A DNA stretch of 64,000 nt from Cyclobacteriaceae bacterium. GTDB lineage: Bacteria; Bacteroidota; Bacteroidia; Cytophagales; Cyclobacteriaceae. A program made the position numbers and the translations under genes. Below, one piece after another: positions 1 to 64,000 of this stretch; position 1 is the stretch's first letter, and each line of letters opens with the position of its first letter. The stretch is from assembly GCA_019638285.1 (NCBI GenBank), contig JAHBUB010000009.1, forward strand, positions 1 to 64,000, in the 5' to 3' direction. The notes beneath the pieces were generated by a model. The model worked only from the letters and a program-made list of their open reading frames with translations. It ran no database searches and had not been told where the DNA came from.

Positions 1-432
1 AGTATAGTAGTTATGATCAACATCCCACTCAAATCCGGTTTTGGGATAAAGTTTATTCCCTTCCACATTCGATTTTGCGGTCTCCAACATCATTCCGCAT
101 GCTCCAGACTCACGACAAAGCTCTTTCGCTTTTTCAATCAATCCTATAGAAAAGCCTTGTTTTCTATAATTTATATGAACAAATAGATCATTGAGCAGTC
201 AAAACTTTTGCATCCTTGTAGAGGAGAACAGTGGATAAAGTTGGACAAATCCGGTCATTATGTTTTTATCAGTGAATGAAATAAAGATTTCAGATTCTTC
301 CTTTTCAATCCGCTCTTTAAGAAACGATTGGGCCCCAGCCATATCAGAATCTTTTTTGTAAAAAACTCTATACTGATCGAACAATTCAGCCAAAGACCGA
401 AGGTCACTTAATTCTGCCTTTCTTATGATCAT
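1..432 (-). pseudogene. GNAT N-acetyltransferase, nonsense-interrupted and cut by the window edge
   Basis: The frame starts at ATG 432 and gives 77 residues before an in-frame TGA at 199-201. Without any frame change it continues to the window edge with LLNDLFVHINYRKQGFSIGL, the acetyl-CoA-binding motif A region (RKQGFS), then GMMLET and KLYPKTGFEW, the last conserved GNAT strands. The lost codon sits where a Trp or similar residue would fit before LLND, so a single TGG to TGA change explains the stop. It could be a recent nonsense mutation or a base-call error. Recoding is unlikely because TGG encodes Trp throughout the window. The substrate is unknown, and the 3' end lies outside the window. 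Confidence 0.75.
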
Positions 433-552
433 CCTTAAATCTCATTTTTGAGTTTAGCCTATCTTCTACTCAAGATAGAAATTTTGTTTATTATTGACCT
501 AATCCCAAAGCTTACTACTGTATCTTTAATTAAAACCTAAACCGAAATAATC

Positions 553-1965
553 ATGAGTTCAGATCGCAGGAAATTTATAAAACAAATGGGGCTCGGCCTT
601 GCTGCTACAAGTTTGGCGGCAAGCCACCTTGCATGTTCAGATTCCAGTACGCCTTCCAATGGAGATTCAGAAAGCCTGCTCGCAACCCGTGAAGGACAAC
701 CAGAGCCAGCACCCCTTGGATACGACAGACTTCCTGTTGAATGGTATAAAGCAACGACACAACGCTTAAAAGATAGAATTGCTAATAAAGGTGTTGATGC
801 CATTCTAATACAAAATGATATCAACGCGGTATATTATACTGGCTGCTTCAGAGGGAGTGGCGAGCGAACTACCTGGGTGTTATTTCCAATGAATGAAAAG
901 GATACCGCTTATTGGTACGGTCCTGCGATCGATCGTGATCTTATTACTTCATGGTGGGCCACCGAATTTGAGTACTACTTTTGTTATCCACATGCTGTTG
1001 GCGGATTTCCCAACAAAGGACAGGTAGTTCAAGGTGAACGAAAAGATCTGTTTGAATGGTTGCTAGAAGGACTCGAGAAAAAAGGGATGGCAGGTAAAAC
1101 CATCGCTACCGATTTCACACCATCACCAGCGCAGTTAGCTACTGCCAGTAAAATATTGCCTGGGGCAGTATTTGTAAATATTAGTGATGAATGTTTGCAG
1201 ATGAGAATTATTAAAACCAAAGAAGAGATCGCACTCTTTCAACGCACTTATCGCTATTTTGATAAGGTGCATTCCTTTGCAAGAGACTTTATTCTCGAAC
1301 ATGGTACCCATGTCACGGACTTTGAAATCGGGCAAGCATTGCAATTGTACGCGATACAAATGATAATGAATGATATAAAATATGATGGGCGCCCACATTC
1401 AGCTGTAGGCATTGATTCCACCTCACATTATGTGCGAACGGGAGTCTCTACAGCCTACCCTCACCCCAATCAATTCTTCTATAACAAAGTAAAAAAAGGC
1501 GAATCGTTATATGTCAATACAGATCTATACCTCGGGGGCATGGGTGGAGAGTGTTATAGAAATTATCTGATCGCCCCATGGACTGATCATCAAAGCAAGA
1601 TGTGGGAAATTGTTTCTGACACCGTTCAGATTATGGTAGAAGAAAGTAAACCCGGGGCTATCTGTTCTGATGTTGCATATAAAGTACATCAGCATCAGGT
1701 AAAAAATGGAATGCAACAATATATCTACCATCGGCCAGGTCACGGTACCGGACAAAATCTTCAAGGGCATCAGGCACCTTTCCTTTCACTAGGTGATTAT
1801 ACTCCCATGCAAGAGGGGATGATGTTTAGTGTAGAACCTGGTTTATATGATTCGGAAAAGGGAATTGGTATTAACCCAAGTGATAATTTATTGATTACCA
1901 AAAATGGCGCAGTGTTGATGAGCCGAGTTCCTTTTAGTAAGGAGTGGAGTTACCTGACTTTGTAA
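553..1965 (+). CDS. Exported M24 (creatinase / Xaa-Pro peptidase fold) protein
   Basis: 470 aa. The N-terminus has a twin-arginine-like signal (SDRRKFIKQMG plus a hydrophobic stretch and Ala-rich region), with a Cys at about 28 that could be a weak lipobox. Residues 60-190 are the creatinase N-terminal domain and 200-470 the pita-bread M24 domain. Recognisable landmarks are D324, PGHGTG with H397, and SVEPGLY with E428. Two of the five usual metal ligands are not conserved: the second Asp region reads GGMGGECYRN (Glu at D+9, not Asp at D+11), and the last Glu is replaced in GIGINPSDN (N441). It may be a metal-independent creatinase-like hydrolase or an altered peptidase. It is convergent with the next gene, 11 bp apart. 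Confidence 0.8.
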   Translation: MSSDRRKFIKQMGLGLAATSLAASHLACSDSSTPSNGDSESLLATREGQPEPAPLGYDRLPVEWYKATTQRLKDRIANKGVDAILIQNDINAVYYTGCFRGSGERTTWVLFPMNEKDTAYWYGPAIDRDLITSWWATEFEYYFCYPHAVGGFPNKGQVVQGERKDLFEWLLEGLEKKGMAGKTIATDFTPSPAQLATASKILPGAVFVNISDECLQMRIIKTKEEIALFQRTYRYFDKVHSFARDFILEHGTHVTDFEIGQALQLYAIQMIMNDIKYDGRPHSAVGIDSTSHYVRTGVSTAYPHPNQFFYNKVKKGESLYVNTDLYLGGMGGECYRNYLIAPWTDHQSKMWEIVSDTVQIMVEESKPGAICSDVAYKVHQHQVKNGMQQYIYHRPGHGTGQNLQGHQAPFLSLGDYTPMQEGMMFSVEPGLYDSEKGIGINPSDNLLITKNGAVLMSRVPFSKEWSYLTL

Positions 1966-1976
1966 TGTTCAAATTA

Positions 1977-3515
1977 TTATTCCTTGCGGATAAACAAGCC
2001 ATATCGTTCAGTCACTTCCACATCTGGAGACTTTGCGATGTGGCCATTGATAATCACATATTCGAAACCATCAGCATATAGATGTGGCGCTTCATAAGTT
2101 GCATTGTCTTTTACTTCTAAGGGATCAAATACCAGGAGGTCAGCCTTATATCCAACTTTCAATTCACCACGTTTTTTCAATCCTATGATAGAGGCGGGCA
2201 ATGAAGTCATTTTTCGAATGGCATCAGTCAACTCAAGGCTGTGCGTTTCATTTACGTAATGGCTTATCATTTTAGCAAATGAGCCATAGCCCCTAGGGTG
2301 GTGCATGGTAGGTGAGCCATCAGAAGAAATGCACACAAGTGAATCCTTGATGATTACGGTCTCCAATTCTTCATCCATTACAAAATAGGCACCCGATCCT
2401 CCTTCAGGCCCTACTACATCAATTAATACTTTTTCAAAAGACATCTTCAATGAGTCCGCTACTTGTGCCAAAGTCATTCCCTGCCACTTTCCATCACCAA
2501 ATAGGGTAGCCTCCGGACCATTGCGCCTAATAATTTTACTTCTTAAAAAATCCTCTAACTCACTTCTTCGAGAAGCCCTCACCTTTTCAAAATTATTTGG
2601 AGCCTTCGCCCAATCGGGGAATACAATTCCAATATCAGTATAACTTGCGGTATAAGGATATGCGTCAGCAGTTACTGTTATTCCTGTGCGCCTTGCAGAA
2701 TCCAAAATCGAAAGTAGATGTTTCGCTCTTTCTTCACCTTTTCCATACACCACTTTAAGATGAGAAATATGAACAGGGGCAAATGCTCCCTGAAGTAATA
2801 ATTCATGAATAGATTTTTCAATCTGATCATCATCCTCATTGCGCATATGACTCATGATAATACCTTCGTTCTCTCCCACCACTTTAGCAAGGGCTTCCAT
2901 TTCGGGCGACTGGGCATAATAACCGGGTGTATATTCCAAGCCTGTACTCAACCCAAAAGCACCCCGCATCATACTTTGTCTTAATATCTCCTGCATGGAT
3001 GAAAGTTGTTTCTCCGTAGGTTGAGGCGCATAATTGGTACCCGATAATTCCCTTAGCGTACTATGACCCACAAATGTGAGTACATTAACACCTAAGCCTG
3101 TTGAATCAATTTGGCTCATCCATGGGGAAAGGTTTTCAGATGCATAACTAAAACCATCTTGTCCTAAACAAATAGTGGTCACACCCATATTCATAAAGTT
3201 CTTGAAGTCAGCCTCCGCCACAGGATCCCCATGGGCATGGGCATCTATAAATCCCGGAGTCACTACTTTTCCCTTTGCATCAATCAATTGATCAATATCT
3301 ACTTTTTCTCTATCGACTTTACCGATGTAAGCAATGCTATCGCTACTAATCAAAATATCTCCTGAGAATTTCTCTCGTCCAGTTCCATCAATGATAGTGG
3401 CATTGGTTATTAATATATCAAAACTTCCCTCTGGGGAATCAGGTTGGCTACAGGAAAAAGATATGATTCCCAAAAAAACAAATGATACAATCTCTACAAC
3501 AATTCGAAGTTTCAT
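1977..3515 (-). CDS. N-acyl-D-amino-acid deacylase (amidohydrolase superfamily) lipoprotein
   Basis: About 512 aa from ATG 3515, which overlaps the SDR stop as ATGA (3512-3515). A start at 3533 is possible but would overlap more. The signal peptide MKLRIVVEIVSFVFLGIISF runs into a Cys, so it is a probable lipoprotein. GFIDAHAHGDP holds the metal-binding HxH(G)D of D-aminoacylases. Further landmarks are SHMRNEDD, HISHLKVVYG (metal His), TADAYPYTASYTD and SSDGSPTMHHPRGYGSF (catalytic Asp and the usual HPR segment). The family hydrolyses N-acyl-D-amino acids or related amides and imides to the free D-amino acid. It is the last gene of the cupin - SDR - deacylase operon. Confidence 0.88.
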   Translation of the reverse strand: MKLRIVVEIVSFVFLGIISFSCSQPDSPEGSFDILITNATIIDGTGREKFSGDILISSDSIAYIGKVDREKVDIDQLIDAKGKVVTPGFIDAHAHGDPVAEADFKNFMNMGVTTICLGQDGFSYASENLSPWMSQIDSTGLGVNVLTFVGHSTLRELSGTNYAPQPTEKQLSSMQEILRQSMMRGAFGLSTGLEYTPGYYAQSPEMEALAKVVGENEGIIMSHMRNEDDDQIEKSIHELLLQGAFAPVHISHLKVVYGKGEERAKHLLSILDSARRTGITVTADAYPYTASYTDIGIVFPDWAKAPNNFEKVRASRRSELEDFLRSKIIRRNGPEATLFGDGKWQGMTLAQVADSLKMSFEKVLIDVVGPEGGSGAYFVMDEELETVIIKDSLVCISSDGSPTMHHPRGYGSFAKMISHYVNETHSLELTDAIRKMTSLPASIIGLKKRGELKVGYKADLLVFDPLEVKDNATYEAPHLYADGFEYVIINGHIAKSPDVEVTERYGLFIRKE

Positions 3516-4273
3516 AAAATACTTTTTATCCATCCACCATCTACAGCAAGGGACACTCCAGTGATATAACTTGCCCGCTCGCTCGCCAGGAAGGCCACCG
3601 CTGCCGCAAATTCTTCTGGCTGTCCAAATCGTCCCAAAGGAATTTCAGAGGTGACATTCGCAACCGCAGGATTATTTTCTATTAATTTAACCAACCTGGC
3701 CGTTTGTGTATAGCCTGGCATTACATTGTTAACAGTAATATTATATTGCCCCAACTCGTTGGAGAGTGATTTCATTAAACCTGCTACAGAGGCCCTCACC
3801 GCATTGGATAATACAAGATTATTTACGGGTTGCTTCACTGCCTGAGAAGTAATGGCGATAATGCGTCCCCACTTTTGTTTTTTCATACCCGGTAAGAAAC
3901 CATTGACCAAGCCAACAGCACTCCCCAACAATTGCTGCGTGGCCTTTTCCCAATCCTTCTGACTAAACGATTCAAACTGGCCAGCGGGAGGGCCTCCTGT
4001 ATTGGTTACTAATATATCAACCTTTTCAAATTCCTTTAATGCAGCAGCTATAATATGGTCGCGATCCTTTGCATCAGACAAATCACCAGTCACTGCTAGC
4101 ACGCGGGCTCCAATAGACTTAATCTCTTTCGCGGTTTCCTCAAGTGTTTCTATATTTCTTCCGCAGATAATTACGGAAGCTCCTTCCTCAGCCAACAATT
4201 TTGCGACCGCCCTTCCCAAACCCTGACTTGAAGCAGCTACAAAAGCCACTTTATTCTTTAATCCTAAGTCCAT
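3512..4273 (-). CDS. SDR-family oxidoreductase, BKR-like subgroup with altered active site
   Basis: 253 aa, full SDR length. The Rossmann start is VAFVAASSQGLGRAVA, where the usual TGxxxGIG has become AASSQGLG. NTGGPPAG stands in for NNAG. The catalytic Ser is S143 (ITSQ), but the expected Tyr at +13 is S156 and the Lys at +17 is R160 (LSNAVR). The C-terminal YITGVSLAVDGG is typical of SDRs. This set of substitutions is known for a 3-oxoacyl-ACP-reductase-like subgroup described as lacking the normal tetrad, so it is a family trait and not decay of this copy. It lies 6 bp downstream of the cupin and overlaps the deacylase by 4 bp, so the three are probably co-transcribed. Confidence 0.87.
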   Translation of the reverse strand: MDLGLKNKVAFVAASSQGLGRAVAKLLAEEGASVIICGRNIETLEETAKEIKSIGARVLAVTGDLSDAKDRDHIIAAALKEFEKVDILVTNTGGPPAGQFESFSQKDWEKATQQLLGSAVGLVNGFLPGMKKQKWGRIIAITSQAVKQPVNNLVLSNAVRASVAGLMKSLSNELGQYNITVNNVMPGYTQTARLVKLIENNPAVANVTSEIPLGRFGQPEEFAAAVAFLASERASYITGVSLAVDGGWIKSIL

Positions 4274-4279
4274 TACTTT

Positions 4280-4639
4280 CTATTTTCTAAGATAATCATC
4301 AGTACCATTCAACCAATCCTCCCTTGGTGGCGACCATGAGTCTATCTCCACCACATCGCCAATCATCAACGCTTCGTGTGGCACATTGGATGGGATGACC
4401 ACCACATCTCCAGCTTCTAAATCCATTTGCTGCTCTTTGTTGGCCCCAAACCAAAATCTCATTTTCCCAGAAACAACTTGTGTAATCTGTTCGTGAATGT
4501 GATGATGCAACGGCACTATAAACCCGTCTTTAAAATTCATTTTAGCAATCATCATTTTCTCTCCAGTGATGATTCTTCTTTTCATAGATGGATTCACTTC
4601 TTCCTGAGGGACAGCATCCCAATTAATTTTTTCTACCAT
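4280..4639 (-). CDS. Small single-domain cupin protein
   Basis: 119 aa from ATG 4639. A longer frame begins with TTG at 4666 but adds only a poor-looking extension. It is a one-barrel cupin: motif 1 is HHHIHEQITQVVSGKMRFWFG (metal-binding His-His-Glu region) and motif 2 is LEAGDVVVIPSNVPHEA (second metal His). Such small cupins act as dioxygenases, isomerases or ligand sensors, and the sequence does not decide between these. As first gene of the operon with the SDR and the D-aminoacylase it may handle an intermediate from D-amino-acid or amide catabolism; that is inference. Confidence 0.85.
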   Translation of the reverse strand: MVEKINWDAVPQEEVNPSMKRRIITGEKMMIAKMNFKDGFIVPLHHHIHEQITQVVSGKMRFWFGANKEQQMDLEAGDVVVIPSNVPHEALMIGDVVEIDSWSPPREDWLNGTDDYLRK

Positions 4640-4834
4640 AAGTGTGGTTAGTGTCTCGTTGAACAATCTTTCAAAGACTAAGATAAAGTATTTCGTTTAA
4701 ATGTACGGTATCGCACACATATGTACACTTTTGAATGTTCGCAGAAATCAAAACATTGAATAGAGTGCGTTCTTGCCCAATTTCTCAACTGGCATGTTCC
4801 TTGATAAAATAACAGTGCACAAACCAATCCAAAT

Positions 4835-5533
4835 ATGCGGACTTTCTTTACAATCGCGCTCACCCTTCTTGCCATTACCACATTTGCCCAACAAACAGTC
4901 AACGCAAAGGATATTATTAAAAAGATTAACTCGGGTGAAGATGTAGCCTATAAAAATATAGCAATTGAAGGATACCTTGATTTAACCGATTTGAGTAATA
5001 GAAGGCGCACCGAATCTTCATTTGATTTCTTTGGGAAAGGGAATGATACCTATGAGAGTTCGGTAGAAGGATCACTTACCTTCATTAACTGCACTTTTAC
5101 TGATGATGTGATTGCCTATTACCACGAAGAGCGGAACAATGATACTTTTGTCGCTCACTTCGAAGGAGATGTAGTTTTTCAAAACTGTACGTTCAAAAGA
5201 AAAAGTGAATTCAAGTATTCAGAGTTTAGAGAAAATGCTGACTTCAATGGTTCAGTATTTAACAGAGAAGCCAACTTTAAATATGCAGAATTCTCAGATG
5301 CACCAAATTTCTCAGATGCCCGCTTCAGAGATGACGCCAATTTCAAATATGCAGAATTTCCTCAAGGCGCGTCCTTTCAATCAACTACATTTATGCAGTT
5401 GGCCAACTTCAAATACACAAAATTTCGTACTCCACTTAACATCAAAAATATTCAATTTAGAGGGGAGGAGGATTTCAAATACACTAAAGTAGATGGACAA
5501 AGTTTCTCTTCTTACTTACTCGAAAATCGCTAA
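4835..5533 (+). CDS. Secreted pentapeptide-type (F-x4-F, 11-residue) repeat protein
   Basis: 232 aa with a cleavable signal peptide (MRTFFTIALTLLAITTFAQQ). Residues 22-60 form a short non-repeat cap. From about residue 80 Phe recurs with alternating spacing of 5 and 6, an 11-residue repeat of the form F-x4-F-x3-A-x. Every second copy carries FKY, at residues 126, 148, 170, 192 and 214, giving an exact 22-residue (66-bp) higher-order period. This is the right-handed beta-helix pattern of the pentapeptide superfamily. The function is unknown, and the signal peptide places it in the periplasm or outside the cell. It is divergent from the cupin operon. Confidence 0.8.
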   Translation: MRTFFTIALTLLAITTFAQQTVNAKDIIKKINSGEDVAYKNIAIEGYLDLTDLSNRRRTESSFDFFGKGNDTYESSVEGSLTFINCTFTDDVIAYYHEERNNDTFVAHFEGDVVFQNCTFKRKSEFKYSEFRENADFNGSVFNREANFKYAEFSDAPNFSDARFRDDANFKYAEFPQGASFQSTTFMQLANFKYTKFRTPLNIKNIQFRGEEDFKYTKVDGQSFSSYLLENR

Positions 5534-5676
5534 AATTTGCGTGATTGTCCTACACCGGGCTTATGCATTGCCTCTAAACGGTTTGTGATTGCACTTATAA
5601 AGTCATAAGACCATTTATCAAGTGTGGTTCTCAACAAAGAGGTAATCAAATAAATTTACGCGAAATTAGGCGTGAA

Positions 5677-7914
5677 TTGAGATCATCTATTGGAATAGCT
5701 TTAATCTTGTTATTGGCTACCTCAGTCATTGCACAGGAAATCTCCAGGAAGACCATAAATATTAATGAGACCGATGCGCTCATCAAGATTGATGGGATAC
5801 TTGATGAGCCCGTCTGGAAAAACATTATTCCAGCTAAGGACTTTTATCAAACCTACCCTTACGACTCTTCCTTATCCAATACACAATGTGAAATTTATCT
5901 CACGTATGATAAAATCAATATTTATATAGGCACTAAATGCAATGATCTCGAGCCAATTAAAAAATTCGTTATCCTTTCAAAGCGCAGGGATTTTAGGGGG
6001 TCAGGTATTGAAAGTGTAAATATCCTGTTGGATCCATTTATGGATCAGACAAATGCTTATTCATTTGGTATTAATCCCCTTGGCGTACAAAAGGAAGGAC
6101 TGGTGGTCAATGGTGGAAATCAATCGGAGGACTTTTCTTTAGACTGGGACAATAAATGGAAGGGTGAATCTTTCATTGGAGATGGATTCTGGACTTCAGA
6201 GATGGCTATCCCCTTCAAAACAATTCGATTTCCTGAAGGTTCTACCAAATGGTATTTCAATTCCTATCGCGTGGACAGTAAAACTAACGAGCGCGCCACC
6301 TGGAACAGAGTGCCACGAAACTTCAGGCCTTATTCTTTATCTTATACCGGAGAATTGATTTGGGATAAACCCTTGCCGAAACCCGGAGCCAATGTTTCCT
6401 TCATCCCTTTTATTTCTTCCGGCATTAATAAAGATTTTGAAGAAGGTACTGAATCCTCTTTTCAAAGCGCCATTGGGGGTGACGTAAAGATTGCACTGAC
6501 AACCTCTCTTAATCTGGATTTAACACTCAATCCCGATTTTTCCCAAGTTGAAGTTGATAAGCAGGTAACCAACGTGGATCGTTTCGAGATTTTCTTTCCT
6601 GAAAAAAGACAGTTCTTTCTTGAAAATGCAGATCTATTTGCCGCATTTGGAACAGAAGATGCTCGCCCATTTTTCTCAAGAAGAATTGGTGTAGCCATTG
6701 ACACTTCAACCGGGTCTAATGTGCAAAATAAAATCTATGGTGGATTTAGATTGAATGGTAAACTAAACAGGAGATTACGCGTAGGCTTACTCAACATGCA
6801 GGCTGCTGAAGATAAAGAAATACAATTACCCAGTATTAACTATACAGTGGCCGCTGTGCAACAACAGGTATTTAGCAGATCAAATGTCTCCGCATTTGTT
6901 GTTAACAAGCAATCCTTTACTGACACCTTTACAGACAAATTATTTGAAGAACCCGTGAAATACAACCGGGTAGTAGGCCTGGACTACAACCTTGCTTCAA
7001 TTACCAATAAATGGACAGGTAAAATTTTCTATCATCATAGCTTTCAAGAACAAAAGCCCGGTAAACAATATGCACATGGAGCCTCCTTGCGTTACAGCAC
7101 ACAAAAATGGGAAGTAGAATGGAATCATACTTTAATTGGTGAGAATTATAATGCCGAAGTGGGATTTGTAAAAAGAACCAATATCAATAGTATCACACCT
7201 CAAATAAGTTATAGGTTTTATCCGAAAAAAGGGATAATAAACAACCATGGCCCTGAGTCAACCATCAGATATTTCTGGAATAATGAAGGTCGGACAGATC
7301 AGCTTATGCGTTTTTCTTATGATATAAGATTTCAAAACAATGCGAGTGTCCGCATCTCTTATAGCAATGAACACACTAAATTAATAAATGATTTTGACCC
7401 CACCCGTTCACCAGATAAAGACAATCCGCAGCTACTAGTCGCTGGTTCTGACTATCACTATCAAAGTTACTGGATGCGTTTCACATCCGATACAAGAAAA
7501 TTATTTTCATACGAACTAAAACATTCAGGTGGGGAATATTTTAATGGCACCAAATACGAGTACAGTCCTTCTATTACCTACAGATTTCAACCCTATGGAA
7601 GCTTAACATTGGATTATAGCTACAACAGAATCAAACTTCCACCTCCCTTTCCATCAAAGGATATTCATCTGATCGGACCAAGGGTTGATTTCACCATTTC
7701 TAAAAAAGTATTCCTGACTAATTTCATGCAGTTTAATACACAAAATGAAAATGTGAATATCAATGCGCGATTGCAGTGGAGATTCAGACCTGCGAGTGAT
7801 CTATTTCTTGTTTATACCGATAATTATTTCTTCAATTTTGAAGATCCCAATACCAACTGGATACCCCGCACGAGGGCACTTGTGTTTAAAATGACCTATT
7901 GGCTAAATCTATAA
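5677..7914 (+). CDS. DUF5916 outer-membrane protein with N-terminal CBM9-like domain
   Basis: 745 aa, with a TTG start at 5677 chosen because it begins the signal peptide MRSSIGIALILLLATSVIAQ; no ATG fits. Residues 25-210 are a CBM9-like sandwich (IDGILDEPVWKN, YLTYDKINIYIGTKCND). The rest is a long beta-strand-rich region with DFSQVEVDKQVTNVDRFEIF and FPEKRQFFLENADLF, hallmarks of DUF5916, ending in an aromatic strand FKMTYWLNL typical of outer-membrane barrels. The family is common in Bacteroidota and often annotated as a carbohydrate-binding family 9-like protein. Its substrate is unknown. It stands alone, convergent with the acyltransferase. Confidence 0.88.
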   Translation: MRSSIGIALILLLATSVIAQEISRKTININETDALIKIDGILDEPVWKNIIPAKDFYQTYPYDSSLSNTQCEIYLTYDKINIYIGTKCNDLEPIKKFVILSKRRDFRGSGIESVNILLDPFMDQTNAYSFGINPLGVQKEGLVVNGGNQSEDFSLDWDNKWKGESFIGDGFWTSEMAIPFKTIRFPEGSTKWYFNSYRVDSKTNERATWNRVPRNFRPYSLSYTGELIWDKPLPKPGANVSFIPFISSGINKDFEEGTESSFQSAIGGDVKIALTTSLNLDLTLNPDFSQVEVDKQVTNVDRFEIFFPEKRQFFLENADLFAAFGTEDARPFFSRRIGVAIDTSTGSNVQNKIYGGFRLNGKLNRRLRVGLLNMQAAEDKEIQLPSINYTVAAVQQQVFSRSNVSAFVVNKQSFTDTFTDKLFEEPVKYNRVVGLDYNLASITNKWTGKIFYHHSFQEQKPGKQYAHGASLRYSTQKWEVEWNHTLIGENYNAEVGFVKRTNINSITPQISYRFYPKKGIINNHGPESTIRYFWNNEGRTDQLMRFSYDIRFQNNASVRISYSNEHTKLINDFDPTRSPDKDNPQLLVAGSDYHYQSYWMRFTSDTRKLFSYELKHSGGEYFNGTKYEYSPSITYRFQPYGSLTLDYSYNRIKLPPPFPSKDIHLIGPRVDFTISKKVFLTNFMQFNTQNENVNINARLQWRFRPASDLFLVYTDNYFFNFEDPNTNWIPRTRALVFKMTYWLNL

Positions 7915-7917
7915 AGC

Positions 7918-8823
7918 CTAGATTTGTGTTACGGCCTCTAGTCTTGCCTCATTATTAACTACAAAATCCTTTTTCTTTCTTTTCCAACGCTTGTGGGTCC
8001 ATAACCAGTAAGCAGGTTCATTTCGGATATCCTTCTCCAGCATCCGTGTGTGGATCTCACTTATCATTCCCATTTTCAATTCATCTGGACCTTCACAGAC
8101 TAATTTATATTCCATCTCATAATATCCACGTCTTTTCTTATGAATAAAACCGTAGATAACTGGGGTATTGTTGTCTCTTGCAAATTTCTCGGCTCCAAAT
8201 TGAACACCCGTTTCCTGGTTTAAAAATTCGGTCCAATATGGCTTTTGCGCAGTTCTGGGGCATTGATCTGAAGCAAAAATAAACATAACGGGCTTCGCCA
8301 CCTTACCCCTAACTATTTGCTTTGCTTCCTGATAACTTTTCATCCACAACCCAAACTTCGAGCGACTTTGGGTCATTTTCTCATTCATGAATTTGTTGTT
8401 GAGCGGGGTATAAAGTGCTAATGGCTGATGTGGTATGTGCAGCGCCACGCTCACAGCAAACAACTCCCAGTTGCCATTATGCCCACCTACTAAAGTTACA
8501 TGTTGTCCTCTGTCAAAATATTTTTGAAATATTTCTGGATTGCGTTGAACAAAACAGCTATTCAATTCGGATTTAGAGATCGAAAATGCCTTTATCGACT
8601 CTACAATCAAATCACAAAAATGAACATAAAACTTACGCTCTGTCTCTTTGAGTCTCTCCTTTGAAAAATCAGGAAATGAATTTTGAAGATTGGCACGTAC
8701 CACCTTTTTGCGATAACCAACCAAGTGATAGATTACTAAAAATAATCCATTGGATATCCCATACAGGATCCAACTGGGCAATAGGCTGATAGGTCTGAGT
8801 ACCAAGTAATATAAAAAACGCAT
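7918..8823 (-). CDS. Lipid A biosynthesis acyltransferase (LpxL/HtrB family)
   Basis: 301 aa. An N-terminal membrane anchor (residues 1-35) is followed by an LPLAT domain with the catalytic pair H115 and E120 in GGHNGNWE. FASDQCPR and FGAEKFARDNNTPVIYGF are the other conserved family blocks, and LWTHKRWKR sits near the C-terminus as in LpxL. It transfers an acyl chain onto Kdo-lipid A at the inner-membrane cytosolic face. The length matches the family. It ends 3 bp from the DUF5916 gene on the other strand and is separated by about 100 bp from the sugar transporter upstream, so it is probably a single-gene unit. Confidence 0.9.
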   Translation of the reverse strand: MRFLYYLVLRPISLLPSWILYGISNGLFLVIYHLVGYRKKVVRANLQNSFPDFSKERLKETERKFYVHFCDLIVESIKAFSISKSELNSCFVQRNPEIFQKYFDRGQHVTLVGGHNGNWELFAVSVALHIPHQPLALYTPLNNKFMNEKMTQSRSKFGLWMKSYQEAKQIVRGKVAKPVMFIFASDQCPRTAQKPYWTEFLNQETGVQFGAEKFARDNNTPVIYGFIHKKRRGYYEMEYKLVCEGPDELKMGMISEIHTRMLEKDIRNEPAYWLWTHKRWKRKKKDFVVNNEARLEAVTQI

Positions 8824-8921
8824 ATCTATCCTAAGTGACTATAACACAATGATAAATATTTAAGTACAAATTTTTAAGTAATTGTAAAATAACTAACACA
8901 ACAAGTTATGGTAGGTAAAAA

Positions 8922-10271
8922 TTAAATGTTACTCATTTTTACAATTCTGGATCTCGTAGAACTCCAACCAAAGTACATGACGTATCCATAACAGCCGATC
9001 AACAACAAAAATGCCACCTTGAACCCCGCTAAGTCAGTGAGCCATCCATAAAGTGGTGGAATAAAAGCACCCCCGCAAATAGCAGTACAGAGTATTCCGG
9101 ATCCTTTGGGCTTCATGTCTCCTAACTGCTCAATGGCCAAAGTAAAAATGGTGGGGAACATAATGGAGTTAAATAATCCAACCAATAGAATACTTCCCAT
9201 AGAAATGAATCCTAACGTCATCATGGAGATAACAATCATTGCAATAGCACCTATACCAAATAGAGCCAACACGCTTCCCGGAACAAATATTTTAGTAAGG
9301 AAAGCTCCAATGAATCGGCCCACCATCGCACCCATCCAATAAAACATAACAAACGCTGCAACAATCCCCTTTTGATCAACGCCATTTAGGTCGTTTCCTA
9401 ATAAACCCGAACCTATCCCTCGCATGACATCACTATTTTTAATGGCTTCCGCCAAATCCATATCTAAAAAATAATTCACGAGATAAGAACCTATAGCCAC
9501 TTCAACCCCAACGTATAAAAATATCCCAACCGCACCCATTAACAGTCTATTGTTTTTCAATACCTCTCTATAAGACCCCACATTCTTTTCACTCAATACA
9601 GACGGAAGTCTAGCAAAGGCAATAAAAGCAGCCAGTGCCAGCAAGCAAATGGCTAGCACTATAAAGGGGCCTTCTACGGCAGCAGCTTCACTTACAAAGT
9701 ATTTCAGTTTATCAGGTTCTTCTAGTACCTGTATCTCAGCCGAAGTTTTAATATTGTCACTGAGAATAAACATTGCCCCTATCAATGGCGCAATGGTAGT
9801 GCCTAATGAATTGAAAGCCTGTGACAGATTAAGCCTGCTGGCTGCTCTGTTCTCGGGGCCAAGAACAGACACATAGGGATTGGCTGCTACTTGAAGTATT
9901 GCCATTCCACCTGCCAGTACAAAATAACCAAATAAAAACAGTGGCCAAATGCGCAATGAGGCTGCGGGCCAAAATAAAAGGCAACCCATCCCCATGGTTG
10001 CTAATCCCACTAGCATTCCCTTCTTATATCCAATGCGTGAAAGCAACGCTCCGGCAGGGATGGAGATAATTCCATAAGCAATAAAAAAGGCAAACTGAAC
10101 AAGCCCTGCTTCAAAATAAGTTAACTCAAAAATTTCGCGCAACCTGGGAATGAGTGAATCAACCAATACAGTAATAAAACCCCACATGAAGAACAAGGAA
10201 GTAACCACCGAAAAAGCACGGTTATAATTAGGTGTAGCATTTTGGGTAGACATGTTAGTTGAGTTGCTCAT
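8922..10271 (-). CDS. FucP/GluP-type MFS sugar:proton symporter
   Basis: 449 aa, about 12 hydrophobic helices. The first helix region FVVTSLFFMWGFITVLVDSL is replaced here by AFSVVTSLFFMWGFITVL, the signature of the fucose / glucose-galactose / mannose permease group. Other landmarks are AYGIISIPAGALLSRIGYKKG and AANPYVSVLGPENRAASRLN. A TolC- or TonB-type outer-membrane partner is not adjacent. It is the last gene of the GH47 - GH92 - transporter operon, starting 1 bp after the GH92 stop, so mannose is the most likely substrate; the sequence alone cannot exclude other hexoses. Confidence 0.88.
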   Translation of the reverse strand: MSNSTNMSTQNATPNYNRAFSVVTSLFFMWGFITVLVDSLIPRLREIFELTYFEAGLVQFAFFIAYGIISIPAGALLSRIGYKKGMLVGLATMGMGCLLFWPAASLRIWPLFLFGYFVLAGGMAILQVAANPYVSVLGPENRAASRLNLSQAFNSLGTTIAPLIGAMFILSDNIKTSAEIQVLEEPDKLKYFVSEAAAVEGPFIVLAICLLALAAFIAFARLPSVLSEKNVGSYREVLKNNRLLMGAVGIFLYVGVEVAIGSYLVNYFLDMDLAEAIKNSDVMRGIGSGLLGNDLNGVDQKGIVAAFVMFYWMGAMVGRFIGAFLTKIFVPGSVLALFGIGAIAMIVISMMTLGFISMGSILLVGLFNSIMFPTIFTLAIEQLGDMKPKGSGILCTAICGGAFIPPLYGWLTDLAGFKVAFLLLIGCYGYVMYFGWSSTRSRIVKMSNI

Positions 10272-10272
10272 T

Positions 10273-12600
10273 CTAGTTGTGTGTAGCGCTCATATAGAAT
10301 GTAATCTCTCCTCCGCTTGTGATATCGCTGTGCTTTAAAGTACTTCCCATCAATTGCTTACCATTAATTTCAATTCTCTCCACATACACATTCTTAGCGC
10401 TTTGGTTAACAGTTTTAATCGTTAACGTTTTACTTTTTTCTACCTGAATCTTTGCATTGATCACCATGGGACTTCCTGTTGCATATTCATCCGATCCCGG
10501 AAGAACGGGGTAGAAGCCAAGTGCACTAAAGATATACCACGCGCTCATCTGTCCCGCATCGTCATTTCCACACAAGCCATCTACCACATTGGAGTACATG
10601 GTATCCATAATCATTCTTACGCGCGACTGAGTTTTCCAGGGGTCATTGGTCCAATTATACAAGTAGGGAATGTGATGTCCTGGCTCATTACCATGTACAT
10701 AATTTCCGATGAGGCCATCACGGGTGATATCCTCATTCTTTTCAATGTCTTTGTCATCGATTTCTGTGGTGAAAATTCGATCGAGATGTGTAGAGAATTC
10801 ATCCTTGCCTTTCATCATTGTTATCATTTTGTCGATGTCATGCGGCACGTACAATCCATAGTTCCATGCGCTGCCCTCAATAAAACCCTGACCATGTGTA
10901 TCGATTGGATCGAAATCTTTCCGCCATTCTCCAATGGCTAACTTTGGCCTCATATAACCTATTTCCGAGTCATACACATTTACATAATTTTTAGATCGAT
11001 TCATGTACTCGTCATACACCGAATTTTCCCCAGCCTTTTTTGCTATTTGAGCAATGCACCAATCATCATAGGCAAACTCGAGGGTTTTTGATACCGATGA
11101 TGAGCTTATGTCTTCTGGCACGTAACCTTGAGCGATGTAATTTTCAATACCATCAAAATAACCCAGCGTGGCAGAATTTCGGCTGGCTTGTAAAGCCCGA
11201 TTAAGATCTACATCTGTAGTCCCTTTCGCTACCGCATCAGCGATGACAGATACAGCATGGTATCCGATCATGCACCAGTTCTCGTTGGCATAATGGCTCC
11301 ACACCGGCAAGGCATGATGAACACTTTGATCATGATGCGCCAACATAGATTTAATCATATCATTGTTTCGTTCTGGTTGAATGATATTAAATAAAGGATG
11401 TAATGCCCTGTACGTATCCCACAAGGAGAAAACACTGTAATTTGTAAATCCATCAGATTGGTGGATGTTCTGATCTAACCCAAGATAAGAACCATCCACG
11501 TCCTCATACAATATTGGGCTGAGCATGGTATGATAAAGTGCCGTATAAAAAGTTTCTTTCTGCTGCAGCGTTTCTGTTTCTACAATAATCTTAGAAAGCT
11601 CTGAATTCCAGGCTTGCTGAGTTCTTTCCTTTACTGCTTCAAAATTCCAATTGGGTATTTCAGTTTTAAGATTATTCAATGCTCCGATTGTACTTACAGA
11701 TGAAAGTGCAAACTTGATTTCTACTGCTTCACCATCATTTGTTTTAAAATCAAAGTATGCTCTAATATTCCTTCCCGCCATCTCAGGGAAATTACGTGTT
11801 TCGTCAAATCTTCCATAAAAGCCTTTGTAGGTAGATGGGTCATATTTTTTTTGACCATAGTTTTGGAATGGCTTAGAAAATACCATTGCAAAGTAAACCT
11901 TTCTTGTGCGTGCCCAGCCAGATGTCTGTCGATAACCTGTTACCAGTGTATCATTTTCTACCCTAACAAAAGTCCATACATTCTTCTCATCGTAATTATA
12001 AATATTCGACATCAAATCCAAAATGATATGAGCGCTATCTGTTTTGGGAAAGGTGTATCGATGATATCCTACTCTATTGGATGCAGTGAGCTCAGCTTTT
12101 ACCGCATAGTCATCAAGCTGCACTTTATAATAACCCGGCTCTGCCACTTCATTATCATGTGAGAACTGTGAATGATAGCCACTTCCTGGTTTGCCCTTCT
12201 CACCTGGCTCAAGTTTTAGTTGTCCAACGGTTGGCATAACCAAAAAATCTCCTAAGTCAGAATGGCCCGTACCACTAAAGTGCGTATGACTAAATCCAAA
12301 TAGGGTCTCATCTTCAAATTGATAGCCCGAACAATAGCGATACGTTTCCTTATTATAAGTACCCTCATCATTAAAATAAGGCTGTTGATCCGTTTCAGGG
12401 CTCAACTGAACCATACCAAACGGTGCAGTAGCACCAGGAAAAGTATGCCCCATATTTTTAGATCCAACAAGCGGATTTACATACTGAATAAGGTTGATGG
12501 AATCATTAGCTGATATTTCATCCTTTTGTTCTGGCTGACAAGACAATACCAATCCCATCAAATTCAAAGCGAACAATGACTTTGTAAATATCTTTTGCAT
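10273..12600 (-). CDS. GH92 alpha-mannosidase lipoprotein
   Basis: 775 aa. The signal peptide ends in GLVLSC, so it is a lipoprotein, probably at the cell surface or in the periplasm. Family landmarks in order: HTFPGATAPFGMVQLSPETD near residue 55, SHTHFSGTGHSDLGD, SLWDTYRALHPLF, FIEGSAWNYGLYVPHD (acid Glu region), and GNDDAGQMSAWYIFSALGFY (Asp base region). GH92 enzymes are calcium-dependent exo-alpha-mannosidases, most often 1,2-specific, acting by inversion. Length is usual for the family. It is the middle gene of the operon, with GH47 22 bp upstream and the sugar transporter 1 bp downstream. Confidence 0.95.
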   Translation of the reverse strand: MQKIFTKSLFALNLMGLVLSCQPEQKDEISANDSINLIQYVNPLVGSKNMGHTFPGATAPFGMVQLSPETDQQPYFNDEGTYNKETYRYCSGYQFEDETLFGFSHTHFSGTGHSDLGDFLVMPTVGQLKLEPGEKGKPGSGYHSQFSHDNEVAEPGYYKVQLDDYAVKAELTASNRVGYHRYTFPKTDSAHIILDLMSNIYNYDEKNVWTFVRVENDTLVTGYRQTSGWARTRKVYFAMVFSKPFQNYGQKKYDPSTYKGFYGRFDETRNFPEMAGRNIRAYFDFKTNDGEAVEIKFALSSVSTIGALNNLKTEIPNWNFEAVKERTQQAWNSELSKIIVETETLQQKETFYTALYHTMLSPILYEDVDGSYLGLDQNIHQSDGFTNYSVFSLWDTYRALHPLFNIIQPERNNDMIKSMLAHHDQSVHHALPVWSHYANENWCMIGYHAVSVIADAVAKGTTDVDLNRALQASRNSATLGYFDGIENYIAQGYVPEDISSSSVSKTLEFAYDDWCIAQIAKKAGENSVYDEYMNRSKNYVNVYDSEIGYMRPKLAIGEWRKDFDPIDTHGQGFIEGSAWNYGLYVPHDIDKMITMMKGKDEFSTHLDRIFTTEIDDKDIEKNEDITRDGLIGNYVHGNEPGHHIPYLYNWTNDPWKTQSRVRMIMDTMYSNVVDGLCGNDDAGQMSAWYIFSALGFYPVLPGSDEYATGSPMVINAKIQVEKSKTLTIKTVNQSAKNVYVERIEINGKQLMGSTLKHSDITSGGEITFYMSATHN

Positions 12601-12622
12601 GGCTACACTATTAAATTGAAAG

Positions 12623-14029
12623 TCACTTAAGACCTAAACTGGTTCTAATTTCCTCTTTATTGAAGTTGCTTTTCCTGAATGGATGTGCCTCTGTATTAAA
12701 CACATAATCATTGAAGTTAAAATTACCCTGATGATGAGAAAAAGTGAGGTAAAAATATTTTAGCGTTTCCGCAAAGAAAAAAGTAGGCATATAATCTTTT
12801 TTCTCCATCGTTTCCACGTTTTCTACTGAAGTAAATGCCACATCGGTGCGACAATATTTTTTAATATCACTCCAGAATTTCTTGTTCATATTAAAATAGG
12901 TGGTGTCGCCTGTAAGATGATATAGATAATAGGCCGATTCAATTATTTCAGGATTGAGATCATACACCGGATATGTGGCTTTCTCACTTTTATAATCATA
13001 CTCCATAGGCTCTAACCCATACTTATCCCAAAGCCATTCCCATGTTTTCTGCAATTTGCCAGCCCTCTCCAAATCTCCTGATAAGGCCAGAATAGCTGGA
13101 AAGAATGCATCGTACAACGTAATCTTCGCGCTTACTAATTCACCCGATCTCATGTCCGCTCTGCCATACCATAATTTGTTGTCGTAGTTCTCCGCTAGGT
13201 ATTTGTTGATGTTACCAATGCTCTCCTTCCATATTTTTCCCAACTCCTCATCCCCAAAAAGCAAATAGCTTTTATACAAATATTCGTAATAAGAGTCTAT
13301 ACCCGCTCCAAGATGGCTCACTTCAGATATCCACTCTCCAGTTTGTACATTGATTACTTCTCCAATCAATCCAATGTCAGATCGTCTCTCATAGATGGCA
13401 AGGGTAGCTCTTTTCCCGGCTTGGTAATATTTAGGATCCTTCGTGTAGCAACTTAATATCCCCATCTCAAAAGTATAAGTGGCTGCTTCTGCCACATTTA
13501 CAGTATCCCCTCTGACAACACCAGATTTCAAGTTGACCCAATAGGTCGGTATTCCTGTTTTGGTATTGAAAGCTGGAAGCATTCGATCTGCAAAATCCTT
13601 CGTCTTCTCCAATACCTTTGGATTTCCAGTGTGTTCATACATGGTCAGCAAGCCTCCTAAAATTCTTATGTTCACTTCAAAGATTTTTGCATCGATGTCC
13701 TTATTAAAATCCAATGAATCAACCACATAATTTTCAATTTCTTTGGCCTCTTCTTTTAGTCCCATAAGATAAAGTGTACTGAACGCATCAATAGGAGAAA
13801 TATATAACGGCTCTTCGTACCAATCCTCAAAAGATTTTGAGAGTGGCATGAGTCCATCATGACCCCAGGCATATTGTTTATACGCTTTCCAGGAACGCAG
13901 GGTCTCATCAACAACATTCTGGGCTAGGGAGTCGGCCTCAGTATTTACCGATTTCGTATTTTCTATACTGGCATTGCGACATGAGGCAAATAGCACAATG
14001 ACCAGGCATCCAATGGATAGTTTATTCAT
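12623..14029 (-). CDS. GH47 alpha-1,2-mannosidase lipoprotein
   Basis: 468 aa from ATG 14029, where a clean lipoprotein signal MNKLSIGCLVIVLFASC begins; an upstream start at 14053 would add 8 residues. Class I mannosidase landmarks: WKAYKQYAWGHDGLMPLSK, DAFSTLYLMGL, FEVNIRILGGLL (catalytic Glu), GAGIDSYYEYLYKSYLLFG (catalytic Asp), PTFFFAETLKYFYLTF (catalytic Glu) and FNTEAHPF, whose Thr is a calcium ligand in this family. All expected catalytic positions are present. GH47 is best known from eukaryotic ER and Golgi and is less frequent in bacteria. It trims alpha-1,2-mannose from high-mannose glycans or mannan, consistent with the GH92 and transporter downstream. Confidence 0.93.
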   Translation of the reverse strand: MNKLSIGCLVIVLFASCRNASIENTKSVNTEADSLAQNVVDETLRSWKAYKQYAWGHDGLMPLSKSFEDWYEEPLYISPIDAFSTLYLMGLKEEAKEIENYVVDSLDFNKDIDAKIFEVNIRILGGLLTMYEHTGNPKVLEKTKDFADRMLPAFNTKTGIPTYWVNLKSGVVRGDTVNVAEAATYTFEMGILSCYTKDPKYYQAGKRATLAIYERRSDIGLIGEVINVQTGEWISEVSHLGAGIDSYYEYLYKSYLLFGDEELGKIWKESIGNINKYLAENYDNKLWYGRADMRSGELVSAKITLYDAFFPAILALSGDLERAGKLQKTWEWLWDKYGLEPMEYDYKSEKATYPVYDLNPEIIESAYYLYHLTGDTTYFNMNKKFWSDIKKYCRTDVAFTSVENVETMEKKDYMPTFFFAETLKYFYLTFSHHQGNFNFNDYVFNTEAHPFRKSNFNKEEIRTSLGLK

Positions 14030-14053
14030 GTGGTTAAAGATAGAGAGTAACAC

Positions 14054-14424
14054 GATTGATCAAATCACTCTTCCTGCTTTTTTCATAAAAATAATTTGGC
14101 ATCACAACCCAAATCTCTAGACTAATCAGACCTACAGATTGAATATAAGAATGGGCCTAGAAACCAGTTTATCAATGTCTCTATAACGCAAAGCAAATAC
14201 AATCTTCACTTATATAGTTAACCACCGAAGAATTTGATTTCAAATCAACAAAGGGTGTTGCTTAACACTTTGTCCAATCTTTTGTCGCAAAATCATTAAT
14301 TGGCGGTAACTATAAACAGGATAACTAATACAGCACAATCGTCTTTTAGCGATTGTCTCTAACAGCTTAGAACTTTATTGTCACACCATTGTTTTACCAT
14401 TACCTTTAAAACAAAGTTTGAATA
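14054..14424. other. Intergenic control region between the mannosidase operon and the alcohol dehydrogenase
   Basis: About 370 bp between divergently transcribed genes, without a convincing ORF on either strand. It should hold the promoters of both units. The only marked structure is a pair of adjacent dyads at 14234-14272. I could not find a full TTTG / TAnnTTTG promoter on either strand; near-matches exist but are not better than chance in such AT-rich DNA. Confidence 0.5.
14234..14272. promoter_or_regulatory. Two adjacent dyads, candidate operator
   Basis: A 7-bp perfect inverted repeat TTGATTT-c-AAATCAA (14234-14248) is followed directly by a 9-bp hairpin with arms CAAA-gg-GTGTT and AACACTTTG around a 4-nt loop (14249-14272). 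The first is operator-like; the second could form in RNA. It lies between divergent genes, about 150 bp before the dehydrogenase and 205 bp before the mannosidase operon. No regulator gene is adjacent, so the binding protein is unknown. Confidence 0.35.
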
Positions 14425-15465
14425 ATGATAGCAGCCAAAGGGTATGCCGCCCAAAACCACACCACACCTCTCGCACCATGGTCATTCGAAAGACGTGAAG
14501 TAGGACCCCATGATGTGCAATTTGACATTCATTATTGTGGTGTTTGTCATTCTGATTTGCACCAGATCCGAAACGACTGGGGACAGGGTATTTTTCCTAT
14601 GGTTCCGGGGCATGAAATTGTTGGAAAAGTTTCTAAAGTGGGAAGTGAGGTGAGAAAATTTAAAGTAGGTGACCTGGCTGGTGTTGGATGCCTGGTAGAT
14701 TCTTGCCGAACCTGCGAAAATTGCCAGCAAGGTTTGGAACAATATTGCCTTACCGGTGCAGTAGGCACCTACAATGCCAAAGGTAAAGACGGCCTTCCCA
14801 CTTACGGTGGTTACTCCAACAACATTGTGACCCACGAAGATTTTGTGTTGCATATCTCTGATCAACTCTCACTACCTGCTGTGGCACCTCTGCTTTGCGC
14901 GGGCATCACCACCTACTCACCCCTTCGACACTGGAAGATAGGGAAAGGCCACAAGTTGGGCGTAGTCGGACTTGGTGGACTGGGCCACATGGCTATTAAG
15001 TTTGGTGTATCCTTTGGTGCAGAGGTAACCGTACTCAGCACCTCTGCCTCAAAAGAAGCAGATGCTAAAAAACTGGGCGCTCATCATTTTGTATTAACAA
15101 CAGACAAAGAACAATTGCGAAGTCGCAGAAATGCTTTTGATTTTATTTTGGATACGGTCTCCGCTCCTCATGATTTTAAAATGTACATGGCCCTACTGAA
15201 AACCAATGGCACTCACATACTCGTGGGACTACCACCCAAACCCATAGAGATTCCTCCCTTTAGCTTGACTAATCAAAGACGCAGTGTGGCGGGCTCTGGC
15301 ATTGGCGGTATACCTGAAACACAGGAGATGTTGGACTATTGCGCTGCACATAATATCGTTTCTGATATTGAGATGATTGATATCAAAGACATCAACAGTG
15401 CTTACGAAAGAATGCTGAAAGGAGATGTGCGGTATCGATTCGTGATTGATTGCACTACGATTTAA
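14425..15465 (+). CDS. Zinc-dependent alcohol dehydrogenase, YahK/cinnamyl-alcohol type
   Basis: 346 aa. Medium-chain dehydrogenase with catalytic zinc ligands C41 (CGVCHSDLH) and H63 (PGHEIVGKV), and a structural zinc site C94, C97, C100 and C108 (CRTCENCQQGLEQYC). GLGGLGHMAIKF is the Rossmann dinucleotide motif, followed by STSASKE, the pattern usually linked to NADP(H) preference. This subgroup reduces a broad range of aldehydes. It is transcribed away from the mannosidase operon, and nothing nearby indicates its natural substrate. Confidence 0.92.
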   Translation: MIAAKGYAAQNHTTPLAPWSFERREVGPHDVQFDIHYCGVCHSDLHQIRNDWGQGIFPMVPGHEIVGKVSKVGSEVRKFKVGDLAGVGCLVDSCRTCENCQQGLEQYCLTGAVGTYNAKGKDGLPTYGGYSNNIVTHEDFVLHISDQLSLPAVAPLLCAGITTYSPLRHWKIGKGHKLGVVGLGGLGHMAIKFGVSFGAEVTVLSTSASKEADAKKLGAHHFVLTTDKEQLRSRRNAFDFILDTVSAPHDFKMYMALLKTNGTHILVGLPPKPIEIPPFSLTNQRRSVAGSGIGGIPETQEMLDYCAAHNIVSDIEMIDIKDINSAYERMLKGDVRYRFVIDCTTI

Positions 15466-15563
15466 TCACGTTTTCCATTCCAAAAATGAGTTTTAAATAT
15501 TTGTCTTCATCTCTTCTCTCCTATCAGGGGTTGGTGAGAACATCGGTTCCAAGCAATTTTTCC

Positions 15564-16424
15564 CTATTCTTCTTTTCTATTAGAAATTAATATTTCTACG
15601 CGTCTATTCTTACTCCTTCCCTCTTCTGTATCGTTTCCTTTGATTGGTTTTGAACTACCAAACCCCTCAAAAGATACCTGGTGCTCTGCTGCTCCATGGC
15701 TAACCAGGTATTCAGCCACTTCCTCTGCCCGTAGGCTTGACAGTTCTACATTATACCTTTCCCTACCCACATTATCAGTATGCCCCGACACCCTAGCTTC
15801 CAACGTGGGATTTAGAGACAAGAACCGCCCAATAGAATCCAGTTTATTGAGTTGTGATTCCTTAAGTCGATAGCTATTTGTTTCAAATAAAAATTCATTC
15901 AATATAATCAGGCTATCTTGTTTCAAAACAGGCCCCGATGGCAACGTCACTGGTACAACAATACTATCGCCTGACACCTTGATAGGCTTTTGAATAACAT
16001 CAAATTTGATGTTATGATGAGAAGGCATTGCACTTTTATATTTTTTATACGCTCCTTTCTTTGCGTTTTTATTAATTTTCTTCTTTAGTTTCTCAAGACT
16101 TATGGAATGCAATACCGCTCTACGCCCAATCATTTTTCTACATGGATAACTAAAGCATAATATCTTCTGAAATACATTGTGATGACCCGATCTGGCCAGC
16201 GCCCATTGGTTTTTTTCCGGCAAGTGAGATACTACAAGGGGCGTCTTCGGGCTACCATATTCCCTACCTGTATTGACCGGAACAAAGGGACGTTCTGCAC
16301 AGGAGGATAACAACGCGGTAAGGACAAAAACAAGTAAATAGCTTTTATTAAAAAAGAAGCCGTTGGTAGGCGCACACCTCCAACTTTGGTTACGACAGAC
16401 AAGCTCAGTCTTATTGAATTGCAT
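15564..16424 (-). CDS. OmpA-family peptidoglycan-associated lipoprotein
   Basis: 286 aa from ATG 16424. The hydrophobic signal with lipobox LLSSC lies unusually far in, at residues 29-42, after about 25 polar residues, so the true start may be a downstream non-ATG codon. The C-terminal 110 residues are an OmpA domain: LDSIGRFLSLNPTLEARVSG, HTDNVGRERYN, LSSLRAEEVAEYL and GFGSSKPIKGNDTEEGRSKN followed by RRVEI. It anchors the outer membrane to peptidoglycan. The middle region is Lys-rich and without recognised domain. It is convergent with the dehydrogenase. Confidence 0.85.
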   Translation of the reverse strand: MQFNKTELVCRNQSWRCAPTNGFFFNKSYLLVFVLTALLSSCAERPFVPVNTGREYGSPKTPLVVSHLPEKNQWALARSGHHNVFQKILCFSYPCRKMIGRRAVLHSISLEKLKKKINKNAKKGAYKKYKSAMPSHHNIKFDVIQKPIKVSGDSIVVPVTLPSGPVLKQDSLIILNEFLFETNSYRLKESQLNKLDSIGRFLSLNPTLEARVSGHTDNVGRERYNVELSSLRAEEVAEYLVSHGAAEHQVSFEGFGSSKPIKGNDTEEGRSKNRRVEILISNRKEE

Positions 16425-16513
16425 TTACTGGCGCCAACCCTATACAATTATTGTCATTTAACGATATCCCTACTATGAAAATTGTGACGCCTATCGCAAA
16501 TTATTATGCTTTT

Positions 16514-17584
16514 TTATTGATACACCACACTCACGTACGCCACCCAATGTCGATTGGTGGACATTGCCGACACCGTCATGCCAATGTCCTCCACCTCTAT
16601 CAACGGATGGTCGATACTGGTTTGATACCCTAAGAAGATACCCATCAGTTCCTCGTTGTATTCCAACTCATTTAGCTTGTTGCCAAAGGACAAACCGAAC
16701 GGAACGGAATATCTTCCACACCATACCCATTTGTATTCTTTGTAGTCTGCTTGCTGCACGGTATACTCAGTAAACAGTTTGATCTTATCAGCAGTAAGCT
16801 CGTTAGTAAGGCAAGTGTCGATAATCTCCAAGTCCATTTGGCGTGCCGCTTCTGTTCCCGCTTCATCGGTGCCCATAGGCGCCATAGCCATAGTGGTAGA
16901 GCCGCCCCATTCCAGATCGCCATAATGAACCGCATCGTTGGAAATCACAATAGCCACATCTTTGCCATACTCCCAATTCTTTTCTTTCAATATCTCTTGA
17001 ACTACCTCTGCCAGGTGCGTACTAATAGAATCAATTCCGATATAACTGATGTAAGGCACCAGTATAGGCACAATCTCTACCGATCTGTTCTTCTTATGTA
17101 GGAATGGAATGATCGCCTCCAACGAGTGTTCGATGATTTGCATACTATCATGAACAATAAAATCTTCTTTAGGCAGCTTGCCCATAATCTCCTCATTAAG
17201 AGAAGATACTTTTATTCCTCCATAGGGAGATTCCCATTCAGTAAATGAGCCGAAAATGATTTTGTCCTGAAGCTGAAAATTGCGGGCACTGTGAGCTACG
17301 CCTATTAATATAATGTTAGGAGCATTGATTCCTCTTAGGGATTCGTAATACAACCTACCTGCAAACCGGTAGTTGTCATGTGGACTGATGGCCACCTTCC
17401 ATTGTAAATTATTTACAGAGTCTTTTAGGCCCAGTCTATTATAGACCGAGTCCATCTGCCAATCGTGCTGGGCATAGCCACGTGCATGACGCATTTTTGT
17501 TTCTGCCGACAACTTATTTTCCGCAAGGGGTTTACAACTGAACCCAATCAGTGCAATACTTACTATCATCAATACACTTCTCAT
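16514..17584 (-). CDS. MEMO-family (AmmeMemoRadiSam B-like) lipoprotein
   Basis: 356 aa. The signal peptide MRSVLMIVSIALIGFSC marks a lipoprotein. The rest matches the MEMO fold: SPHDNYRFAG (H69), ILIGVAHSA (H98), IIEHSLEAIIPFL (residues 151-162), ISNDAVHYG, and WVWCGRYSV (C289). H69, H98 and C289 correspond to the two His and one Cys that bind metal in human MEMO1, so the site is intact. Most bacterial homologues are cytosolic and sit beside AMMECR1 and radical-SAM genes; this copy is exported and has neither partner nearby. The function is unknown, and redox or metal chemistry at the envelope is one possibility. Confidence 0.83.
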   Translation of the reverse strand: MRSVLMIVSIALIGFSCKPLAENKLSAETKMRHARGYAQHDWQMDSVYNRLGLKDSVNNLQWKVAISPHDNYRFAGRLYYESLRGINAPNIILIGVAHSARNFQLQDKIIFGSFTEWESPYGGIKVSSLNEEIMGKLPKEDFIVHDSMQIIEHSLEAIIPFLHKKNRSVEIVPILVPYISYIGIDSISTHLAEVVQEILKEKNWEYGKDVAIVISNDAVHYGDLEWGGSTTMAMAPMGTDEAGTEAARQMDLEIIDTCLTNELTADKIKLFTEYTVQQADYKEYKWVWCGRYSVPFGLSFGNKLNELEYNEELMGIFLGYQTSIDHPLIEVEDIGMTVSAMSTNRHWVAYVSVVYQ

Positions 17585-17644
17585 ATTCTTTTTCGGGGTA
17601 TCCGATCAAGGTAAGGATTTTGAAAGCAGATTTCAAAAATTATT

Positions 17645-17672
17645 AGCGCGCGTTTGCAACGCGTGCGCTGGC
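17645..17672. repeat. REP-like palindrome, downstream flank of the RAYT gene
   Basis: AGCGCGCGTTTGCAACGCGTG followed by CGCTGGC is an imperfect palindrome. Its 19-bp core GCGCGTTTGCAACGCGTGC (17648-17666) is the exact reverse complement of 18322-18340 on the other side of the transposase. GC content is much higher than in the surrounding intergenic DNA, as is usual for REP elements. Confidence 0.7.
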
Positions 17673-17712
17673 TCCCTTCTAACACCGTGCTCTCTCTCCC
17701 CTGCCCCATCTC

Positions 17713-18261
17713 CTACTCTATAAATTCAATCTCCAACGGCCCCTTCTTCTTCGTATAGTAGTCTCGCGCAGAACTATATCGATACTCTTCAGGTTCATCC
17801 ACAATTTCAACTACAACAGGATTATCGTGTAGGTAATCCAATTTCTGTTGTAACATCGTATTGGTTGACAACAAGAGTGGATGGTTTCCATCCTGCCAGA
17901 CTTTATAGTCAGTCACTCTTTTCAATCCATTGGCAACATCCATAAACATTTCCAATAGCCAATCTCTTCTGCTTTCATGGATTCTATTGATTACTTTAAC
18001 CAATTCCTTTGCAGTGAACTTCTTAAAGTCACGAAAAATTGCAGACAACGGCTCGCCTTTAGTACTGACAATAAGATGAAGATGACTAGGCATAATACAC
18101 CAGGCATGGATAATCAGTCCCTTTTCTTGCTGACAATAGCGGAGAGAATCTATGATAACATGTTTTAGTTCCGATCGGGTAAATAGATCAACCCATCCCA
18201 CTATCGTCTGTGTTACAAAATAGATTCCCTCTGGGTCAACGAATTTGTATTTTTCTGACAT
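17713..18261 (-). CDS. REP-associated tyrosine transposase (RAYT, IS200/Y1 HUH family)
   Basis: 182 aa, normal RAYT length. The HUH motif is H60-L-H62 in MPSHLHLIV and the single catalytic Tyr is Y143 in QQKLDYLHDNPV. GIYFVTQTIVGWVDLFTR at the N-terminus and YRYSSARDYYTKKKG at the C-terminus are the usual conserved blocks. These enzymes cut and join single-stranded DNA at REP hairpins and are thought to be domesticated IS200/IS605-type transposases. Palindromes of one family sit on both sides (17645-17672 and 18318-18346). The gene appears intact. Confidence 0.93.
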   Translation of the reverse strand: MSEKYKFVDPEGIYFVTQTIVGWVDLFTRSELKHVIIDSLRYCQQEKGLIIHAWCIMPSHLHLIVSTKGEPLSAIFRDFKKFTAKELVKVINRIHESRRDWLLEMFMDVANGLKRVTDYKVWQDGNHPLLLSTNTMLQQKLDYLHDNPVVVEIVDEPEEYRYSSARDYYTKKKGPLEIEFIE

Positions 18262-18265
18262 GTAG

Positions 18266-18346
18266 GTAATTTAAATAACTAACCTAAATATACCGCTAGC
18301 ACGTAATTTAAATAACCGCTAGCACGCGTTGCAAACGCGCACTAGC
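18266..18346. repeat. REP-like palindrome with short direct repeats, upstream flank of the RAYT gene
   Basis: GCTAGCACGCGTTGCAAACG plus CGCACTAGC (18318-18346) is a palindrome whose core 18322-18340 is the inverse of the left-flank core. Before it, GTAATTTAAATAAC occurs twice (18266-18279 and 18303-18316) and ACCGCTAGCACG twice (18292-18303 and 18315-18326), so this side looks like a partial tandem duplication of the repeat's arm. A GCTAGC tetranucleotide-like head precedes each copy, as seen in substrate REPs of RAYTs. Confidence 0.7.
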
Positions 18347-18396
18347 TATTCCATTTTAATGCTGATGCAATGAGTGGTCAGACGACTAGAACAGGA

Positions 18397-21231
18397 TCAC
18401 CGTCTGCAAATCTCCCTATACGGGCACCACTCACAGGTCTTCAGGTTCGTGGTCTGGTCAAACGGACTTTCAGGATTGTATAAATCCGAGAGGGTATCGT
18501 TCAGTAACGTTTCAAACTCATCAAAATATTGGCGAGCATCGTCTATCGTCCTTTTGTCTTTGCCCTTACCCAGCGTATGGCCAAAAGAAAAGTTGCTGTG
18601 GAACAAGTTCTTACGGTTCATCAGCCCCGGAGTAAGCCGCGCCTCCACTTTACGCTCCTTATAATAGAGGTAGGCGTACAACATCGTCTGGAAAGCCGCC
18701 TTGTTACGCTTGCCTTCCCGATCGAACAGGCTGGCTATGCTCACCACCCCTGGTTCATCATTGCCGGTTTTGTAGTCGATGATGCGTACCGTTCCACTCT
18801 TGCTGTCCACCCGGTCGATTTTTCCTCCTAGCATAATCTCCTGCTCACCTATATTTATAGAGGTGGCGAACTTCTGTTCTAATGATTCAATGACAAAAGG
18901 CGCATAACTTCTGTCTCGTTCAATGATCTTGGCTATAAATTCTTTTACGATGGTGCGCACCACAATGCGCTGCCCTTTATAAGTTACCGTTTTGTCAGGA
19001 TCAAGCTTATACAATTCTATAAAAGCTTTGTCGATGAGGCGATCTACGCGTTTGGCCCAGTCTTTATATGCGGTCTTCTCAATCATGCCGTTGTTCTCTT
19101 TGGCCAGTTCATCATAAAACCAGTATACCACCTCGTGCAGCAAGTTGCCAAAAAGGCGGGCATCGAGATCTTCCTCTACCTTATCGGCTTCGTACAGGCG
19201 GGCGAGATGTTTTAGGTAAAACCTCAGCTTACATTCTATAAAGTCGTTAAGAGCGGAGGGAGACAGTTCGCGCTTCTGCTCGGGGTCGCTGCCATCTTTC
19301 ACGTACTTCCTGAGTAACTCCATGGTCTCAGCACTCTTATTCACAGTAACGGGTTCAATCGCATTGATCTGCACAGAATTGTGGAGCACATGATGGGTCA
19401 TCTTCATTCCCGACTCATATACCAACTGCTGTACAAAACGGCTCATCTCCCCATTGCCAATACGATCTGGCTCTGTATTATAATAGAGATTGATCTTTTT
19501 TGCCCTCTGTTGAAGTCGGTAAAACAGATACGCATACATAGCATCCTGATGGTCGTGGGTAGGCAATTGATAGGCCCTGCGGATGCTGTGCGGAATATAG
19601 GAGCCTTGCCTTGCGGCAGAAGGCAACATTCCTTCGTTGAGCGACAACACAAATACATTTTCAAAATCCAGATTACGTGTTTCCAATACCCCCATCACCT
19701 GCAGGCCCTTTAACGGCTCTCCCGTAAAGGGAATCTTCTGCGACATGACCACCTGGCGGAATAACTTTTGAAATCCCCTCCAGTCGGGATGTTTGCCTGA
19801 GTCGTGTAGCACCTCATGCAATCGTGACAAGTGCCTATGAAAATGAAAAGCATACTCCCGGTCGAAATCCTGGGCATCGGTAAATGAGGCACCTAATGTT
19901 TTTATCATCTGCAACAAATACTGAGAAGCCTGCTCAGGCTCCACTACCTGAAACACTTCCTGTAAGATGGTGTTCTCCCGAATCAGCTCTTCCTGAGAAA
20001 TATAAATTCGATTGGCCTCAATAATACTGTACTTGATTTTCTGCGCCTCCTCCCTTTCAAAAGCAAGAATATAGGCATGCGCCAAAATAGCCGTCACCTG
20101 TCGGTGATTAAAATAATTTCCTTTTCGCTGCAGCTGCATATCGATGAGCAGGTCGAGCAGGTTGTACAATGGCGTGTTGCGCAAGGGGTAGCCCATCGTT
20201 ACATTCACAGCAGACAGCTCCGGTGGCAATGAATGTAGTACTGGCAACAACATGCTTTCGTCCGGCAACACGATCACTGTCTTTTCTATTTCATTGGCGG
20301 ATGGTAGGTTTTCACTCAACGCCTGTCCTACCAGCTTGGCCTGCCCTATGCGTTGGGATACCCCTGTTAGTTTTATTTCTTTGCCCTCACTTTTGAAGTT
20401 CTCTGGCGGCACTTCAAATGTTCTCGAAAGCACAGGGTGGTTTCTGTACTGTCTGAAGAACTGCCCTGCCTCCTGCCATTTGTCTTCCATGTAGTAGGCA
20501 TCGATGTCCCAGTAGCAATTGGCACCTTCCCCCACAAAGTAACTGATGATGTTTTCTTCTGCTTTGGTCAGCGCATTGAATCCAGCAAAAATATACTGCT
20601 CTCCTTTTTCGTTCTTACCCAGTATGCCCTTGCTCATGGCTTTCTCTGCTACCTCCTTGTGAATCATGCCCTCGTAGCCGAGCTTCTCTTTTTTCAACGA
20701 CTTCACAAATTCCGCATATACTTTAGGAAGCTTTCTCCACACTTTCAAAAACTCTTCCTTGCTGCCTGTAGGTTTCTCTTCAAAGGTGATCCAAAATCCT
20801 TTCAGAAACTCACGCTGTTCTTCGGTAAGAAAATCAAAAGACTCATCCAGTTCTTTCAGTTGGCTAAGGTCTCTAAACATGAGTGGTGCGTTGACCATGT
20901 ACTTGTCTACTTCATCGAAGTCGCGCAATAACATATCTCCCCAGAAGTAAAAGCGATCGAAGGGTTCTTCGCTCTTCATCACTTCATTGTACACCTTATA
21001 TAATCTGTAGATCAATGACAGGCGGTCAGGCTCCCTTAAATCCGACAAGGATGAAAAGAAAGATTCTATACTAATCAGCTTAGGTGACCATGCCGGCTTG
21101 GTCAGCCCTTCCGATAAATACTTTTGAAAAAATAATGTCGCTCTTCTGTTGGGGAAGATGATGGTGAGGCTGCTCAGGTTGGGATGAGCAGTTAGTTTCT
21201 GGGCTATATCTTTTAAAAATGGTTGCACCAA
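18397..21231 (-). CDS. addB: AddB-like PD-(D/E)XK exonuclease subunit with iron-sulfur cluster
   Basis: About 944 aa; the frame has a non-ATG start (TTG 21231 or GTG 21228). The N-terminal IIFPNRRATLFFQKYL replaces a true Walker A, as in AddB. The C-terminal nuclease has FGNLLHEVVYWFY (His), GGKIDRVD (Asp), RIIDYKTG (Asp and Lys) and Gln-Tyr helix AFQTMLYAYLYY. One Cys in NDFIECKLRFY and three in CEWCPYREIC form the four-Cys iron-sulfur pattern of AddB. With AddA it processes double-strand breaks for RecA. The two genes are separated by about 470 bp that holds an inserted small gene. Confidence 0.87.
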   Translation of the reverse strand: MVQPFLKDIAQKLTAHPNLSSLTIIFPNRRATLFFQKYLSEGLTKPAWSPKLISIESFFSSLSDLREPDRLSLIYRLYKVYNEVMKSEEPFDRFYFWGDMLLRDFDEVDKYMVNAPLMFRDLSQLKELDESFDFLTEEQREFLKGFWITFEEKPTGSKEEFLKVWRKLPKVYAEFVKSLKKEKLGYEGMIHKEVAEKAMSKGILGKNEKGEQYIFAGFNALTKAEENIISYFVGEGANCYWDIDAYYMEDKWQEAGQFFRQYRNHPVLSRTFEVPPENFKSEGKEIKLTGVSQRIGQAKLVGQALSENLPSANEIEKTVIVLPDESMLLPVLHSLPPELSAVNVTMGYPLRNTPLYNLLDLLIDMQLQRKGNYFNHRQVTAILAHAYILAFEREEAQKIKYSIIEANRIYISQEELIRENTILQEVFQVVEPEQASQYLLQMIKTLGASFTDAQDFDREYAFHFHRHLSRLHEVLHDSGKHPDWRGFQKLFRQVVMSQKIPFTGEPLKGLQVMGVLETRNLDFENVFVLSLNEGMLPSAARQGSYIPHSIRRAYQLPTHDHQDAMYAYLFYRLQQRAKKINLYYNTEPDRIGNGEMSRFVQQLVYESGMKMTHHVLHNSVQINAIEPVTVNKSAETMELLRKYVKDGSDPEQKRELSPSALNDFIECKLRFYLKHLARLYEADKVEEDLDARLFGNLLHEVVYWFYDELAKENNGMIEKTAYKDWAKRVDRLIDKAFIELYKLDPDKTVTYKGQRIVVRTIVKEFIAKIIERDRSYAPFVIESLEQKFATSINIGEQEIMLGGKIDRVDSKSGTVRIIDYKTGNDEPGVVSIASLFDREGKRNKAAFQTMLYAYLYYKERKVEARLTPGLMNRKNLFHSNFSFGHTLGKGKDKRTIDDARQYFDEFETLLNDTLSDLYNPESPFDQTTNLKTCEWCPYREICRR

Positions 21232-21234
21232 TTT

Positions 21235-21269
21235 TTAGTTATGAGTTATTAGTCTTGAGTTGTGAGTTG
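21235..21269. repeat. Heptamer array TKAGTTR, left flank of the IVP-like gene
   Basis: Five consecutive 7-bp units TTAGTTA, TGAGTTA, TTAGTCT, TGAGTTG and TGAGTTG lie directly upstream of addB. The units are degenerate but stay in phase. They are the inverse of the AACTTAG array on the other side of the small gene at 21298-21651. Confidence 0.65.
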
Positions 21270-21297
21270 CGTCCAATTTAAAATCAACCCTAAATTA

Positions 21298-21651
21298 TTA
21301 TTTATAAAATTTTTCATTTGTCGTTTTTACTATGGATGTGAGTATTTTAATGAGTTCGTCAATATCATTTAAATACACTGTATAGTCCTTCTCTATATAC
21401 TGAGATTTATCCAATAGCATTAACCAGTAGCGTGTCTCTCTGGCTTCTTTCGAAGCAATTGACATCTTAGACGAAAAATCCCTCTTGGAAACACCCGCCA
21501 ACGCTTCTTGAACATTAGCTCCGATACTGGTGGCACTTCTCAATATCTGCTTTGACATCACATATTCATTCTCTTTGACCAATTCCTTATAAAGGCCGAT
21601 CACTTTGAGTGCAAATGCAAAGCTCTTCTCAGCAACTATACGCTCCTTCAT
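21298..21651 (-). CDS. Four-helix-bundle protein (23S rRNA intervening-sequence-protein family)
   Basis: 117 aa. SFAFALKVIGLYKELVKENE, ILRSATSIGANVQEALAG, SKRDFSSKMSIASKEARE and TRYWLMLLDKS are the typical consecutive helices of the IVP / four-helix-bundle family, named after proteins first found in 23S rRNA intervening sequences. The molecular role is not established. It lies between addB and addA in the same orientation and is flanked by inverted heptamer arrays, which suggests it arrived as a small cassette. Confidence 0.9.
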   Translation of the reverse strand: MKERIVAEKSFAFALKVIGLYKELVKENEYVMSKQILRSATSIGANVQEALAGVSKRDFSSKMSIASKEARETRYWLMLLDKSQYIEKDYTVYLNDIDELIKILTSIVKTTNEKFYK

Positions 21652-21666
21652 AACTACATCACTTAA

Positions 21667-21701
21667 AACTCAAAACTTAGAACTTAGAACTTAGAACTCA
21701 A
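21667..21701. repeat. Heptamer array AACTTAG, right flank of the IVP-like gene
   Basis: Five in-phase 7-bp units: AACTCAA, three exact AACTTAG, and AACTCAA. The array begins 15 bp before the IVP-like start codon and ends 3 bp from the addA stop. Read on the other strand the unit is TNAGTTN, matching the left array at 21235-21269, so the two arrays are inverted relative to each other. Confidence 0.7.
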
Positions 21702-21704
21702 CCC

Positions 21705-24700
21705 CTAGAACTCCAGACTCAAAGTCGAGCCAGCAAGCACCTCCACCACCTCCAACTCCTCTAAATACAACAAGTAGCCCTGCACATTGGGATACCCCAT
21801 TTGTGTAAGCAAGCTGGCATAGCCCTCTACCTGTTTTCTATCCTGGTCTTTCTTTGCTCCTGTTTTATAGTCTATGATTACTGTGTTCTTCTTACCTATC
21901 ATTACCCTATCGATACGGCTTTGTCGGCCACCAGGTATCAGCACCGGTACTTCGGTGCGTACTTCCCACTCTTTGCCAAACCAACTGCTCACTACCTCAT
22001 GGTCGAGCATCTTCTTCAAAGCCTCTGATAAGACTACCCGTTCCTCTTCAGTAAATTCATTTTTAATGTGCAGGTCAGTTAGCACACGCTCCGCTTCCGA
22101 TTTATATTTAATGTGTGCCAACAATCGATGCAGCAAAATACCATAGTTGATGCTGGCCCTCTTCTCACTGATGCCTTCTTCAAAAAACTCTGCGCCTTCC
22201 TTTTTGATCACCAGCTTCTGCCGCCAGTCGTAAGAAGCATAATGTTTTAATGACTCAGGCAGATAGTCGTTCTTGGGCTGCGTGGTGTCCAACAATTCTA
22301 AAGTGCCCATCCGCAGTTGATCCTCCTGTAAGTGGGTTGACAACTTTTCATTTCTCTGAATGCACTCATACACAAGATCCCCTGAAGTTGATGGCATTTC
22401 TTTTTTTGTCTTCGGTTTGGCTGCGAATGCAATCAATCCCTCTTCAGCACGTGTGAAGGACACGTACAACAAATTGAGGTTGTCAATAAATGCTTTACTG
22501 TATTCTGTTTTGTATGCCTCCTCAAAATAGGTCTTCTCCAGACTACTACCATAAGTTACTGCCAAGTATCCCATTGTATCGAATGGGGGCCGATCCGACT
22601 GCACCCATAATAATGGCGGTTTATCATGGTTCAACTTCCAGTTCAAAAATGGAATGATGACGTACTTAAATTGTAATCCTTTTGATTTATGTATGGTAAG
22701 GATATTGATAGCATCCACGTTGCCCGCCACTTGTATGGACTTCTTCCCTTTCACACTCTCCCACCATTCCAAAAAGGAAGCAAGGTCATTCTTTTCTTTA
22801 GCAGAAAACTCCAGTACCAAATCCTGAAAAGCCTGTAGATACGCCAGTTCACTTTCCTCCTTCCCTAATTCAAACATGCGAATGAGTTCTTCTGTCAGTT
22901 CAAACACGGAAAGTTTATTCAACCATCCGGCTTGTTTCAGAAATTCTTCAGGCAACAATCCATCCATATGGAATTTACCCGCTTCCAGAAATACTTTGTC
23001 CAGGGCTTTATTTTTGTTCACCTCAAAAGCCAATTGCCCACGCACGATGGCATCGTTGGGATTGTGTAAATAACGCAAGGCACTGAGAAGCAGGTTCACC
23101 GAAGCAGCAGTATCCAATCGCAAAGATTCATTGGAAACCACATCATATCTATAGCCAGGCTTCGCCTGCGTGTTTTTGTATTGTAATAGCTCTGTGGCAA
23201 TGCGCTGTCCTTCTCCATTCTTGCGCACCAATATGGCAATGTCCTTGAGTTTAATTTTTTTGTCTTGTAGTTCTTCCACCAACTTCGGAAGCCGTTTCAT
23301 CACTTCCGCAGTCCAGTTTTCATCATCCTCTGGCTTTTCCACAAAATTGATTTCCACAAATCCCTTACCTAGGTGCTTAACTATTTTCTGATTTACATCT
23401 TCAAAGGCCTCCGATGCCATAGGCTGCCCTGTCATATCACTGATGATATTCGAAGCCTTCTCAAAGATTGAGTTGTTAAAATCAACCACTATTTCTGCAC
23501 TTCGGTAGTTGGTGTAGAGTCCTTTTACATCGGTGGCCATTTCTCCCATGGCGTGCGCTACTTCTGTTTGTAGCAGTTGCTGATCTCCTCCGCGCCATCG
23601 GTAAATTGATTGCTTCACATCGCCCACCACCATGCTCGATTGGTTTTGGTCGATGGCATCTTTCAATAGAGGGAAGAAATTCTTCCACTGAAACCTAGAG
23701 GTATCTTGAAACTCGTCAATAAGATAATTTCTAAAGTAGGAGCCTACCTTCTCATAAATGAAGGGCGTATCACTGTCGTTGATCACTCCATTCAAAAACT
23801 TAGGCGCATCCGCCAGCAGCATGATGTTATTCTCTTGTTTATAGTTTTTAAGCTTTCGTGTGATGTCTGCAATCAGACCGAAGGCGTAGAAATTCTTTAG
23901 TACTTGTATTACAGAATTGTACTTAAACCCATTTTCATCATCATAGTCAACCATGGTTCTAAGAATAGGAACCAGTTTACTATCGGCCAGATCCGTTAAG
24001 GCCTGGTAGTTTATCCCCTTCTTAGTTCCCCAGTTGGAACCTGCCACCAATGCAGATTGTATCCTTACTCCATTCGATGGAAAGTATCGGCCCTTAGAAA
24101 ACTCTAAAAAATATTTTAGTGCAGTGCCCGAATCTTTATAACTAAAATCATCAACTGTAATCCCATTATTATCAATGATACTCAAAGCCTCCACTGAATG
24201 CTTCCTCATATCACTTTCAAACAACTCCAACTCCTTTTGCAACACCTTCATGGTTTCCACATAGGGATTCTCATCACTCACTGGCTTCTCCAGTTTATCT
24301 TCGATGGCCTGAAACTCCTCCCTGAATATTTCTTTAGCAAAACCATTCAATGACGCAACAATGTTCCAGTTGTCGCCCCCGAGCAACCTTTCCTTTGAAT
24401 ACTCCACCACCCAGTCGGTCAGTTGTTGGTTGGTTCCCAGCTCGTCCATCAGTTCGCTCACTACCTCCTTGATCACCAAATCGTTCTCCACTTCCAGCCT
24501 GAAATTGCCAAGCAGGCCTGCTTCCCGCGTAAACGATCGTATTACCTTTTGAAAAAAGGCATCGATGGTGCTGATGGCAAACTGAGAGTATTGATGAAGT
24601 ATCGCAGATTGCACTACTTTACTCCTTTTGCGCAACTCCTCTGAAGTAAAGCCTAGCTCCTTCTCCATCTCAATGGTCAAGTTGTTTTCCAAACCATTGG

Positions 24701-24908
24701 CGAAGTCATTGAGGTAGTGTAGGATGCGGCCTTTCATCTCCTGGGTGGCCTTGTTGGTAAAAGTTACTGCCAGTATGTGCTTGAAGTAATCCGTTCTGGA
24801 CTTTAGTGCCAGCTTTAGGTACGCCTTCGCTAAGGTCCTGGTTTTGCCGGATCCGGCTGAAGAACGGTAAATGTGAAATGGTTTTTCCAAAGAGCTATCT
24901 TTTGGCAA
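21705..24908 (-). CDS. addA: AddA-like UvrD-type helicase-nuclease subunit
   Basis: About 1067 aa with a TTG start at 24908; there is no ATG before the Walker A. Helicase motifs: RSSAGSGKTRTLAKAYL (motif I, residues 14-30), AVTFTNKATQEMKGRI (Ia), YLIDEFQDTSRFQW (II), GDVKQSIYRWRGGD (III), TIHKSKGLQFKYVIIPF (V) and LLYVSFTRAEEGL (VI). The C-terminal nuclease has YGILLHRLLAHI, SRIDRVMIGK and VIIDYKTGAKKD with Gln-Tyr QVEGYASLL. All catalytic positions look intact. It is the motor and one of the two nucleases of the AddAB break-processing complex. Confidence 0.9.
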   Translation of the reverse strand: MPKDSSLEKPFHIYRSSAGSGKTRTLAKAYLKLALKSRTDYFKHILAVTFTNKATQEMKGRILHYLNDFANGLENNLTIEMEKELGFTSEELRKRSKVVQSAILHQYSQFAISTIDAFFQKVIRSFTREAGLLGNFRLEVENDLVIKEVVSELMDELGTNQQLTDWVVEYSKERLLGGDNWNIVASLNGFAKEIFREEFQAIEDKLEKPVSDENPYVETMKVLQKELELFESDMRKHSVEALSIIDNNGITVDDFSYKDSGTALKYFLEFSKGRYFPSNGVRIQSALVAGSNWGTKKGINYQALTDLADSKLVPILRTMVDYDDENGFKYNSVIQVLKNFYAFGLIADITRKLKNYKQENNIMLLADAPKFLNGVINDSDTPFIYEKVGSYFRNYLIDEFQDTSRFQWKNFFPLLKDAIDQNQSSMVVGDVKQSIYRWRGGDQQLLQTEVAHAMGEMATDVKGLYTNYRSAEIVVDFNNSIFEKASNIISDMTGQPMASEAFEDVNQKIVKHLGKGFVEINFVEKPEDDENWTAEVMKRLPKLVEELQDKKIKLKDIAILVRKNGEGQRIATELLQYKNTQAKPGYRYDVVSNESLRLDTAASVNLLLSALRYLHNPNDAIVRGQLAFEVNKNKALDKVFLEAGKFHMDGLLPEEFLKQAGWLNKLSVFELTEELIRMFELGKEESELAYLQAFQDLVLEFSAKEKNDLASFLEWWESVKGKKSIQVAGNVDAINILTIHKSKGLQFKYVIIPFLNWKLNHDKPPLLWVQSDRPPFDTMGYLAVTYGSSLEKTYFEEAYKTEYSKAFIDNLNLLYVSFTRAEEGLIAFAAKPKTKKEMPSTSGDLVYECIQRNEKLSTHLQEDQLRMGTLELLDTTQPKNDYLPESLKHYASYDWRQKLVIKKEGAEFFEEGISEKRASINYGILLHRLLAHIKYKSEAERVLTDLHIKNEFTEEERVVLSEALKKMLDHEVVSSWFGKEWEVRTEVPVLIPGGRQSRIDRVMIGKKNTVIIDYKTGAKKDQDRKQVEGYASLLTQMGYPNVQGYLLYLEELEVVEVLAGSTLSLEF

Positions 24909-25018
24909 TCAGAATTCCTGAAAGATAAGAATCAGAAAAGAGATAGGCGACAAAATCTTATCTGAAATTGTTAGGATTGCAGTATATCCTATGAAATGTA
25001 TAAATTGAGATTTCGATT

Positions 25019-27316
25019 ATGGTGAAGCTAACAACTATCTGGAATCAATTCTTCTACTCCTTTCCTATGCAGTTGTTGTTAAACAACTTCAAGAGAAATC
25101 ACGTGCTTCTACTCTGTTGGATCCTGTTGATTGCTATGATTACAGGCAATTTTGGTAAGTACCTTGGTATCCCTTATCTCTTTTTGGATCCCGAATATCT
25201 TCATGAAGTGAATTTCACAAGCTTTTTTATAATAGGAGCCGTGCTTTCCGGATTTACGGTAGCCTTCCAAATCACTTGTTACATTACGGATGGTTATCGT
25301 TTTTCGTTTGTGGGTACTTTGCGTAAACCATTTACCAAATTCGCCCTCAACAACAGCATTCTACCAATAGCCTTTCTTGTTGTTTATGTGCAACAAATCA
25401 TCAGTTTTCAAATCAAAAATCAATATTGCACGCCTCAAGACCTGTTCATGTACTTGCTAGGCCTCCTCCTTGGTTTCGTCACGTTCACTTCATTTTACTT
25501 TGTTTATTTCTGGTTTACCAACAAGGATATTTTTAAATATGTGATTTGTAGGATTGATGACAAAATCAAACAAAACGTACGCGTAACAAGAGCCAGTGCC
25601 ATGAATAAGCTGGATGTTGCCCGCAAGAAACAGGCACGGGTAGATAATTACTTTGATTACAACTTTAAATTTAAAAAAGTAGACGACCATAAGGATTTTT
25701 ACGACAGGCAAACCATTCTACAAGTATTTGATCAAAATCATTTCAACTTGGTCGTTATCCAGGCTTTAATACTGGCGCTGGTTTTAGTGCTAGGGATTTT
25801 TAAAGACAGCCCTGCATTTCAATTGCCAGCGGCTGCAAGTTTTATTATCCTATTAACCATCCTTGTGATGCTGGCAGGTGCGTTCTCGTATTGGTTTGGA
25901 TCCTGGGCAGGAACGGCCAGCCTGATTGTGTTTTTGTTTTTCAATTATCTGGCAAGTCAGGATTTTTTCGCCAAATCAGAGAAAGCTTTTGGCTTAAGTT
26001 ATACAATACCTCCTACTGAATACTCTGTTAAAAAACTACAAACATTGGCCTCACCGGATACAATCAAAAAAGACAAGGCCATTACCTTAAACATACTTAA
26101 CAATTGGCGTAAAAAGTTTCCAGAAAACAAAAAACCAAAAATGGTTTTTATAGCTGTGAGCGGTGGGGGCAAGCGTGCTGCCCTTTGGAGCATGACTGCA
26201 TTACAAGCTGTGGACAGTCTTACGCATGGCACCGCAATGAAAAACGCTACATTAATTACCGGAGCTTCTGGTGGTTTAATTGGCGCCAGTTTTTATCGAG
26301 AGCTTAAGCTCAGACAAAAACTAGGAGAACACGTTGATCCCAACTCAGTGGATCATCGAGTGAGTATTTCTACTGATAACCTCAATCCTTTGATTTTTAG
26401 TTTTTTAGCAAATGGCCTCTTTGTTGGTCTCACTAAGTTTGAGTATGCGGGCCAAAATTATGTAAAGGATCGTGCTTTTACCTTTGAAAATGAATTGGAT
26501 GAGATCACCAGTCAAATGATGGATAAAAGTATAAGCGACTATAGAAAACCAGAAACAGAATCAATCATCCCTATGATGATCCTAACTCCCATCATTACCA
26601 ATGATGGGAGGAAATTGTACATCTCTCCTCAACCTGTAAGCTATCTTAACTCAGAAGTATTAAACATTCCTAATTATACCGAGAACAAAATTAGTGGTAT
26701 AGATTTCCGCAGGCTCTTTGAAGATCACATGGGTGATAGCCTTCGGTTTCTCTCAGCCTTACGGATGAGTGCTACTTTTCCTTACATTACTCCAAATACA
26801 ACCTTACCAACTACTCCTTCCATTGAAATTATGGATGCAGGGGTGTCAGACAATTTCGGATTATCTACCACTGTACAATTTATGTATGCCTTTAGAGAAT
26901 GGATTAATGAAAACACTTCTGGTGTAATTTTATTATCCATCAGAGACTCCCCTAAACTCAGTGAAATTCCCCCGCAATTGAATCAGACAATTATTGATAA
27001 TATCACACAACCGATCAGTAATGTTTATAACAATCTTGAGAATTTTCAGGACATCAAAAACGATGAACTAATTGGCAATGCCACATCCTGGCTTTCAATA
27101 CCACTGGAACGCATTGAGTTACAATATGAGTCAGAAGAAAAGTATGTTCCTATCCTACAAAAAATGGACAGCATTCGGCAAAACAATGCACGCGCTTCCC
27201 TCAGCTGGCACCTTACTATGCGTGAGAAACAAAGCGTGATGAATAACATTCATTCGAGCAAAAACAGAGCAGAGATGGAGAAGTTACGGATTTTGCTTGA
27301 AGTCGATGATCATTAA
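25019..27316 (+). CDS. Patatin-like phospholipase with N-terminal multi-pass membrane domain
   Basis: 765 aa. The first 340 residues hold about seven hydrophobic helices (for example HVLLLCWILLIAMITG, FIIGAVLSGFTVAFQ, LFMYLLGLLLGFVTF, LVVIQALILALVLVLG, FIILLTILVMLAGAF) separated by a charged loop at about 180-240. From about 375 is the patatin domain: FIAVSGGGKRAALWS (oxyanion Gly-rich loop), TLITGASGGLIGASF (GxSxG nucleophile) and IMDAGVSDNFG (catalytic Asp). The dyad is intact, so it is probably an acyl hydrolase held at the inner membrane. No cyclic-nucleotide synthase is nearby, which argues against a CBASS effector. Confidence 0.85.
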   Translation: MVKLTTIWNQFFYSFPMQLLLNNFKRNHVLLLCWILLIAMITGNFGKYLGIPYLFLDPEYLHEVNFTSFFIIGAVLSGFTVAFQITCYITDGYRFSFVGTLRKPFTKFALNNSILPIAFLVVYVQQIISFQIKNQYCTPQDLFMYLLGLLLGFVTFTSFYFVYFWFTNKDIFKYVICRIDDKIKQNVRVTRASAMNKLDVARKKQARVDNYFDYNFKFKKVDDHKDFYDRQTILQVFDQNHFNLVVIQALILALVLVLGIFKDSPAFQLPAAASFIILLTILVMLAGAFSYWFGSWAGTASLIVFLFFNYLASQDFFAKSEKAFGLSYTIPPTEYSVKKLQTLASPDTIKKDKAITLNILNNWRKKFPENKKPKMVFIAVSGGGKRAALWSMTALQAVDSLTHGTAMKNATLITGASGGLIGASFYRELKLRQKLGEHVDPNSVDHRVSISTDNLNPLIFSFLANGLFVGLTKFEYAGQNYVKDRAFTFENELDEITSQMMDKSISDYRKPETESIIPMMILTPIITNDGRKLYISPQPVSYLNSEVLNIPNYTENKISGIDFRRLFEDHMGDSLRFLSALRMSATFPYITPNTTLPTTPSIEIMDAGVSDNFGLSTTVQFMYAFREWINENTSGVILLSIRDSPKLSEIPPQLNQTIIDNITQPISNVYNNLENFQDIKNDELIGNATSWLSIPLERIELQYESEEKYVPILQKMDSIRQNNARASLSWHLTMREKQSVMNNIHSSKNRAEMEKLRILLEVDDH

Positions 27317-27431
27317 TAGTTATCAGTTAGCGAGTTTCCAGATTCGTCTAAAATAAATGCAGTTTCAAATTTATTTTAATGTTCACAAACTTAAAAGATA
27401 ATGGGTATTATTATACTTCAAGCATCAGCTC

Positions 27432-28115
27432 ATGACTTATTCTAAGCTCATCCTTTCTTTCTTCAAAAACCTTCACATAACGAATAAACTGCCCAATCGT
27501 GTAGAGGTGATGAACCCCTACCAAAATAAGGTTGCCTTCTCCCTTTGCGAAAAATTCTATGGAAAATATTATAACAACAATAAACCAAGGAAGATACTGC
27601 TTGGCATTAACCCTGGAAGATTCGGTGCAGGGATAACCGGCATCCCTTTTACCGATCCCGTTAAACTGGAAGAGGAGTGCAATATCAAAAACGATTTACC
27701 GAAAAGAAAAGAATTGTCAGCTGACTTCATATATCAGATGATAAATACATTTGGCGGAAAGGAGATTTTTTACAATCAATTCTATTTTGGATCTGTAAGT
27801 CCACTGGGGTTTACCAAGGATGGAAAAAACCTCAACTACTATGATGACCCGAAACTGCAAAAAGCAGTGCTTCCTTTCATTCTCAATACAATAAAAGCAC
27901 AAATCCAATTTGGGATCGATACGGATATAGCCTACTGTTTGGGCGAGGGGAAGAATTTTAAATTTCTCTCTCAATTAAATCATGAGCATAAATTCTTCAA
28001 AAAAATAATTCCGCTCTCTCACCCAAGGTTCATTATGCAATACAAAAGAAAATCGATGAATCTATTCATGGATGATTACTTGAAAAAATTAAATGACCCC
28101 GGATCATTTCACTAA
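27432..28115 (+). CDS. SMUG2-like uracil-DNA glycosylase family protein
   Basis: 227 aa. ILLGINPGRFGAGITGIPFT followed by DP is the active-site motif of the SMUG2 branch of uracil-DNA glycosylases, with the Asn of GINPG as the water-positioning residue. SPLGF and IIPLSHPRFIMQY are the uracil-pocket and the HP(S/R) minor-groove loop. It removes uracil or oxidised pyrimidines from DNA. It lies about 140 bp upstream of an SF1 helicase in the same orientation; co-function in repair is plausible but not shown. Confidence 0.87.
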   Translation: MTYSKLILSFFKNLHITNKLPNRVEVMNPYQNKVAFSLCEKFYGKYYNNNKPRKILLGINPGRFGAGITGIPFTDPVKLEEECNIKNDLPKRKELSADFIYQMINTFGGKEIFYNQFYFGSVSPLGFTKDGKNLNYYDDPKLQKAVLPFILNTIKAQIQFGIDTDIAYCLGEGKNFKFLSQLNHEHKFFKKIIPLSHPRFIMQYKRKSMNLFMDDYLKKLNDPGSFH

Positions 28116-28241
28116 ATCCGGATAATTATTTTAAAAGGATAGTGATAATATATAATGGCTACGGCCTGCAAAACAACTTACTTAAGAAAGCCAATAGCTT
28201 AAGTTTTACAAAATTTCAAGCCTTGAGTGAACCCGATCTCC

Positions 28242-28249
28242 TATCTTTG
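28242..28249 (+). promoter_or_regulatory. TATCTTTG, candidate -7 box for the SF1 helicase, leaderless
   Basis: TATCTTTG fits the Bacteroidota -7 consensus TAnnTTTG and ends 7 bp before the ATG at 28257, so the transcript would start at or next to the start codon. No good TTTG lies at the expected -33 distance; the nearest is CTTG at 28222-28225. Confidence 0.35.
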
Positions 28250-28256
28250 ACGGCTC

Positions 28257-30176
28257 ATGACTATTCAAGAAGAACTTTCTTATACACTGAGTCTCATCCA
28301 AATGGAGCGAGAAGCAGACTTGGAGCAATACAGGCAAAAAGTACTCCTCACTCCTTTACATAGAAAAACAAAAGAGGGGATTTGTTGGTATCCGGTAAAG
28401 TTGAGAAAAGATTACATTGGCACTGGTGAACGGATTATTATTGAAGTAGAGAGAACCACGGAATTGGAGCAAAAACATGTCTTCCAAAGCGGAAAGATGG
28501 TAAGCGTCTTTAGTAATAGCAATCAAAAACCAGAACGAGATCATGTAGGCGGAGTAATCAATTACGTTCGCGACAATCAAATGATCATCACACTTAATTC
28601 AGATGACTTGCCAGATTGGATTGACCATGGACTTCTGGGTGTGGATGTGATGTTTGACGAGATGAGTTATCGGGAAATGGAGCTGACCATGAAGAAAGTG
28701 ATCAAGGCCGAGAGTTCAAGGCTCGCTGAGTTGAGAGATATTCTTCTCGGCAAGGATGCCACTTCCAGCCACAAGGAAATAGCCATTGATTATTCAATTC
28801 ATTTAAACGAAAGTCAAAAAAAAGCGCTTCAGCACATTATTTCATGCAGTGATGTAGGGATTATTCATGGCCCTCCGGGAACAGGAAAAACCACAACACT
28901 GGTACAAGCAATAGCACAAACTGTTAAAACAGAAAAACAGGTATTGGTATGCACTCCAAGCAATGCATCAATAGATTTGTTGGTAGAGAAGCTATCTGAC
29001 TTCGGGCTTAGGGTAGTTCGAATTGGGCATCCAGCTCGCGTTACAGAACAAACATTGAGCAAAACCTTGGACGCACAGATTGCTGCACATCCTAATTTCA
29101 AAGAACTAAGGATAACGCGCAAAAAAATGGAACAGCTCCGTCAACAATCCTCCAAATACAAACGTAATTTTGGATACAAAGAAAAAGAAGAAAGAAGATT
29201 TCTACGACAAGAAGCAAATGCACTTAAAGCTGATGCTGATGTGTTAGAGTTTTACATCATCAACGACATTCTTCAAAAAAGTGATGTGATTACCTGTACG
29301 CTGGTAGGTGCCTCTCATCCAACCCTACGCGGAAAAAAATACAAAACCGTATTTATTGACGAAGCCGCCCAAGCTTTAGAGCCTGCCTGCTGGATTCCTA
29401 TTTGCAGGGCAGAACGAGTTATCTTTGCTGGGGATCACTTTCAACTACCGCCTACCATTAAATCAAGAGAAGCAGCAAATAATGGCCTTGCAGAAACTCT
29501 ATTTGAGAAATGTATTAAACGACATCCGGAAACAGCCAGCATGCTTGAGGTGCAATACCGCATGCATGAGGACATCATGCATTTCCCATCAAAATATTTT
29601 TACAATGATAAACTAATCGCTGATCCCAGCGTAAAAAATCATTCATTACCTCATCAAAATCCAATGAGCTTTATTGATACCGCGGGTTGCGGATATCAAG
29701 AAACAATAGATCCGGAAACACTCAGCAAGTACAACGAAGAAGAAGCTAAAATTCTCATTCATTTACTTGAGCAACTTGTCGATCAAATGGGTGCACAAGA
29801 ATGGATCAGTGGAGGTTACACAATTGGAATTATAACTCCTTACAGCGCGCAAGTTTCTACTTTACTTGATCATGCAGAAGATTCAGAAATCCTATCTGAT
29901 ATCGCTTCACTTATCTCTATCAATACTGTTGATGCATTCCAAGGGCAAGAAAGAGATGTTATTGCCATTAGTTTAGTGAGATCGAACGATAAAGGAGAGA
30001 TCGGCTTTCTTAATGACATTAGAAGGACGAATGTGGCTATCACGAGAGCAAGAAAAAAGGTAATTATAATCGGAGACAGTAGTACCTTATGCGTAAATCA
30101 ATTTTACAATGAATTAGTAGAATATGTTCAGTACAAAAATTACTATCAAAGTGCATTTGAACTCATTCAGCCCTAG
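28257..30176 (+). CDS. SF1 DNA/RNA helicase of the IGHMBP2/UPF1-like group
   Basis: 639 aa. The N-terminal READLEQYRQKV and KEGICWYPVKLRKDYIGTGE blocks are typical of bacterial IGHMBP2-like helicases. Motifs: IHGPPGTGKTTTLVQAIAQ (I, near residue 205), VCTPSNASIDLLVEKL (Ia), VFIDEAAQALEPACW (II), FAGDHFQLPPTI (III), VQYRMHEDIMHFPS (IV), SINTVDAFQGQERDVI (V) and RTNVAITRARKKVIIIGD (VI). All are intact. It probably unwinds nucleic acid with 5'-3' polarity, as the family does. Its 3' end overlaps the convergent histidine kinase by 14 bp. Confidence 0.92.
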   Translation: MTIQEELSYTLSLIQMEREADLEQYRQKVLLTPLHRKTKEGICWYPVKLRKDYIGTGERIIIEVERTTELEQKHVFQSGKMVSVFSNSNQKPERDHVGGVINYVRDNQMIITLNSDDLPDWIDHGLLGVDVMFDEMSYREMELTMKKVIKAESSRLAELRDILLGKDATSSHKEIAIDYSIHLNESQKKALQHIISCSDVGIIHGPPGTGKTTTLVQAIAQTVKTEKQVLVCTPSNASIDLLVEKLSDFGLRVVRIGHPARVTEQTLSKTLDAQIAAHPNFKELRITRKKMEQLRQQSSKYKRNFGYKEKEERRFLRQEANALKADADVLEFYIINDILQKSDVITCTLVGASHPTLRGKKYKTVFIDEAAQALEPACWIPICRAERVIFAGDHFQLPPTIKSREAANNGLAETLFEKCIKRHPETASMLEVQYRMHEDIMHFPSKYFYNDKLIADPSVKNHSLPHQNPMSFIDTAGCGYQETIDPETLSKYNEEEAKILIHLLEQLVDQMGAQEWISGGYTIGIITPYSAQVSTLLDHAEDSEILSDIASLISINTVDAFQGQERDVIAISLVRSNDKGEIGFLNDIRRTNVAITRARKKVIIIGDSSTLCVNQFYNELVEYVQYKNYYQSAFELIQP

Positions 30177-31038
30177 GTAAGGCAATCACAAAAGCAGTCC
30201 CCTTCCCCACTTCAGACTTTACTCGAATTTCCCCATTGAGCTTATTTACTATTTCCTTTAGAATATAAAGTCCAAGTCCTGAGCCAGGCATAGTTTCAGT
30301 GCCTCTAAAAAACATCTCAAAAACCTTGTCTAAATACTCTGACTCTATCCCCCTGCCGTTGTCCTCCACTGAAATCACGTCATTATTTGACTCAATCAAT
30401 CTGGTAATTTTAACTTTCGGCTTTTCATTGAGATCGGTGCGGTGAAATTTAATAGCATTAGAAATTAGGTTGTTCAAAATAATTCTCAGCCGCATACCAT
30501 CAGTGGTAATGGGTTCACCTGTGGTATCTTCAATTTCAAAAGTGATCTTATTATAATCATTAATGTATTGATAATTTAATAGAATATCTAGAGCAAATTG
30601 TTTGAATTGAAAACACTCGTGCTTAATTGGAAGCCTTGCATTACGGGAATATTGGATCACCTCCTCAATAAAAGATTCCAATTTATCCACGCTTTTTTTC
30701 ATCATGATCAGATACTGTAGCTGCTGGGCTTCCGGGTTCTCCATTTTTGCCACTTTGATTAATCCCAAAATCGATTTTAGTGGAGAACTTAAATCATGAG
30801 AAGCACTGTAGACAAAACGATCTAATTCATCATTTCTCAACTTGAGTTCTTTATTTGTTTTTTCCAATTCCTCCGTTCTTTTTTTTACTAGTTTCTTAAG
30901 GGTTTTTTTACGCCTATCGCGAATGTTCATACCCAATCCATAGGATCCCAGAGAAACAAAAAATAGAAAAAGTAATCCAGGTAGAATGATATCCCATCTA
31001 TAAATCACTTGAGTAAATAATATGTATAAGGATTTCAT
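30163..31038 (-). CDS. Membrane-bound sensor histidine kinase
   Basis: 291 aa. One membrane helix (residues 16-36) is followed by a charged coiled coil (40-72), then HisKA with H81 in YSASHDLSSPLKSILGL, and HATPase_c with NLISNAIKFH (N box), VEDNGRGIES (G1), and GSGLGLYILKEIV (G2). There is no separate sensory domain, so the input may come through the membrane segment or a partner. No response regulator is adjacent; the nearest is at 54.7 kb. The short periplasmic N-terminus makes it look like the kinase part of a larger system. Confidence 0.88.
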   Translation of the reverse strand: MKSLYILFTQVIYRWDIILPGLLFLFFVSLGSYGLGMNIRDRRKKTLKKLVKKRTEELEKTNKELKLRNDELDRFVYSASHDLSSPLKSILGLIKVAKMENPEAQQLQYLIMMKKSVDKLESFIEEVIQYSRNARLPIKHECFQFKQFALDILLNYQYINDYNKITFEIEDTTGEPITTDGMRLRIILNNLISNAIKFHRTDLNEKPKVKITRLIESNNDVISVEDNGRGIESEYLDKVFEMFFRGTETMPGSGLGLYILKEIVNKLNGEIRVKSEVGKGTAFVIALPRAE

Positions 31039-31251
31039 CTAGTAATCATTCTGAGTCCTTGTCTACCCTCATTCAATTTAAGAATTGACTATTTTTCGCT
31101 CAGCGCTTAAGAAATTTAATAACATAATTAATCCATAAAATTCATTCTCACTACCTATGATTAACAATTATTACACCAAGGGTAAAAATCAGTAATTAGG
31201 ATTATATTAAATTATCGTTCGATGTACATTTATAAGTTAATCAACTGCAAA

Positions 31252-32952
31252 ATGACCCAAATCTTCTCAGCAAAAAAATCCCTTCCTTTTACCATCGGGG
31301 TAATTGCCCTTTCTATCCTATTTTCTCAATGCACATCCAAACAAGAGAAAATAACCCCTAACGATGTAAAGGGGGCACAAAACTTAATAGGCATTCAATT
31401 TTCCAATCAGGAAATTGACACCTTGGTTAGTTACCTGGAGGAAAACAAAAACGGGTATGATACCATGCGACTTTTCAAATTGGATTACGGCATTGCTCCC
31501 GCCATCTACTTTGACCCAAGACCCGATGGATTTCAAAGAAAAGAACGGCAGGGTAATTCTGATTACAAATTACCTAATAATGTAGTCGACCCCGAAATGG
31601 AAGAAAAAATTGCTTTCATGACTGTTGCGCAATTGGCCGATCTGATCAGGAATCGAAAGATAACGTCTACAGCACTTACTAACATATACCTTATGCGGCT
31701 GGAGTATTACAAAGACACACTTCAGGCAAGCGTCACTATTACAAAAGATCTTGCGCTTCAACAGGCAAAAAAGGCGGATGAGGAAATAAGTAAAGGGATT
31801 TATAAAGGCCCGCTGCATGGCATTCCTTATGGGATCAAGGATTTATTCTCCGTACCAGGGTACAAGACAACCTGGGGCGCCATGCCTTATAAAGATCAGG
31901 AATTTGATGAAAAGGCTGAGGTAGTTCAAAAGCTGGAAGATGCAGGTGCAGTGTTGGTAGCTAAACTCACCTCTGGTGCATTGGCCAGAGGGGATGTGTG
32001 GTTTGGCGGCAAAACTAAAAACCCATGGGATCTCAAGCAAGGCGCAAGCGGCTCCTCCGCTGGGTCAGCATCTGCCACTGCGGCAGGATTGGTTGCATTT
32101 TCTATAGGCACAGAAACACTTGGCTCCATCTTATCGCCCTCTACCCGGTGCGGTGTCACGGGGTTACGCCCCACTTATGGTAGCGTAAGCCGGGCAGGGT
32201 GTATGAGCTTGTCCTGGTCGATGGATAAAGCAGGACCCATATGTCGATCAGCGCAAGATTGCGCGATAGTTTATGCTATAATAAAAGGAAACTCCAATAC
32301 CACTGAAAAAGACCATACGGTAGTAAATTATCCATTTACATTCAACCCCCCATCAGACCTTAGCGGATATAAGATAGGATACTTTAAAAAACTATTTGAT
32401 AAAGACACTTCTAAGACAGGATCCAACAATAGCGAAACATTGGCGACATTAAAGAAATTGGGCGCTCAACTGGTAGAGGTTGAATTACCCGATAGTATTC
32501 CATACGATGTATTTGATGTTATTCTCCGAGCGGAGGCCGGTGCATTTTTTGATGAATTGGTACTTTCTCATAGAGACCGTGAGATGGTAGAACAAGACAA
32601 AAGTTCGCGTGCCAACTCCCTTCGACAGTCTCGATTTATTCCAGCAGTAGAGTACTTACAAGCCAATCGTTATAGGAAAATTCTTATCGAAAAATTTAAT
32701 AAGACAATCAAAGACCTTGATATTATCGTTTCACCATCAAATGGACGTTATCAATCCCTCACAACCAATTTAACGGGGCACCCAGCCATATCAGTTCCCA
32801 ATGGATTTGATAAATTAGGACATCCTACCTCCATTACCCTTTTGGGGAATTTATACGATGAAGGGCCAATTTTAGAGGCTGCCTATCTTTTGCAGCAATC
32901 AACAGGGTTTGATGAGCAACATCCGGAACGATTTTTGAAGAAAATTGAATGA
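31252..32952 (+). CDS. Amidase-signature family amidase lipoprotein
   Basis: 566 aa from ATG 31252, where the signal peptide begins and ends in the lipobox LFSQC; a start at 31222 would add 10 residues. Amidase signature residues are K196 (GIPYGIKDLF), the cis-Ser near 268 (GSSAGSAS) and the nucleophile S292 (GTETLGSILSPSTRCG). The Ser-Ser-Lys triad is intact. The extra 120-residue N-terminal region before MTVAQLADLI is usual in exported bacterial members. It hydrolyses an amide bond in an unknown extracellular or periplasmic substrate. It is followed 60 bp later by DUF2911. Confidence 0.88.
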   Translation: MTQIFSAKKSLPFTIGVIALSILFSQCTSKQEKITPNDVKGAQNLIGIQFSNQEIDTLVSYLEENKNGYDTMRLFKLDYGIAPAIYFDPRPDGFQRKERQGNSDYKLPNNVVDPEMEEKIAFMTVAQLADLIRNRKITSTALTNIYLMRLEYYKDTLQASVTITKDLALQQAKKADEEISKGIYKGPLHGIPYGIKDLFSVPGYKTTWGAMPYKDQEFDEKAEVVQKLEDAGAVLVAKLTSGALARGDVWFGGKTKNPWDLKQGASGSSAGSASATAAGLVAFSIGTETLGSILSPSTRCGVTGLRPTYGSVSRAGCMSLSWSMDKAGPICRSAQDCAIVYAIIKGNSNTTEKDHTVVNYPFTFNPPSDLSGYKIGYFKKLFDKDTSKTGSNNSETLATLKKLGAQLVEVELPDSIPYDVFDVILRAEAGAFFDELVLSHRDREMVEQDKSSRANSLRQSRFIPAVEYLQANRYRKILIEKFNKTIKDLDIIVSPSNGRYQSLTTNLTGHPAISVPNGFDKLGHPTSITLLGNLYDEGPILEAAYLLQQSTGFDEQHPERFLKKIE

Positions 32953-33014
32953 TTTGAAACTTACTCACTATAAATCACCGTTAATATACTCATCAACTCA
33001 TAACAAGCTAAAAA

Positions 33015-33560
33015 ATGAAAAACCTAAGATTATTTGTCATTGCTATTGGGCTGGTGGCCCTTACCACTGATTGGTCGATTGCGCAAAAGCTACCCGGACT
33101 GGACGCAAGTCCTGCCGATATCGCAATATTCCGTCCAGATGGAGACTCCTCAACTCCTATTGCTAAAGTTGTTTACAGTCGTCCACAGAAAAATGGTAGA
33201 ACAATTTTAGGTGGACTGGAAAAGTATGGCCAGGTGTGGCGTACAGGCGCAAATGAGACCACAGAAATTAAATTTTATAAAGACGTAACAGTGGGCGACA
33301 AAAAGCTAAAAGCAGGCACCTATTCATTGTACTCCATCCCTAATAAAGATAAATGGATAATTATTTTCAATTCCAAGTTAGACACCTGGGGTGCATTTGC
33401 CTATGATCAAAGTAAAGATGTAGCCCGAGTAGAAGTTCCTGCAGGAAACACCGATAAGGAGGTTGAGGCATTTACCATTGTCTTCGATGGCAAAGGCGGT
33501 AGCGGGGATATGATACTTGCCTGGGAAAATACCATGGTGAAAGTACCTTTGAAGTACTAA
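33015..33560 (+). CDS. DUF2911 secreted protein
   Basis: 181 aa with a signal peptide (MKNLRLFVIAIGLVALTTDW to SIAQ). The conserved DUF2911 blocks are present: KVVYSRPQKNGRTILGGL, YGQVWRTGANETTEI, GTYSLYSIPNKDKWIIIFN and WGAFAYDQSKDVARVEV. The family is widespread in Bacteroidota and its function is unknown. A strong terminator follows at 33582-33610, so it ends its transcription unit, probably shared with the amidase. Confidence 0.9.
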   Translation: MKNLRLFVIAIGLVALTTDWSIAQKLPGLDASPADIAIFRPDGDSSTPIAKVVYSRPQKNGRTILGGLEKYGQVWRTGANETTEIKFYKDVTVGDKKLKAGTYSLYSIPNKDKWIIIFNSKLDTWGAFAYDQSKDVARVEVPAGNTDKEVEAFTIVFDGKGGSGDMILAWENTMVKVPLKY

Positions 33561-33581
33561 TCCACATACGTCAGATACTTG

Positions 33582-33610
33582 AAAAGACCACCAAATAGGT
33601 GGTCTTTTTT
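33582..33610 (+). terminator. Rho-independent terminator after DUF2911
   Basis: An 11-bp perfect stem, AAAAGACCACC and GGTGGTCTTTT, surrounds the 5-nt loop AAATA and runs straight into six T. It separates DUF2911 from the M20 gene that begins about 80 bp later. Confidence 0.9.
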
Positions 33611-33687
33611 ATTTTGTGTGCTATAGGAGTAATAACCTTTGTATTGATTTTATTACATTCGTTATTGAAAATCAAAATATACATACC

Positions 33688-34989
33688 GTGCGAACACTTT
33701 CCATTCTCCTGATTCTTATTCTTTCTTCTGCTTTCGTAGCTGGGCCTCCTGCTATTGACAAGAAGGTCATCAAGAATGATATGCCTTTTCTGGTAGATTT
33801 TTATAAAACCCGGCATAAAAATCCAGAGATTTCTCTTCAAGAAAAAGAAACTTCAAAAGCACTCGCTGCCGAGTTGAGGAAAGTTGGTTTCTCTGTAACA
33901 GAAAATTTCGGAGGATATGGTATAGTGGGTGTTTACAAAAACGGAAACGGACCGACCATTTTATACCGTACAGACATGGATGCACTTCCTATGTACGAAA
34001 AAACAGAACTCCCCTACCAAAGCCAGCTCAAAGCATCACTTAATGGTGAAGAAGTAGGCACTATGCATTCTTGCGGGCACGACATTCACATGACCACATG
34101 GCTGGGTACTGCCCGTGCCATAGTCACCATGAAAGACAAGTGGAAAGGAACACTCTTGTTAATCGGACAGCCAGCAGAAGAAATAGGTGCAGGCGCACAA
34201 ATGATGTTGGAAGCAGGACTTTACGAAAAATTTGGTGTTCCCAATTATGGTATAGGCTTACACTCAAGCCCCACTCTACCGGCCGGAAAAGTAGGAATTG
34301 GTAAAGGGTATGTCATGGCAAGCTCTCAAAGTATTGACATTAATGTGTATGGAGTTGGATCACATGGTGCCTCTCCTCATATGTCAATTGATCCAATAGT
34401 GTTAAGTAGTATGCTAATCATGGAACTACAAACGATTGTGAGTAGAAATGTAAACCCTACTGAGTCAGCAGTCGTAACAGTAGGGACAATCAAAGGCGGT
34501 ACGGTAGGTAATATTATTCCCGACATGGTAACACTAAAACTTACCGTCAGATCATTCAAGGATGAAGTACTTGATTTGGTCAACAAGAGGATAAAAGAAA
34601 TCGCAAGAGGGGTAGGCATAGCAGCCGGATTGCCCGAGGACAAAATGCCAGAAGTAATTATAAGGGAAGCAGGCCCTGCCAACTATAATAATCCGGCCAT
34701 AGCTGCCCGTGTTATTGAATCAGCCACTTCAGTGATTGGTAAAGAAAATGTGATTGATGAAGAACCTCCCGTTATGCTATCTGAAGACTTTTCATACTAT
34801 GGACAAACAGTTCACAAAGTACCTACTGTATTTTATTGGCTTGGAACAGTACCAGACAGCCGAATGAAAAGTGGAAATCTTCCCGGGCTTCACTCGCCTT
34901 ATTACTATCCACAACCAGAGATATCTATCGAAACGGGTGTTGGTGTTACCTCACAGGCACTGCTTGATCTATTTAATACTAAAATTTAA
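33688..34989 (+). CDS. M20 (HipO-like) amidohydrolase, exported
   Basis: 433 aa from the GTG at 33688, chosen because it starts a clean signal peptide MRTLSILLILILSSAFVAG. An upstream GTG at 33616 directly abuts the terminator and would add 24 unlikely residues. Metal-site blocks are RTDMDALPM, MHSCGHDIHM (Cys and His ligands of the M20D group), GQPAEEIGAGAQMML and IGLHSSPTLPAG, followed by the dimerisation lid and a late His in LPGLHSPYYYP. M20D enzymes deacylate N-acyl amino acids or cleave aminoacyl conjugates. Its last 11 bp overlap the convergent DUF6702 gene. Confidence 0.88.
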   Translation: MRTLSILLILILSSAFVAGPPAIDKKVIKNDMPFLVDFYKTRHKNPEISLQEKETSKALAAELRKVGFSVTENFGGYGIVGVYKNGNGPTILYRTDMDALPMYEKTELPYQSQLKASLNGEEVGTMHSCGHDIHMTTWLGTARAIVTMKDKWKGTLLLIGQPAEEIGAGAQMMLEAGLYEKFGVPNYGIGLHSSPTLPAGKVGIGKGYVMASSQSIDINVYGVGSHGASPHMSIDPIVLSSMLIMELQTIVSRNVNPTESAVVTVGTIKGGTVGNIIPDMVTLKLTVRSFKDEVLDLVNKRIKEIARGVGIAAGLPEDKMPEVIIREAGPANYNNPAIAARVIESATSVIGKENVIDEEPPVMLSEDFSYYGQTVHKVPTVFYWLGTVPDSRMKSGNLPGLHSPYYYPQPEISIETGVGVTSQALLDLFNTKI

Positions 34990-35521
34990 CAATCTCTTGA
35001 GGATTCGAATGTGTGATTCTCAAAAAACGCTTTTGTTCACCATGGCGGATGGTAATTACGTTTGACTGAGTCGGAAACAACTCCATTAAAAAATCGGCTT
35101 TCACATCAACTTGGCTCCACTTATCCGGGCAATTGATAGTAAAGTGAAACCAGATTGCGTCTCCATTTGGTTCACACTTGGTTAACACCAATGTGGTTAA
35201 TACTCCATCAATCACATAATTGAAATGTCTCGAAAAGTAGGCTTCAACCTCAGGCGCACCCCTTTCACAGTTAGACAGATTTAAAAAATCAATCCGCTTA
35301 TTCGATGCATTCATTATTGCATCTTCCATGTCATTCGCAAAAACCTTTATCTTAACCGATGCAGTGTTTCCAAAGTCTTTATGTTCAACTTCTACTAACG
35401 ACAGATAAAGGGCATGATCGGAAAAAGAGTATACATGCCAGCCCGAGGGGAGACTCCATAAAGTAAATAAAATGATTAATAATTGACTTTGCACCTTTAA
35501 AATATCCCTGTAAAGATACAA
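34979..35521 (-). CDS. DUF6702 family protein
   Basis: 180 aa from TTG 35521; a GTG at 35494 would give 171 aa and a better signal peptide, so the start is uncertain. The N-terminus is hydrophobic (LLIILFTLWSLPSGWHVYSF). HALYLSLVEVEHKDFGNTAS, VKIKVFANDMEDAI, and VTIRHG-like VITIRHGEQKRFLRI near the end fit DUF6702, a family seen mainly in Bacteroidota and of unknown function. It starts 2 bp from the stop of the lipoprotein gene upstream, so the two are probably one operon. Confidence 0.75.
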   Translation of the reverse strand: MYLYRDILKVQSQLLIILFTLWSLPSGWHVYSFSDHALYLSLVEVEHKDFGNTASVKIKVFANDMEDAIMNASNKRIDFLNLSNCERGAPEVEAYFSRHFNYVIDGVLTTLVLTKCEPNGDAIWFHFTINCPDKWSQVDVKADFLMELFPTQSNVITIRHGEQKRFLRITHSNPQEIVKF

Positions 35522-35523
35522 GA

Positions 35524-35952
35524 TTACCTTCTTACAATCTCTATATCAGTGAGTGCATTGCTCTTTGACCAGGGAAATGTGTAGGTGGCCTCTTCAACTT
35601 CTATTACACTGAAATCTTCACTTGCCTTAAGGTTGGTAAACTTGATATCATAGGGGCGAACGAGATCGACATCGTTTGCATTTATTCTGATAAAACCAAA
35701 GGTAGTCTCTGCGATGGCATCCGTTTGCACCTCAGCCTTTCCTTCTTTTCCTTCAACAAATATTTTCTGGTTCTTTATTGCGAGTAATTCTGTGTCCCCA
35801 CCCACAATATCAAACTCCACTTTTATTTTTTTATCTGGTGTGGTATAGGTCCACGCTCCAATAAGTGAAGTAAAGCTAACCTCGTCTTTATTTTCACATG
35901 CAATAAATAAAATGGTTACAGTTATTAATATTAAACGGACAACGGTTTTCAT
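35524..35952 (-). CDS. Small lipoprotein of unknown function
   Basis: 142 aa. The signal peptide MKTVVRLILITVTILFIAC ends in a lipobox Cys. The mature part is short and beta-rich, and starts SFTSLIGAWTYTTPDKKIKV, which resembles the opening strand of lipocalin-like (DUF) lipoproteins, but I do not recognise a family with certainty. It is the first gene of a two-gene unit with DUF6702. Confidence 0.7.
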   Translation of the reverse strand: MKTVVRLILITVTILFIACENKDEVSFTSLIGAWTYTTPDKKIKVEFDIVGGDTELLAIKNQKIFVEGKEGKAEVQTDAIAETTFGFIRINANDVDLVRPYDIKFTNLKASEDFSVIEVEEATYTFPWSKSNALTDIEIVRR

Positions 35953-36071
35953 GATTTATCTTTTTAGCAACCACCTCTCATTCAACATATCGTAAAACAT
36001 CATTTGGTAACCGATCGTTCCGGCCAGGTAAAGTAGCCTATAAAATATAACTCTTTAATACCTTAATTTGC

Positions 36072-36515
36072 GTGACCAAAGCCTATATTCATTTTATGGC
36101 ATTTTTAGAAAAGTTTTTAAGAATAAAAAAAGTCCGGAATACCAAGTTCCAAAATAGGTTGTTTACGCGTGAAAGGATTTTAAAAGGGGCGTGTATTGTA
36201 GAATACAAAGGGCGTCTTGAAAAATGGAGTGACGTCAAACACATAGACGGCTACAATGGATACTTATTACGAGTGAATACCAGATGGGCCATAAATGCTT
36301 TACCCTACAAACGTGCTTTAGGAAGATTTGCCAATGATGCGATGGGATTAAATCGCAATGCGACACTATCTAATAATGCAGAGTATCTGCTGGAGGGAAA
36401 ACGCTGCTTTCTCTTTGCAAAAAAGAACATTGAGCCTGGCGAAGAAATACTGGCTGGCTACGGAAAGGAGTACTGGAATCTCATAAAAAGTATTGCCAAA
36501 AAACCTCGGAAATAA
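36072..36515 (+). CDS. SET-domain protein-lysine methyltransferase
   Basis: 147 aa, a minimal SET domain. FTRERILKGACIVEYKGRLE is the opening strand pair (G-x-V-x-E-Y-x-G), GRFANDAMGLNRNATLSNNA is the substrate and cofactor segment that replaces the eukaryotic RFINHxC, and FAKKNIEPGEEILAGYGKEY is the closing GEELxxxYG block with the Tyr. Bacterial SET proteins can methylate Lys in cellular or host proteins. The start used may be a non-ATG codon; an ATG at 36096 would remove 8 residues. An HU gene begins 110 bp downstream in the same orientation. Confidence 0.85.
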   Translation: MTKAYIHFMAFLEKFLRIKKVRNTKFQNRLFTRERILKGACIVEYKGRLEKWSDVKHIDGYNGYLLRVNTRWAINALPYKRALGRFANDAMGLNRNATLSNNAEYLLEGKRCFLFAKKNIEPGEEILAGYGKEYWNLIKSIAKKPRK

Positions 36516-36554
36516 GTGCTAGCCCTTATTTTAAGCTACTTTCAGCAAAATAGG

Positions 36555-36584
36555 TTTGCTATGAATAAAAAGGATATATATTTG
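36555..36584 (+). promoter_or_regulatory. Promoter of the HU gene
   Basis: TTTG at 36555-36558 and TATATTTG at 36577-36584, spaced 18 bp, match the Bacteroidota sigma-ABfr consensus TTTG-N(17-23)-TAnnTTTG. The predicted transcript would begin around 36590 and have a leader of about 35 nt. Confidence 0.7.
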
Positions 36585-36624
36585 CGACCCATAAGTGATT
36601 CATTAAACACATACCTTACTTTTT

Positions 36625-36891
36625 ATGACTAAAGCAGAACTTATTACCAAAATTGCAGAAGATGCAGAAATTACGAAAGTAGCAGCTACTGCCGCACTTA
36701 ATTCTTTTATTGAAGGAGTTACAAAAGCTTTGAAGAGTGGAGACAAATTAACGTTGGTTGGTTTTGGCACATTCTCTGTAAGCAAAAGAGCAGCAAGGAA
36801 AGGTCGCAACCCTTTCACTGGAGAGGAAATAAAAATCAAAGCAAAAAAAGTTGCAAAGTTCAAGGCAAGCAAAGACCTTCTGGCCAAATAG
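36625..36891 (+). CDS. hup: HU-family DNA-binding protein
   Basis: 88 aa, the standard HU length. Start helix TKAELITKIAEDAEITK, GDKLTLVGFGTFSVSKRAAR leads into the DNA-binding arm RKGRNPFTGEEIKIKAKKVA, ending KFKASKDLL. The proline of RNPFTG that intercalates into DNA is present. It is an abundant nucleoid protein, consistent with a consensus promoter and a strong terminator. It forms one unit of its own, though it lies next to a SET methyltransferase. Confidence 0.96.
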   Translation: MTKAELITKIAEDAEITKVAATAALNSFIEGVTKALKSGDKLTLVGFGTFSVSKRAARKGRNPFTGEEIKIKAKKVAKFKASKDLLAK

Positions 36892-36905
36892 TTAAAAGTA
36901 TACAT

Positions 36906-36937
36906 AAAAAAAACCCCGGACTTTCGGGGTTTTTTTA
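36906..36937. terminator. Bidirectional rho-independent terminator
   Basis: Eight A, then CCCCG, a 6-nt loop GACTTT, CGGGG and seven T. The A and T runs on both sides let it serve both HU (+) and the convergent OmpA gene (-) that ends at 36965. Confidence 0.93.
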
Positions 36938-36964
36938 TACCCAAAATATCATTCTTGCTAGGCA

Positions 36965-38275
36965 TTACTCCTCAAGTATCTCAACATCCACCCGAACATT
37001 TTTCTTGGCATTTACGCTGTTCTTGTCGTAAATCATTCTCCCTCCTCCCCAAGCTTTAATCTCAATACGATCCGCTGCTACACCCTGAGACACTAACCAA
37101 TACTTAATTACCTCTGCCCGCTGTTTTGATAATTCTTTGGCAGACCCCGTTCCATCTTTTACATCATTGGCAAGAGAGAAAAAAGACTTACTGGGTCCCA
37201 TAGTAATTATCCTCCCTCTGGCATTTCCATTGGTATGACCATGCAACTTGATTCTGTAATTGGGGTTCTCATTCATCATGGTCAACAGACTATTGAGTTG
37301 GTATTTTGATTCAGGAAGCATAATTGCAGCATCATTATAAAAAAAAACATTGTAAAGCGTGTGGATGTCACCCTTGTGATAACGTGACATACCAAACTTG
37401 ATAACATAATGATTATCGGACCATTCTATAAAATGATTTGTACTGTCATCTGGAATCCGATTATAATAGATCTCATGCTGAATCGGTCTGTACCCAAATA
37501 CATTGGCGATTAAAGAAATCTTACCAGACTTACTCTTAGGGTCTGGAAGGTTTATATTCTCATTCCCCTTTACTTTATCAACAAGCCTCGCCCTATCGAC
37601 ATCTATCACTTCTACTTCGCCTTCTATTTGATGGTTGTTAGTTGAATTGTAGAGACTCAAATATACGGAGGCCGCTGCCACTGATTTTGGCGTTGCCGTT
37701 ACAGCTTCTTCCAAAGTAGGTGCATTTTCTTTAGAGGCTAACTCCTCAATAATCTGTTCCTTCTCAATTTCATTAATTATAGGCTTACTTTCTACATTAG
37801 ATACATTTTCATCTATTTCAGCTTCTGCCTTCTTTTCAATCTCATCTGGAATTATAACGGTCTTTTCTTTTGATGCAATAACAACTGACTGCTCCTTCTC
37901 AGACTCTGCCTTAGTAAGTAAATTGATATTAGTATCTAGGTCATCTTTCATTACCCGCACCCAAGCTTGTTCAAACCCAGTCTTTTTACGAGCAGTAAGC
38001 ATTTCTTTAATTGATTCGTCAAAATCCTTATAATAGTCCAAGTAGACATACAAATACTTGCGCCTTATATCTGCACCATATTGGGCATCAATGCCTTCTT
38101 TATCGATGCTATTGATATAGCTCTCTGCATAGGCTTCCTGACCCAACCGATAGACGGCCACTACCACATAGTAACCAGGAGTCAAGGAGGGGGTCGAAGA
38201 CTGGGCCCTGCTCTCTATACAGAAGAATTGGGATAGGAATAGTAGGGTAAAAATTCCTCTGGCGTATAGATGCAT
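36965..38275 (-). CDS. SPOR-like plus OmpA outer-membrane protein
   Basis: 436 aa with signal peptide (ending SRAQS). Residues 30-115 resemble a SPOR domain: GYYVVVAVYRLGQEAYAESY, YLYVYLDYYKDF, then TGFEQAWVRVM. SPOR domains bind denuded septal glycan. Residues 115-195 are an acidic, low-complexity linker; 200-290 a beta domain; 300-436 an OmpA domain with LHGHTNGNARGRI, LSKQRAEVIKYWLVSQGV and NVRVDVEIL. The combination suggests a peptidoglycan-binding protein of the cell envelope, possibly linked to division or to type IX secretion proteins of similar layout. Confidence 0.8.
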   Translation of the reverse strand: MHLYARGIFTLLFLSQFFCIESRAQSSTPSLTPGYYVVVAVYRLGQEAYAESYINSIDKEGIDAQYGADIRRKYLYVYLDYYKDFDESIKEMLTARKKTGFEQAWVRVMKDDLDTNINLLTKAESEKEQSVVIASKEKTVIIPDEIEKKAEAEIDENVSNVESKPIINEIEKEQIIEELASKENAPTLEEAVTATPKSVAAASVYLSLYNSTNNHQIEGEVEVIDVDRARLVDKVKGNENINLPDPKSKSGKISLIANVFGYRPIQHEIYYNRIPDDSTNHFIEWSDNHYVIKFGMSRYHKGDIHTLYNVFFYNDAAIMLPESKYQLNSLLTMMNENPNYRIKLHGHTNGNARGRIITMGPSKSFFSLANDVKDGTGSAKELSKQRAEVIKYWLVSQGVAADRIEIKAWGGGRMIYDKNSVNAKKNVRVDVEILEE

Positions 38276-38358
38276 GATAGATCCTTTTTAGTTAATCTAA
38301 ATTTGAGGCAAAAGTCGCACTTTTTCAAGGTTTTTAATGATAAATGAGACCCCTACAG

Positions 38359-39330
38359 TTACACATGTAGGATTCTGAACATCTCTCGTAAAAAACCAGC
38401 TCCATAGCCTATTAATTGGACTATCGCGGCAGGCCCAGCAAGCAAGGCTACTCTCATGGATTCTGTTTTCCTATAAGCAAAAACCGATAAAATAAGGATA
38501 TAAATAAAATAGAGTATTCCTATAAATGCACTAATTCGTCTATCCAAGGGTAAAAAAACGACCATTGAGACCAAGCCTATTATAAAAAAGGCAGGAAGCC
38601 AGTGGGTTGTTTTTACGGCTCCCGGATGGACCCTATTGACCAATACTCTTCCTCGGCCAAAATTGAATACCTGCCAAAAAAATTGTTTGAAGTTGGTGCG
38701 TCTTTTATGATAAACAAAGGCATCATTAATATATCCAACCCTAAAACCTAATTTTTTCATCCGCAAACTAAACTCAATGTCTTCCGCAAATCGATCGAAT
38801 TTAAATCCACCAGTATTTAAAAACACCTCTTTGCTAATACCCATATTGAAACTGCGTGGTTGAAATGCGCCCACCCTTTTGTCTCCGCCACGAATACCTC
38901 CCGTAGTGAAAACTGAAGACATGGTGAACGCCATCGCCTGCTGTACTGGTGTGAAATCCTTATGGCCTTTGTCAGGACCACCCCAGGCATCTAATGGAGT
39001 GTGGCGGAGAGAATCATCTATGGCCGTAAAGTAATTGGGTGGAAGAATACAATCAGAATCGAACATCACAAAATAACTCCCTTTTGCTTGCGCAAAGCCA
39101 AAATTACGGCTTGGGCCGGGACCAGTGTTTGGTTTAAAGAAATACCGAATACGGAGAAGTGAAGTATATTCTTCGTAAACTTCCACGCATGTATTGATAG
39201 AGCCATCCTCTACAATCAATACCTCAAAATTAGTAAAAGTCTGATGGGTGAGGCTTTCCAAGAGTTCCCGAACTTCCTCAGGTCTGTTGTAAACCGGGAT
39301 AATTATTGAATATTTTGGGTCGGCACTCAT
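38359..39330 (-). CDS. Family 2 glycosyltransferase
   Basis: 323 aa from ATG 39330; a TTG at 39339 would add 3 residues. The GT-A fold has YSIIIPVYNRPEEVRELL at the start, VEDGS, FVMFDSDCILPPNYF with the DxD-like metal site, and AEDIEFSLRMKKLGFRVGY (ED motif, acceptor side). Two C-terminal hydrophobic segments (THWLPAFFIIGLVSMVVFLP, IYFIYILILSVFA) anchor it. It probably adds a sugar to a lipid carrier or polysaccharide. A TACTTTTG box lies 6 bp upstream of the start. Confidence 0.88.
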   Translation of the reverse strand: MSADPKYSIIIPVYNRPEEVRELLESLTHQTFTNFEVLIVEDGSINTCVEVYEEYTSLLRIRYFFKPNTGPGPSRNFGFAQAKGSYFVMFDSDCILPPNYFTAIDDSLRHTPLDAWGGPDKGHKDFTPVQQAMAFTMSSVFTTGGIRGGDKRVGAFQPRSFNMGISKEVFLNTGGFKFDRFAEDIEFSLRMKKLGFRVGYINDAFVYHKRRTNFKQFFWQVFNFGRGRVLVNRVHPGAVKTTHWLPAFFIIGLVSMVVFLPLDRRISAFIGILYFIYILILSVFAYRKTESMRVALLAGPAAIVQLIGYGAGFLREMFRILHV

Positions 39331-39336
39331 GCAATA

Positions 39337-39344
39337 CAAAAGTA
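39337..39344 (-). promoter_or_regulatory. TACTTTTG, candidate -7 box for the glycosyltransferase, leaderless
   Basis: Matches TAnnTTTG and ends 6 bp before the ATG at 39330, so the mRNA would be leaderless or nearly so. No TTTG is seen at the expected -33 distance. Confidence 0.35.
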
Positions 39345-39432
39345 ATCAAATGATTACATTCGTCTCTCCCATGAAAAATTTAACTTCAGCTAGTGTTGTA
39401 AACACCATAAGTAATCCAATTAATATTCCACA

Positions 39433-39945
39433 ATGATAAAGCGAGGATTTCAAATATTTCTACTCTCTCTATTTTGTTCTTCTTTGTTCGGGCAGGTAGC
39501 CGACTACAGTAAAGATGTAAAAACAAAAGAATCGATTGTGAGTGCCCTTTATGAAGTTATCTCTGGAACGCCTGAGCAAAAAAGAGATTGGGAGCGCTTT
39601 CAAAATTTATTTTTACCCCAATCAAAACTAATCCCAACTGGAAAAAACATGCAAGGTGAATTCACCATCAGGTCCATCTCTCCAGATGAATACGTTCAAA
39701 TGTTTGCCAATAATATTAAAAGTGGCTTCTTTGAAAAGGAGTTACATTGCGAAGTAGAAGAGTACGGAACAATAGCCCATATTTTCAGCACTTATGAAAC
39801 ACGTGAAAGTATAAATGGACCAGTCCGTAACAGAGGTATTAACAGCATTCAATTGTACAATAACGGAAATCGTTATTATATCGTTAATATCATTTGGTGT
39901 GCCGAAAGCATGGGTTTCGCCCTACCATCAAAGTATCTCAAATAA
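39433..39945 (+). CDS. Secreted NTF2-like protein
   Basis: 170 aa with signal peptide (MIKRGFQIFLLSLFCSSLFG). The mature part looks like a nuclear-transport-factor-2 / SnoaL-like cone: SIVSALYEVISGTPEQKRDW, ERFQNLFLPQSKLI, AHIFSTYETRE, RGINSIQLYNNGNRYYIVNI. No catalytic set can be assigned. It ends 12 bp before the M20 peptidase and is probably co-transcribed with it. I treat the function as unknown. Confidence 0.75.
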   Translation: MIKRGFQIFLLSLFCSSLFGQVADYSKDVKTKESIVSALYEVISGTPEQKRDWERFQNLFLPQSKLIPTGKNMQGEFTIRSISPDEYVQMFANNIKSGFFEKELHCEVEEYGTIAHIFSTYETRESINGPVRNRGINSIQLYNNGNRYYIVNIIWCAESMGFALPSKYLK

Positions 39946-39957
39946 CAAAATACTTAT

Positions 39958-41484
39958 ATGAAATTATCAATCAGAATAAAATCATTCCTCACTCTAGCGA
40001 TTATATGTAGTGCTCTTACAAGCATCGCTCAAAAGAAAAAGAATCAAGATGATCTTATTCAAAAACATGCGATCGAATCATTTAAAGACCTGTACGCGCT
40101 CCTGAGTATTCCCAATGATGCGCACCACCCAAAAGACATCGAAAAAAATATCCAGTGGTGTGAAGATGCCTTTGCAAAAAGAGGGTTTGTAACTACTCGT
40201 TTAGAGACCGCTACAGTTCCTTTACTTCTGGCAGAACGCAAAGCAAAAAAAGCTACTAAAACAGTGCTTGTGTATTTACAAATAGATGGACAACCGGTAG
40301 ACACTAGCAAATGGTTTCAGGAGAGCCCCTGGAGGCCGACATTAAAAGAAAAGAATACAAGCGGTGATTGGAAAGCGATCAACTACGAACGCTTATACGA
40401 GAACTATAATCCTGATTGGAGAATTTTTGCAAGATCTGCCTCCGATGCAAAAGGGCCGGCAGTGGCATTCCTCGCCTCTCTGGATGCCATGATTGAGACA
40501 AAAGCTGAACCCAATTACAACATCAAGGTTATCATGGATTTTGAGGAAGAGTTAGGCTCTCCGAGACTTCCAGCAGCTGTTACCAAGTATAAAAAGGAAC
40601 TGGCATCGGATATGTTCATCATTTTTGATGGTCCCAGACACGTGAGCAACGCGCCCACACTAAGTTTTGGGGCACGAGGAATATGTGAAATAACCATTAC
40701 CACCTATGGCCCTCGCCAACCTGTGCACAGTGGAAATTATGGAAATTACACTCCTAACCCTGCCATGCGACTTTCACAGTTGCTCGCTTCTATGAAAGAC
40801 GAAGAGGGGAGAGTAATTATCCCTGGGTATTATGATGGAACAACCCTTACCAATGATGAAAAGGAAACCCTAAAACTGGTGCCAGATAGTGAAGAGGAGA
40901 TCAACAAATTCTTAGGAATTGCGGAGGCTGATAAAATCGGAGAAAATTTTCAGGAGTCATTGCAATATCCGACCCTGAACATCCGAGGGTTAGACGCATT
41001 GTACGTGGGGGAAAACGCCAGAACCCTTATACCCGCTCAAGCCACAGCAGAAATTGACATCAGATTAGTGCCTACCAGCGACCCTGAAAGACTGATTGAA
41101 CTTGTGAAAAAACATATCGAAAGTAAAGGATATCATTTAACTAAAGGAGAACCCACTGAGGAAGAGAGAATGAAATACCCGCGCATTGCCTTCTTCAATT
41201 CCAGCATTTCTTATCTGGCATTTCAAACCCCTTTTGATTCTGAAGTAGGCTTGTGGTTAAGCCGCGCAATGACCAAGGCATTTGGCAAGGAGCCCATCAA
41301 AATCAGGACTGCTGGTGGATCCATTCCTATCTCACCATTTGTGATCACCTTGGGCATTCCTGCCGTTGCTGTTCCTACGGTGAATGCAGACAACAATCAA
41401 CATGCGCCCAACGAAAACATTCGCGTGGGCAATTATATGGAGGCGGTAAAAGCTTTCTATTATATTCTTACTGAAAAATTATAG
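39958..41484 (+). CDS. M20 dipeptidase-like exported hydrolase with altered first metal ligand
   Basis: 508 aa with a signal peptide ending SIAQ. The M20 fold and carnosinase-like layout are clear: D163 (ASDAKGPAVAF), E196-E197 (DFEEELGSP), D224 (IIFDGPRH), lid domain from about 240, and a late His in NNQHAPNENI. But the first zinc-ligand block, usually (G)HYDVQP, reads YLQIDGQPVD, with Q108 in place of His and D110 kept. The site may bind one metal or have changed chemistry. The NTF2-like gene precedes it by 12 bp. Similar variants may exist in related bacteria; I cannot check. Confidence 0.85.
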   Translation: MKLSIRIKSFLTLAIICSALTSIAQKKKNQDDLIQKHAIESFKDLYALLSIPNDAHHPKDIEKNIQWCEDAFAKRGFVTTRLETATVPLLLAERKAKKATKTVLVYLQIDGQPVDTSKWFQESPWRPTLKEKNTSGDWKAINYERLYENYNPDWRIFARSASDAKGPAVAFLASLDAMIETKAEPNYNIKVIMDFEEELGSPRLPAAVTKYKKELASDMFIIFDGPRHVSNAPTLSFGARGICEITITTYGPRQPVHSGNYGNYTPNPAMRLSQLLASMKDEEGRVIIPGYYDGTTLTNDEKETLKLVPDSEEEINKFLGIAEADKIGENFQESLQYPTLNIRGLDALYVGENARTLIPAQATAEIDIRLVPTSDPERLIELVKKHIESKGYHLTKGEPTEEERMKYPRIAFFNSSISYLAFQTPFDSEVGLWLSRAMTKAFGKEPIKIRTAGGSIPISPFVITLGIPAVAVPTVNADNNQHAPNENIRVGNYMEAVKAFYYILTEKL

Positions 41485-41490
41485 GTTGAT

Positions 41491-42582
41491 TTAATCAACC
41501 CACTCTGCAACGAACAAATTCGTGTCTCGCGTTCCTCCATTATTTCTATTGGAGCTGAACACGAGGTATTTTCCATCTGGAGAAAACATTGGGAATGCAT
41601 CGAAAGTATCATCGTGCGTGATGCGCTCCAGGCCTGAGCCATCAATGTTGATCGTGTAAAGGTTAAATGGGAATCCTCTTTTTGTTTCATAATTTGAAGC
41701 AAAAATTACTTTCTCGCCAGATGGGTGGAAGAACGGAGCCCAGTTAGCTTGTCCCAGGTGAGTCAGTTGACGTAAATCACTTCCATCTGCATTACAAATG
41801 TACAATTCCATGTTGGTCGGCATCACCAATCCTTCCGCAAGTAAGTCTTTATATATTTTTACATCTTCTGGTGTCTTTGGACGTGAAGACCTAAAAATTA
41901 ATTTGCTGCCATCAGGAGAAAAGAATGCACCTCCGTCATAGCCCAATTCATTGGTTATCTGTTTTACATCGGTACCATCGATATTCATAGTGAATAATTC
42001 AAGATCTCCAGTGCGCAAAGAAGTAAACACAATTTTATCACCTTTAGGAGATACCGTGGCTTCGGCATCATAGCCAGGCTCATCGGTAAGTTGCTTCAGA
42101 ATGTTACCATTTAAATCTGTTACAAAAACATCAAAGTCAGGGTAGATTGGCCATACGTACTTACCATCCTCTCTATGTGCTGGTACAGGTGGGCATGCTT
42201 TATTGCCCAAATGAGTAGAGGCATAAACGATTGTAGTATCACCAGGCATAAAGAAGGAACACGTTGTTCTTCCTAATCCTGTGCTCACCATTTTAGGTAC
42301 GGTATTCGCCAGATCATCAGTAAATGGGTTCGTATAAAAAATCTGATCACATTTAGTCCCAAATTTTTCACTGGTAGCCTGAAACGTAAGCATTGTATTA
42401 TCAGAATTCCAATAGGCCTCTGCATTATCGCCACCAAAGGTTATTTGTTTGATGTTTTTCAGATGCTTTTCATCATCGTATCGAAGTGTATCGCCAGCAA
42501 CTGTTTGCTCATTATTTTGGTTTTCAGACTTCTGGCCGCAGGCAGCTAAAATGATAACGAGAAATAGATAATAAAACTTCAT
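41491..42582 (-). CDS. TolB-like beta-propeller (PD40 repeat) lipoprotein
   Basis: 363 aa. The signal MKFYYLFLVIILAAC marks a lipoprotein. Repeats of the form SPkGDKIVFTSLRTGDLELF then TMNIDGTDVKQIT recur four to five times from about residue 45 (SPDGSKLIFRSSRP, HPSGEKVIFASNYE, SPDGKYLVFSSNRN), the TolB/PD40 propeller pattern. Such proteins often act as binding scaffolds in the periplasm. It is convergent with the M20 gene and divergent from M28. Confidence 0.87.
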   Translation of the reverse strand: MKFYYLFLVIILAACGQKSENQNNEQTVAGDTLRYDDEKHLKNIKQITFGGDNAEAYWNSDNTMLTFQATSEKFGTKCDQIFYTNPFTDDLANTVPKMVSTGLGRTTCSFFMPGDTTIVYASTHLGNKACPPVPAHREDGKYVWPIYPDFDVFVTDLNGNILKQLTDEPGYDAEATVSPKGDKIVFTSLRTGDLELFTMNIDGTDVKQITNELGYDGGAFFSPDGSKLIFRSSRPKTPEDVKIYKDLLAEGLVMPTNMELYICNADGSDLRQLTHLGQANWAPFFHPSGEKVIFASNYETKRGFPFNLYTINIDGSGLERITHDDTFDAFPMFSPDGKYLVFSSNRNNGGTRDTNLFVAEWVD

Positions 42583-42596
42583 GAGGTTCGTGCTAA

Positions 42597-43910
42597 ATGG
42601 TAAATTCGTGCTTTAATATTCAAGTCGCAAATTTAACAAGTAAAGCATTGAAACACTCACCATTTACCATCCTAAGAATACTTTTATCAGTTTTTTTGAT
42701 CTTAATTCTGGTTTCATGTAGTAAGCAAAAGAAAAGCATTCCTGAATTGGGTATTTCTTTAAAGGATGACGTTACTTTTTTAGCAAGTGATGAATTAGAG
42801 GGAAGGGAAATTGGAACCGATGGAGAAAAAAAAGCCGCAGCATACATTGTCAATCGTTTCAAAGCAATTGGTTTAACGCCAGCCGGCACTGACAATTATC
42901 TTCAAAAGTTTGAAGTTACACCCGCTCAAAATCCACACGAGCAAGCCAAAATTGGTGCAGGTAGAGATTCACTAAGCATTATAGGCACAAACGTAATCGG
43001 GATGATTGATAACCCTGGAGATGAAATTATCATCATAGGAGCACACTATGATCACTTGGGATACGGAGGCGTAAATTCCTTATATCGCGGAGATTCATTG
43101 GTGCACAACGGTGCTGACGACAATGCCAGTGGCGTGGCTGTGATGATTCAACTGGCAGAGTTGCTAAAGGATGAAAAGTTGCAAAAAGATATTTTGTTCA
43201 TGGCCTTTTCAGGCGAAGAGGAAGGGTTATGGGGATCTAATTATTTCAATAAAAACCCTACCATTGACTTGAGTAAGGTAAGCGCAATGATCAACATGGA
43301 CATGGTGGGTAGACTGGACGAGAAAAAAGCACTGGCTATTCATGGCACGGGCACCTCTCCGTCCTGGGATGCTATGGTAAACAAGGCAAACTTGGATTCA
43401 ATTCCTCTTCTTTTAAGACCATCAGGAGTTGGCCCCTCTGACCATACCTCATTTTACCTTCAGGATATTCCAGTGTTACACTTTTTCACAGGTCAGCATG
43501 AAGATTACCACAGGCCTTCTGATGATTCAGAAAAATTGAATTATGAGGGAATGGCCAAGATAGCACTCATGATAGATAGAATTGTAGATGAATTAAATAC
43601 AGCAGACAAACTTACTTTTACCAAAACCAAAGATGAATCCAGTGACACACCACGGTTTACCGTTACGCTTGGTGTCGTTCCCGATTACCTATATGGCGGA
43701 AAAGGTATGCGTATTGACGGTATAACTGACGATAAGCCAGCCTCAGTTGCCGGATTGCAAAAAGGTGACATCGTTGTTCAACTTGGAGATTTTACAGTAG
43801 ATGGCATGAACGAATACATGGAGGCCTTGTCCAAATTCAAAAAAGGCGCTGAGACCACAGTAATAGTGAAGCGAGGTGATAAAGAGCTTACGTTTCCGAT
43901 TAAATTTTGA
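42597..43910 (+). CDS. M28 aminopeptidase with C-terminal PDZ domain, lipoprotein
   Basis: 437 aa from ATG 42597; a downstream TTG near 42648 would place the membrane segment nearer the N-terminus. Lipobox LILVSC at about 40. The M28 zinc ligands are visible: GAHYDHLG (His), HNGADDNASG (Asp), FSGEEEGLWGSNYF (Glu pair), NMDMVGRLD (Asp) and HEDYHRPSDD (His). Residues 345-437 are a PDZ domain (GVVPDYLYGGKGMRIDGITD, ASVAGLQKGDIVVQLGD). It is an intact metallo-aminopeptidase acting at the envelope. Confidence 0.92.
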   Translation: MVNSCFNIQVANLTSKALKHSPFTILRILLSVFLILILVSCSKQKKSIPELGISLKDDVTFLASDELEGREIGTDGEKKAAAYIVNRFKAIGLTPAGTDNYLQKFEVTPAQNPHEQAKIGAGRDSLSIIGTNVIGMIDNPGDEIIIIGAHYDHLGYGGVNSLYRGDSLVHNGADDNASGVAVMIQLAELLKDEKLQKDILFMAFSGEEEGLWGSNYFNKNPTIDLSKVSAMINMDMVGRLDEKKALAIHGTGTSPSWDAMVNKANLDSIPLLLRPSGVGPSDHTSFYLQDIPVLHFFTGQHEDYHRPSDDSEKLNYEGMAKIALMIDRIVDELNTADKLTFTKTKDESSDTPRFTVTLGVVPDYLYGGKGMRIDGITDDKPASVAGLQKGDIVVQLGDFTVDGMNEYMEALSKFKKGAETTVIVKRGDKELTFPIKF

Positions 43911-43964
43911 CGTAAGTCCCTCCAACATTTTCTTATCCCGAAGAAGGTATTAATTTGCCAACTG

Positions 43965-45071
43965 ATGGATAATTTTGTTGTATCGGCTAGAAAGTATCGA
44001 CCCCTGGGCTTTGATGAGGTGGTGGGCCAAGAGCATATTACCACCACACTTAAAAATGCAATAGATAGTAATAAACTCGCTCAAGCCCTTCTTTTTTGTG
44101 GACCAAGAGGAATTGGTAAAACTACCTGTGCCCGTATTGTAGCACGCATGATCAACGGGTTTGAAGAAAAAGCAGAGGCAAACTCCCTCAATATTTTTGA
44201 ATTAGATGCAGCTTCAAACAATTCAGTTGAAGACATCCGGAATCTAATTGATCAGGTACGATATCCCCCTCAATTTGGAAAATACAAAGTCTATATCATA
44301 GACGAGGTGCACATGCTGTCCAATTCAGCATTTAATGCTTTTTTGAAAACATTAGAAGAACCACCGTCTTACGCCATTTTTATTCTGGCAACGACAGAAA
44401 AGCATAAAGTGATCCCTACGATTCTCTCCAGGTGTCAGATATTTGATTTTAACAGAATACAAGTATCAGATATTAGCAGACAACTAAAAAAGATTGCTGA
44501 TCGTGAAAAAATTGCTGTAGAGGAAGAAGCTCTCCATCTTATCGCTCAAAAAGCAGATGGCGCCTTGCGAGACGCACTCTCGATTTTCGACCTGATGGTG
44601 ACCTTTTCTTCGGGAAAAGAAGTGACGTTTAAAGATGTACTAAGTAACCTCCATATCCTCGACTACGATTACTATTTTCAGGTAGTAGACTGCCTATTGG
44701 CGGAAAATATGAGTCAACCGTTATTACTATTGGATGAAATATTACGCAAGGGATTTGACGGTCATAATTTTATAGTTGGTTTTAGTGAACATATAAGAAA
44801 CCTATTGGTTTCGCAGGATGCCAGAACCATTGACCTGATGGAGGTCCCTGAAGCTACCAAGAAAAAATATCTAGAACAGTCAGGATCAGCATCCCCCTCC
44901 CTGTTATTATCATGGCTCAGCATTGCCAATCAATGTGATCTTAACTACAAGAGCAGCAAAAACCAACGTCTTCTCGTAGAGTTAGCACTCATGAAGATGG
45001 CGTATGTGAATGCTGTGGTAAAGCCCAGCTCAGCCCTCGTGGAAGAGGGAGTAAAAAAAAAAGTGAAGTAA
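43965..45071 (+). CDS. dnaX: DNA polymerase III gamma subunit; zero-frame product of dnaX
   Basis: 368 aa. Clamp-loader AAA+ ATPase: RKYRPLGFDEVVGQEHI at the N-terminus, Walker A GPRGIGKTT (about 46-54), LDAASNNSVEDIRNLIDQV, Walker B VYIIDEVHML, sensor-1 FILATTEKHKVIPTILSRCQ and GALRDALSIFDL. The four-Cys zinc module usually found between Walker A and LDAASNN is absent (residues 61-76 carry no Cys). The zero frame ends with GVKKKVK and TAA at 45069-45071, just after a run of ten A. That makes this the short gamma form. The downstream frame supplies the tau tail by a -1 shift. Confidence 0.92.
   Translation: MDNFVVSARKYRPLGFDEVVGQEHITTTLKNAIDSNKLAQALLFCGPRGIGKTTCARIVARMINGFEEKAEANSLNIFELDAASNNSVEDIRNLIDQVRYPPQFGKYKVYIIDEVHMLSNSAFNAFLKTLEEPPSYAIFILATTEKHKVIPTILSRCQIFDFNRIQVSDISRQLKKIADREKIAVEEEALHLIAQKADGALRDALSIFDLMVTFSSGKEVTFKDVLSNLHILDYDYYFQVVDCLLAENMSQPLLLLDEILRKGFDGHNFIVGFSEHIRNLLVSQDARTIDLMEVPEATKKKYLEQSGSASPSLLLSWLSIANQCDLNYKSSKNQRLLVELALMKMAYVNAVVKPSSALVEEGVKKKVK
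45046..45062 (+). promoter_or_regulatory. dnaX A10 slippery site for -1 frameshift or transcript slippage
   Basis: Zero-frame codons GTA AAA AAA AAA GTG AAG TAA contain ten A at 45053-45062. A -1 slip re-reads A45062 and enters the frame AGT GAA GTA, open to 45664. AGGGAG (45046-45051) lies directly upstream; in E. coli dnaX a similar element stimulates -1 shifting, but there the spacing is about 10 nt, here shorter. A weak dyad TAACT...AGTTA follows the site. Such long A runs also allow RNA-polymerase slippage, as in Thermus dnaX. Confidence 0.75.
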
Positions 45072-45664
45072 CTAGTGAAGTTATTGAGGAGCCTAAAGCT
45101 GAAAAGCCTATTGTATCCCCCCCCTCCACTCCGATACAAGAAGTAGTCCTACCTACCAGTAAGGTTCAACCCACTCCAGCAAAACAAAATACAACCGGTA
45201 GACAAAAATTAACACTGAGTCTTACCGATCTTGCCAATGGTAACACTAAAGTATCAGAACCTCTTCAGGAAGAGACCAAAGTAAAAAGCCCTCCTACCAT
45301 TAGTAATAAACCAGTGCACTTGGAGGCCTTGAAAATTGCATGGGATGAATTTGCTGAACAAAGAAAAACGCAAGTGGGAGAGTATCACCTATTAAAACAG
45401 GAATTTGATTTCCATGACAATCAGATCACTATTCACTTGTCCAATTCGGTAGAAGAACCTCTTCTGCAGAGTATCCGCAATCCACTCACCGAATTTCTTA
45501 GAGAGCGCCTTGGTAATCGTAGTTTAAATATAACCAGTCAGGTTCGGGAGATACAGCTACAAAAATTTGCCTATACGAGTAAGGAAAAATTCGATAAGCT
45601 GACCGAAAAGAATCCTATACTCAAGGAATTAAAGCAGCGGTTGGATTTGGATACTGACTTCTAA
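45062..45664 (+). CDS. dnaX: tau-specific C-terminal extension of DnaX, -1 frame
   Basis: 200 codons, open in the -1 frame from the slippery run to the TAA at 45662-45664, with no stop in between and no good start codon of its own. Residues from the junction are a Pro- and Lys-rich linker (about 80 aa: PTPAKQNTTGRQKLTLS and similar), then a compact domain: LEALKIAWDEFAEQRKTQV, LLKQEFDFHDNQITIHLSN, EFLRERLGNRSLNI and FDKLTEKNPILKELKQRLDL, the pattern of the Bacteroidota tau C-terminus. Joined to 366 gamma residues it gives tau of about 566 aa. An extra A (A11) in the true sequence would make one continuous frame instead. Confidence 0.85.
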   Translation, partial: SEVTSEVIEEPKAEKPIVSPPSTPIQEVVLPTSKVQPTPAKQNTTGRQKLTLSLTDLANGNTKVSEPLQEETKVKSPPTISNKPVHLEALKIAWDEFAEQRKTQVGEYHLLKQEFDFHDNQITIHLSNSVEEPLLQSIRNPLTEFLRERLGNRSLNITSQVREIQLQKFAYTSKEKFDKLTEKNPILKELKQRLDLDTDF

Positions 45665-45698
45665 AAAAGCAGGTCTCCTTTCATCCCTATCTATTTGC

Positions 45699-45802
45699 TT
45701 ATTTCTTTTTCGGATGTCTTTTAAGCGCCTTCATCACATCATCAATATTTACACTTAGCCTATAACAACCGCTGCTCCCAAAGGAAATACTTGAGATGGT
45801 TA
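45699..45802 (-). other. Possible remnant of a gene 3' end
   Basis: Downstream of the acyltransferase stop, one minus-strand frame is open for about 38 codons to TAA at 45699-45701 and ends IDDVMKALKRHPKKK, which looks protein-like. It has no start codon before that segment; its frame is closed upstream by a TAA inside the acyltransferase gene. It may be the tail of a decayed gene. The intergenic stretch 45665-45802 otherwise shows nothing. Confidence 0.3.
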
Positions 45803-46915
45803 CTAGATTTTGATATAGATTTTTCTTTTATCAAAATAATATCCGACACCCCAGCAGATCGCCAGTGCTGTTAAGGCAAACATTAACGACCCAAAATAAT
45901 CACCGAACAATGGGTAATACCATTGTTGATAAATCCAGTGATAAAGTCGTTGGTCTCCCATTCTAAAAAAGAAAAGAAGGACAACTCCTACCATTGATAA
46001 CACATAAATAAAAAGTGAGTTCTTGCCCAGCACTTCAAAGAAGTAAGTCCAGCCGGAAATATTCTGAAGGTCGATGAGATAAATCAATAAGGATAGCACC
46101 ATCAAATCAATACCAACAGTGTATATCACATAACTACTTGTCCAAATTTTTTTATTTATTGGGAAAAAGAGATCCCACCACAAACCCATAAAAACCAGAA
46201 CCATACCCACTGCCATGAGACGAGCTACAGATTCGAACGAATTCCCCTTTCTTAAAATAAACACACCCGCAGCATAACCAGCAATTACATTGACTACTGC
46301 TGGCAGCGTACTTAGTATTCCTTCTGGATCAAAAGCAATTCCATCGCCATGAAACATGTGAGATTCCCCTAAAATTAAACGATCAAGTTTTAGGACGGCA
46401 TTTCCCTCTAATGATAAATCGCCAAATAGAAAAAGAACTAACCAATAGCCTGTCAGTATAAAAAGACTTGCTATTAAAGCACCTTTTAATTTTCCATAAT
46501 GAATAATGAGAGAGGCAATCAGATAGGCCAAAGCAATTCTTTGTAACACACCAAAAATGCGAGTAGATTCAAAAGATTTTGCTACCAATACTCCTGATAC
46601 ATCGTATTTCACAAAAGGAAACCAAAACATAAAGTAACCAATCAAAAAGATGAGCAATGCTCGAGTGAATACCTTGCGAAGCAAAACACCTTGATCAGAT
46701 GAGGTAAGCCCGGCAAAGCTAAAACTCATTGAAGTACCCATGATGAATAAAAAAGCAGGAAACACCCAATCCGTCAACGTAAAACCATTCCATTCAGCAT
46801 GCAGAAAAGGGGAGTAAGTAGTGGTAAAGTCACCGGGTGTATTGACCACAATCATAATCGCAATGGTCAGCCCTCTAAAAACATCAATAGCAGTATTTCG
46901 ACTATTATCCCCCAT
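45803..46915 (-). CDS. Heparan-alpha-glucosaminide N-acetyltransferase-like membrane acyltransferase (DUF5009/DUF1624)
   Basis: About 370 aa from ATG 46915 (MGDNSRNTAIDVFRGL), which is where the family begins; upstream in-frame starts would add a poor extension. The blocks NTAIDVFRGLTIAIMIVVNT, LHAEWNGFTLTDWVFPAFLF with the conserved Asp-Trp-Val-Phe-Pro and MGTSMSFSF match the HGSNAT-like group. About ten membrane helices follow. Members transfer acetyl groups across the membrane to an amino sugar, so a role in glycan or exopolysaccharide modification is plausible. It is convergent with dnaX. Confidence 0.85.
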   Translation of the reverse strand: MGDNSRNTAIDVFRGLTIAIMIVVNTPGDFTTTYSPFLHAEWNGFTLTDWVFPAFLFIMGTSMSFSFAGLTSSDQGVLLRKVFTRALLIFLIGYFMFWFPFVKYDVSGVLVAKSFESTRIFGVLQRIALAYLIASLIIHYGKLKGALIASLFILTGYWLVLFLFGDLSLEGNAVLKLDRLILGESHMFHGDGIAFDPEGILSTLPAVVNVIAGYAAGVFILRKGNSFESVARLMAVGMVLVFMGLWWDLFFPINKKIWTSSYVIYTVGIDLMVLSLLIYLIDLQNISGWTYFFEVLGKNSLFIYVLSMVGVVLLFFFRMGDQRLYHWIYQQWYYPLFGDYFGSLMFALTALAICWGVGYYFDKRKIYIKI

Positions 46916-46970
46916 TTGTTGAAAATAGAGAGAATTTGAAGATGTTCTATTTAGAATAATTATAAATAAG

Positions 46971-47002
46971 TTTGGATTACGGTCCCACAGCAATCATATT
47001 TG
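46971..47002 (+). promoter_or_regulatory. Promoter of the heme monooxygenase gene
   Basis: TTTG at 46971-46974 and CATATTTG at 46995-47002, spaced 20 bp, match TTTG-N(17-23)-TAnnTTTG with one mismatch (C for T). The start codon follows 28 bp later. Confidence 0.5.
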
Positions 47003-47030
47003 CGCTGTTTAGAACCATTATAAATAATAA

Positions 47031-47345
47031 ATGAAAAAATTTGTTGCTATTAATTACATCCAATGTGATGAGGGTTATGCCAAAAGATTTGAAGAGCTAT
47101 TCGCAACGCGTGCCCGCGCCATTGATAGGCTCCCTGGTTTTATTGATATGCAGGTATTACGTCCATCCGATCAGAAAGATGAATATTTAATCGTAAGCCA
47201 TTGGGATTCAGAGGAAGATTTCAAGGCATGGACCAAATCACCAGAATTTCTTGAAGGACATAAGAGGGGCTTTGAAGATATTAGGATTGCTCGTGAGCGA
47301 GGTGAAAAACCTCCGATGTCATCTTCCTTTGACCTACCTTTGTAA
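47031..47345 (+). CDS. IsdG/HmoA-type heme-degrading monooxygenase (ABM fold)
   Basis: 104 aa, the usual single ABM domain. N8 (AINYIQ), W67 (FKAWTKSPEF) and H77 (EGHKRGF) fall at the positions of the IsdG catalytic and heme-ligand triad Asn7, Trp67 and His77, so this looks like a heme oxygenase-type enzyme and not a general antibiotic-biosynthesis monooxygenase. It opens the porphyrin and frees iron in the cytosol. It is convergent with the HmuY gene of the neighbouring heme-uptake locus, with a shared terminator between. Confidence 0.85.
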   Translation: MKKFVAINYIQCDEGYAKRFEELFATRARAIDRLPGFIDMQVLRPSDQKDEYLIVSHWDSEEDFKAWTKSPEFLEGHKRGFEDIRIARERGEKPPMSSSFDLPL

Positions 47346-47382
47346 TTATGAAATCAATGTTGTTAAAGCCAAAATATAAACT

Positions 47383-47433
47383 AAAAAGAAGATGGCCGTT
47401 CCAATAATTAAATTGGATTGCCATCTTCATTTT
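47383..47433. terminator. Nested-stem terminator between the monooxygenase and HmuY genes
   Basis: Outer stem GAAGATGGC / GCCATCTTC (47388-47396 and 47420-47428) encloses an inner stem CCAAT / ATTGG (47401-47405 and 47412-47416). On the minus strand it is followed by TTTTT, so it is best placed to stop HmuY transcripts; on the plus strand the tail ATTTT is weaker. Confidence 0.75.
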
Positions 47434-47449
47434 AACCCTACCTCTAATT

Positions 47450-48874
47450 TCAATTACCTCTTTTCACTAAAGCATATTCCAGTTTTGGTTTACCCCTTTC
47501 GCCACTGGTTGTCAATGCTGTAAATTTCACCTTGTAATAATTGCCATCTGCATCTTTTACTACATAAAACCGATCGCTTCGAATTGCAGGTGATGAACCC
47601 GGGCCACCGCCAGAGCGCCATGAAGAGCCTATCTTCACCTGACTTTGATTGCTGAAATCCAAAGTGGCAATGTCGCCCTCTGCAAATGCCTCATAAGATA
47701 TGGCGCTTGTTAATACTTGCACCGTTTCAACACCTTCTCTATTCTGCAAAATAACATCTTGGAAATAATAGGGTACAGGGCCTGTTCCAAAGTTGGTTGA
47801 GTTTGTAAAGGCAGTCCAGGCAATGTCCCATCTTTCTTTGGTCGGCTCTACGTCCACAACTCCGGAAGCCAAGCTTACATACTGAAATGAAAAACTGGGA
47901 TTCTTGGTGATCTGAATTTCTGAAAATGAGGAGGCTGCAATATTAGCATGCTGTAAGGTATAGCCTGCTCCATTACGAATAATTCTAATTTTTTCCCAAC
48001 CCAAAACTGTAGGTGTTGTGCCTGGTCCATTTCCTCTATTTATTATATAAACTTTATTTTCACTGGCAGTAGCTGATATAGAAGCAACGGCAGTCTTCAT
48101 TAAATCACCTGAAGGATCATCAATCCAAGTGATGGCATCCGGAACCCAGGATGGAGGTGTATCCAAATTAATTGCTGCAAACACTGCATCAAGGGAGAGC
48201 TTCATTCCAAAGCCAACAGTATCTGCTGCAGTGACTGAATTAAGATCATTCTTATCAAGAGCCATGGCCATCATGCCATTGGATGAATTGAGAATTACCC
48301 TAAAATCGTCCCCTGAACTAAACCCAAAATCCCATTTGGTGCGGGCCACCGCTGTCTGCCTGTTGGCACTAAAGTCAATAAATACTTTGTTCGGATAGGT
48401 GGCACCCCCACCATTAATGTCAATCGTTCCAGAGGTCGCAATGATCTCAGCAAAAGACAACAACAGCTCCGAATTGTCTGCAATAATCAAACTTTCAATA
48501 TTGGAGGCAAGTGAAAATTTTATTTGTTCATCCCCACTAAATGCAACACCCTCAGGTTTAATCACTTTAAATGAAATACCAGTAGCGCCTGCTGCGACAG
48601 GAATGCTCAATTTATTATTAATCATCGCGGGTTCAGTAGTAAAATGAGTCCCGTACTCAACACCTGTAGGTACTGCATTTATTTCAATTACACCTTCATC
48701 CGAAATTTCTCTTGAAAAATTAATGTTTATCGCCAGCTCGGTTTCATCCGATCCAAACCCTAATTGACCTGATTCAAATTGTGCGGTGATGTCAGGAAGT
48801 GCCAATTCATCTTCACAAGACGAAACACTAAGAATAAATACTGCAATAAAAATATATTTGAAAAAATTTGACAT
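47450..48874 (-). CDS. HmuY-family heme-binding lipoprotein
   Basis: 474 aa. Lipobox SVSSC in the signal peptide. Residues 25-150 form a variable N-terminal part, then two regions with the HmuY signature: RTKWDFGFSSGDDFRVILN, and near the end SDRFYVVKDADGNYYKVKFT followed by GERGKPKLEY. It is longer than the P. gingivalis protein (about 216 aa), with a duplicated-looking core. It takes heme from host or environmental proteins and passes it to the receptor. It lies 30 bp downstream of the TonB receptor gene, so they form one operon. Heme-ligand residues cannot be assigned. Confidence 0.87.
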   Translation of the reverse strand: MSNFFKYIFIAVFILSVSSCEDELALPDITAQFESGQLGFGSDETELAININFSREISDEGVIEINAVPTGVEYGTHFTTEPAMINNKLSIPVAAGATGISFKVIKPEGVAFSGDEQIKFSLASNIESLIIADNSELLLSFAEIIATSGTIDINGGGATYPNKVFIDFSANRQTAVARTKWDFGFSSGDDFRVILNSSNGMMAMALDKNDLNSVTAADTVGFGMKLSLDAVFAAINLDTPPSWVPDAITWIDDPSGDLMKTAVASISATASENKVYIINRGNGPGTTPTVLGWEKIRIIRNGAGYTLQHANIAASSFSEIQITKNPSFSFQYVSLASGVVDVEPTKERWDIAWTAFTNSTNFGTGPVPYYFQDVILQNREGVETVQVLTSAISYEAFAEGDIATLDFSNQSQVKIGSSWRSGGGPGSSPAIRSDRFYVVKDADGNYYKVKFTALTTSGERGKPKLEYALVKRGN

Positions 48875-48904
48875 GATAAGTATAGATTTGTTAGTTGATA
48901 TAAT

Positions 48905-50947
48905 TTAATTGTAATTATTTATTGAGTAGGAAATGCCTAGAAAATAGGATCGGCCATATCCTATAGCTCTGTTACCTCCTGATGTATGAACACCCCCATC
49001 AAAAGAAGTATTATTAACATTGACTACATCAAAGAGGTTACGAATCCCTCCGGTGACTATAAAGTCCTTAAATAAATCTTTTTGGATACTGAAATCGGCC
49101 CAGTTGTATCCGTTTATTTTTGCTAACGTGACTTTTTGTTCACCATTTACATCTGCAATTTCATAATATGGTGTTACTCCAGTGTATTTATGGTAAAGCG
49201 AAAAAATAAGACCAGCATTTGGTACTTTATAGCTTACTGTAGAAATAATTTCAGGAGACCATGTAAACTCGTCCAGGTCATTCGTGCTGTCCAGATATTG
49301 ATTAAACCGCCCAATGTAAGAAAATCCCAAGGAGGCTGTAACCTTACCCATCTTTAGGTTGTTTCTTAGTGTTATACCTTTGGTTTTATACCTATCAATA
49401 TTTAGGTAGGTAGTAATCAAAGTATTACCAGGCTTCTGGCCATATCCGATCATATTGTTCACCGTATTATAGAATGTTCCAAGGCTGGTATTGAAACGAA
49501 TTTGATTCTTGTCAACTACCTGCCAATTCCAGGATGCATTATAACTATGCGATAGCTCTGCTTTCAAAGTCTGATTCCCTTCTATCGAGTGGCTTGCATC
49601 GAAGAAATCAAAATAGAGCTCTCTCAAAGACGGTGCGCGAAACCCACGTCCATAAGAAATGCGTAAGTCATGGTGTTTTGATAATACTAATTTGGAATTG
49701 ATGGATGGAATTACAGGAGGGGCTTTATACACTGTATTGTGTACAACCCGGATGCCAGGCCTTACTTGTAGTCCCTTTACAATTTCCCATTCCAAAGATC
49801 CAAAAAAGGCATAGTCGTTTACACTTTGAGTTCCAGACTCAATCCTTCCGCCTTCACCTTGTTCGAGATTAACTTCGAAGCCTGGTTGAAAGGCTACCTT
49901 ATCATTGAATTTATATTGAAAAGTGCCCCTAGCCGTTGTGCCATTGAACCGTGTCATGTCTTGTGAACCTGCACCCAGCGCCAAACGTTTATCACCAGTT
50001 ACTTTGTTTACTGTACTGGTTTGTGTCTTTCGTTCATAATTGGTGTAGGCCATAGCTCCATTGAAGTTAAATCGATCCGAAAAATTATAGGATCCCTGAA
50101 CCTGGTGCATAAACCTATTGGTAATGTAATCTTGGTCAAGCGCTTCATTTCCCTCAAAGTTACCAGGGTTGTAAATATTTTCATTGAGATAATCCAATCG
50201 ATAGTAGACATCGCTTTTGCTTGTCTTCCATCCCACCAATCCGCTTGCTAACCACTGCTTTTTTGGTTGCCATTGCTTATCTCTTCCAATGGCATTACCC
50301 TGCCATCCACCAAAATTATTTCTACTAAAATCAAAATGGGTATATATTTTTTTCCAAGAATAGCCTCCTCCCAAACTTTGATTGTGAGTCCCCTCTTTGG
50401 CACCATACTCTTTCCCTGCCGTTTCTTCCTGCGCTTTTGCATTTAAACTCCAGGTGCCATCGACCTCTTTTTTGGTGATAATATTGATAACACCTGCTAG
50501 GGCATCTGCTCCATACACCACTGACATAGGCCCCTCTACGATCTCAATCCGCTCTACAGACTGGGGATTGATTTGGTTAATATTGACTTCATTGGAGGTG
50601 CCTTGTCGCCCAACCATGGGCACCCCATCTATAAGCACCTTCACATTTTGGCCTGAAAGCCCTTGCAGCGAAAGGTTGGAGCCGCCAAGGGCCTGATCCT
50701 GAGAAAACCTTACGTTGAGCTCGGTATTCAGCACATCCTCAAGCTTAGTTGCTCCTCTCGCCTGAATTATCTCCATGGGAATGGTGCGCACCGTATAGAC
50801 AGACTTTTTTGCGGACTGAGGCTCAAATTGGCCTGTTATTACTAGCTCCTCCAGAAAACGAGTAGCGAGGCTATCACCCAATTGTCTTTGCGCTTGAGTT
50901 GCCGTTACAGCAAAAATTAATAATGTCAGGCAAAGCAATTTTTTCAT
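48905..50947 (-). CDS. TonB-dependent outer-membrane receptor, heme locus
   Basis: 680 aa from ATG 50947, where the signal peptide MKKLLCLTLLIFAVTATQAQ begins; the longer frame to 51034 is not needed. The plug domain spans about 30-160: VYTVRTIPMEIIQARGATKL, LSLQGLSGQNVKVLIDGVPM, and VERIEIVEGPMSVVYGADAL followed by AGVINIITKK. A 22-strand barrel follows and ends in an aromatic C-terminus (YSINNYN). Partnered by HmuY downstream, it probably imports heme. An AraC-type regulator is transcribed divergently, as in PchR/YbtA-type iron systems. Confidence 0.92.
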   Translation of the reverse strand: MKKLLCLTLLIFAVTATQAQRQLGDSLATRFLEELVITGQFEPQSAKKSVYTVRTIPMEIIQARGATKLEDVLNTELNVRFSQDQALGGSNLSLQGLSGQNVKVLIDGVPMVGRQGTSNEVNINQINPQSVERIEIVEGPMSVVYGADALAGVINIITKKEVDGTWSLNAKAQEETAGKEYGAKEGTHNQSLGGGYSWKKIYTHFDFSRNNFGGWQGNAIGRDKQWQPKKQWLASGLVGWKTSKSDVYYRLDYLNENIYNPGNFEGNEALDQDYITNRFMHQVQGSYNFSDRFNFNGAMAYTNYERKTQTSTVNKVTGDKRLALGAGSQDMTRFNGTTARGTFQYKFNDKVAFQPGFEVNLEQGEGGRIESGTQSVNDYAFFGSLEWEIVKGLQVRPGIRVVHNTVYKAPPVIPSINSKLVLSKHHDLRISYGRGFRAPSLRELYFDFFDASHSIEGNQTLKAELSHSYNASWNWQVVDKNQIRFNTSLGTFYNTVNNMIGYGQKPGNTLITTYLNIDRYKTKGITLRNNLKMGKVTASLGFSYIGRFNQYLDSTNDLDEFTWSPEIISTVSYKVPNAGLIFSLYHKYTGVTPYYEIADVNGEQKVTLAKINGYNWADFSIQKDLFKDFIVTGGIRNLFDVVNVNNTSFDGGVHTSGGNRAIGYGRSYFLGISYSINNYN

Positions 50948-51005
50948 AGCTGCAAATGTTAGAATGATTCTAAGTAATAAATACCCGTATAAGGATAATA
51001 AGTGC

Positions 51006-51037
51006 CAAGTATAAAAATTTACCGTGCTCTGCACAAA
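51006..51037 (-). promoter_or_regulatory. Candidate promoter of the TonB receptor operon
   Basis: On the minus strand TTTG (51034-51037) and TATACTTG (51006-51013) are 20 bp apart, one mismatch from TTTG-N(17-23)-TAnnTTTG. The start codon lies about 59 bp further on. I could not recognise an AraC-type or Fur operator. Confidence 0.35.
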
Positions 51038-51119
51038 TTTTGGTATTTTTGAATTATTATGTGATGAAATAAGTTAATAACAGCACTGACGTTTGTCATT
51101 TTTATATCAACACAAGGCA

Positions 51120-52001
51120 ATGAGAACAACTTTGTTAGAAAAAAATACCCATGGAGGGATAATTCGGGAGCTATACGATCGCGATGAAATCTCCCTATCG
51201 GTGGCTGAAAATAAGGGGGATGATGCATTTACCTGCCCTGCGGAACTAAAAAAGAACCTCGTTCACTTTTACTTCTGTGTAGAGGGCAGTGCTTTGTTCG
51301 AATTTGGGCCCCATTATTCCAGAGAAATACATAAAAAAAGAAATTACTTCTTTTATAACCCTGAAAGCGACCTTCCATTCCAAATTAATATCGCGCCTTA
51401 TACCCGCATGGTATTTTTGACCATTTCACTCAAAAATCTCCATAAACTTTTTTTACAAGACACCCTACCATTTTTGAAACCGGAAACTATCAACAGAAAA
51501 TTTTATGACGAAAGGGAAATTCCGGCCTCACTCATGGTGGTTCTTAATCAACTTTCTACAGTGAATCTAAGTGAGGCGGCAGAAAAGCTCTATTATCAAG
51601 GTAAAGTGCTGGAATTGTTAAGCTTGTACTTCTCCGAAAGAAAGGCGGATACTGAAAGTTGTCCATTTTTAAATGATGAAGAGACAGTCCGAAAGATCAA
51701 GCATTCGAAGGAATTTTTGCTTAAAAATAGTGAGTCACCACCAAGCTTAAAAGAGTTGGCAAAAATAGCCGGACTGAACGAGTATCAACTCAAAGTGGGG
51801 TTTAAACAAATTTACGGAAACACTGTCTTTGGATTTTTACTCGACCATAAATTGGACAATGCGCAACTATTGTTGGATACCGCCAAATACAAAGTAAATG
51901 AAGTGGCCTACCAAATTGGTTATACCAATCCGAGTCATTTTATAGCAGCCTTTAAAAAGAAATTTGGGGTAACTCCAAAAAAATATTTGATGAACAAATA
52001 A
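51120..52001 (+). CDS. AraC-family transcriptional regulator
   Basis: 293 aa from ATG 51120 (MRTTLLEKN); a TTG at 51093 would add 9. The N-terminal half is a ligand-binding region without clear identity. The C-terminal two helix-turn-helix motifs are PSLKELAKIAGLNEYQLKVG and KVNEVAYQIGYTNPSHFIAA, ending FKKKFGVTPKKYLMNK. It is divergent from the TonB receptor across a short intergenic region. Regulators in this position, such as PchR, respond to siderophore or iron-bound ligand, so it probably controls the heme operon. Confidence 0.9.
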   Translation: MRTTLLEKNTHGGIIRELYDRDEISLSVAENKGDDAFTCPAELKKNLVHFYFCVEGSALFEFGPHYSREIHKKRNYFFYNPESDLPFQINIAPYTRMVFLTISLKNLHKLFLQDTLPFLKPETINRKFYDEREIPASLMVVLNQLSTVNLSEAAEKLYYQGKVLELLSLYFSERKADTESCPFLNDEETVRKIKHSKEFLLKNSESPPSLKELAKIAGLNEYQLKVGFKQIYGNTVFGFLLDHKLDNAQLLLDTAKYKVNEVAYQIGYTNPSHFIAAFKKKFGVTPKKYLMNK

Positions 52002-52004
52002 AAT

Positions 52005-53537
52005 TTACCTTCTACGATAGGTTCTCTTAGGAGTTGTTCCAAACAACATTCCAAATATTCCACGTACCAGCGAACGACCTACCTGTTTCCCTACTGATGA
52101 AGTCATCATTTCCTCTATCGCACTTTTTTCTTCTCTCCTGGAAGACTGTTTTTTAGTGGTTGACCTTGTCTCCCTTTCCTCTACCTGTTCCAATTCCATT
52201 TTTCTTGAAAGCAATTCAAAGGCGCTTTCTGGGTCAATGGCTTCTTTATATTTTTTATATAAATCAGATTGATCTAAAAGCTTTTGATACTCATCTTCAT
52301 TGAGTGGACCCATAACGGAAACGGGAGGAGCAAGATGCGTAGCTACTGTCTCCGTTGGAATTCCCTTTTCATCAAGTACTGTAATAAATGCCTGTCCTGT
52401 TCCTAGTTGGGTAAACTGTTTCTCAATATCGTAAAACTCCGACTTTGGAAAGGAATTAACTGTTTCGCGCAGTGCCTTTACATCATTAGGAGTAAATGCT
52501 CTAACAACGTGATGAATCCTGTTTCCCAATTGCGACAACACATTGGCGGGTACATCCTGTGAAAGTTGTGTACAAAAAAATATACCCACCCCTTTAGAAC
52601 GAATCAACCGAATCACCTGGTCTATCTGACTGAGAAAGGCTTTTGGTGCATCTTTAAAAAGCAAATGAGCCTCATCCAAAAAGAAAATAAGCTTTGGTTT
52701 ATCAAGATCGCCCGCCTCAGGAAGTTTTTGATATAACTCCGCCAGTAAAGCCAACATGAAGGTTGAAAATATGACAGGCTGATGCTGCACATCTGATACA
52801 TTGAGTAAACTTATCACTCCACGTCCGTCTACTTTCTGGAATAAATCATCTATGTCAAAGGATTTTTCTCCAAACAACTGGCTCACACCTTTTTGCTCCA
52901 GCACTACAATCTTTCTAAGAATAGTACCTGCGGTTACTGATGATATCTTCCCATAGTCATCCTTTATCTCATTTGCTCCCTCCCCTTCCGATAAATAACT
53001 AAGTACTTTTTTAAGATCATTAAGATCCACTATAGGAAGTTTTTTATCATCAGCATATTTAAAAATCACTGATAGTACACCACTTTGCACTTCATTCAAA
53101 TCCATAATCTTACTAAGTAAGACAGGACCAAATTCAGTGACCGTAGCACGCATCTGGCCACCTAATTTTCCGCTTAATGAATATAACTCTAATGGGAAGC
53201 TGGAGGGCATAAATTCAATTCCTAATGCAGCAGCACGCTCTTCCAACCTCGCGTTCGTAACCCCTTCTTTTGCCATCCCTGACAAATCGCCTTTCATGTC
53301 TGGCATAAAAACCGGAACCCCCTCGGCTGACAATTGTTCTGCAAGTAATTGCAATGTTCTTGTCTTTCCTGAGCCCGTAGCCCCTGTAACAAGCCCATGC
53401 CTATTCATCATCTTCATAGAGATCGTCACTTTCGCATCAGCCAGTATTTCGTTATTCAGAATTCCAGCTCCCAGATAAATGAACGAACCTTTAGGGGCAT
53501 AAGACTTTCGGATTGCTTCAACGAATTTATTCTTCAT
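52005..53537 (-). CDS. HerA-like helicase-domain ATPase (DUF853 family)
   Basis: 510 aa. Walker A in HGLVTGATGSGKTRTLQLL (about 47-65), then VPVFMPDMKGDLSGMAKEG, IFFLDEAHLLFKDAPKAF (Walker B, Asp-Glu), IFFCTQLSQDVPANVLSQLG and NRIHHVVRAFTPNDVKALRE, the sequence order of the DUF853/YjgR family. The C-terminus is Lys/Arg-rich. There is no NurA-like nuclease neighbour, so a HerA-NurA complex is not indicated. Its function is not well established. Starts at ATG 53537 and stands alone. Confidence 0.88.
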   Translation of the reverse strand: MKNKFVEAIRKSYAPKGSFIYLGAGILNNEILADAKVTISMKMMNRHGLVTGATGSGKTRTLQLLAEQLSAEGVPVFMPDMKGDLSGMAKEGVTNARLEERAAALGIEFMPSSFPLELYSLSGKLGGQMRATVTEFGPVLLSKIMDLNEVQSGVLSVIFKYADDKKLPIVDLNDLKKVLSYLSEGEGANEIKDDYGKISSVTAGTILRKIVVLEQKGVSQLFGEKSFDIDDLFQKVDGRGVISLLNVSDVQHQPVIFSTFMLALLAELYQKLPEAGDLDKPKLIFFLDEAHLLFKDAPKAFLSQIDQVIRLIRSKGVGIFFCTQLSQDVPANVLSQLGNRIHHVVRAFTPNDVKALRETVNSFPKSEFYDIEKQFTQLGTGQAFITVLDEKGIPTETVATHLAPPVSVMGPLNEDEYQKLLDQSDLYKKYKEAIDPESAFELLSRKMELEQVEERETRSTTKKQSSRREEKSAIEEMMTSSVGKQVGRSLVRGIFGMLFGTTPKRTYRRR

Positions 53538-53715
53538 AGGAGTTCAGTTGCTTACAAAATTGTGGAATTTAAGAATATAACCTGCCTTTTACTTCAATCA
53601 TTTAATCTCATTTACTAGCCTACTAAAGTTGCGTGCGTATATGCCAAAAAGAACTAATTGCTCTTTCCCCGAAACCCTCTTTTCTCCTTTTCCTACCAGG
53701 AAAAACGATGCCCTT

Positions 53716-54639
53716 TTATTTCTTCTTGTCCATATAGTTCTGAAAGGTATATTGAAATCCAAGTGAAAATGCCTGACTCAGCTGCACCCCGGTATCCTGA
53801 TCAAAGTCATAAAGTAAAATACCTCCCAGACTTACATTAATAAATTTATTCACCTTCGCAGTCAAATTCATGTCCAGACGATGATCAATTGTCTTCAATT
53901 GGAGAGTCTCATAATTGGCAAATAAGAGGTATCTCAATTTCAGATTTAAGTTCTCCGCAATATCCTTGTTGTATTCTGCCAACATTTGAAATGCTAAGGC
54001 TTCAATGCGCACAGTTTCGCCTGCGTTAACACCATAGGGTGCTATTGAGTCAACTGCCAGGTACCGCTCACTGTTTTGAACTATGGTTATTCTGGAAGCA
54101 ATAGGAGCCAACCTCAACTTGAAAGTTTCATCCGTAGAATATTCAAAACCAAAAGATGCGGTAACAAAAGCCGGAGCCAAAAAATTAGAAATTATGCGGC
54201 CCTGCTCTACACCATTTGCGTCTTCTACATATTTAAGCCCTTCAGCAAATTGTGATGAAAAGTTGAGTGCGGTAAACAATCCCCAATTTCCATCGAAATC
54301 ATATCCATATTTGGTGTCCAGATAAATTCTATCCAATGTTTTTCTAAAACCCTGGCCATTATTATTTACCATTCCAAATACCAGATCCATTTCATTGGTC
54401 CATGATCTTCTCTCCTTCTTGTAATTGGCCTTGGTATTTAGGTATGCATTAAACCCAAAAGAATTCAAGCCTCCCGCTTTCCAGTTTGAAGAAAATGAAG
54501 ATTGATTAAGATTTAAACCTGCTCTATAACTTTTCTTCCAAAAGGTGGTTGAATCTATACGAACAATTTGGGCGGAGGTCTTTATCGATAAGAAGACAAC
54601 TAAGAAAAGTACAGAATTAAAAAACTTAAAAGAGAACAT
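53716..54639 (-). CDS. DUF3078 outer-membrane protein
   Basis: 307 aa with a signal peptide (ending SIKTSA). Alternating strand pattern with aromatic residues throughout, and landmarks WKKSYRAGLNLNQSSFSSNW, GLNSFGFNAYLNTKANYKK and FRKTLDRIYLDTKYGYDF. These are hallmarks of DUF3078. The C-terminal LSQAFSLGFQYTFQNYMDKK is a barrel-type ending. Its function is unknown. It stands by itself between the ATPase and a response regulator. Confidence 0.88.
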   Translation of the reverse strand: MFSFKFFNSVLFLVVFLSIKTSAQIVRIDSTTFWKKSYRAGLNLNQSSFSSNWKAGGLNSFGFNAYLNTKANYKKERRSWTNEMDLVFGMVNNNGQGFRKTLDRIYLDTKYGYDFDGNWGLFTALNFSSQFAEGLKYVEDANGVEQGRIISNFLAPAFVTASFGFEYSTDETFKLRLAPIASRITIVQNSERYLAVDSIAPYGVNAGETVRIEALAFQMLAEYNKDIAENLNLKLRYLLFANYETLQLKTIDHRLDMNLTAKVNKFINVSLGGILLYDFDQDTGVQLSQAFSLGFQYTFQNYMDKKK

Positions 54640-54697
54640 ACCGACTTAATTTTGAACATTTGCTCAAAAGTAAAGTCAAAATTAAAAACATACTAAC

Positions 54698-55111
54698 TTA
54701 AATGTTATTGAGTTTGATTTCTTCCAGCGCCACTTCTGTAAGTGGCTTGGTAATGAATTTTATAACGTGATTGTTGTTTACGATTTTATCGATATCCCGT
54801 TTGTTGTCCGAACTGGAGAGGATAATCACTTTGCATTTATTCTTTACCAATTCATTAAATTTTTCGAATTCATAAAGAAACACAAAGCCATCTACGATGG
54901 GCATATTAATATCGAGAAAAATTATATTTGGAAGTTCTTCTGAATTATTTTGATTTTCTTTGATGTAATCAAGGGCACTTTTACCGGAATTCTTCACTTC
55001 TACCCTTTTTGAAAATCCAGTTATTTCTATGATACGTTTACTGATAAAGTTATCAGTGTCATTATCATCAACCAGCATTACAATATCAATTGCCCTATTC
55101 AAAGCTTCCAT
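54698..55111 (-). CDS. CheY-like single-domain response regulator
   Basis: 137 aa, receiver domain only. D15-D16 in LVDDNDTD, the phosphoacceptor D67 in IIFLDINMP, Ser in VIILSSSDN, and K122 in ITKPL are all present. It resembles the Rcp1 group of Bacteroidota and cyanobacteria, which often pair with hybrid or phytochrome kinases. No kinase is adjacent, although a 38-aa frame lies 31 bp upstream and may be what remains of one. Confidence 0.92.
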   Translation of the reverse strand: MEALNRAIDIVMLVDDNDTDNFISKRIIEITGFSKRVEVKNSGKSALDYIKENQNNSEELPNIIFLDINMPIVDGFVFLYEFEKFNELVKNKCKVIILSSSDNKRDIDKIVNNNHVIKFITKPLTEVALEEIKLNNI

Positions 55112-55142
55112 CTAAAATCAAATCAGTCCAAAACACTTCTCA

Positions 55143-55259
55143 CTATTCATTAACTGGGGTTAAGCATAAAATGAAATTTATTTGTGCTACTCCGTATCCA
55201 TCTACCTCATCAAATAAGATCGAATCTTCGTGCTCCTGTAGCTTAATTTCACCTTGCAT
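55143..55259 (-). CDS. Small ORF upstream of the response regulator
   Basis: 38 aa from ATG 55259 to TAG 55143-55145, within a 50-codon stretch closed by a TAA. The peptide MQGEIKLQEHEDSILFDEVD plus GYGVAQINFILCLTPVNE looks like real coding sequence, and the preceding codons LISEVEYFGN read the same way without an obvious start. It may be a short independent gene or the tail of a lost sensor. I do not recognise a family. Confidence 0.35.
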   Translation of the reverse strand: MQGEIKLQEHEDSILFDEVDGYGVAQINFILCLTPVNE

Positions 55260-55399
55260 ATTACCAAAGTACTCGACTTCACTTATTAAAGTAATCGATT
55301 AATTTTTAAAAATCTCGTTTTCGATAAAAATATAGGTACTTCTATGCCCAATAAGTCGATCACGTAAGGATTTTAAAAGAAATAACAAAAAATATGGTA

Positions 55400-57001
55400 T
55401 CAGGGTTGTAATATCCTCAATTTCTCCCCGAGTGATAAATTAAAATCCCTCTTCTCATTCCACTCCATTAACTCCTTTATTGTAACGCCATATTGTCTTG
55501 CTACACTGTATAAGGTATCTGAAGGTTTTACTTCATGAATAATCGATGCGTTTTGCTTATCGTTAATTCTAACTGAAGCTGTCGAAATATTAGAATCACC
55601 TACTACTTCTAGCTGTTTATTGATTGAATCCTCCATATTTTGGATCTGGGTCAACTCCGCATGCTTGTCCTCCGCTGAGTTGGGTACAAGGGTGATTTCC
55701 TGCAAGGAGGTTTGTCCCCAATTAAATTCATTGCCCGTATCTAACTCTACAATCTCACCTTGAGACGGCACATCTTCTTTCGGGGGCTTGGTGCTGCTTA
55801 GCCACAGCATACTACTTGGATTCACCTTATCATTTTGTCCCAATCGATTGTATTTGCGCAATTTTTTTAGTTGCACACCATAATTCTGACTTATTGCCCA
55901 CAAGTCTTCCCCCTCAGTCACTTTATGATAGGCTTCTGATGCTCTTCGTTTCTTTTTATCCACAAAATATTTACTACCAGGAATTACAATGTGGTCGATT
56001 GAAACATCATTGTATCTAAGAAATGTAGAAAGGCTAATACCGGCCCTGTCGGCCAATGTTGTTATTCTATCCCCAGGCTTAGCCATTATTACAGAAACAC
56101 CATTGACAAGCAAAGCAGGTGACACCACTGCTGTGACATCCTTTGTATCAATCAACACAGGACTGGGTGAGGCACTAATTGCAAGTTTGGTAAAATTCTT
56201 ATCGTAGGTTCCCTGCGGGATAAGCACGGTGTATTGCTTGTCGTTAGGTATTGTTCCACGCTTTGCCCACTTGTTATATTCTTCTACGGCCTGCAAATCC
56301 AACTTGTATTCTTTAGCAATATCTTCGAGTGAAGTCTTGCTGGCTGTTTCATAGGCCACTAATTTCAACTGTGGCTCACCTTCCAGCGCATTTTCAAAAG
56401 CCACCTTATGTGCGATGTATTTTTTTACATACCAATATGTCTTTTCGTCAATCTCCATATGCTTGACACCATTGTGCTTATCACCCACTTCTCGTCTTGT
56501 GCCACCCGCTCCCATTTGATAAGCCTGTAAGGCATAAACCCAATTATTGAAGTAAAAATTATTCTGTTTCAAATAACGTGCAGCCGCACGTGTGGCTGAA
56601 ATCAAATTCATTCGCTCATCCACATCTTTATCAACACGCATTCCCATTTCCTCAGCAGTAAAGTCTTTGAATTGCCAAAAACCAACTGCATCTGAACTAG
56701 AAACCGCGTCAGAAATCAAAGCACTTTCTTGCAGAGCGAGGTACTTAAAATCATCAGGCAATCTTTCCTCGCGGAATATTTTTTCAATAATTGGAAAGTA
56801 AGTCTTTGCCCTTTCTACTTTCATATTAAAATAGTAGGGATGCTGGGTAAGTGCATCCACATCCTTTTGAATTTCGCGTCTGGCACCATCCTTTATAACA
56901 AGGGTCATGCCTGCAAATTGCATTTTGTGGGGCACTTGGGGGGACTGGCTGTAAGAGACAGCGGCTCCCAAAAAAAATAGTGCGGCTGCAAAAAATCTCA
57001 T
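55400..57001 (-). CDS. MltD-like lytic transglycosylase with LysM repeats
   Basis: 533 aa, signal peptide MRFFAAALFFLGAAVSYSQS. Residues 65-205 are the lysozyme-like SLT domain: LPDDFKYLALQESALISDAV (catalytic Glu in LQESA), GFWQFKDFTAEEMGM, and WVYALQAYQMGAGGTRREVG. LysM-like motifs follow at about 225-268, 305-345, 355-400 and 485-530, each with the pattern of spaced hydrophobics and Asn (for example LYSVARQYGVTIKELMEWN). It cleaves peptidoglycan glycan strands. The O-methyltransferase and M16 genes lie upstream in the same orientation. Confidence 0.92.
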   Translation of the reverse strand: MRFFAAALFFLGAAVSYSQSPQVPHKMQFAGMTLVIKDGARREIQKDVDALTQHPYYFNMKVERAKTYFPIIEKIFREERLPDDFKYLALQESALISDAVSSSDAVGFWQFKDFTAEEMGMRVDKDVDERMNLISATRAAARYLKQNNFYFNNWVYALQAYQMGAGGTRREVGDKHNGVKHMEIDEKTYWYVKKYIAHKVAFENALEGEPQLKLVAYETASKTSLEDIAKEYKLDLQAVEEYNKWAKRGTIPNDKQYTVLIPQGTYDKNFTKLAISASPSPVLIDTKDVTAVVSPALLVNGVSVIMAKPGDRITTLADRAGISLSTFLRYNDVSIDHIVIPGSKYFVDKKKRRASEAYHKVTEGEDLWAISQNYGVQLKKLRKYNRLGQNDKVNPSSMLWLSSTKPPKEDVPSQGEIVELDTGNEFNWGQTSLQEITLVPNSAEDKHAELTQIQNMEDSINKQLEVVGDSNISTASVRINDKQNASIIHEVKPSDTLYSVARQYGVTIKELMEWNEKRDFNLSLGEKLRILQP

Positions 57002-57062
57002 CTCTGAACAAATGTAGAAATAAATATCAATTATTGAATGCCTTAATTAACGATAAAGGCCT

Positions 57063-57698
57063 TCAAATCTTGCGTAGAAGCATAATTCCATCTCTTATCG
57101 GCATCAAAACGTGTTCTACTCTCGGATCTTCACTGACTTTGCGGTTAAATTCCATGATAGTCATAGTGTCCTTATCGGGCCTCACATCAAGCACCTTTCC
57201 ACTCCAAAGCACATTGTCGGCCAATATAAAACCACCCTCTATCACCAAATCAATCACAAGGTCATAATATAAAGGGTAACCTTCCTTATCTGCATCAATA
57301 AACACTAAATCAATAGTTTCCTTTAGTGTCGGAATTATCTTTTTAGCATCACCAATTCTGTAGTCGATCCTATCAACGAATTCGGAGTCTTTAAAATAGC
57401 TACGCACGCGATCTTCTAATTCTTCATTAATGTCAATCGTGATCAACTTTCCGTTTTTAGAAAGTCCCTCAGCCAAACAGAGCGCTGAATACCCTGTATA
57501 GGTACCTATCTCCAGAATTAATTTTGGCTTTATCATTTTACTTATCATTGAAAGTATACGCCCTTGCAGGTGACCTGAAAGCATTCGGGGTTTAAGCACT
57601 GATAGGTGTGTCTCGCGATTTATTCGGTGAAGCAGTTCATTTTCCCTCGCTGAATGTGCTTCTGCATATCGGATAATATTTTCATCCAGAAATTCCAT
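57063..57698 (-). CDS. Class I SAM-dependent O-methyltransferase (COMT-like)
   Basis: 211 aa. Family blocks: LILEIGTYTGYSALCLAEGL (SAM motif I), LITIDINEELEDRV, IDYRIGDAKKIIPTLKETID, LVFIDADKEGYPLYYDLVID with the metal-binding Asp pair, ILADNVLWSGKVLD, and VEHVLMPIRDGIMLLRK. The Asp-Asn-Asp metal set of catechol-type enzymes is present. The acceptor is not known. It starts 1 bp after the M16 stop, so co-transcription is likely. Confidence 0.92.
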   Translation of the reverse strand: MEFLDENIIRYAEAHSARENELLHRINRETHLSVLKPRMLSGHLQGRILSMISKMIKPKLILEIGTYTGYSALCLAEGLSKNGKLITIDINEELEDRVRSYFKDSEFVDRIDYRIGDAKKIIPTLKETIDLVFIDADKEGYPLYYDLVIDLVIEGGFILADNVLWSGKVLDVRPDKDTMTIMEFNRKVSEDPRVEHVLMPIRDGIMLLRKI

Positions 57699-57699
57699 G

Positions 57700-58932
57700 T
57701 CAATTTGGTTCCATCATTAGCATACTGAATTGCGATTCATCAAAGATATCGTTAGCAAGTGTTAACAATGTTTGAGGAGTAGTTTCTCTGATCCTTGAAT
57801 AAGTTTCTTCGATAGGCAATACCTCTCCTCTGTCTAGTATACTTCTGGCCATCATAATCATAAAGCTTCCATTGTTTTCTTCAGTCATTGCAAGTTGACC
57901 AAACAGTTGCTCACGAGCAGCGTTCATCTGTTTGACTCCCAGCGGCTCTTCCCTCAATTTCCTTAGCTCTTCTTTAATCAAATAAAGGCTCTTCCCCATT
58001 TGTGTGGGCTCTGTACCAAAAGAGATCATAAATAATCCTGTGTCAGAAAAGGGGAAATAATTCGATCCAATGGAATACACATAACCATGCCTTTCACGCA
58101 AGGCCCAGTTGAGCCGTGAGTTCATACCAGAACCACCCAGGATATTAACTAACATGAAAAAAGCACTTCTTCTCTCATCTTTTATACTGTATGCAGGCCT
58201 GCCCATTGCACATCTCGACTGGCTCACATTGCGATGCATTATTATTTCTTTCGGTTTATACCTCGTGAATTTTTTTCTCCTGCTTGATGAAGTTATCCGC
58301 GGCAAGTGACCCATGTATTTCTCCGTCAACCTTATCACCTCTTCCATTGGAATGTTCCCAACACACGAAAAAACAATTTTTCTAGTATCTAGGTGTTCCT
58401 TTATAAAACTCCTAAAATCCTTCCTCCGAAATGATTTTACAGTTTTCTGGGTACCTAAAATATTCATGCCTAATGGATGGTCTGTAAAAATCACATTATC
58501 GAATTCATCATAAAGTGTATCTTCAGGATCATCCAGGTACATGGCCATTTCCTCCAAAATCACATTGCGCTCCCGCTCTATTTGTTTCTCAGGAAAAACA
58601 GAATCAAATGTAATATCTGTAAGCAGGTCTACCGCCTTTTCAAAATACACATCTCGTAGGGTAGCATAAAATAGAATCTTCTCTTTATCCGTGAAGGCAT
58701 TCAGTTCCCCTCCCAAAGAGTCGAGCTTGTTAAGAATATGATACGCTTTTCTTTTTTGGGTACCCTTAAAGGCCATATGCTCCCAAAAATGAGCTATTCC
58801 CTGATTGGTGGGGTTCTCATCACGGCTACCGATATTCAGCATAATTCCGCAATGGACAATCTTGGTCGTTGTGATTCTATTGTGAACAACCCGAATTCCA
58901 TTGGAAAGTGTATAATGCTCAATATCTCTCAT
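57700..58932 (-). CDS. M16-family (pitrilysin-like) zinc peptidase
   Basis: 410 aa. The inverted zinc site is H48-x-x-E51-H52 in GIAHFWEHMAFKGT, with the distal Glu in YFEKAVDLLTDI. Also present are LGGELNAFTDKEKILFYATL and the C-terminal GGSGMNSRLNWALRERHGYV with the usual substrate-binding Arg-Tyr region. It is one M16 unit, complete, probably a cytosolic oligopeptidase or processing peptidase. It is the first gene of a unit with the O-methyltransferase (1 bp gap) and the transglycosylase. Confidence 0.93.
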   Translation of the reverse strand: MRDIEHYTLSNGIRVVHNRITTTKIVHCGIMLNIGSRDENPTNQGIAHFWEHMAFKGTQKRKAYHILNKLDSLGGELNAFTDKEKILFYATLRDVYFEKAVDLLTDITFDSVFPEKQIERERNVILEEMAMYLDDPEDTLYDEFDNVIFTDHPLGMNILGTQKTVKSFRRKDFRSFIKEHLDTRKIVFSCVGNIPMEEVIRLTEKYMGHLPRITSSSRRKKFTRYKPKEIIMHRNVSQSRCAMGRPAYSIKDERRSAFFMLVNILGGSGMNSRLNWALRERHGYVYSIGSNYFPFSDTGLFMISFGTEPTQMGKSLYLIKEELRKLREEPLGVKQMNAAREQLFGQLAMTEENNGSFMIMMARSILDRGEVLPIEETYSRIRETTPQTLLTLANDIFDESQFSMLMMEPN

Positions 58933-58940
58933 AGTGTTCG

Positions 58941-58974
58941 CAAATTAATCAACCTATAGAGTACTTGGAACAAA
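58941..58974 (-). promoter_or_regulatory. Candidate promoter of the M16 operon
   Basis: On the minus strand TTTG (58971-58974) and TTAATTTG (58941-58948) are 22 bp apart, one mismatch from TTTG-N(17-23)-TAnnTTTG. The box ends 8 bp before the ATG at 58932, giving an almost leaderless transcript. Confidence 0.4.
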
Positions 58975-58999
58975 TTAGCGTCCCAAACGCGAACAATCT

Positions 59000-59015
59000 T
59001 GCCCGATAGCGGGCA
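59000..59015. repeat. GC-rich palindrome
   Basis: TGCCCG-ATAG-CGGGCA is a perfect 6-bp stem with a tetraloop, in otherwise AT-rich intergenic DNA between the M16 operon and the small gene at 59092. There is no T run, so it is not a terminator. It could be a dispersed repeat; no second copy was seen in this window. Confidence 0.5.
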
Positions 59016-59091
59016 GGGGTATTGCGCTACTCCATATAGTTTTTGTAAAATCGTAGTAGCAAAATGGCATAACAATTGTAATTCTTACGAT

Positions 59092-59343
59092 ATGGAAACC
59101 CAAAAAGTTCAAACTTGCTTTACAATTACATTCACCCAGGAACAATACATTCATGCGCAAGCTTACATTGAGGACATGAAGCGGCACCCCAAAAGGGTAT
59201 TCTGGATTGGTAAACAGGGAAAAACAGATGGCGCTCTGGTGATGGAGCAAATCGCACACCGAATTCTTTCTGGCTTTTACAATGACGATCCATTTAACGC
59301 CAGTAGACACATTTTACGAATGGAGAGCATAACAGCCGCCTAA
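59092..59343 (+). CDS. Small protein of unknown function
   Basis: 83 aa from ATG 59092 (METQKVQTCF), preferred to the upstream start at 58999, which adds 31 residues read through the palindrome. FTQEQYIHAQAYIEDMKRHP looks like a helix, followed by KRVFWIGKQGKTDGALVMEQ and AHRILSGFYNDDPFNASRHI. No signal peptide and no family recognised. The opposite strand also has a long open frame, but this strand has the better protein composition. Confidence 0.55.
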   Translation: METQKVQTCFTITFTQEQYIHAQAYIEDMKRHPKRVFWIGKQGKTDGALVMEQIAHRILSGFYNDDPFNASRHILRMESITAA

Positions 59344-59357
59344 GGGATAAGCCACTG

Positions 59358-60218
59358 TTATATTCTATCAAGCACTTTTCTAATAAGAGCATCAACCACT
59401 TTTGTCGGGTCTTTTGAAAACTTATTTTTAATTCTGTTAACTATGATCGCGTTAATACTTATTGTCTCGTGACCTAACATTCGAGCGAATGCATAGTAGG
59501 CAGAGGTTTCCATTTCAAAATTCGTTAACCAAAAGTCACCTTTGTGATAGTAATTGATGTTTCCAAAAAGTTTAGGAAACTGTAATGGCAGACGAATTTT
59601 CCTTCCTTGTGGAGCATAAAAACCGGGGCATGTCACTGTATTGCCAATCAACATGTCCGTGCCAAGTTTCTCCTTTAGTGCTTTAGAGCCCTCCACCACA
59701 TAGGGTTTAAAATTAAGCTCCAACTTATTCATGATATCCTCAGCAGCAGATAACTCAAATTCACTCAAATCCAGATTGTAAAAATTCATTAGGTTATCAA
59801 AACCAACAGCAAAATCAGTTATCAAATGCGATCCCAGAGGAATGTCCTCTTGAATGGCCCCTGAAGTGCCTATCCGAATTACATTGAGTTTTTTCTTCTT
59901 CACTTTGGGCGTTCGTGTTTTCAAGTCTACATTGACGAGCGCATCCAACTCATTGAAGAAAATCTCAACATTATCGGTGCCAATACCAGTGCTTATCACA
60001 GTAATGCGTTTGTTTTTATACTTGCCAACGTGCGTAATGAATTCTCTTTTGTTCATTTCGAACTCTATCTTATCAAAATATTGACTCACTGCATAGACAC
60101 GATTTGGGTCGCCCACAGCAATGATGGTATCAGAAATGTGCTTTGGTAATAGATTGAGATGATAGACACTACCATCCTTGTTAAGAATAAGATCTGTTTC
60201 AGAAATCCTATCCACCAT
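59358..60218 (-). CDS. Nucleoside phosphorylase (uridine/purine, MTAP-like fold)
   Basis: 286 aa from ATG 60218 (MVDRISETDL), which lies 1 bp after the upstream stop; the longer frame to 60338 overlaps the acetyltransferase. Landmarks: IIAVGDPNRVYAVSQYF (phosphate-binding Gly-Asp), VISTGIGTDNVEIFFNEL, VIRIGTSGAIQEDIPLGSHL and TNFEMETSAYYAFARML, the base/ribose-binding Glu-Met-Glu. These fit the uridine/purine-nucleoside phosphorylase superfamily, nearest the uridine group by eye. It splits nucleosides to base and ribose-1-phosphate. Last gene of an operon with NeuD-like and pyrF. Confidence 0.88.
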   Translation of the reverse strand: MVDRISETDLILNKDGSVYHLNLLPKHISDTIIAVGDPNRVYAVSQYFDKIEFEMNKREFITHVGKYKNKRITVISTGIGTDNVEIFFNELDALVNVDLKTRTPKVKKKKLNVIRIGTSGAIQEDIPLGSHLITDFAVGFDNLMNFYNLDLSEFELSAAEDIMNKLELNFKPYVVEGSKALKEKLGTDMLIGNTVTCPGFYAPQGRKIRLPLQFPKLFGNINYYHKGDFWLTNFEMETSAYYAFARMLGHETISINAIIVNRIKNKFSKDPTKVVDALIRKVLDRI

Positions 60219-60219
60219 T

Positions 60220-60858
60220 TTAATTTTTAATTTTTTGTGCTGGATTTCCAAATACGGTCTCACCTGCACCAATTGATGCCACCACAACAGAACCTGCCCC
60301 CACTCTTGCACCTTTACCAATGACCACTCCTGAAACAATAGTTACACCAGCGCCCAAAAATACTTCGTCTTCCAGCACCGCATCAGTGCCAATAGATGAC
60401 CCAACTCCAATCTGAACAAAATCTCCAATCCTTGTGCCAACCCCTACAGTAACTGCTGCATTAAGAACATTATGACTGCCGAGTTGGCTGCCAACAGTTA
60501 ATATTACTTTGTTATCAATCAAATTACCATAGCCGATTTCACTTCGTAACGAAATCGTAGCTCCTTCATGGATTGCATTGACAGGCTGCACCTTGTATGT
60601 GTCATTTAGCATCTTCACAAGGTTTTTCCTTAAACGGTTATCATCTGTAGCCACAAAGGATTCACACTTTTTACCAATAAGTTTAATAAACGATTCATCA
60701 TCAGTACCTCCCAGAACCACCACATCATCCACTTCCGTATCGTGTAGCTTCTTGTCATCATCCAAAAATCCATAGACAATGACCTTATTCTGTTCAAAAA
60801 TTTCTTTGACGATTCGGCCCAGAGAATTGGCCCCAAAAATTATTACAGGGTTTTGCAT
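60220..60858 (-). CDS. NeuD-like sugar O-acetyltransferase (left-handed beta-helix)
   Basis: 212 aa. An N-terminal Rossmann-like region (VIIFGANSLGRIVKEIFEQ, VYGFLDDDKK) is followed by hexapeptide repeats from about residue 95: AIHEGATISLRSEIGYGNLI, VGVGTRIGDFVQIGVGSSIG, VFLGAGVTIVSGVVIGKGAR, and ending VFGNPAQKI. It transfers acetyl from acetyl-CoA to a sugar, as in sialic acid or UDP-sugar modification. In this operon it sits between a polytopic membrane protein and a nucleoside phosphorylase, an unusual place for a NeuD homologue. Confidence 0.88.
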   Translation of the reverse strand: MQNPVIIFGANSLGRIVKEIFEQNKVIVYGFLDDDKKLHDTEVDDVVVLGGTDDESFIKLIGKKCESFVATDDNRLRKNLVKMLNDTYKVQPVNAIHEGATISLRSEIGYGNLIDNKVILTVGSQLGSHNVLNAAVTVGVGTRIGDFVQIGVGSSIGTDAVLEDEVFLGAGVTIVSGVVIGKGARVGAGSVVVASIGAGETVFGNPAQKIKN

Positions 60859-60906
60859 ACCACAAAAATAGAATAAGGTTCCTCCCTATCCGAGCTTAGG
60901 TTATTT

Positions 60907-62172
60907 TTATTTACGATCCTTATTAAAAATAACCTGAGAAGGGTAATAAAGTAGTAGAAAAAATAGTAATGGAAGAAACCCAATCCTATATCGTGACAAG
61001 GTTCCAAAATTCGGTGTCGACAGCGTAAGAAAAACTGCCAAGAGTCCAATGTATACAAGTGCACTGATTACCAACAAGCGATTTGAGGAGTTCCACGCAT
61101 TTGAAATGTGTTTCACATTGTACAAGCAGAGCGTCAATAATACTAGATTTTCGATTGCTATTGCTGCCTGAAAAACAGAAAAAACCTCAAAAATAAAAGG
61201 CCTGAACAATCCGGAAAATAATGCCCACGGACTATTCAATAAAATACTAATCCAGTTTGCTTGAAGATTAACAAAATGAACTACGGGTCCGTTTTCAGAG
61301 GCAATTGCGTACGCATTGTAATTATCAACCACAACATTCAAAAACCGGCTCAAGTAAAAATTTGGGTGAATATTGCTCACTCCTAAAATGATAAAACAGA
61401 ATAAAATTATCCACAATATTATCTCTAAAGTTTTGTTGCGTATCTGCGTATAAGGGATTACTACCTTAATTAGTAATATAGTGACAATGGCTGCAGGAAT
61501 AAAAAGCGCTGCCCAATAGTATTTTAAATTCCAAAGGTACAATACTGCGACAATGGCAATAATCCATTCCCAAGACTTACTCTTTCCATGACTTACAATA
61601 ACAATCGTAAATCCAGTTAAAAACATTAATGCAGCAATGGAGAGGCTTTCTTTGGTAATGCCCGCACTCCAAAAAACAAATGAGGGTATAAAAAGCAACG
61701 AGATAATCGCAGCCCATTTTCCTTCAGGAAAGTGAATAGTAAATTTATTGAGAGCATACCAACAGCCTAGAAATGAAACGATAGAGAAGACAATAGATGA
61801 CATCCAATAATTGTTAAAGGATACCATTGAAACTACACTCAGATTCTTAACAAGAAAAAGTGATCTCCTCTGTACATTGACCAAAGCATCCACCATTTCA
61901 GATGATCCATCTCCCCATAAAAGGAAATTAAAATATTCACCGCGTGCTTTATGGAAAAGAGCGGCTAGTGTTTGTCCATCTTTAAAGAAGCCAAAAGTAT
62001 CACCAGCAGTGTAGTAATAAGTGTATATCAGGCCCACACAAATACCCGCTGCAATTTTGACTATAAGTCCGACTAAAAAAATAGGCCTGAACTCTCTGGC
62101 TTGGCGAAGAAATAGTTTTGCTAAAAAATAGACAACACTACACCAGAATAAAGAAGATATAACCAATGTCAT
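60907..62172 (-). CDS. Polytopic membrane protein, possible GT-C glycosyltransferase
   Basis: 421 aa with about ten hydrophobic segments. An early loop YTYYYTAGDTFGFFKDGQ carries an acidic residue in a lumenal-type position, as in GT-C enzymes, and FVFWSAGITKESLSIAALMF resembles the middle of O-antigen/mannosyltransferase-type proteins. I cannot name the family. ATG 62172 overlaps the DUF2851 stop as ATGA, so it is translationally coupled. A role in polysaccharide or lipid-linked sugar synthesis would fit the NeuD-like gene next to it. Confidence 0.65.
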   Translation of the reverse strand: MTLVISSLFWCSVVYFLAKLFLRQAREFRPIFLVGLIVKIAAGICVGLIYTYYYTAGDTFGFFKDGQTLAALFHKARGEYFNFLLWGDGSSEMVDALVNVQRRSLFLVKNLSVVSMVSFNNYWMSSIVFSIVSFLGCWYALNKFTIHFPEGKWAAIISLLFIPSFVFWSAGITKESLSIAALMFLTGFTIVIVSHGKSKSWEWIIAIVAVLYLWNLKYYWAALFIPAAIVTILLIKVVIPYTQIRNKTLEIILWIILFCFIILGVSNIHPNFYLSRFLNVVVDNYNAYAIASENGPVVHFVNLQANWISILLNSPWALFSGLFRPFIFEVFSVFQAAIAIENLVLLTLCLYNVKHISNAWNSSNRLLVISALVYIGLLAVFLTLSTPNFGTLSRYRIGFLPLLFFLLLYYPSQVIFNKDRK

Positions 62173-63449
62173 GATTTGATTGGTTTGAGAATCTCAATGC
62201 CAATGTTGCAGGCAAGGCATCTTCTTTTCAAACAGAAGTTGTTATTAAGTTCAATTAATGCTTGTGAATCAAATGAATCCTTAACGGCTAGTCCTATATC
62301 GTTCCATGACTTTGTAATTCTGTTATTTTCAGCTTTTATACCATGAAGCATTTCTACAGCTCTATCAATCATTGGTTGGTCATCCTGTGATTTTCCATAA
62401 GCCACTAAAAGCGGAACTACAGTATTAATGATGAGATTATTTATGCTCTCCATTCCCAGATTAGAAATGGAGCGAGCTGTTTTACGGCCAAACCGATAGT
62501 GACTGTGCCAATAGGATGAGGTGCTAATTTCAAATAGCTTGACAATATCTATATCCATTTCTATCAGTTTCGAAAAAAAATTTCTGTTTTTATGGAAAAG
62601 AGCGCTAAACTGAGCAATCCGAATGGTTGGAAAATTAGCAGGGCGTAGCCTCAGAAATTTCCAGTTTTCCTTATTCAGTTTTTGATTATTCAGACCGTAC
62701 TTAACAGCAAGCACTTTGTATTCGCTTTGCAATTCCTTAAAATACTCATCCTTGATTCCGTACTCCAAAAATCCTGCCTGCCCAAATAACAGCGCCTCTA
62801 TTTGCATTAAGCTATCCCCATGCTTCAATAAAATTTTCCTTCGAACAGCATTCGCCAATTGAAAAAAAGGGTCGTAATTAATCTTAAAACCAAAATTTCT
62901 GGCCATCAACTGATAGGTCACCTCTTCCCAGTCATTATTTGTCGCCTTCAGTAACTGCACAATCTGCTCCGCCTTGTTTTCCAATCGTTGCATCAAGGCT
63001 TTGTCAAGCATTCCATGCTTCACCAAATCGCTGACTTGTGGAAATAGTTTTTCACAGGGAATAGCGGATGGGTTTTGAACAAGATTCTGATACCTGGTAA
63101 TCAATGATTCATCCACCCTGTCTTTTAGAACAAGTGTGGGTATAGCTGTTCCGTCAATTCTAAGCACTTCCTTATCCTCGATCCAGACGACATGCAGCAC
63201 TACATTCTCATAAGCCCCATCAACATCGTGATGATGATCATACCAACCGGAAGATTTAACATGAATTTCAACACTGCCAATCCAATCCATATTGGCCAAC
63301 CTGACCTTAGCTTGGACAAAGTCTGGCCCTGCATCATTATTAAGGGTTCCTGGGAAAAACACTTCCAGTTTCTCTCCTGAAGAAACTGTTAGCTCCTTTT
63401 TATCAAAATACTGGAACTGCCATATGTAATGGAGAAAGGACTCCTGCAT
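62169..63449 (-). CDS. DUF2851 family protein
   Basis: 426 aa. Conserved N-terminal block: HYIWQFQYFDKKELTVSSGE, FPGTLNNDAGPDFVQAKVRL and GSVEIHVKSSGWYDHHHDVD with GAYENVVLHVVW. C-terminal Cys motif KRRCLACNIG. These identify DUF2851, common in Bacteroidota and of unknown role; the HHHD and Cys-rich tail could bind metal. It starts 14 bp after pyrF and overlaps the membrane-protein gene by 4 bp, so the group is one operon. Confidence 0.9.
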   Translation of the reverse strand: MQESFLHYIWQFQYFDKKELTVSSGEKLEVFFPGTLNNDAGPDFVQAKVRLANMDWIGSVEIHVKSSGWYDHHHDVDGAYENVVLHVVWIEDKEVLRIDGTAIPTLVLKDRVDESLITRYQNLVQNPSAIPCEKLFPQVSDLVKHGMLDKALMQRLENKAEQIVQLLKATNNDWEEVTYQLMARNFGFKINYDPFFQLANAVRRKILLKHGDSLMQIEALLFGQAGFLEYGIKDEYFKELQSEYKVLAVKYGLNNQKLNKENWKFLRLRPANFPTIRIAQFSALFHKNRNFFSKLIEMDIDIVKLFEISTSSYWHSHYRFGRKTARSISNLGMESINNLIINTVVPLLVAYGKSQDDQPMIDRAVEMLHGIKAENNRITKSWNDIGLAVKDSFDSQALIELNNNFCLKRRCLACNIGIEILKPIKS

Positions 63450-63463
63450 AGCTGACTCTTTAC

Positions 63464-64000
63464 CTAAAGATAAGTATCAAGCAGCATTTTCATTTCTTCT
63501 TGTAGTTTTTTCGCTTCTTTATGTGCCCTTTCAGCAAAATCTTCGTTTTGAGATGCATAAATGATTGCCCTGGAGGAATTCACAAGCAAACCACAACTCT
63601 TATTCATGCCATATTTGCTTACCTCCTCAAGGTTTCCGCCCTGAGCTCCAACCCCCGGCACTAGAAAAAAGTGATCAGGTACAAGCACACGAATTTCAGA
63701 AAGCTTATCCGCTCTGGTAGCCCCCACCACATACATCATGGTGTCGGCCGTTGCCCAGCATTTTGATTTTTCTATCACCTCTTCAAAAAGTTTTCTCTCT
63801 GTGCCTTTGGCTACCGTTAGCTGAAAGTCTGCACTACCAGGGTTCGAGGTATGAACCAAGAGAATAATCCATTTTCCCTCTCGCAAAAAAGGAGTTACTG
63901 AGTCCTGCCCCATGTAAGGAGCCACAGTTATTGAATCAAACGACATTTGATCAAAAAATGCTTTTGCATACAGTGCTGATGTATTGCCGATATCACCACG
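63464..64000 (-). CDS. pyrF: Orotidine-5'-phosphate decarboxylase, 5' end cut by the window edge
   Basis: The frame runs from the edge with [17 protein letters not shown] into [48 protein letters not shown] and a late ASQNEDFAE, giving about 178 visible residues. These blocks are specific for the type 2 (PyrF subfamily 2) enzyme, which makes UMP from OMP. The active-site KxD region lies outside the window. It heads the visible operon with DUF2851, the polytopic protein, the NeuD-like enzyme and the nucleoside phosphorylase, which suggests a pyrimidine connection. Confidence 0.93.

Follow-up and report, generated by a model that had tools for sequence, protein, structure and literature searches.

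A split dnaX gene with ten consecutive A at the gamma/tau boundary is confirmed as a real feature of the DNA window studied here (the whole stretch of 64,000 nucleotides that was analysed). RNA polymerase probably slips on this run, which follows a predicted RNA hairpin; some of the transcripts would then gain one A and thereby encode tau. An earlier note on this DNA, made from the letters alone, had proposed that gamma and tau are both encoded through a slip on A10, and comparison across relatives supports this as the likely reading.

The dnaX locus and its products

The gene begins with an ATG at position 43965 of the plus strand, where all parts of the locus described below lie. Its templated frame, gamma, continues for 368 codons to a TAA at 45069-45071 (43965..45071, as given by the ORF call and by a match to TIGR02397 over the cut-off). 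The ten A occupy 45053-45062, flanked by GAGGGAGT before and GTGAAGTAA after, and are read in the zero frame as GTA AAA AAA AAA GTG; this putative slip site consists of exactly ten A in 220 of 279 loci. The sequence and the ORF call match what the earlier note had given for the end of the gamma frame (45071), the position of the run and the length of gamma (368 aa). Computed translation with one A added to the run enters the -1 frame (45062..45664) and yields a product of 566 aa ending at 45664, in agreement with the open -1 frame and the tau of about 566 aa proposed there. Two added A, which give the same frame as the loss of one, lead to an immediate stop and a product of 367 aa; this third-frame stop, which A9 or A12 transcripts would meet, is the TGA at 45064-45066.

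The best named matches are Cyclobacteriaceae and Cytophagales assemblies. The gamma part matched TIGR02397 at 380.6 bits (cut-off 250) and positions 1-365 of PRK14971 with an E-value of 5.4e-190 (633 bits, below the full-length cut-off of 685). The tau-specific part matched positions 422-613 of PRK14971 (E 1.9e-19, 69.9 bits, also below the full-length cut-off), and gave no match in Pfam and none to solved structures at E 1. The description of this part as a typical tau linker and C-terminal domain therefore depends on one family model, PRK14971, together with conservation.

A conserved run with a variable template

We compared dnaX loci across the order and across the class, taken as Bacteroidia in the GTDB sense, searching for the run from about nt 960 to 1300-1450 of the gene; the loci share descent and were weighted by genus or family rather than on a tree. 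Within the order, a dnaX match was present in 115 of 118 genomes, 14 of these matches were left out, and the 101 loci read carried A10 in 84 cases and at least nine A in 93, with 16 of the 21 families and 59 of the 66 genera represented. Within the class, where 117 of 119 genomes gave a match (27 left out, five already in the order sample), at least nine A were found in 75 of the 85 further loci read; one of the 75 lay off the boundary and two (L255 and L326) were cut by contig ends, and the 72 kept for statistics represent 41 of 49 families. Four duplicates, L063 (whose contig ends before the boundary) and G203 (whose run lies outside the boundary) were dropped before counting, and L044 and L335-L348 were left out of use.

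The pool of 279 distinct loci (named loci plus the order and class samples, duplicates removed) has a run of seven or more A near the boundary in 266 and of A9-A11 in 249: A10 in 220, A11 in 14, A9 in 15, A8 in two and A7 in 15, a few of the counted A7 runs lying off the boundary (L238, L243, L315). The run is more than a chance stretch: A or T runs of this length are few in the window's own genome (see below), and upstream of the boundary run the next longest A run in dnaX of the relatives has five or six A in 197 of 249. A10 is the commonest length in both template classes, gamma-spelling and tau-spelling, and in every codon phase (133 of 154, 22 of 33 and 65 of 79 loci with at least seven A), phase 2 being the most frequent (154 of 266). 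In 106 of the 249 A9-A11 loci the DNA spells tau, and in the other 143 (including L255, at a contig end) it spells gamma. Tau is reached by one added A in 138 and by the loss of one A in four (L215, L245, L291, L306); the listing of L255 among the latter is a contig-end artefact, and the count is therefore four, not five.

The template flips within genera: G091 has A10 and spells tau, G064 of the same genus has A11 and spells gamma, and in a second genus tau is spelled by G217 and gamma by G180 and G246. Outside the class (51 of 59 phylum matches read, eight left out) the run is patchy, with at least nine A in 35 loci and at most six in 16. One family there, f83, spells gamma in 14 of 17 loci and tau in three, and two of its loci from the same genus, with shared flank, differ by a one-base flip, A9 spelling gamma (L396) and A10 spelling tau (L397). 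As a guess, this family may correspond to the green sulfur bacteria, since PMC3711429 names species of Chlorobium. Another family outside the class, f89 (L349-L357), has A9 in eight of nine loci and A10 in one, all tau templated and Thermus-like.

Judged from these sequences, the conserved trait is the length of the run rather than its frame or the templated product. Such a pattern, in which related species differ in template yet keep the run, would be expected because slippage would yield every frame, and the product spelled by the DNA would then hardly matter. As for the outcome that the earlier note held against slippage, namely relatives with only an uninterrupted dnaX, it was not what we found, and uninterrupted relatives nearly all keep the same A run.

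We rejected a sequencing error in the homopolymer, or a dnaX pseudogene, as an extremely improbable account of the split. Homopolymers are error-prone and the assembly consists of 85 contigs, but A10 or A11 with a gamma template is present in 21 of 23 same-genus loci (window included), and also in the single-contig order genomes G033 and G142. The other two same-genus loci have A9 or A8 and a tau template, the A8 (L016) having an adjoining N, and three of 24 same-genus genomes gave no dnaX match at E 1e-40. Stops in both alternative frames also recur in relatives, and the tau frame is conserved as protein: in gap-free alignments of the window with relatives, change in this frame is mostly synonymous (pN 0.19-0.35, pS 0.86-0.93 in seven of 11 pairs; the other four ungapped pairs, with L011, L018, L045 and L051, were misaligned), and the other two frames have no excess of synonymous change in the same seven pairs. 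No dN/dS ratio is given because synonymous sites are saturated.

Stops in both alternative frames

In 97 of 98 loci a stop ends each of the two non-tau frames within 10 codons, whereas at later positions of the same genes this holds for 22%. The class sample gave 71 of 72 loci, against 28%. In the window itself the closures are the TGA at 45064 and the TAA at 45069. This double closure favours slippage during transcription, because one closed frame would be enough for a unidirectional shift.

These observations bear on the possibility that ribosomal -1 frameshifting acts alone, ribosomes slipping on A_AAA_AAA within the A10, perhaps with the help of the SD-like AGGGAG, and a fraction of them going on to make tau. 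A ribosomal -1 site needs seven A in one phase, yet ten are kept in all phases; the closed third frame would be unneeded, yet it is present; and four loci require a shift in the opposite direction. It is consistent with purely ribosomal slippage that gamma-templated loci have tau nearly always in the -1 frame, one added A being equivalent to a -1 shift, and that phase 2 predominates. We consider this explanation quite unlikely. The retention of run length, not of frame or templated product, together with the double closure, thus speaks, short of proof, for slippage in transcription rather than on the ribosome.

A predicted hairpin upstream of the run

Folding predicts an RNA hairpin at 45034..45049 (CCCUC arm, gugGAA loop, GAGGG arm), ending 3 nt before the A10. 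Its stability in the window is modest when taken alone (-9.3 kcal/mol, z -2.0, with nine of 200 shuffles equally stable), and no sampled segment of the same gene reached it. The AGGGAG that the earlier note placed just upstream of the run is indeed present, at 45046-45051, but it overlaps the 3' arm and is better read as part of the predicted hairpin.

The same position stands out in relatives. When 24-nt segments of 97 loci were folded, stability peaked sharply at the run, with -5.83 kcal/mol there and -4.13 kcal/mol 3 nt upstream, segments further upstream reaching only -0.7 to -2.9 kcal/mol; the genus-weighted value at the run in the order sample was -4.76 kcal/mol. After correction for composition, the 5' excess was -3.61±0.44 in the window's own clade (37 loci), -1.89±0.33 in the order sample (59 genera) and -2.37±0.36 in the class sample (58 genera), and it fell to about zero 9 nt upstream of the run in all three; smaller upstream dips were seen in the own clade at -72 (-1.64) and -120 (-1.26). 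A hairpin of -5 kcal/mol or below accompanies 137 of 249 boundary runs versus 13 of 183 other runs of at least seven A in the same genes, and is weaker than -5 in the remaining 112 of 249. Of 250 segments of 26 nt, 151 folded at -5 or below, the stem ending 0-4 nt before the run in 137.

The two arms also co-vary. Exchanging them between species of the own clade (39 loci) cost 1.7 kcal/mol, none of 2000 permutations being as good, and exchange within GC thirds of the class sample (72 loci) cost 2.4 kcal/mol, with none of 1000 as good; control swaps at -120 gave rather low values too (14 of 500 and four of 300). Arm swaps across all species are inflated by differing GC, downstream control segments reaching z -4, and weight was therefore put on the own clade and on the GC thirds. 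No co-variation was found in 23 Algoriphagus-like loci, where 655 of 2000 permutations were as good. The co-varying predicted hairpin adjoining the A run is apparently a new observation.

The window's own genome (G000, 3.98 Mb) has A or T runs of at least ten at only seven places (eight overlapping matches). On the observed count, this may reflect avoidance of slip-prone runs. When the seven are read on the A strand, only the dnaX run has a 5' hairpin below -1 kcal/mol. Three of the others lie in coding frames and lack such a hairpin: an A11 close to the 3' end of a 585-codon frame whose match to PF00521 (DNA gyrase/topoisomerase IV subunit A) is sub-threshold (19 bits, cut-off 31; L127, G000:C23:195493), an A10 towards the end of a frame for a pyridoxal-dependent decarboxylase (PF00282; L130, G000:C78:3013), and an A10 within a coaBC-like flavoprotein and DFP frame (L125, G000:C1:44459, minus strand).

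Features expected of ribosomal slippage

Several features of the site could serve a slipping ribosome. The zero frame offers A_AAA_AAA, without the E. coli heptamer A_AAA_AAG. The 30 of 33 tRNA loci covered contained a single tRNA-Lys (UUU), after a first look that scored 150 of 245 candidates; E. coli too has one, and ribosomal slippage there has been linked to it. SD-like cores upstream of the run are enriched (43% in the order sample and 54% in the own clade, 0-22% in control segments). Loci with a strong hairpin have them more often (51 of 100) than loci with a weak one (11 of 39), which counts against a purely ribosomal mechanism; they may therefore be the purine-rich arm of the stem, though they may have a ribosomal role as well.

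No downstream structure stands out in the window: the segment at 45063-45110 folds at -6.3 kcal/mol (z -0.07), with 91 of 200 shuffles equally stable. In the own clade, downstream arm swaps gave a weak signal (z about -3, at +4, +8 and +24 alike), and the composition-corrected energy dips by -1.26±0.39 at +9. A downstream stimulator, sought by energies and arm swaps, was rejected on these weak signals, which recur at unrelated offsets. The conserved structure is 5' of the run, and according to PMC6321510, -1 shifting by 70S ribosomes in vitro is attenuated when a hairpin lies upstream; SD sequences are not recognised by Bacteroidia ribosomes, according to PMC9976891. Both reports, together with the overlap of AGGGAG and the hairpin, weaken an SD-stimulated ribosomal shift as the main reading and leave it quite unlikely.

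Pontibacter and other A7 loci

Nine loci on records named Pontibacter (L105, L107, L113, L114, L116, L119, L120, L122, L124) have a different arrangement, with A7, a templated tau, a zero frame that reads A_AAA_AAA and a -1 frame closed immediately by a stop. The predicted hairpin here is 3', beginning a few nucleotides past the A7. Taken as a group with L036 and L060, these eleven A7 loci have no clear 5' hairpin (-1.06±0.80); the composition-corrected dip lies 3', peaking 15 nt after the run (-2.95±0.33), with a further dip of -2.51±0.81 at -42. The layout of the Pontibacter loci, with a 3' hairpin and a tau template, is like that of the E. coli ribosomal -1 signal. This suggests, without proof, that the Pontibacter lineage may have exchanged transcript slippage for ribosomal slippage and retained both products.

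Of the A7 loci, L060 (on a Cyclobacteriaceae record) differs in having A7 followed by GAAG, a gamma template and a strong 5' hairpin (-14.4 kcal/mol); it is perhaps an A10 broken by one G.

The Pontibacter loci also lend some credit to a combined mechanism, in which transcript slippage would set most of the ratio, ribosomes slipping on the A10 would add to it, and some lineages, such as Pontibacter, would be wholly ribosomal. An A10 supplies the heptamer in any phase, and the SD-like enrichment is in keeping with this; but slippage of ribosomes at the A10 sites here is hypothetical, and the 5' hairpin should oppose it, given the attenuation described in PMC6321510. We judge such a combination unlikely.

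Comparison with known systems

The window's dnaX belongs to a kind already described, because PMC3711429 (2013, GeneTack) described 17 dnaX genes with two ORFs, of which nine have ten A, and proposed transcript slippage. The earlier note knew of no described case in this lineage, a statement to be corrected in that two-ORF dnaX genes with ten A had thus been published; this lineage may be among those nine. The window resembles these genes in having its gamma and tau parts in two frames, in the -1 relation at the DNA level and in the A10 junction; it differs in the 5' hairpin and in tau-templated relatives that keep the run, neither of which is mentioned in section 23 of that paper. A literature search found no report of the 5' hairpin, of a class-wide A10 in both templates, of template flips or of the A7 branch; the supplement of PMC3711429, Larsen 2000, Sharma 2011 and Penno 2015 lay outside it.

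In Thermus thermophilus dnaX, as described in PMC5009743, an A9 slips in transcription and stops are present in both other frames. The window shares with it (PMC5009743 and PMC1088944) a run of at least nine A where gamma and tau part, the closure of the two other frames and the same two products; Thermus templates tau and has A9, whereas the window templates gamma and has A10. The length of A10 is close to that of the RNA:DNA hybrid of the Thermus polymerase, put at 9-10 bp in PMC5009743. A parallel for the hairpin is the Roseiflexus IS630 element, where a 5'-adjacent RNA stem-loop enables transcript slippage (Penno 2015, as cited in PMC5009743). There, as in the window, where it is only predicted, the stem-loop lies directly 5' of the slip motif, but the Roseiflexus motif is T5C5, its stem is required and one base is lost, whereas the window has a homopolymer A10 in a chromosomal gene, with mostly one A gained. 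E. coli dnaX (PMC6321510 and PMC3711429) is alike in being the same gene with two products, an A-rich site and an SD-like sequence upstream; the window has none of its A_AAA_AAG, 3' hairpin and templated tau.

Discussion

Transcript slippage, as we envisage it, would proceed as follows. With the polymerase at the end of the run, the RNA:DNA hybrid (9-10 bp) would consist entirely of A:T pairs. The hairpin would by then lie at the exit channel for the RNA, much as in an intrinsic terminator, and would loosen the hybrid so that the RNA could re-register. A11 transcripts would then give tau (566 aa), and A10 and A9 transcripts gamma (368 and 367 aa).

On balance we think it somewhat likely that, in the Bacteroidia and perhaps in sister classes, a terminator-like module of hairpin and A run sets the gamma:tau ratio of dnaX at transcription, that the template drifts freely, and that Pontibacter swapped this module for a ribosomal signal, the hairpin moving from 5' to 3'. 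If true, this would be a natural experiment, in which the same two products are obtained through a 5' hairpin and A10 in most lineages or, apparently, through a 3' hairpin and A7 in one. A literal reading of the DNA would list gamma alone or tau alone for many such genomes. Stem-loop-assisted slippage, known from a transposase, would extend to a chromosomal replication gene, and a large class of bacteria would rely on programmed polymerase slippage in one of its core genes of replication.
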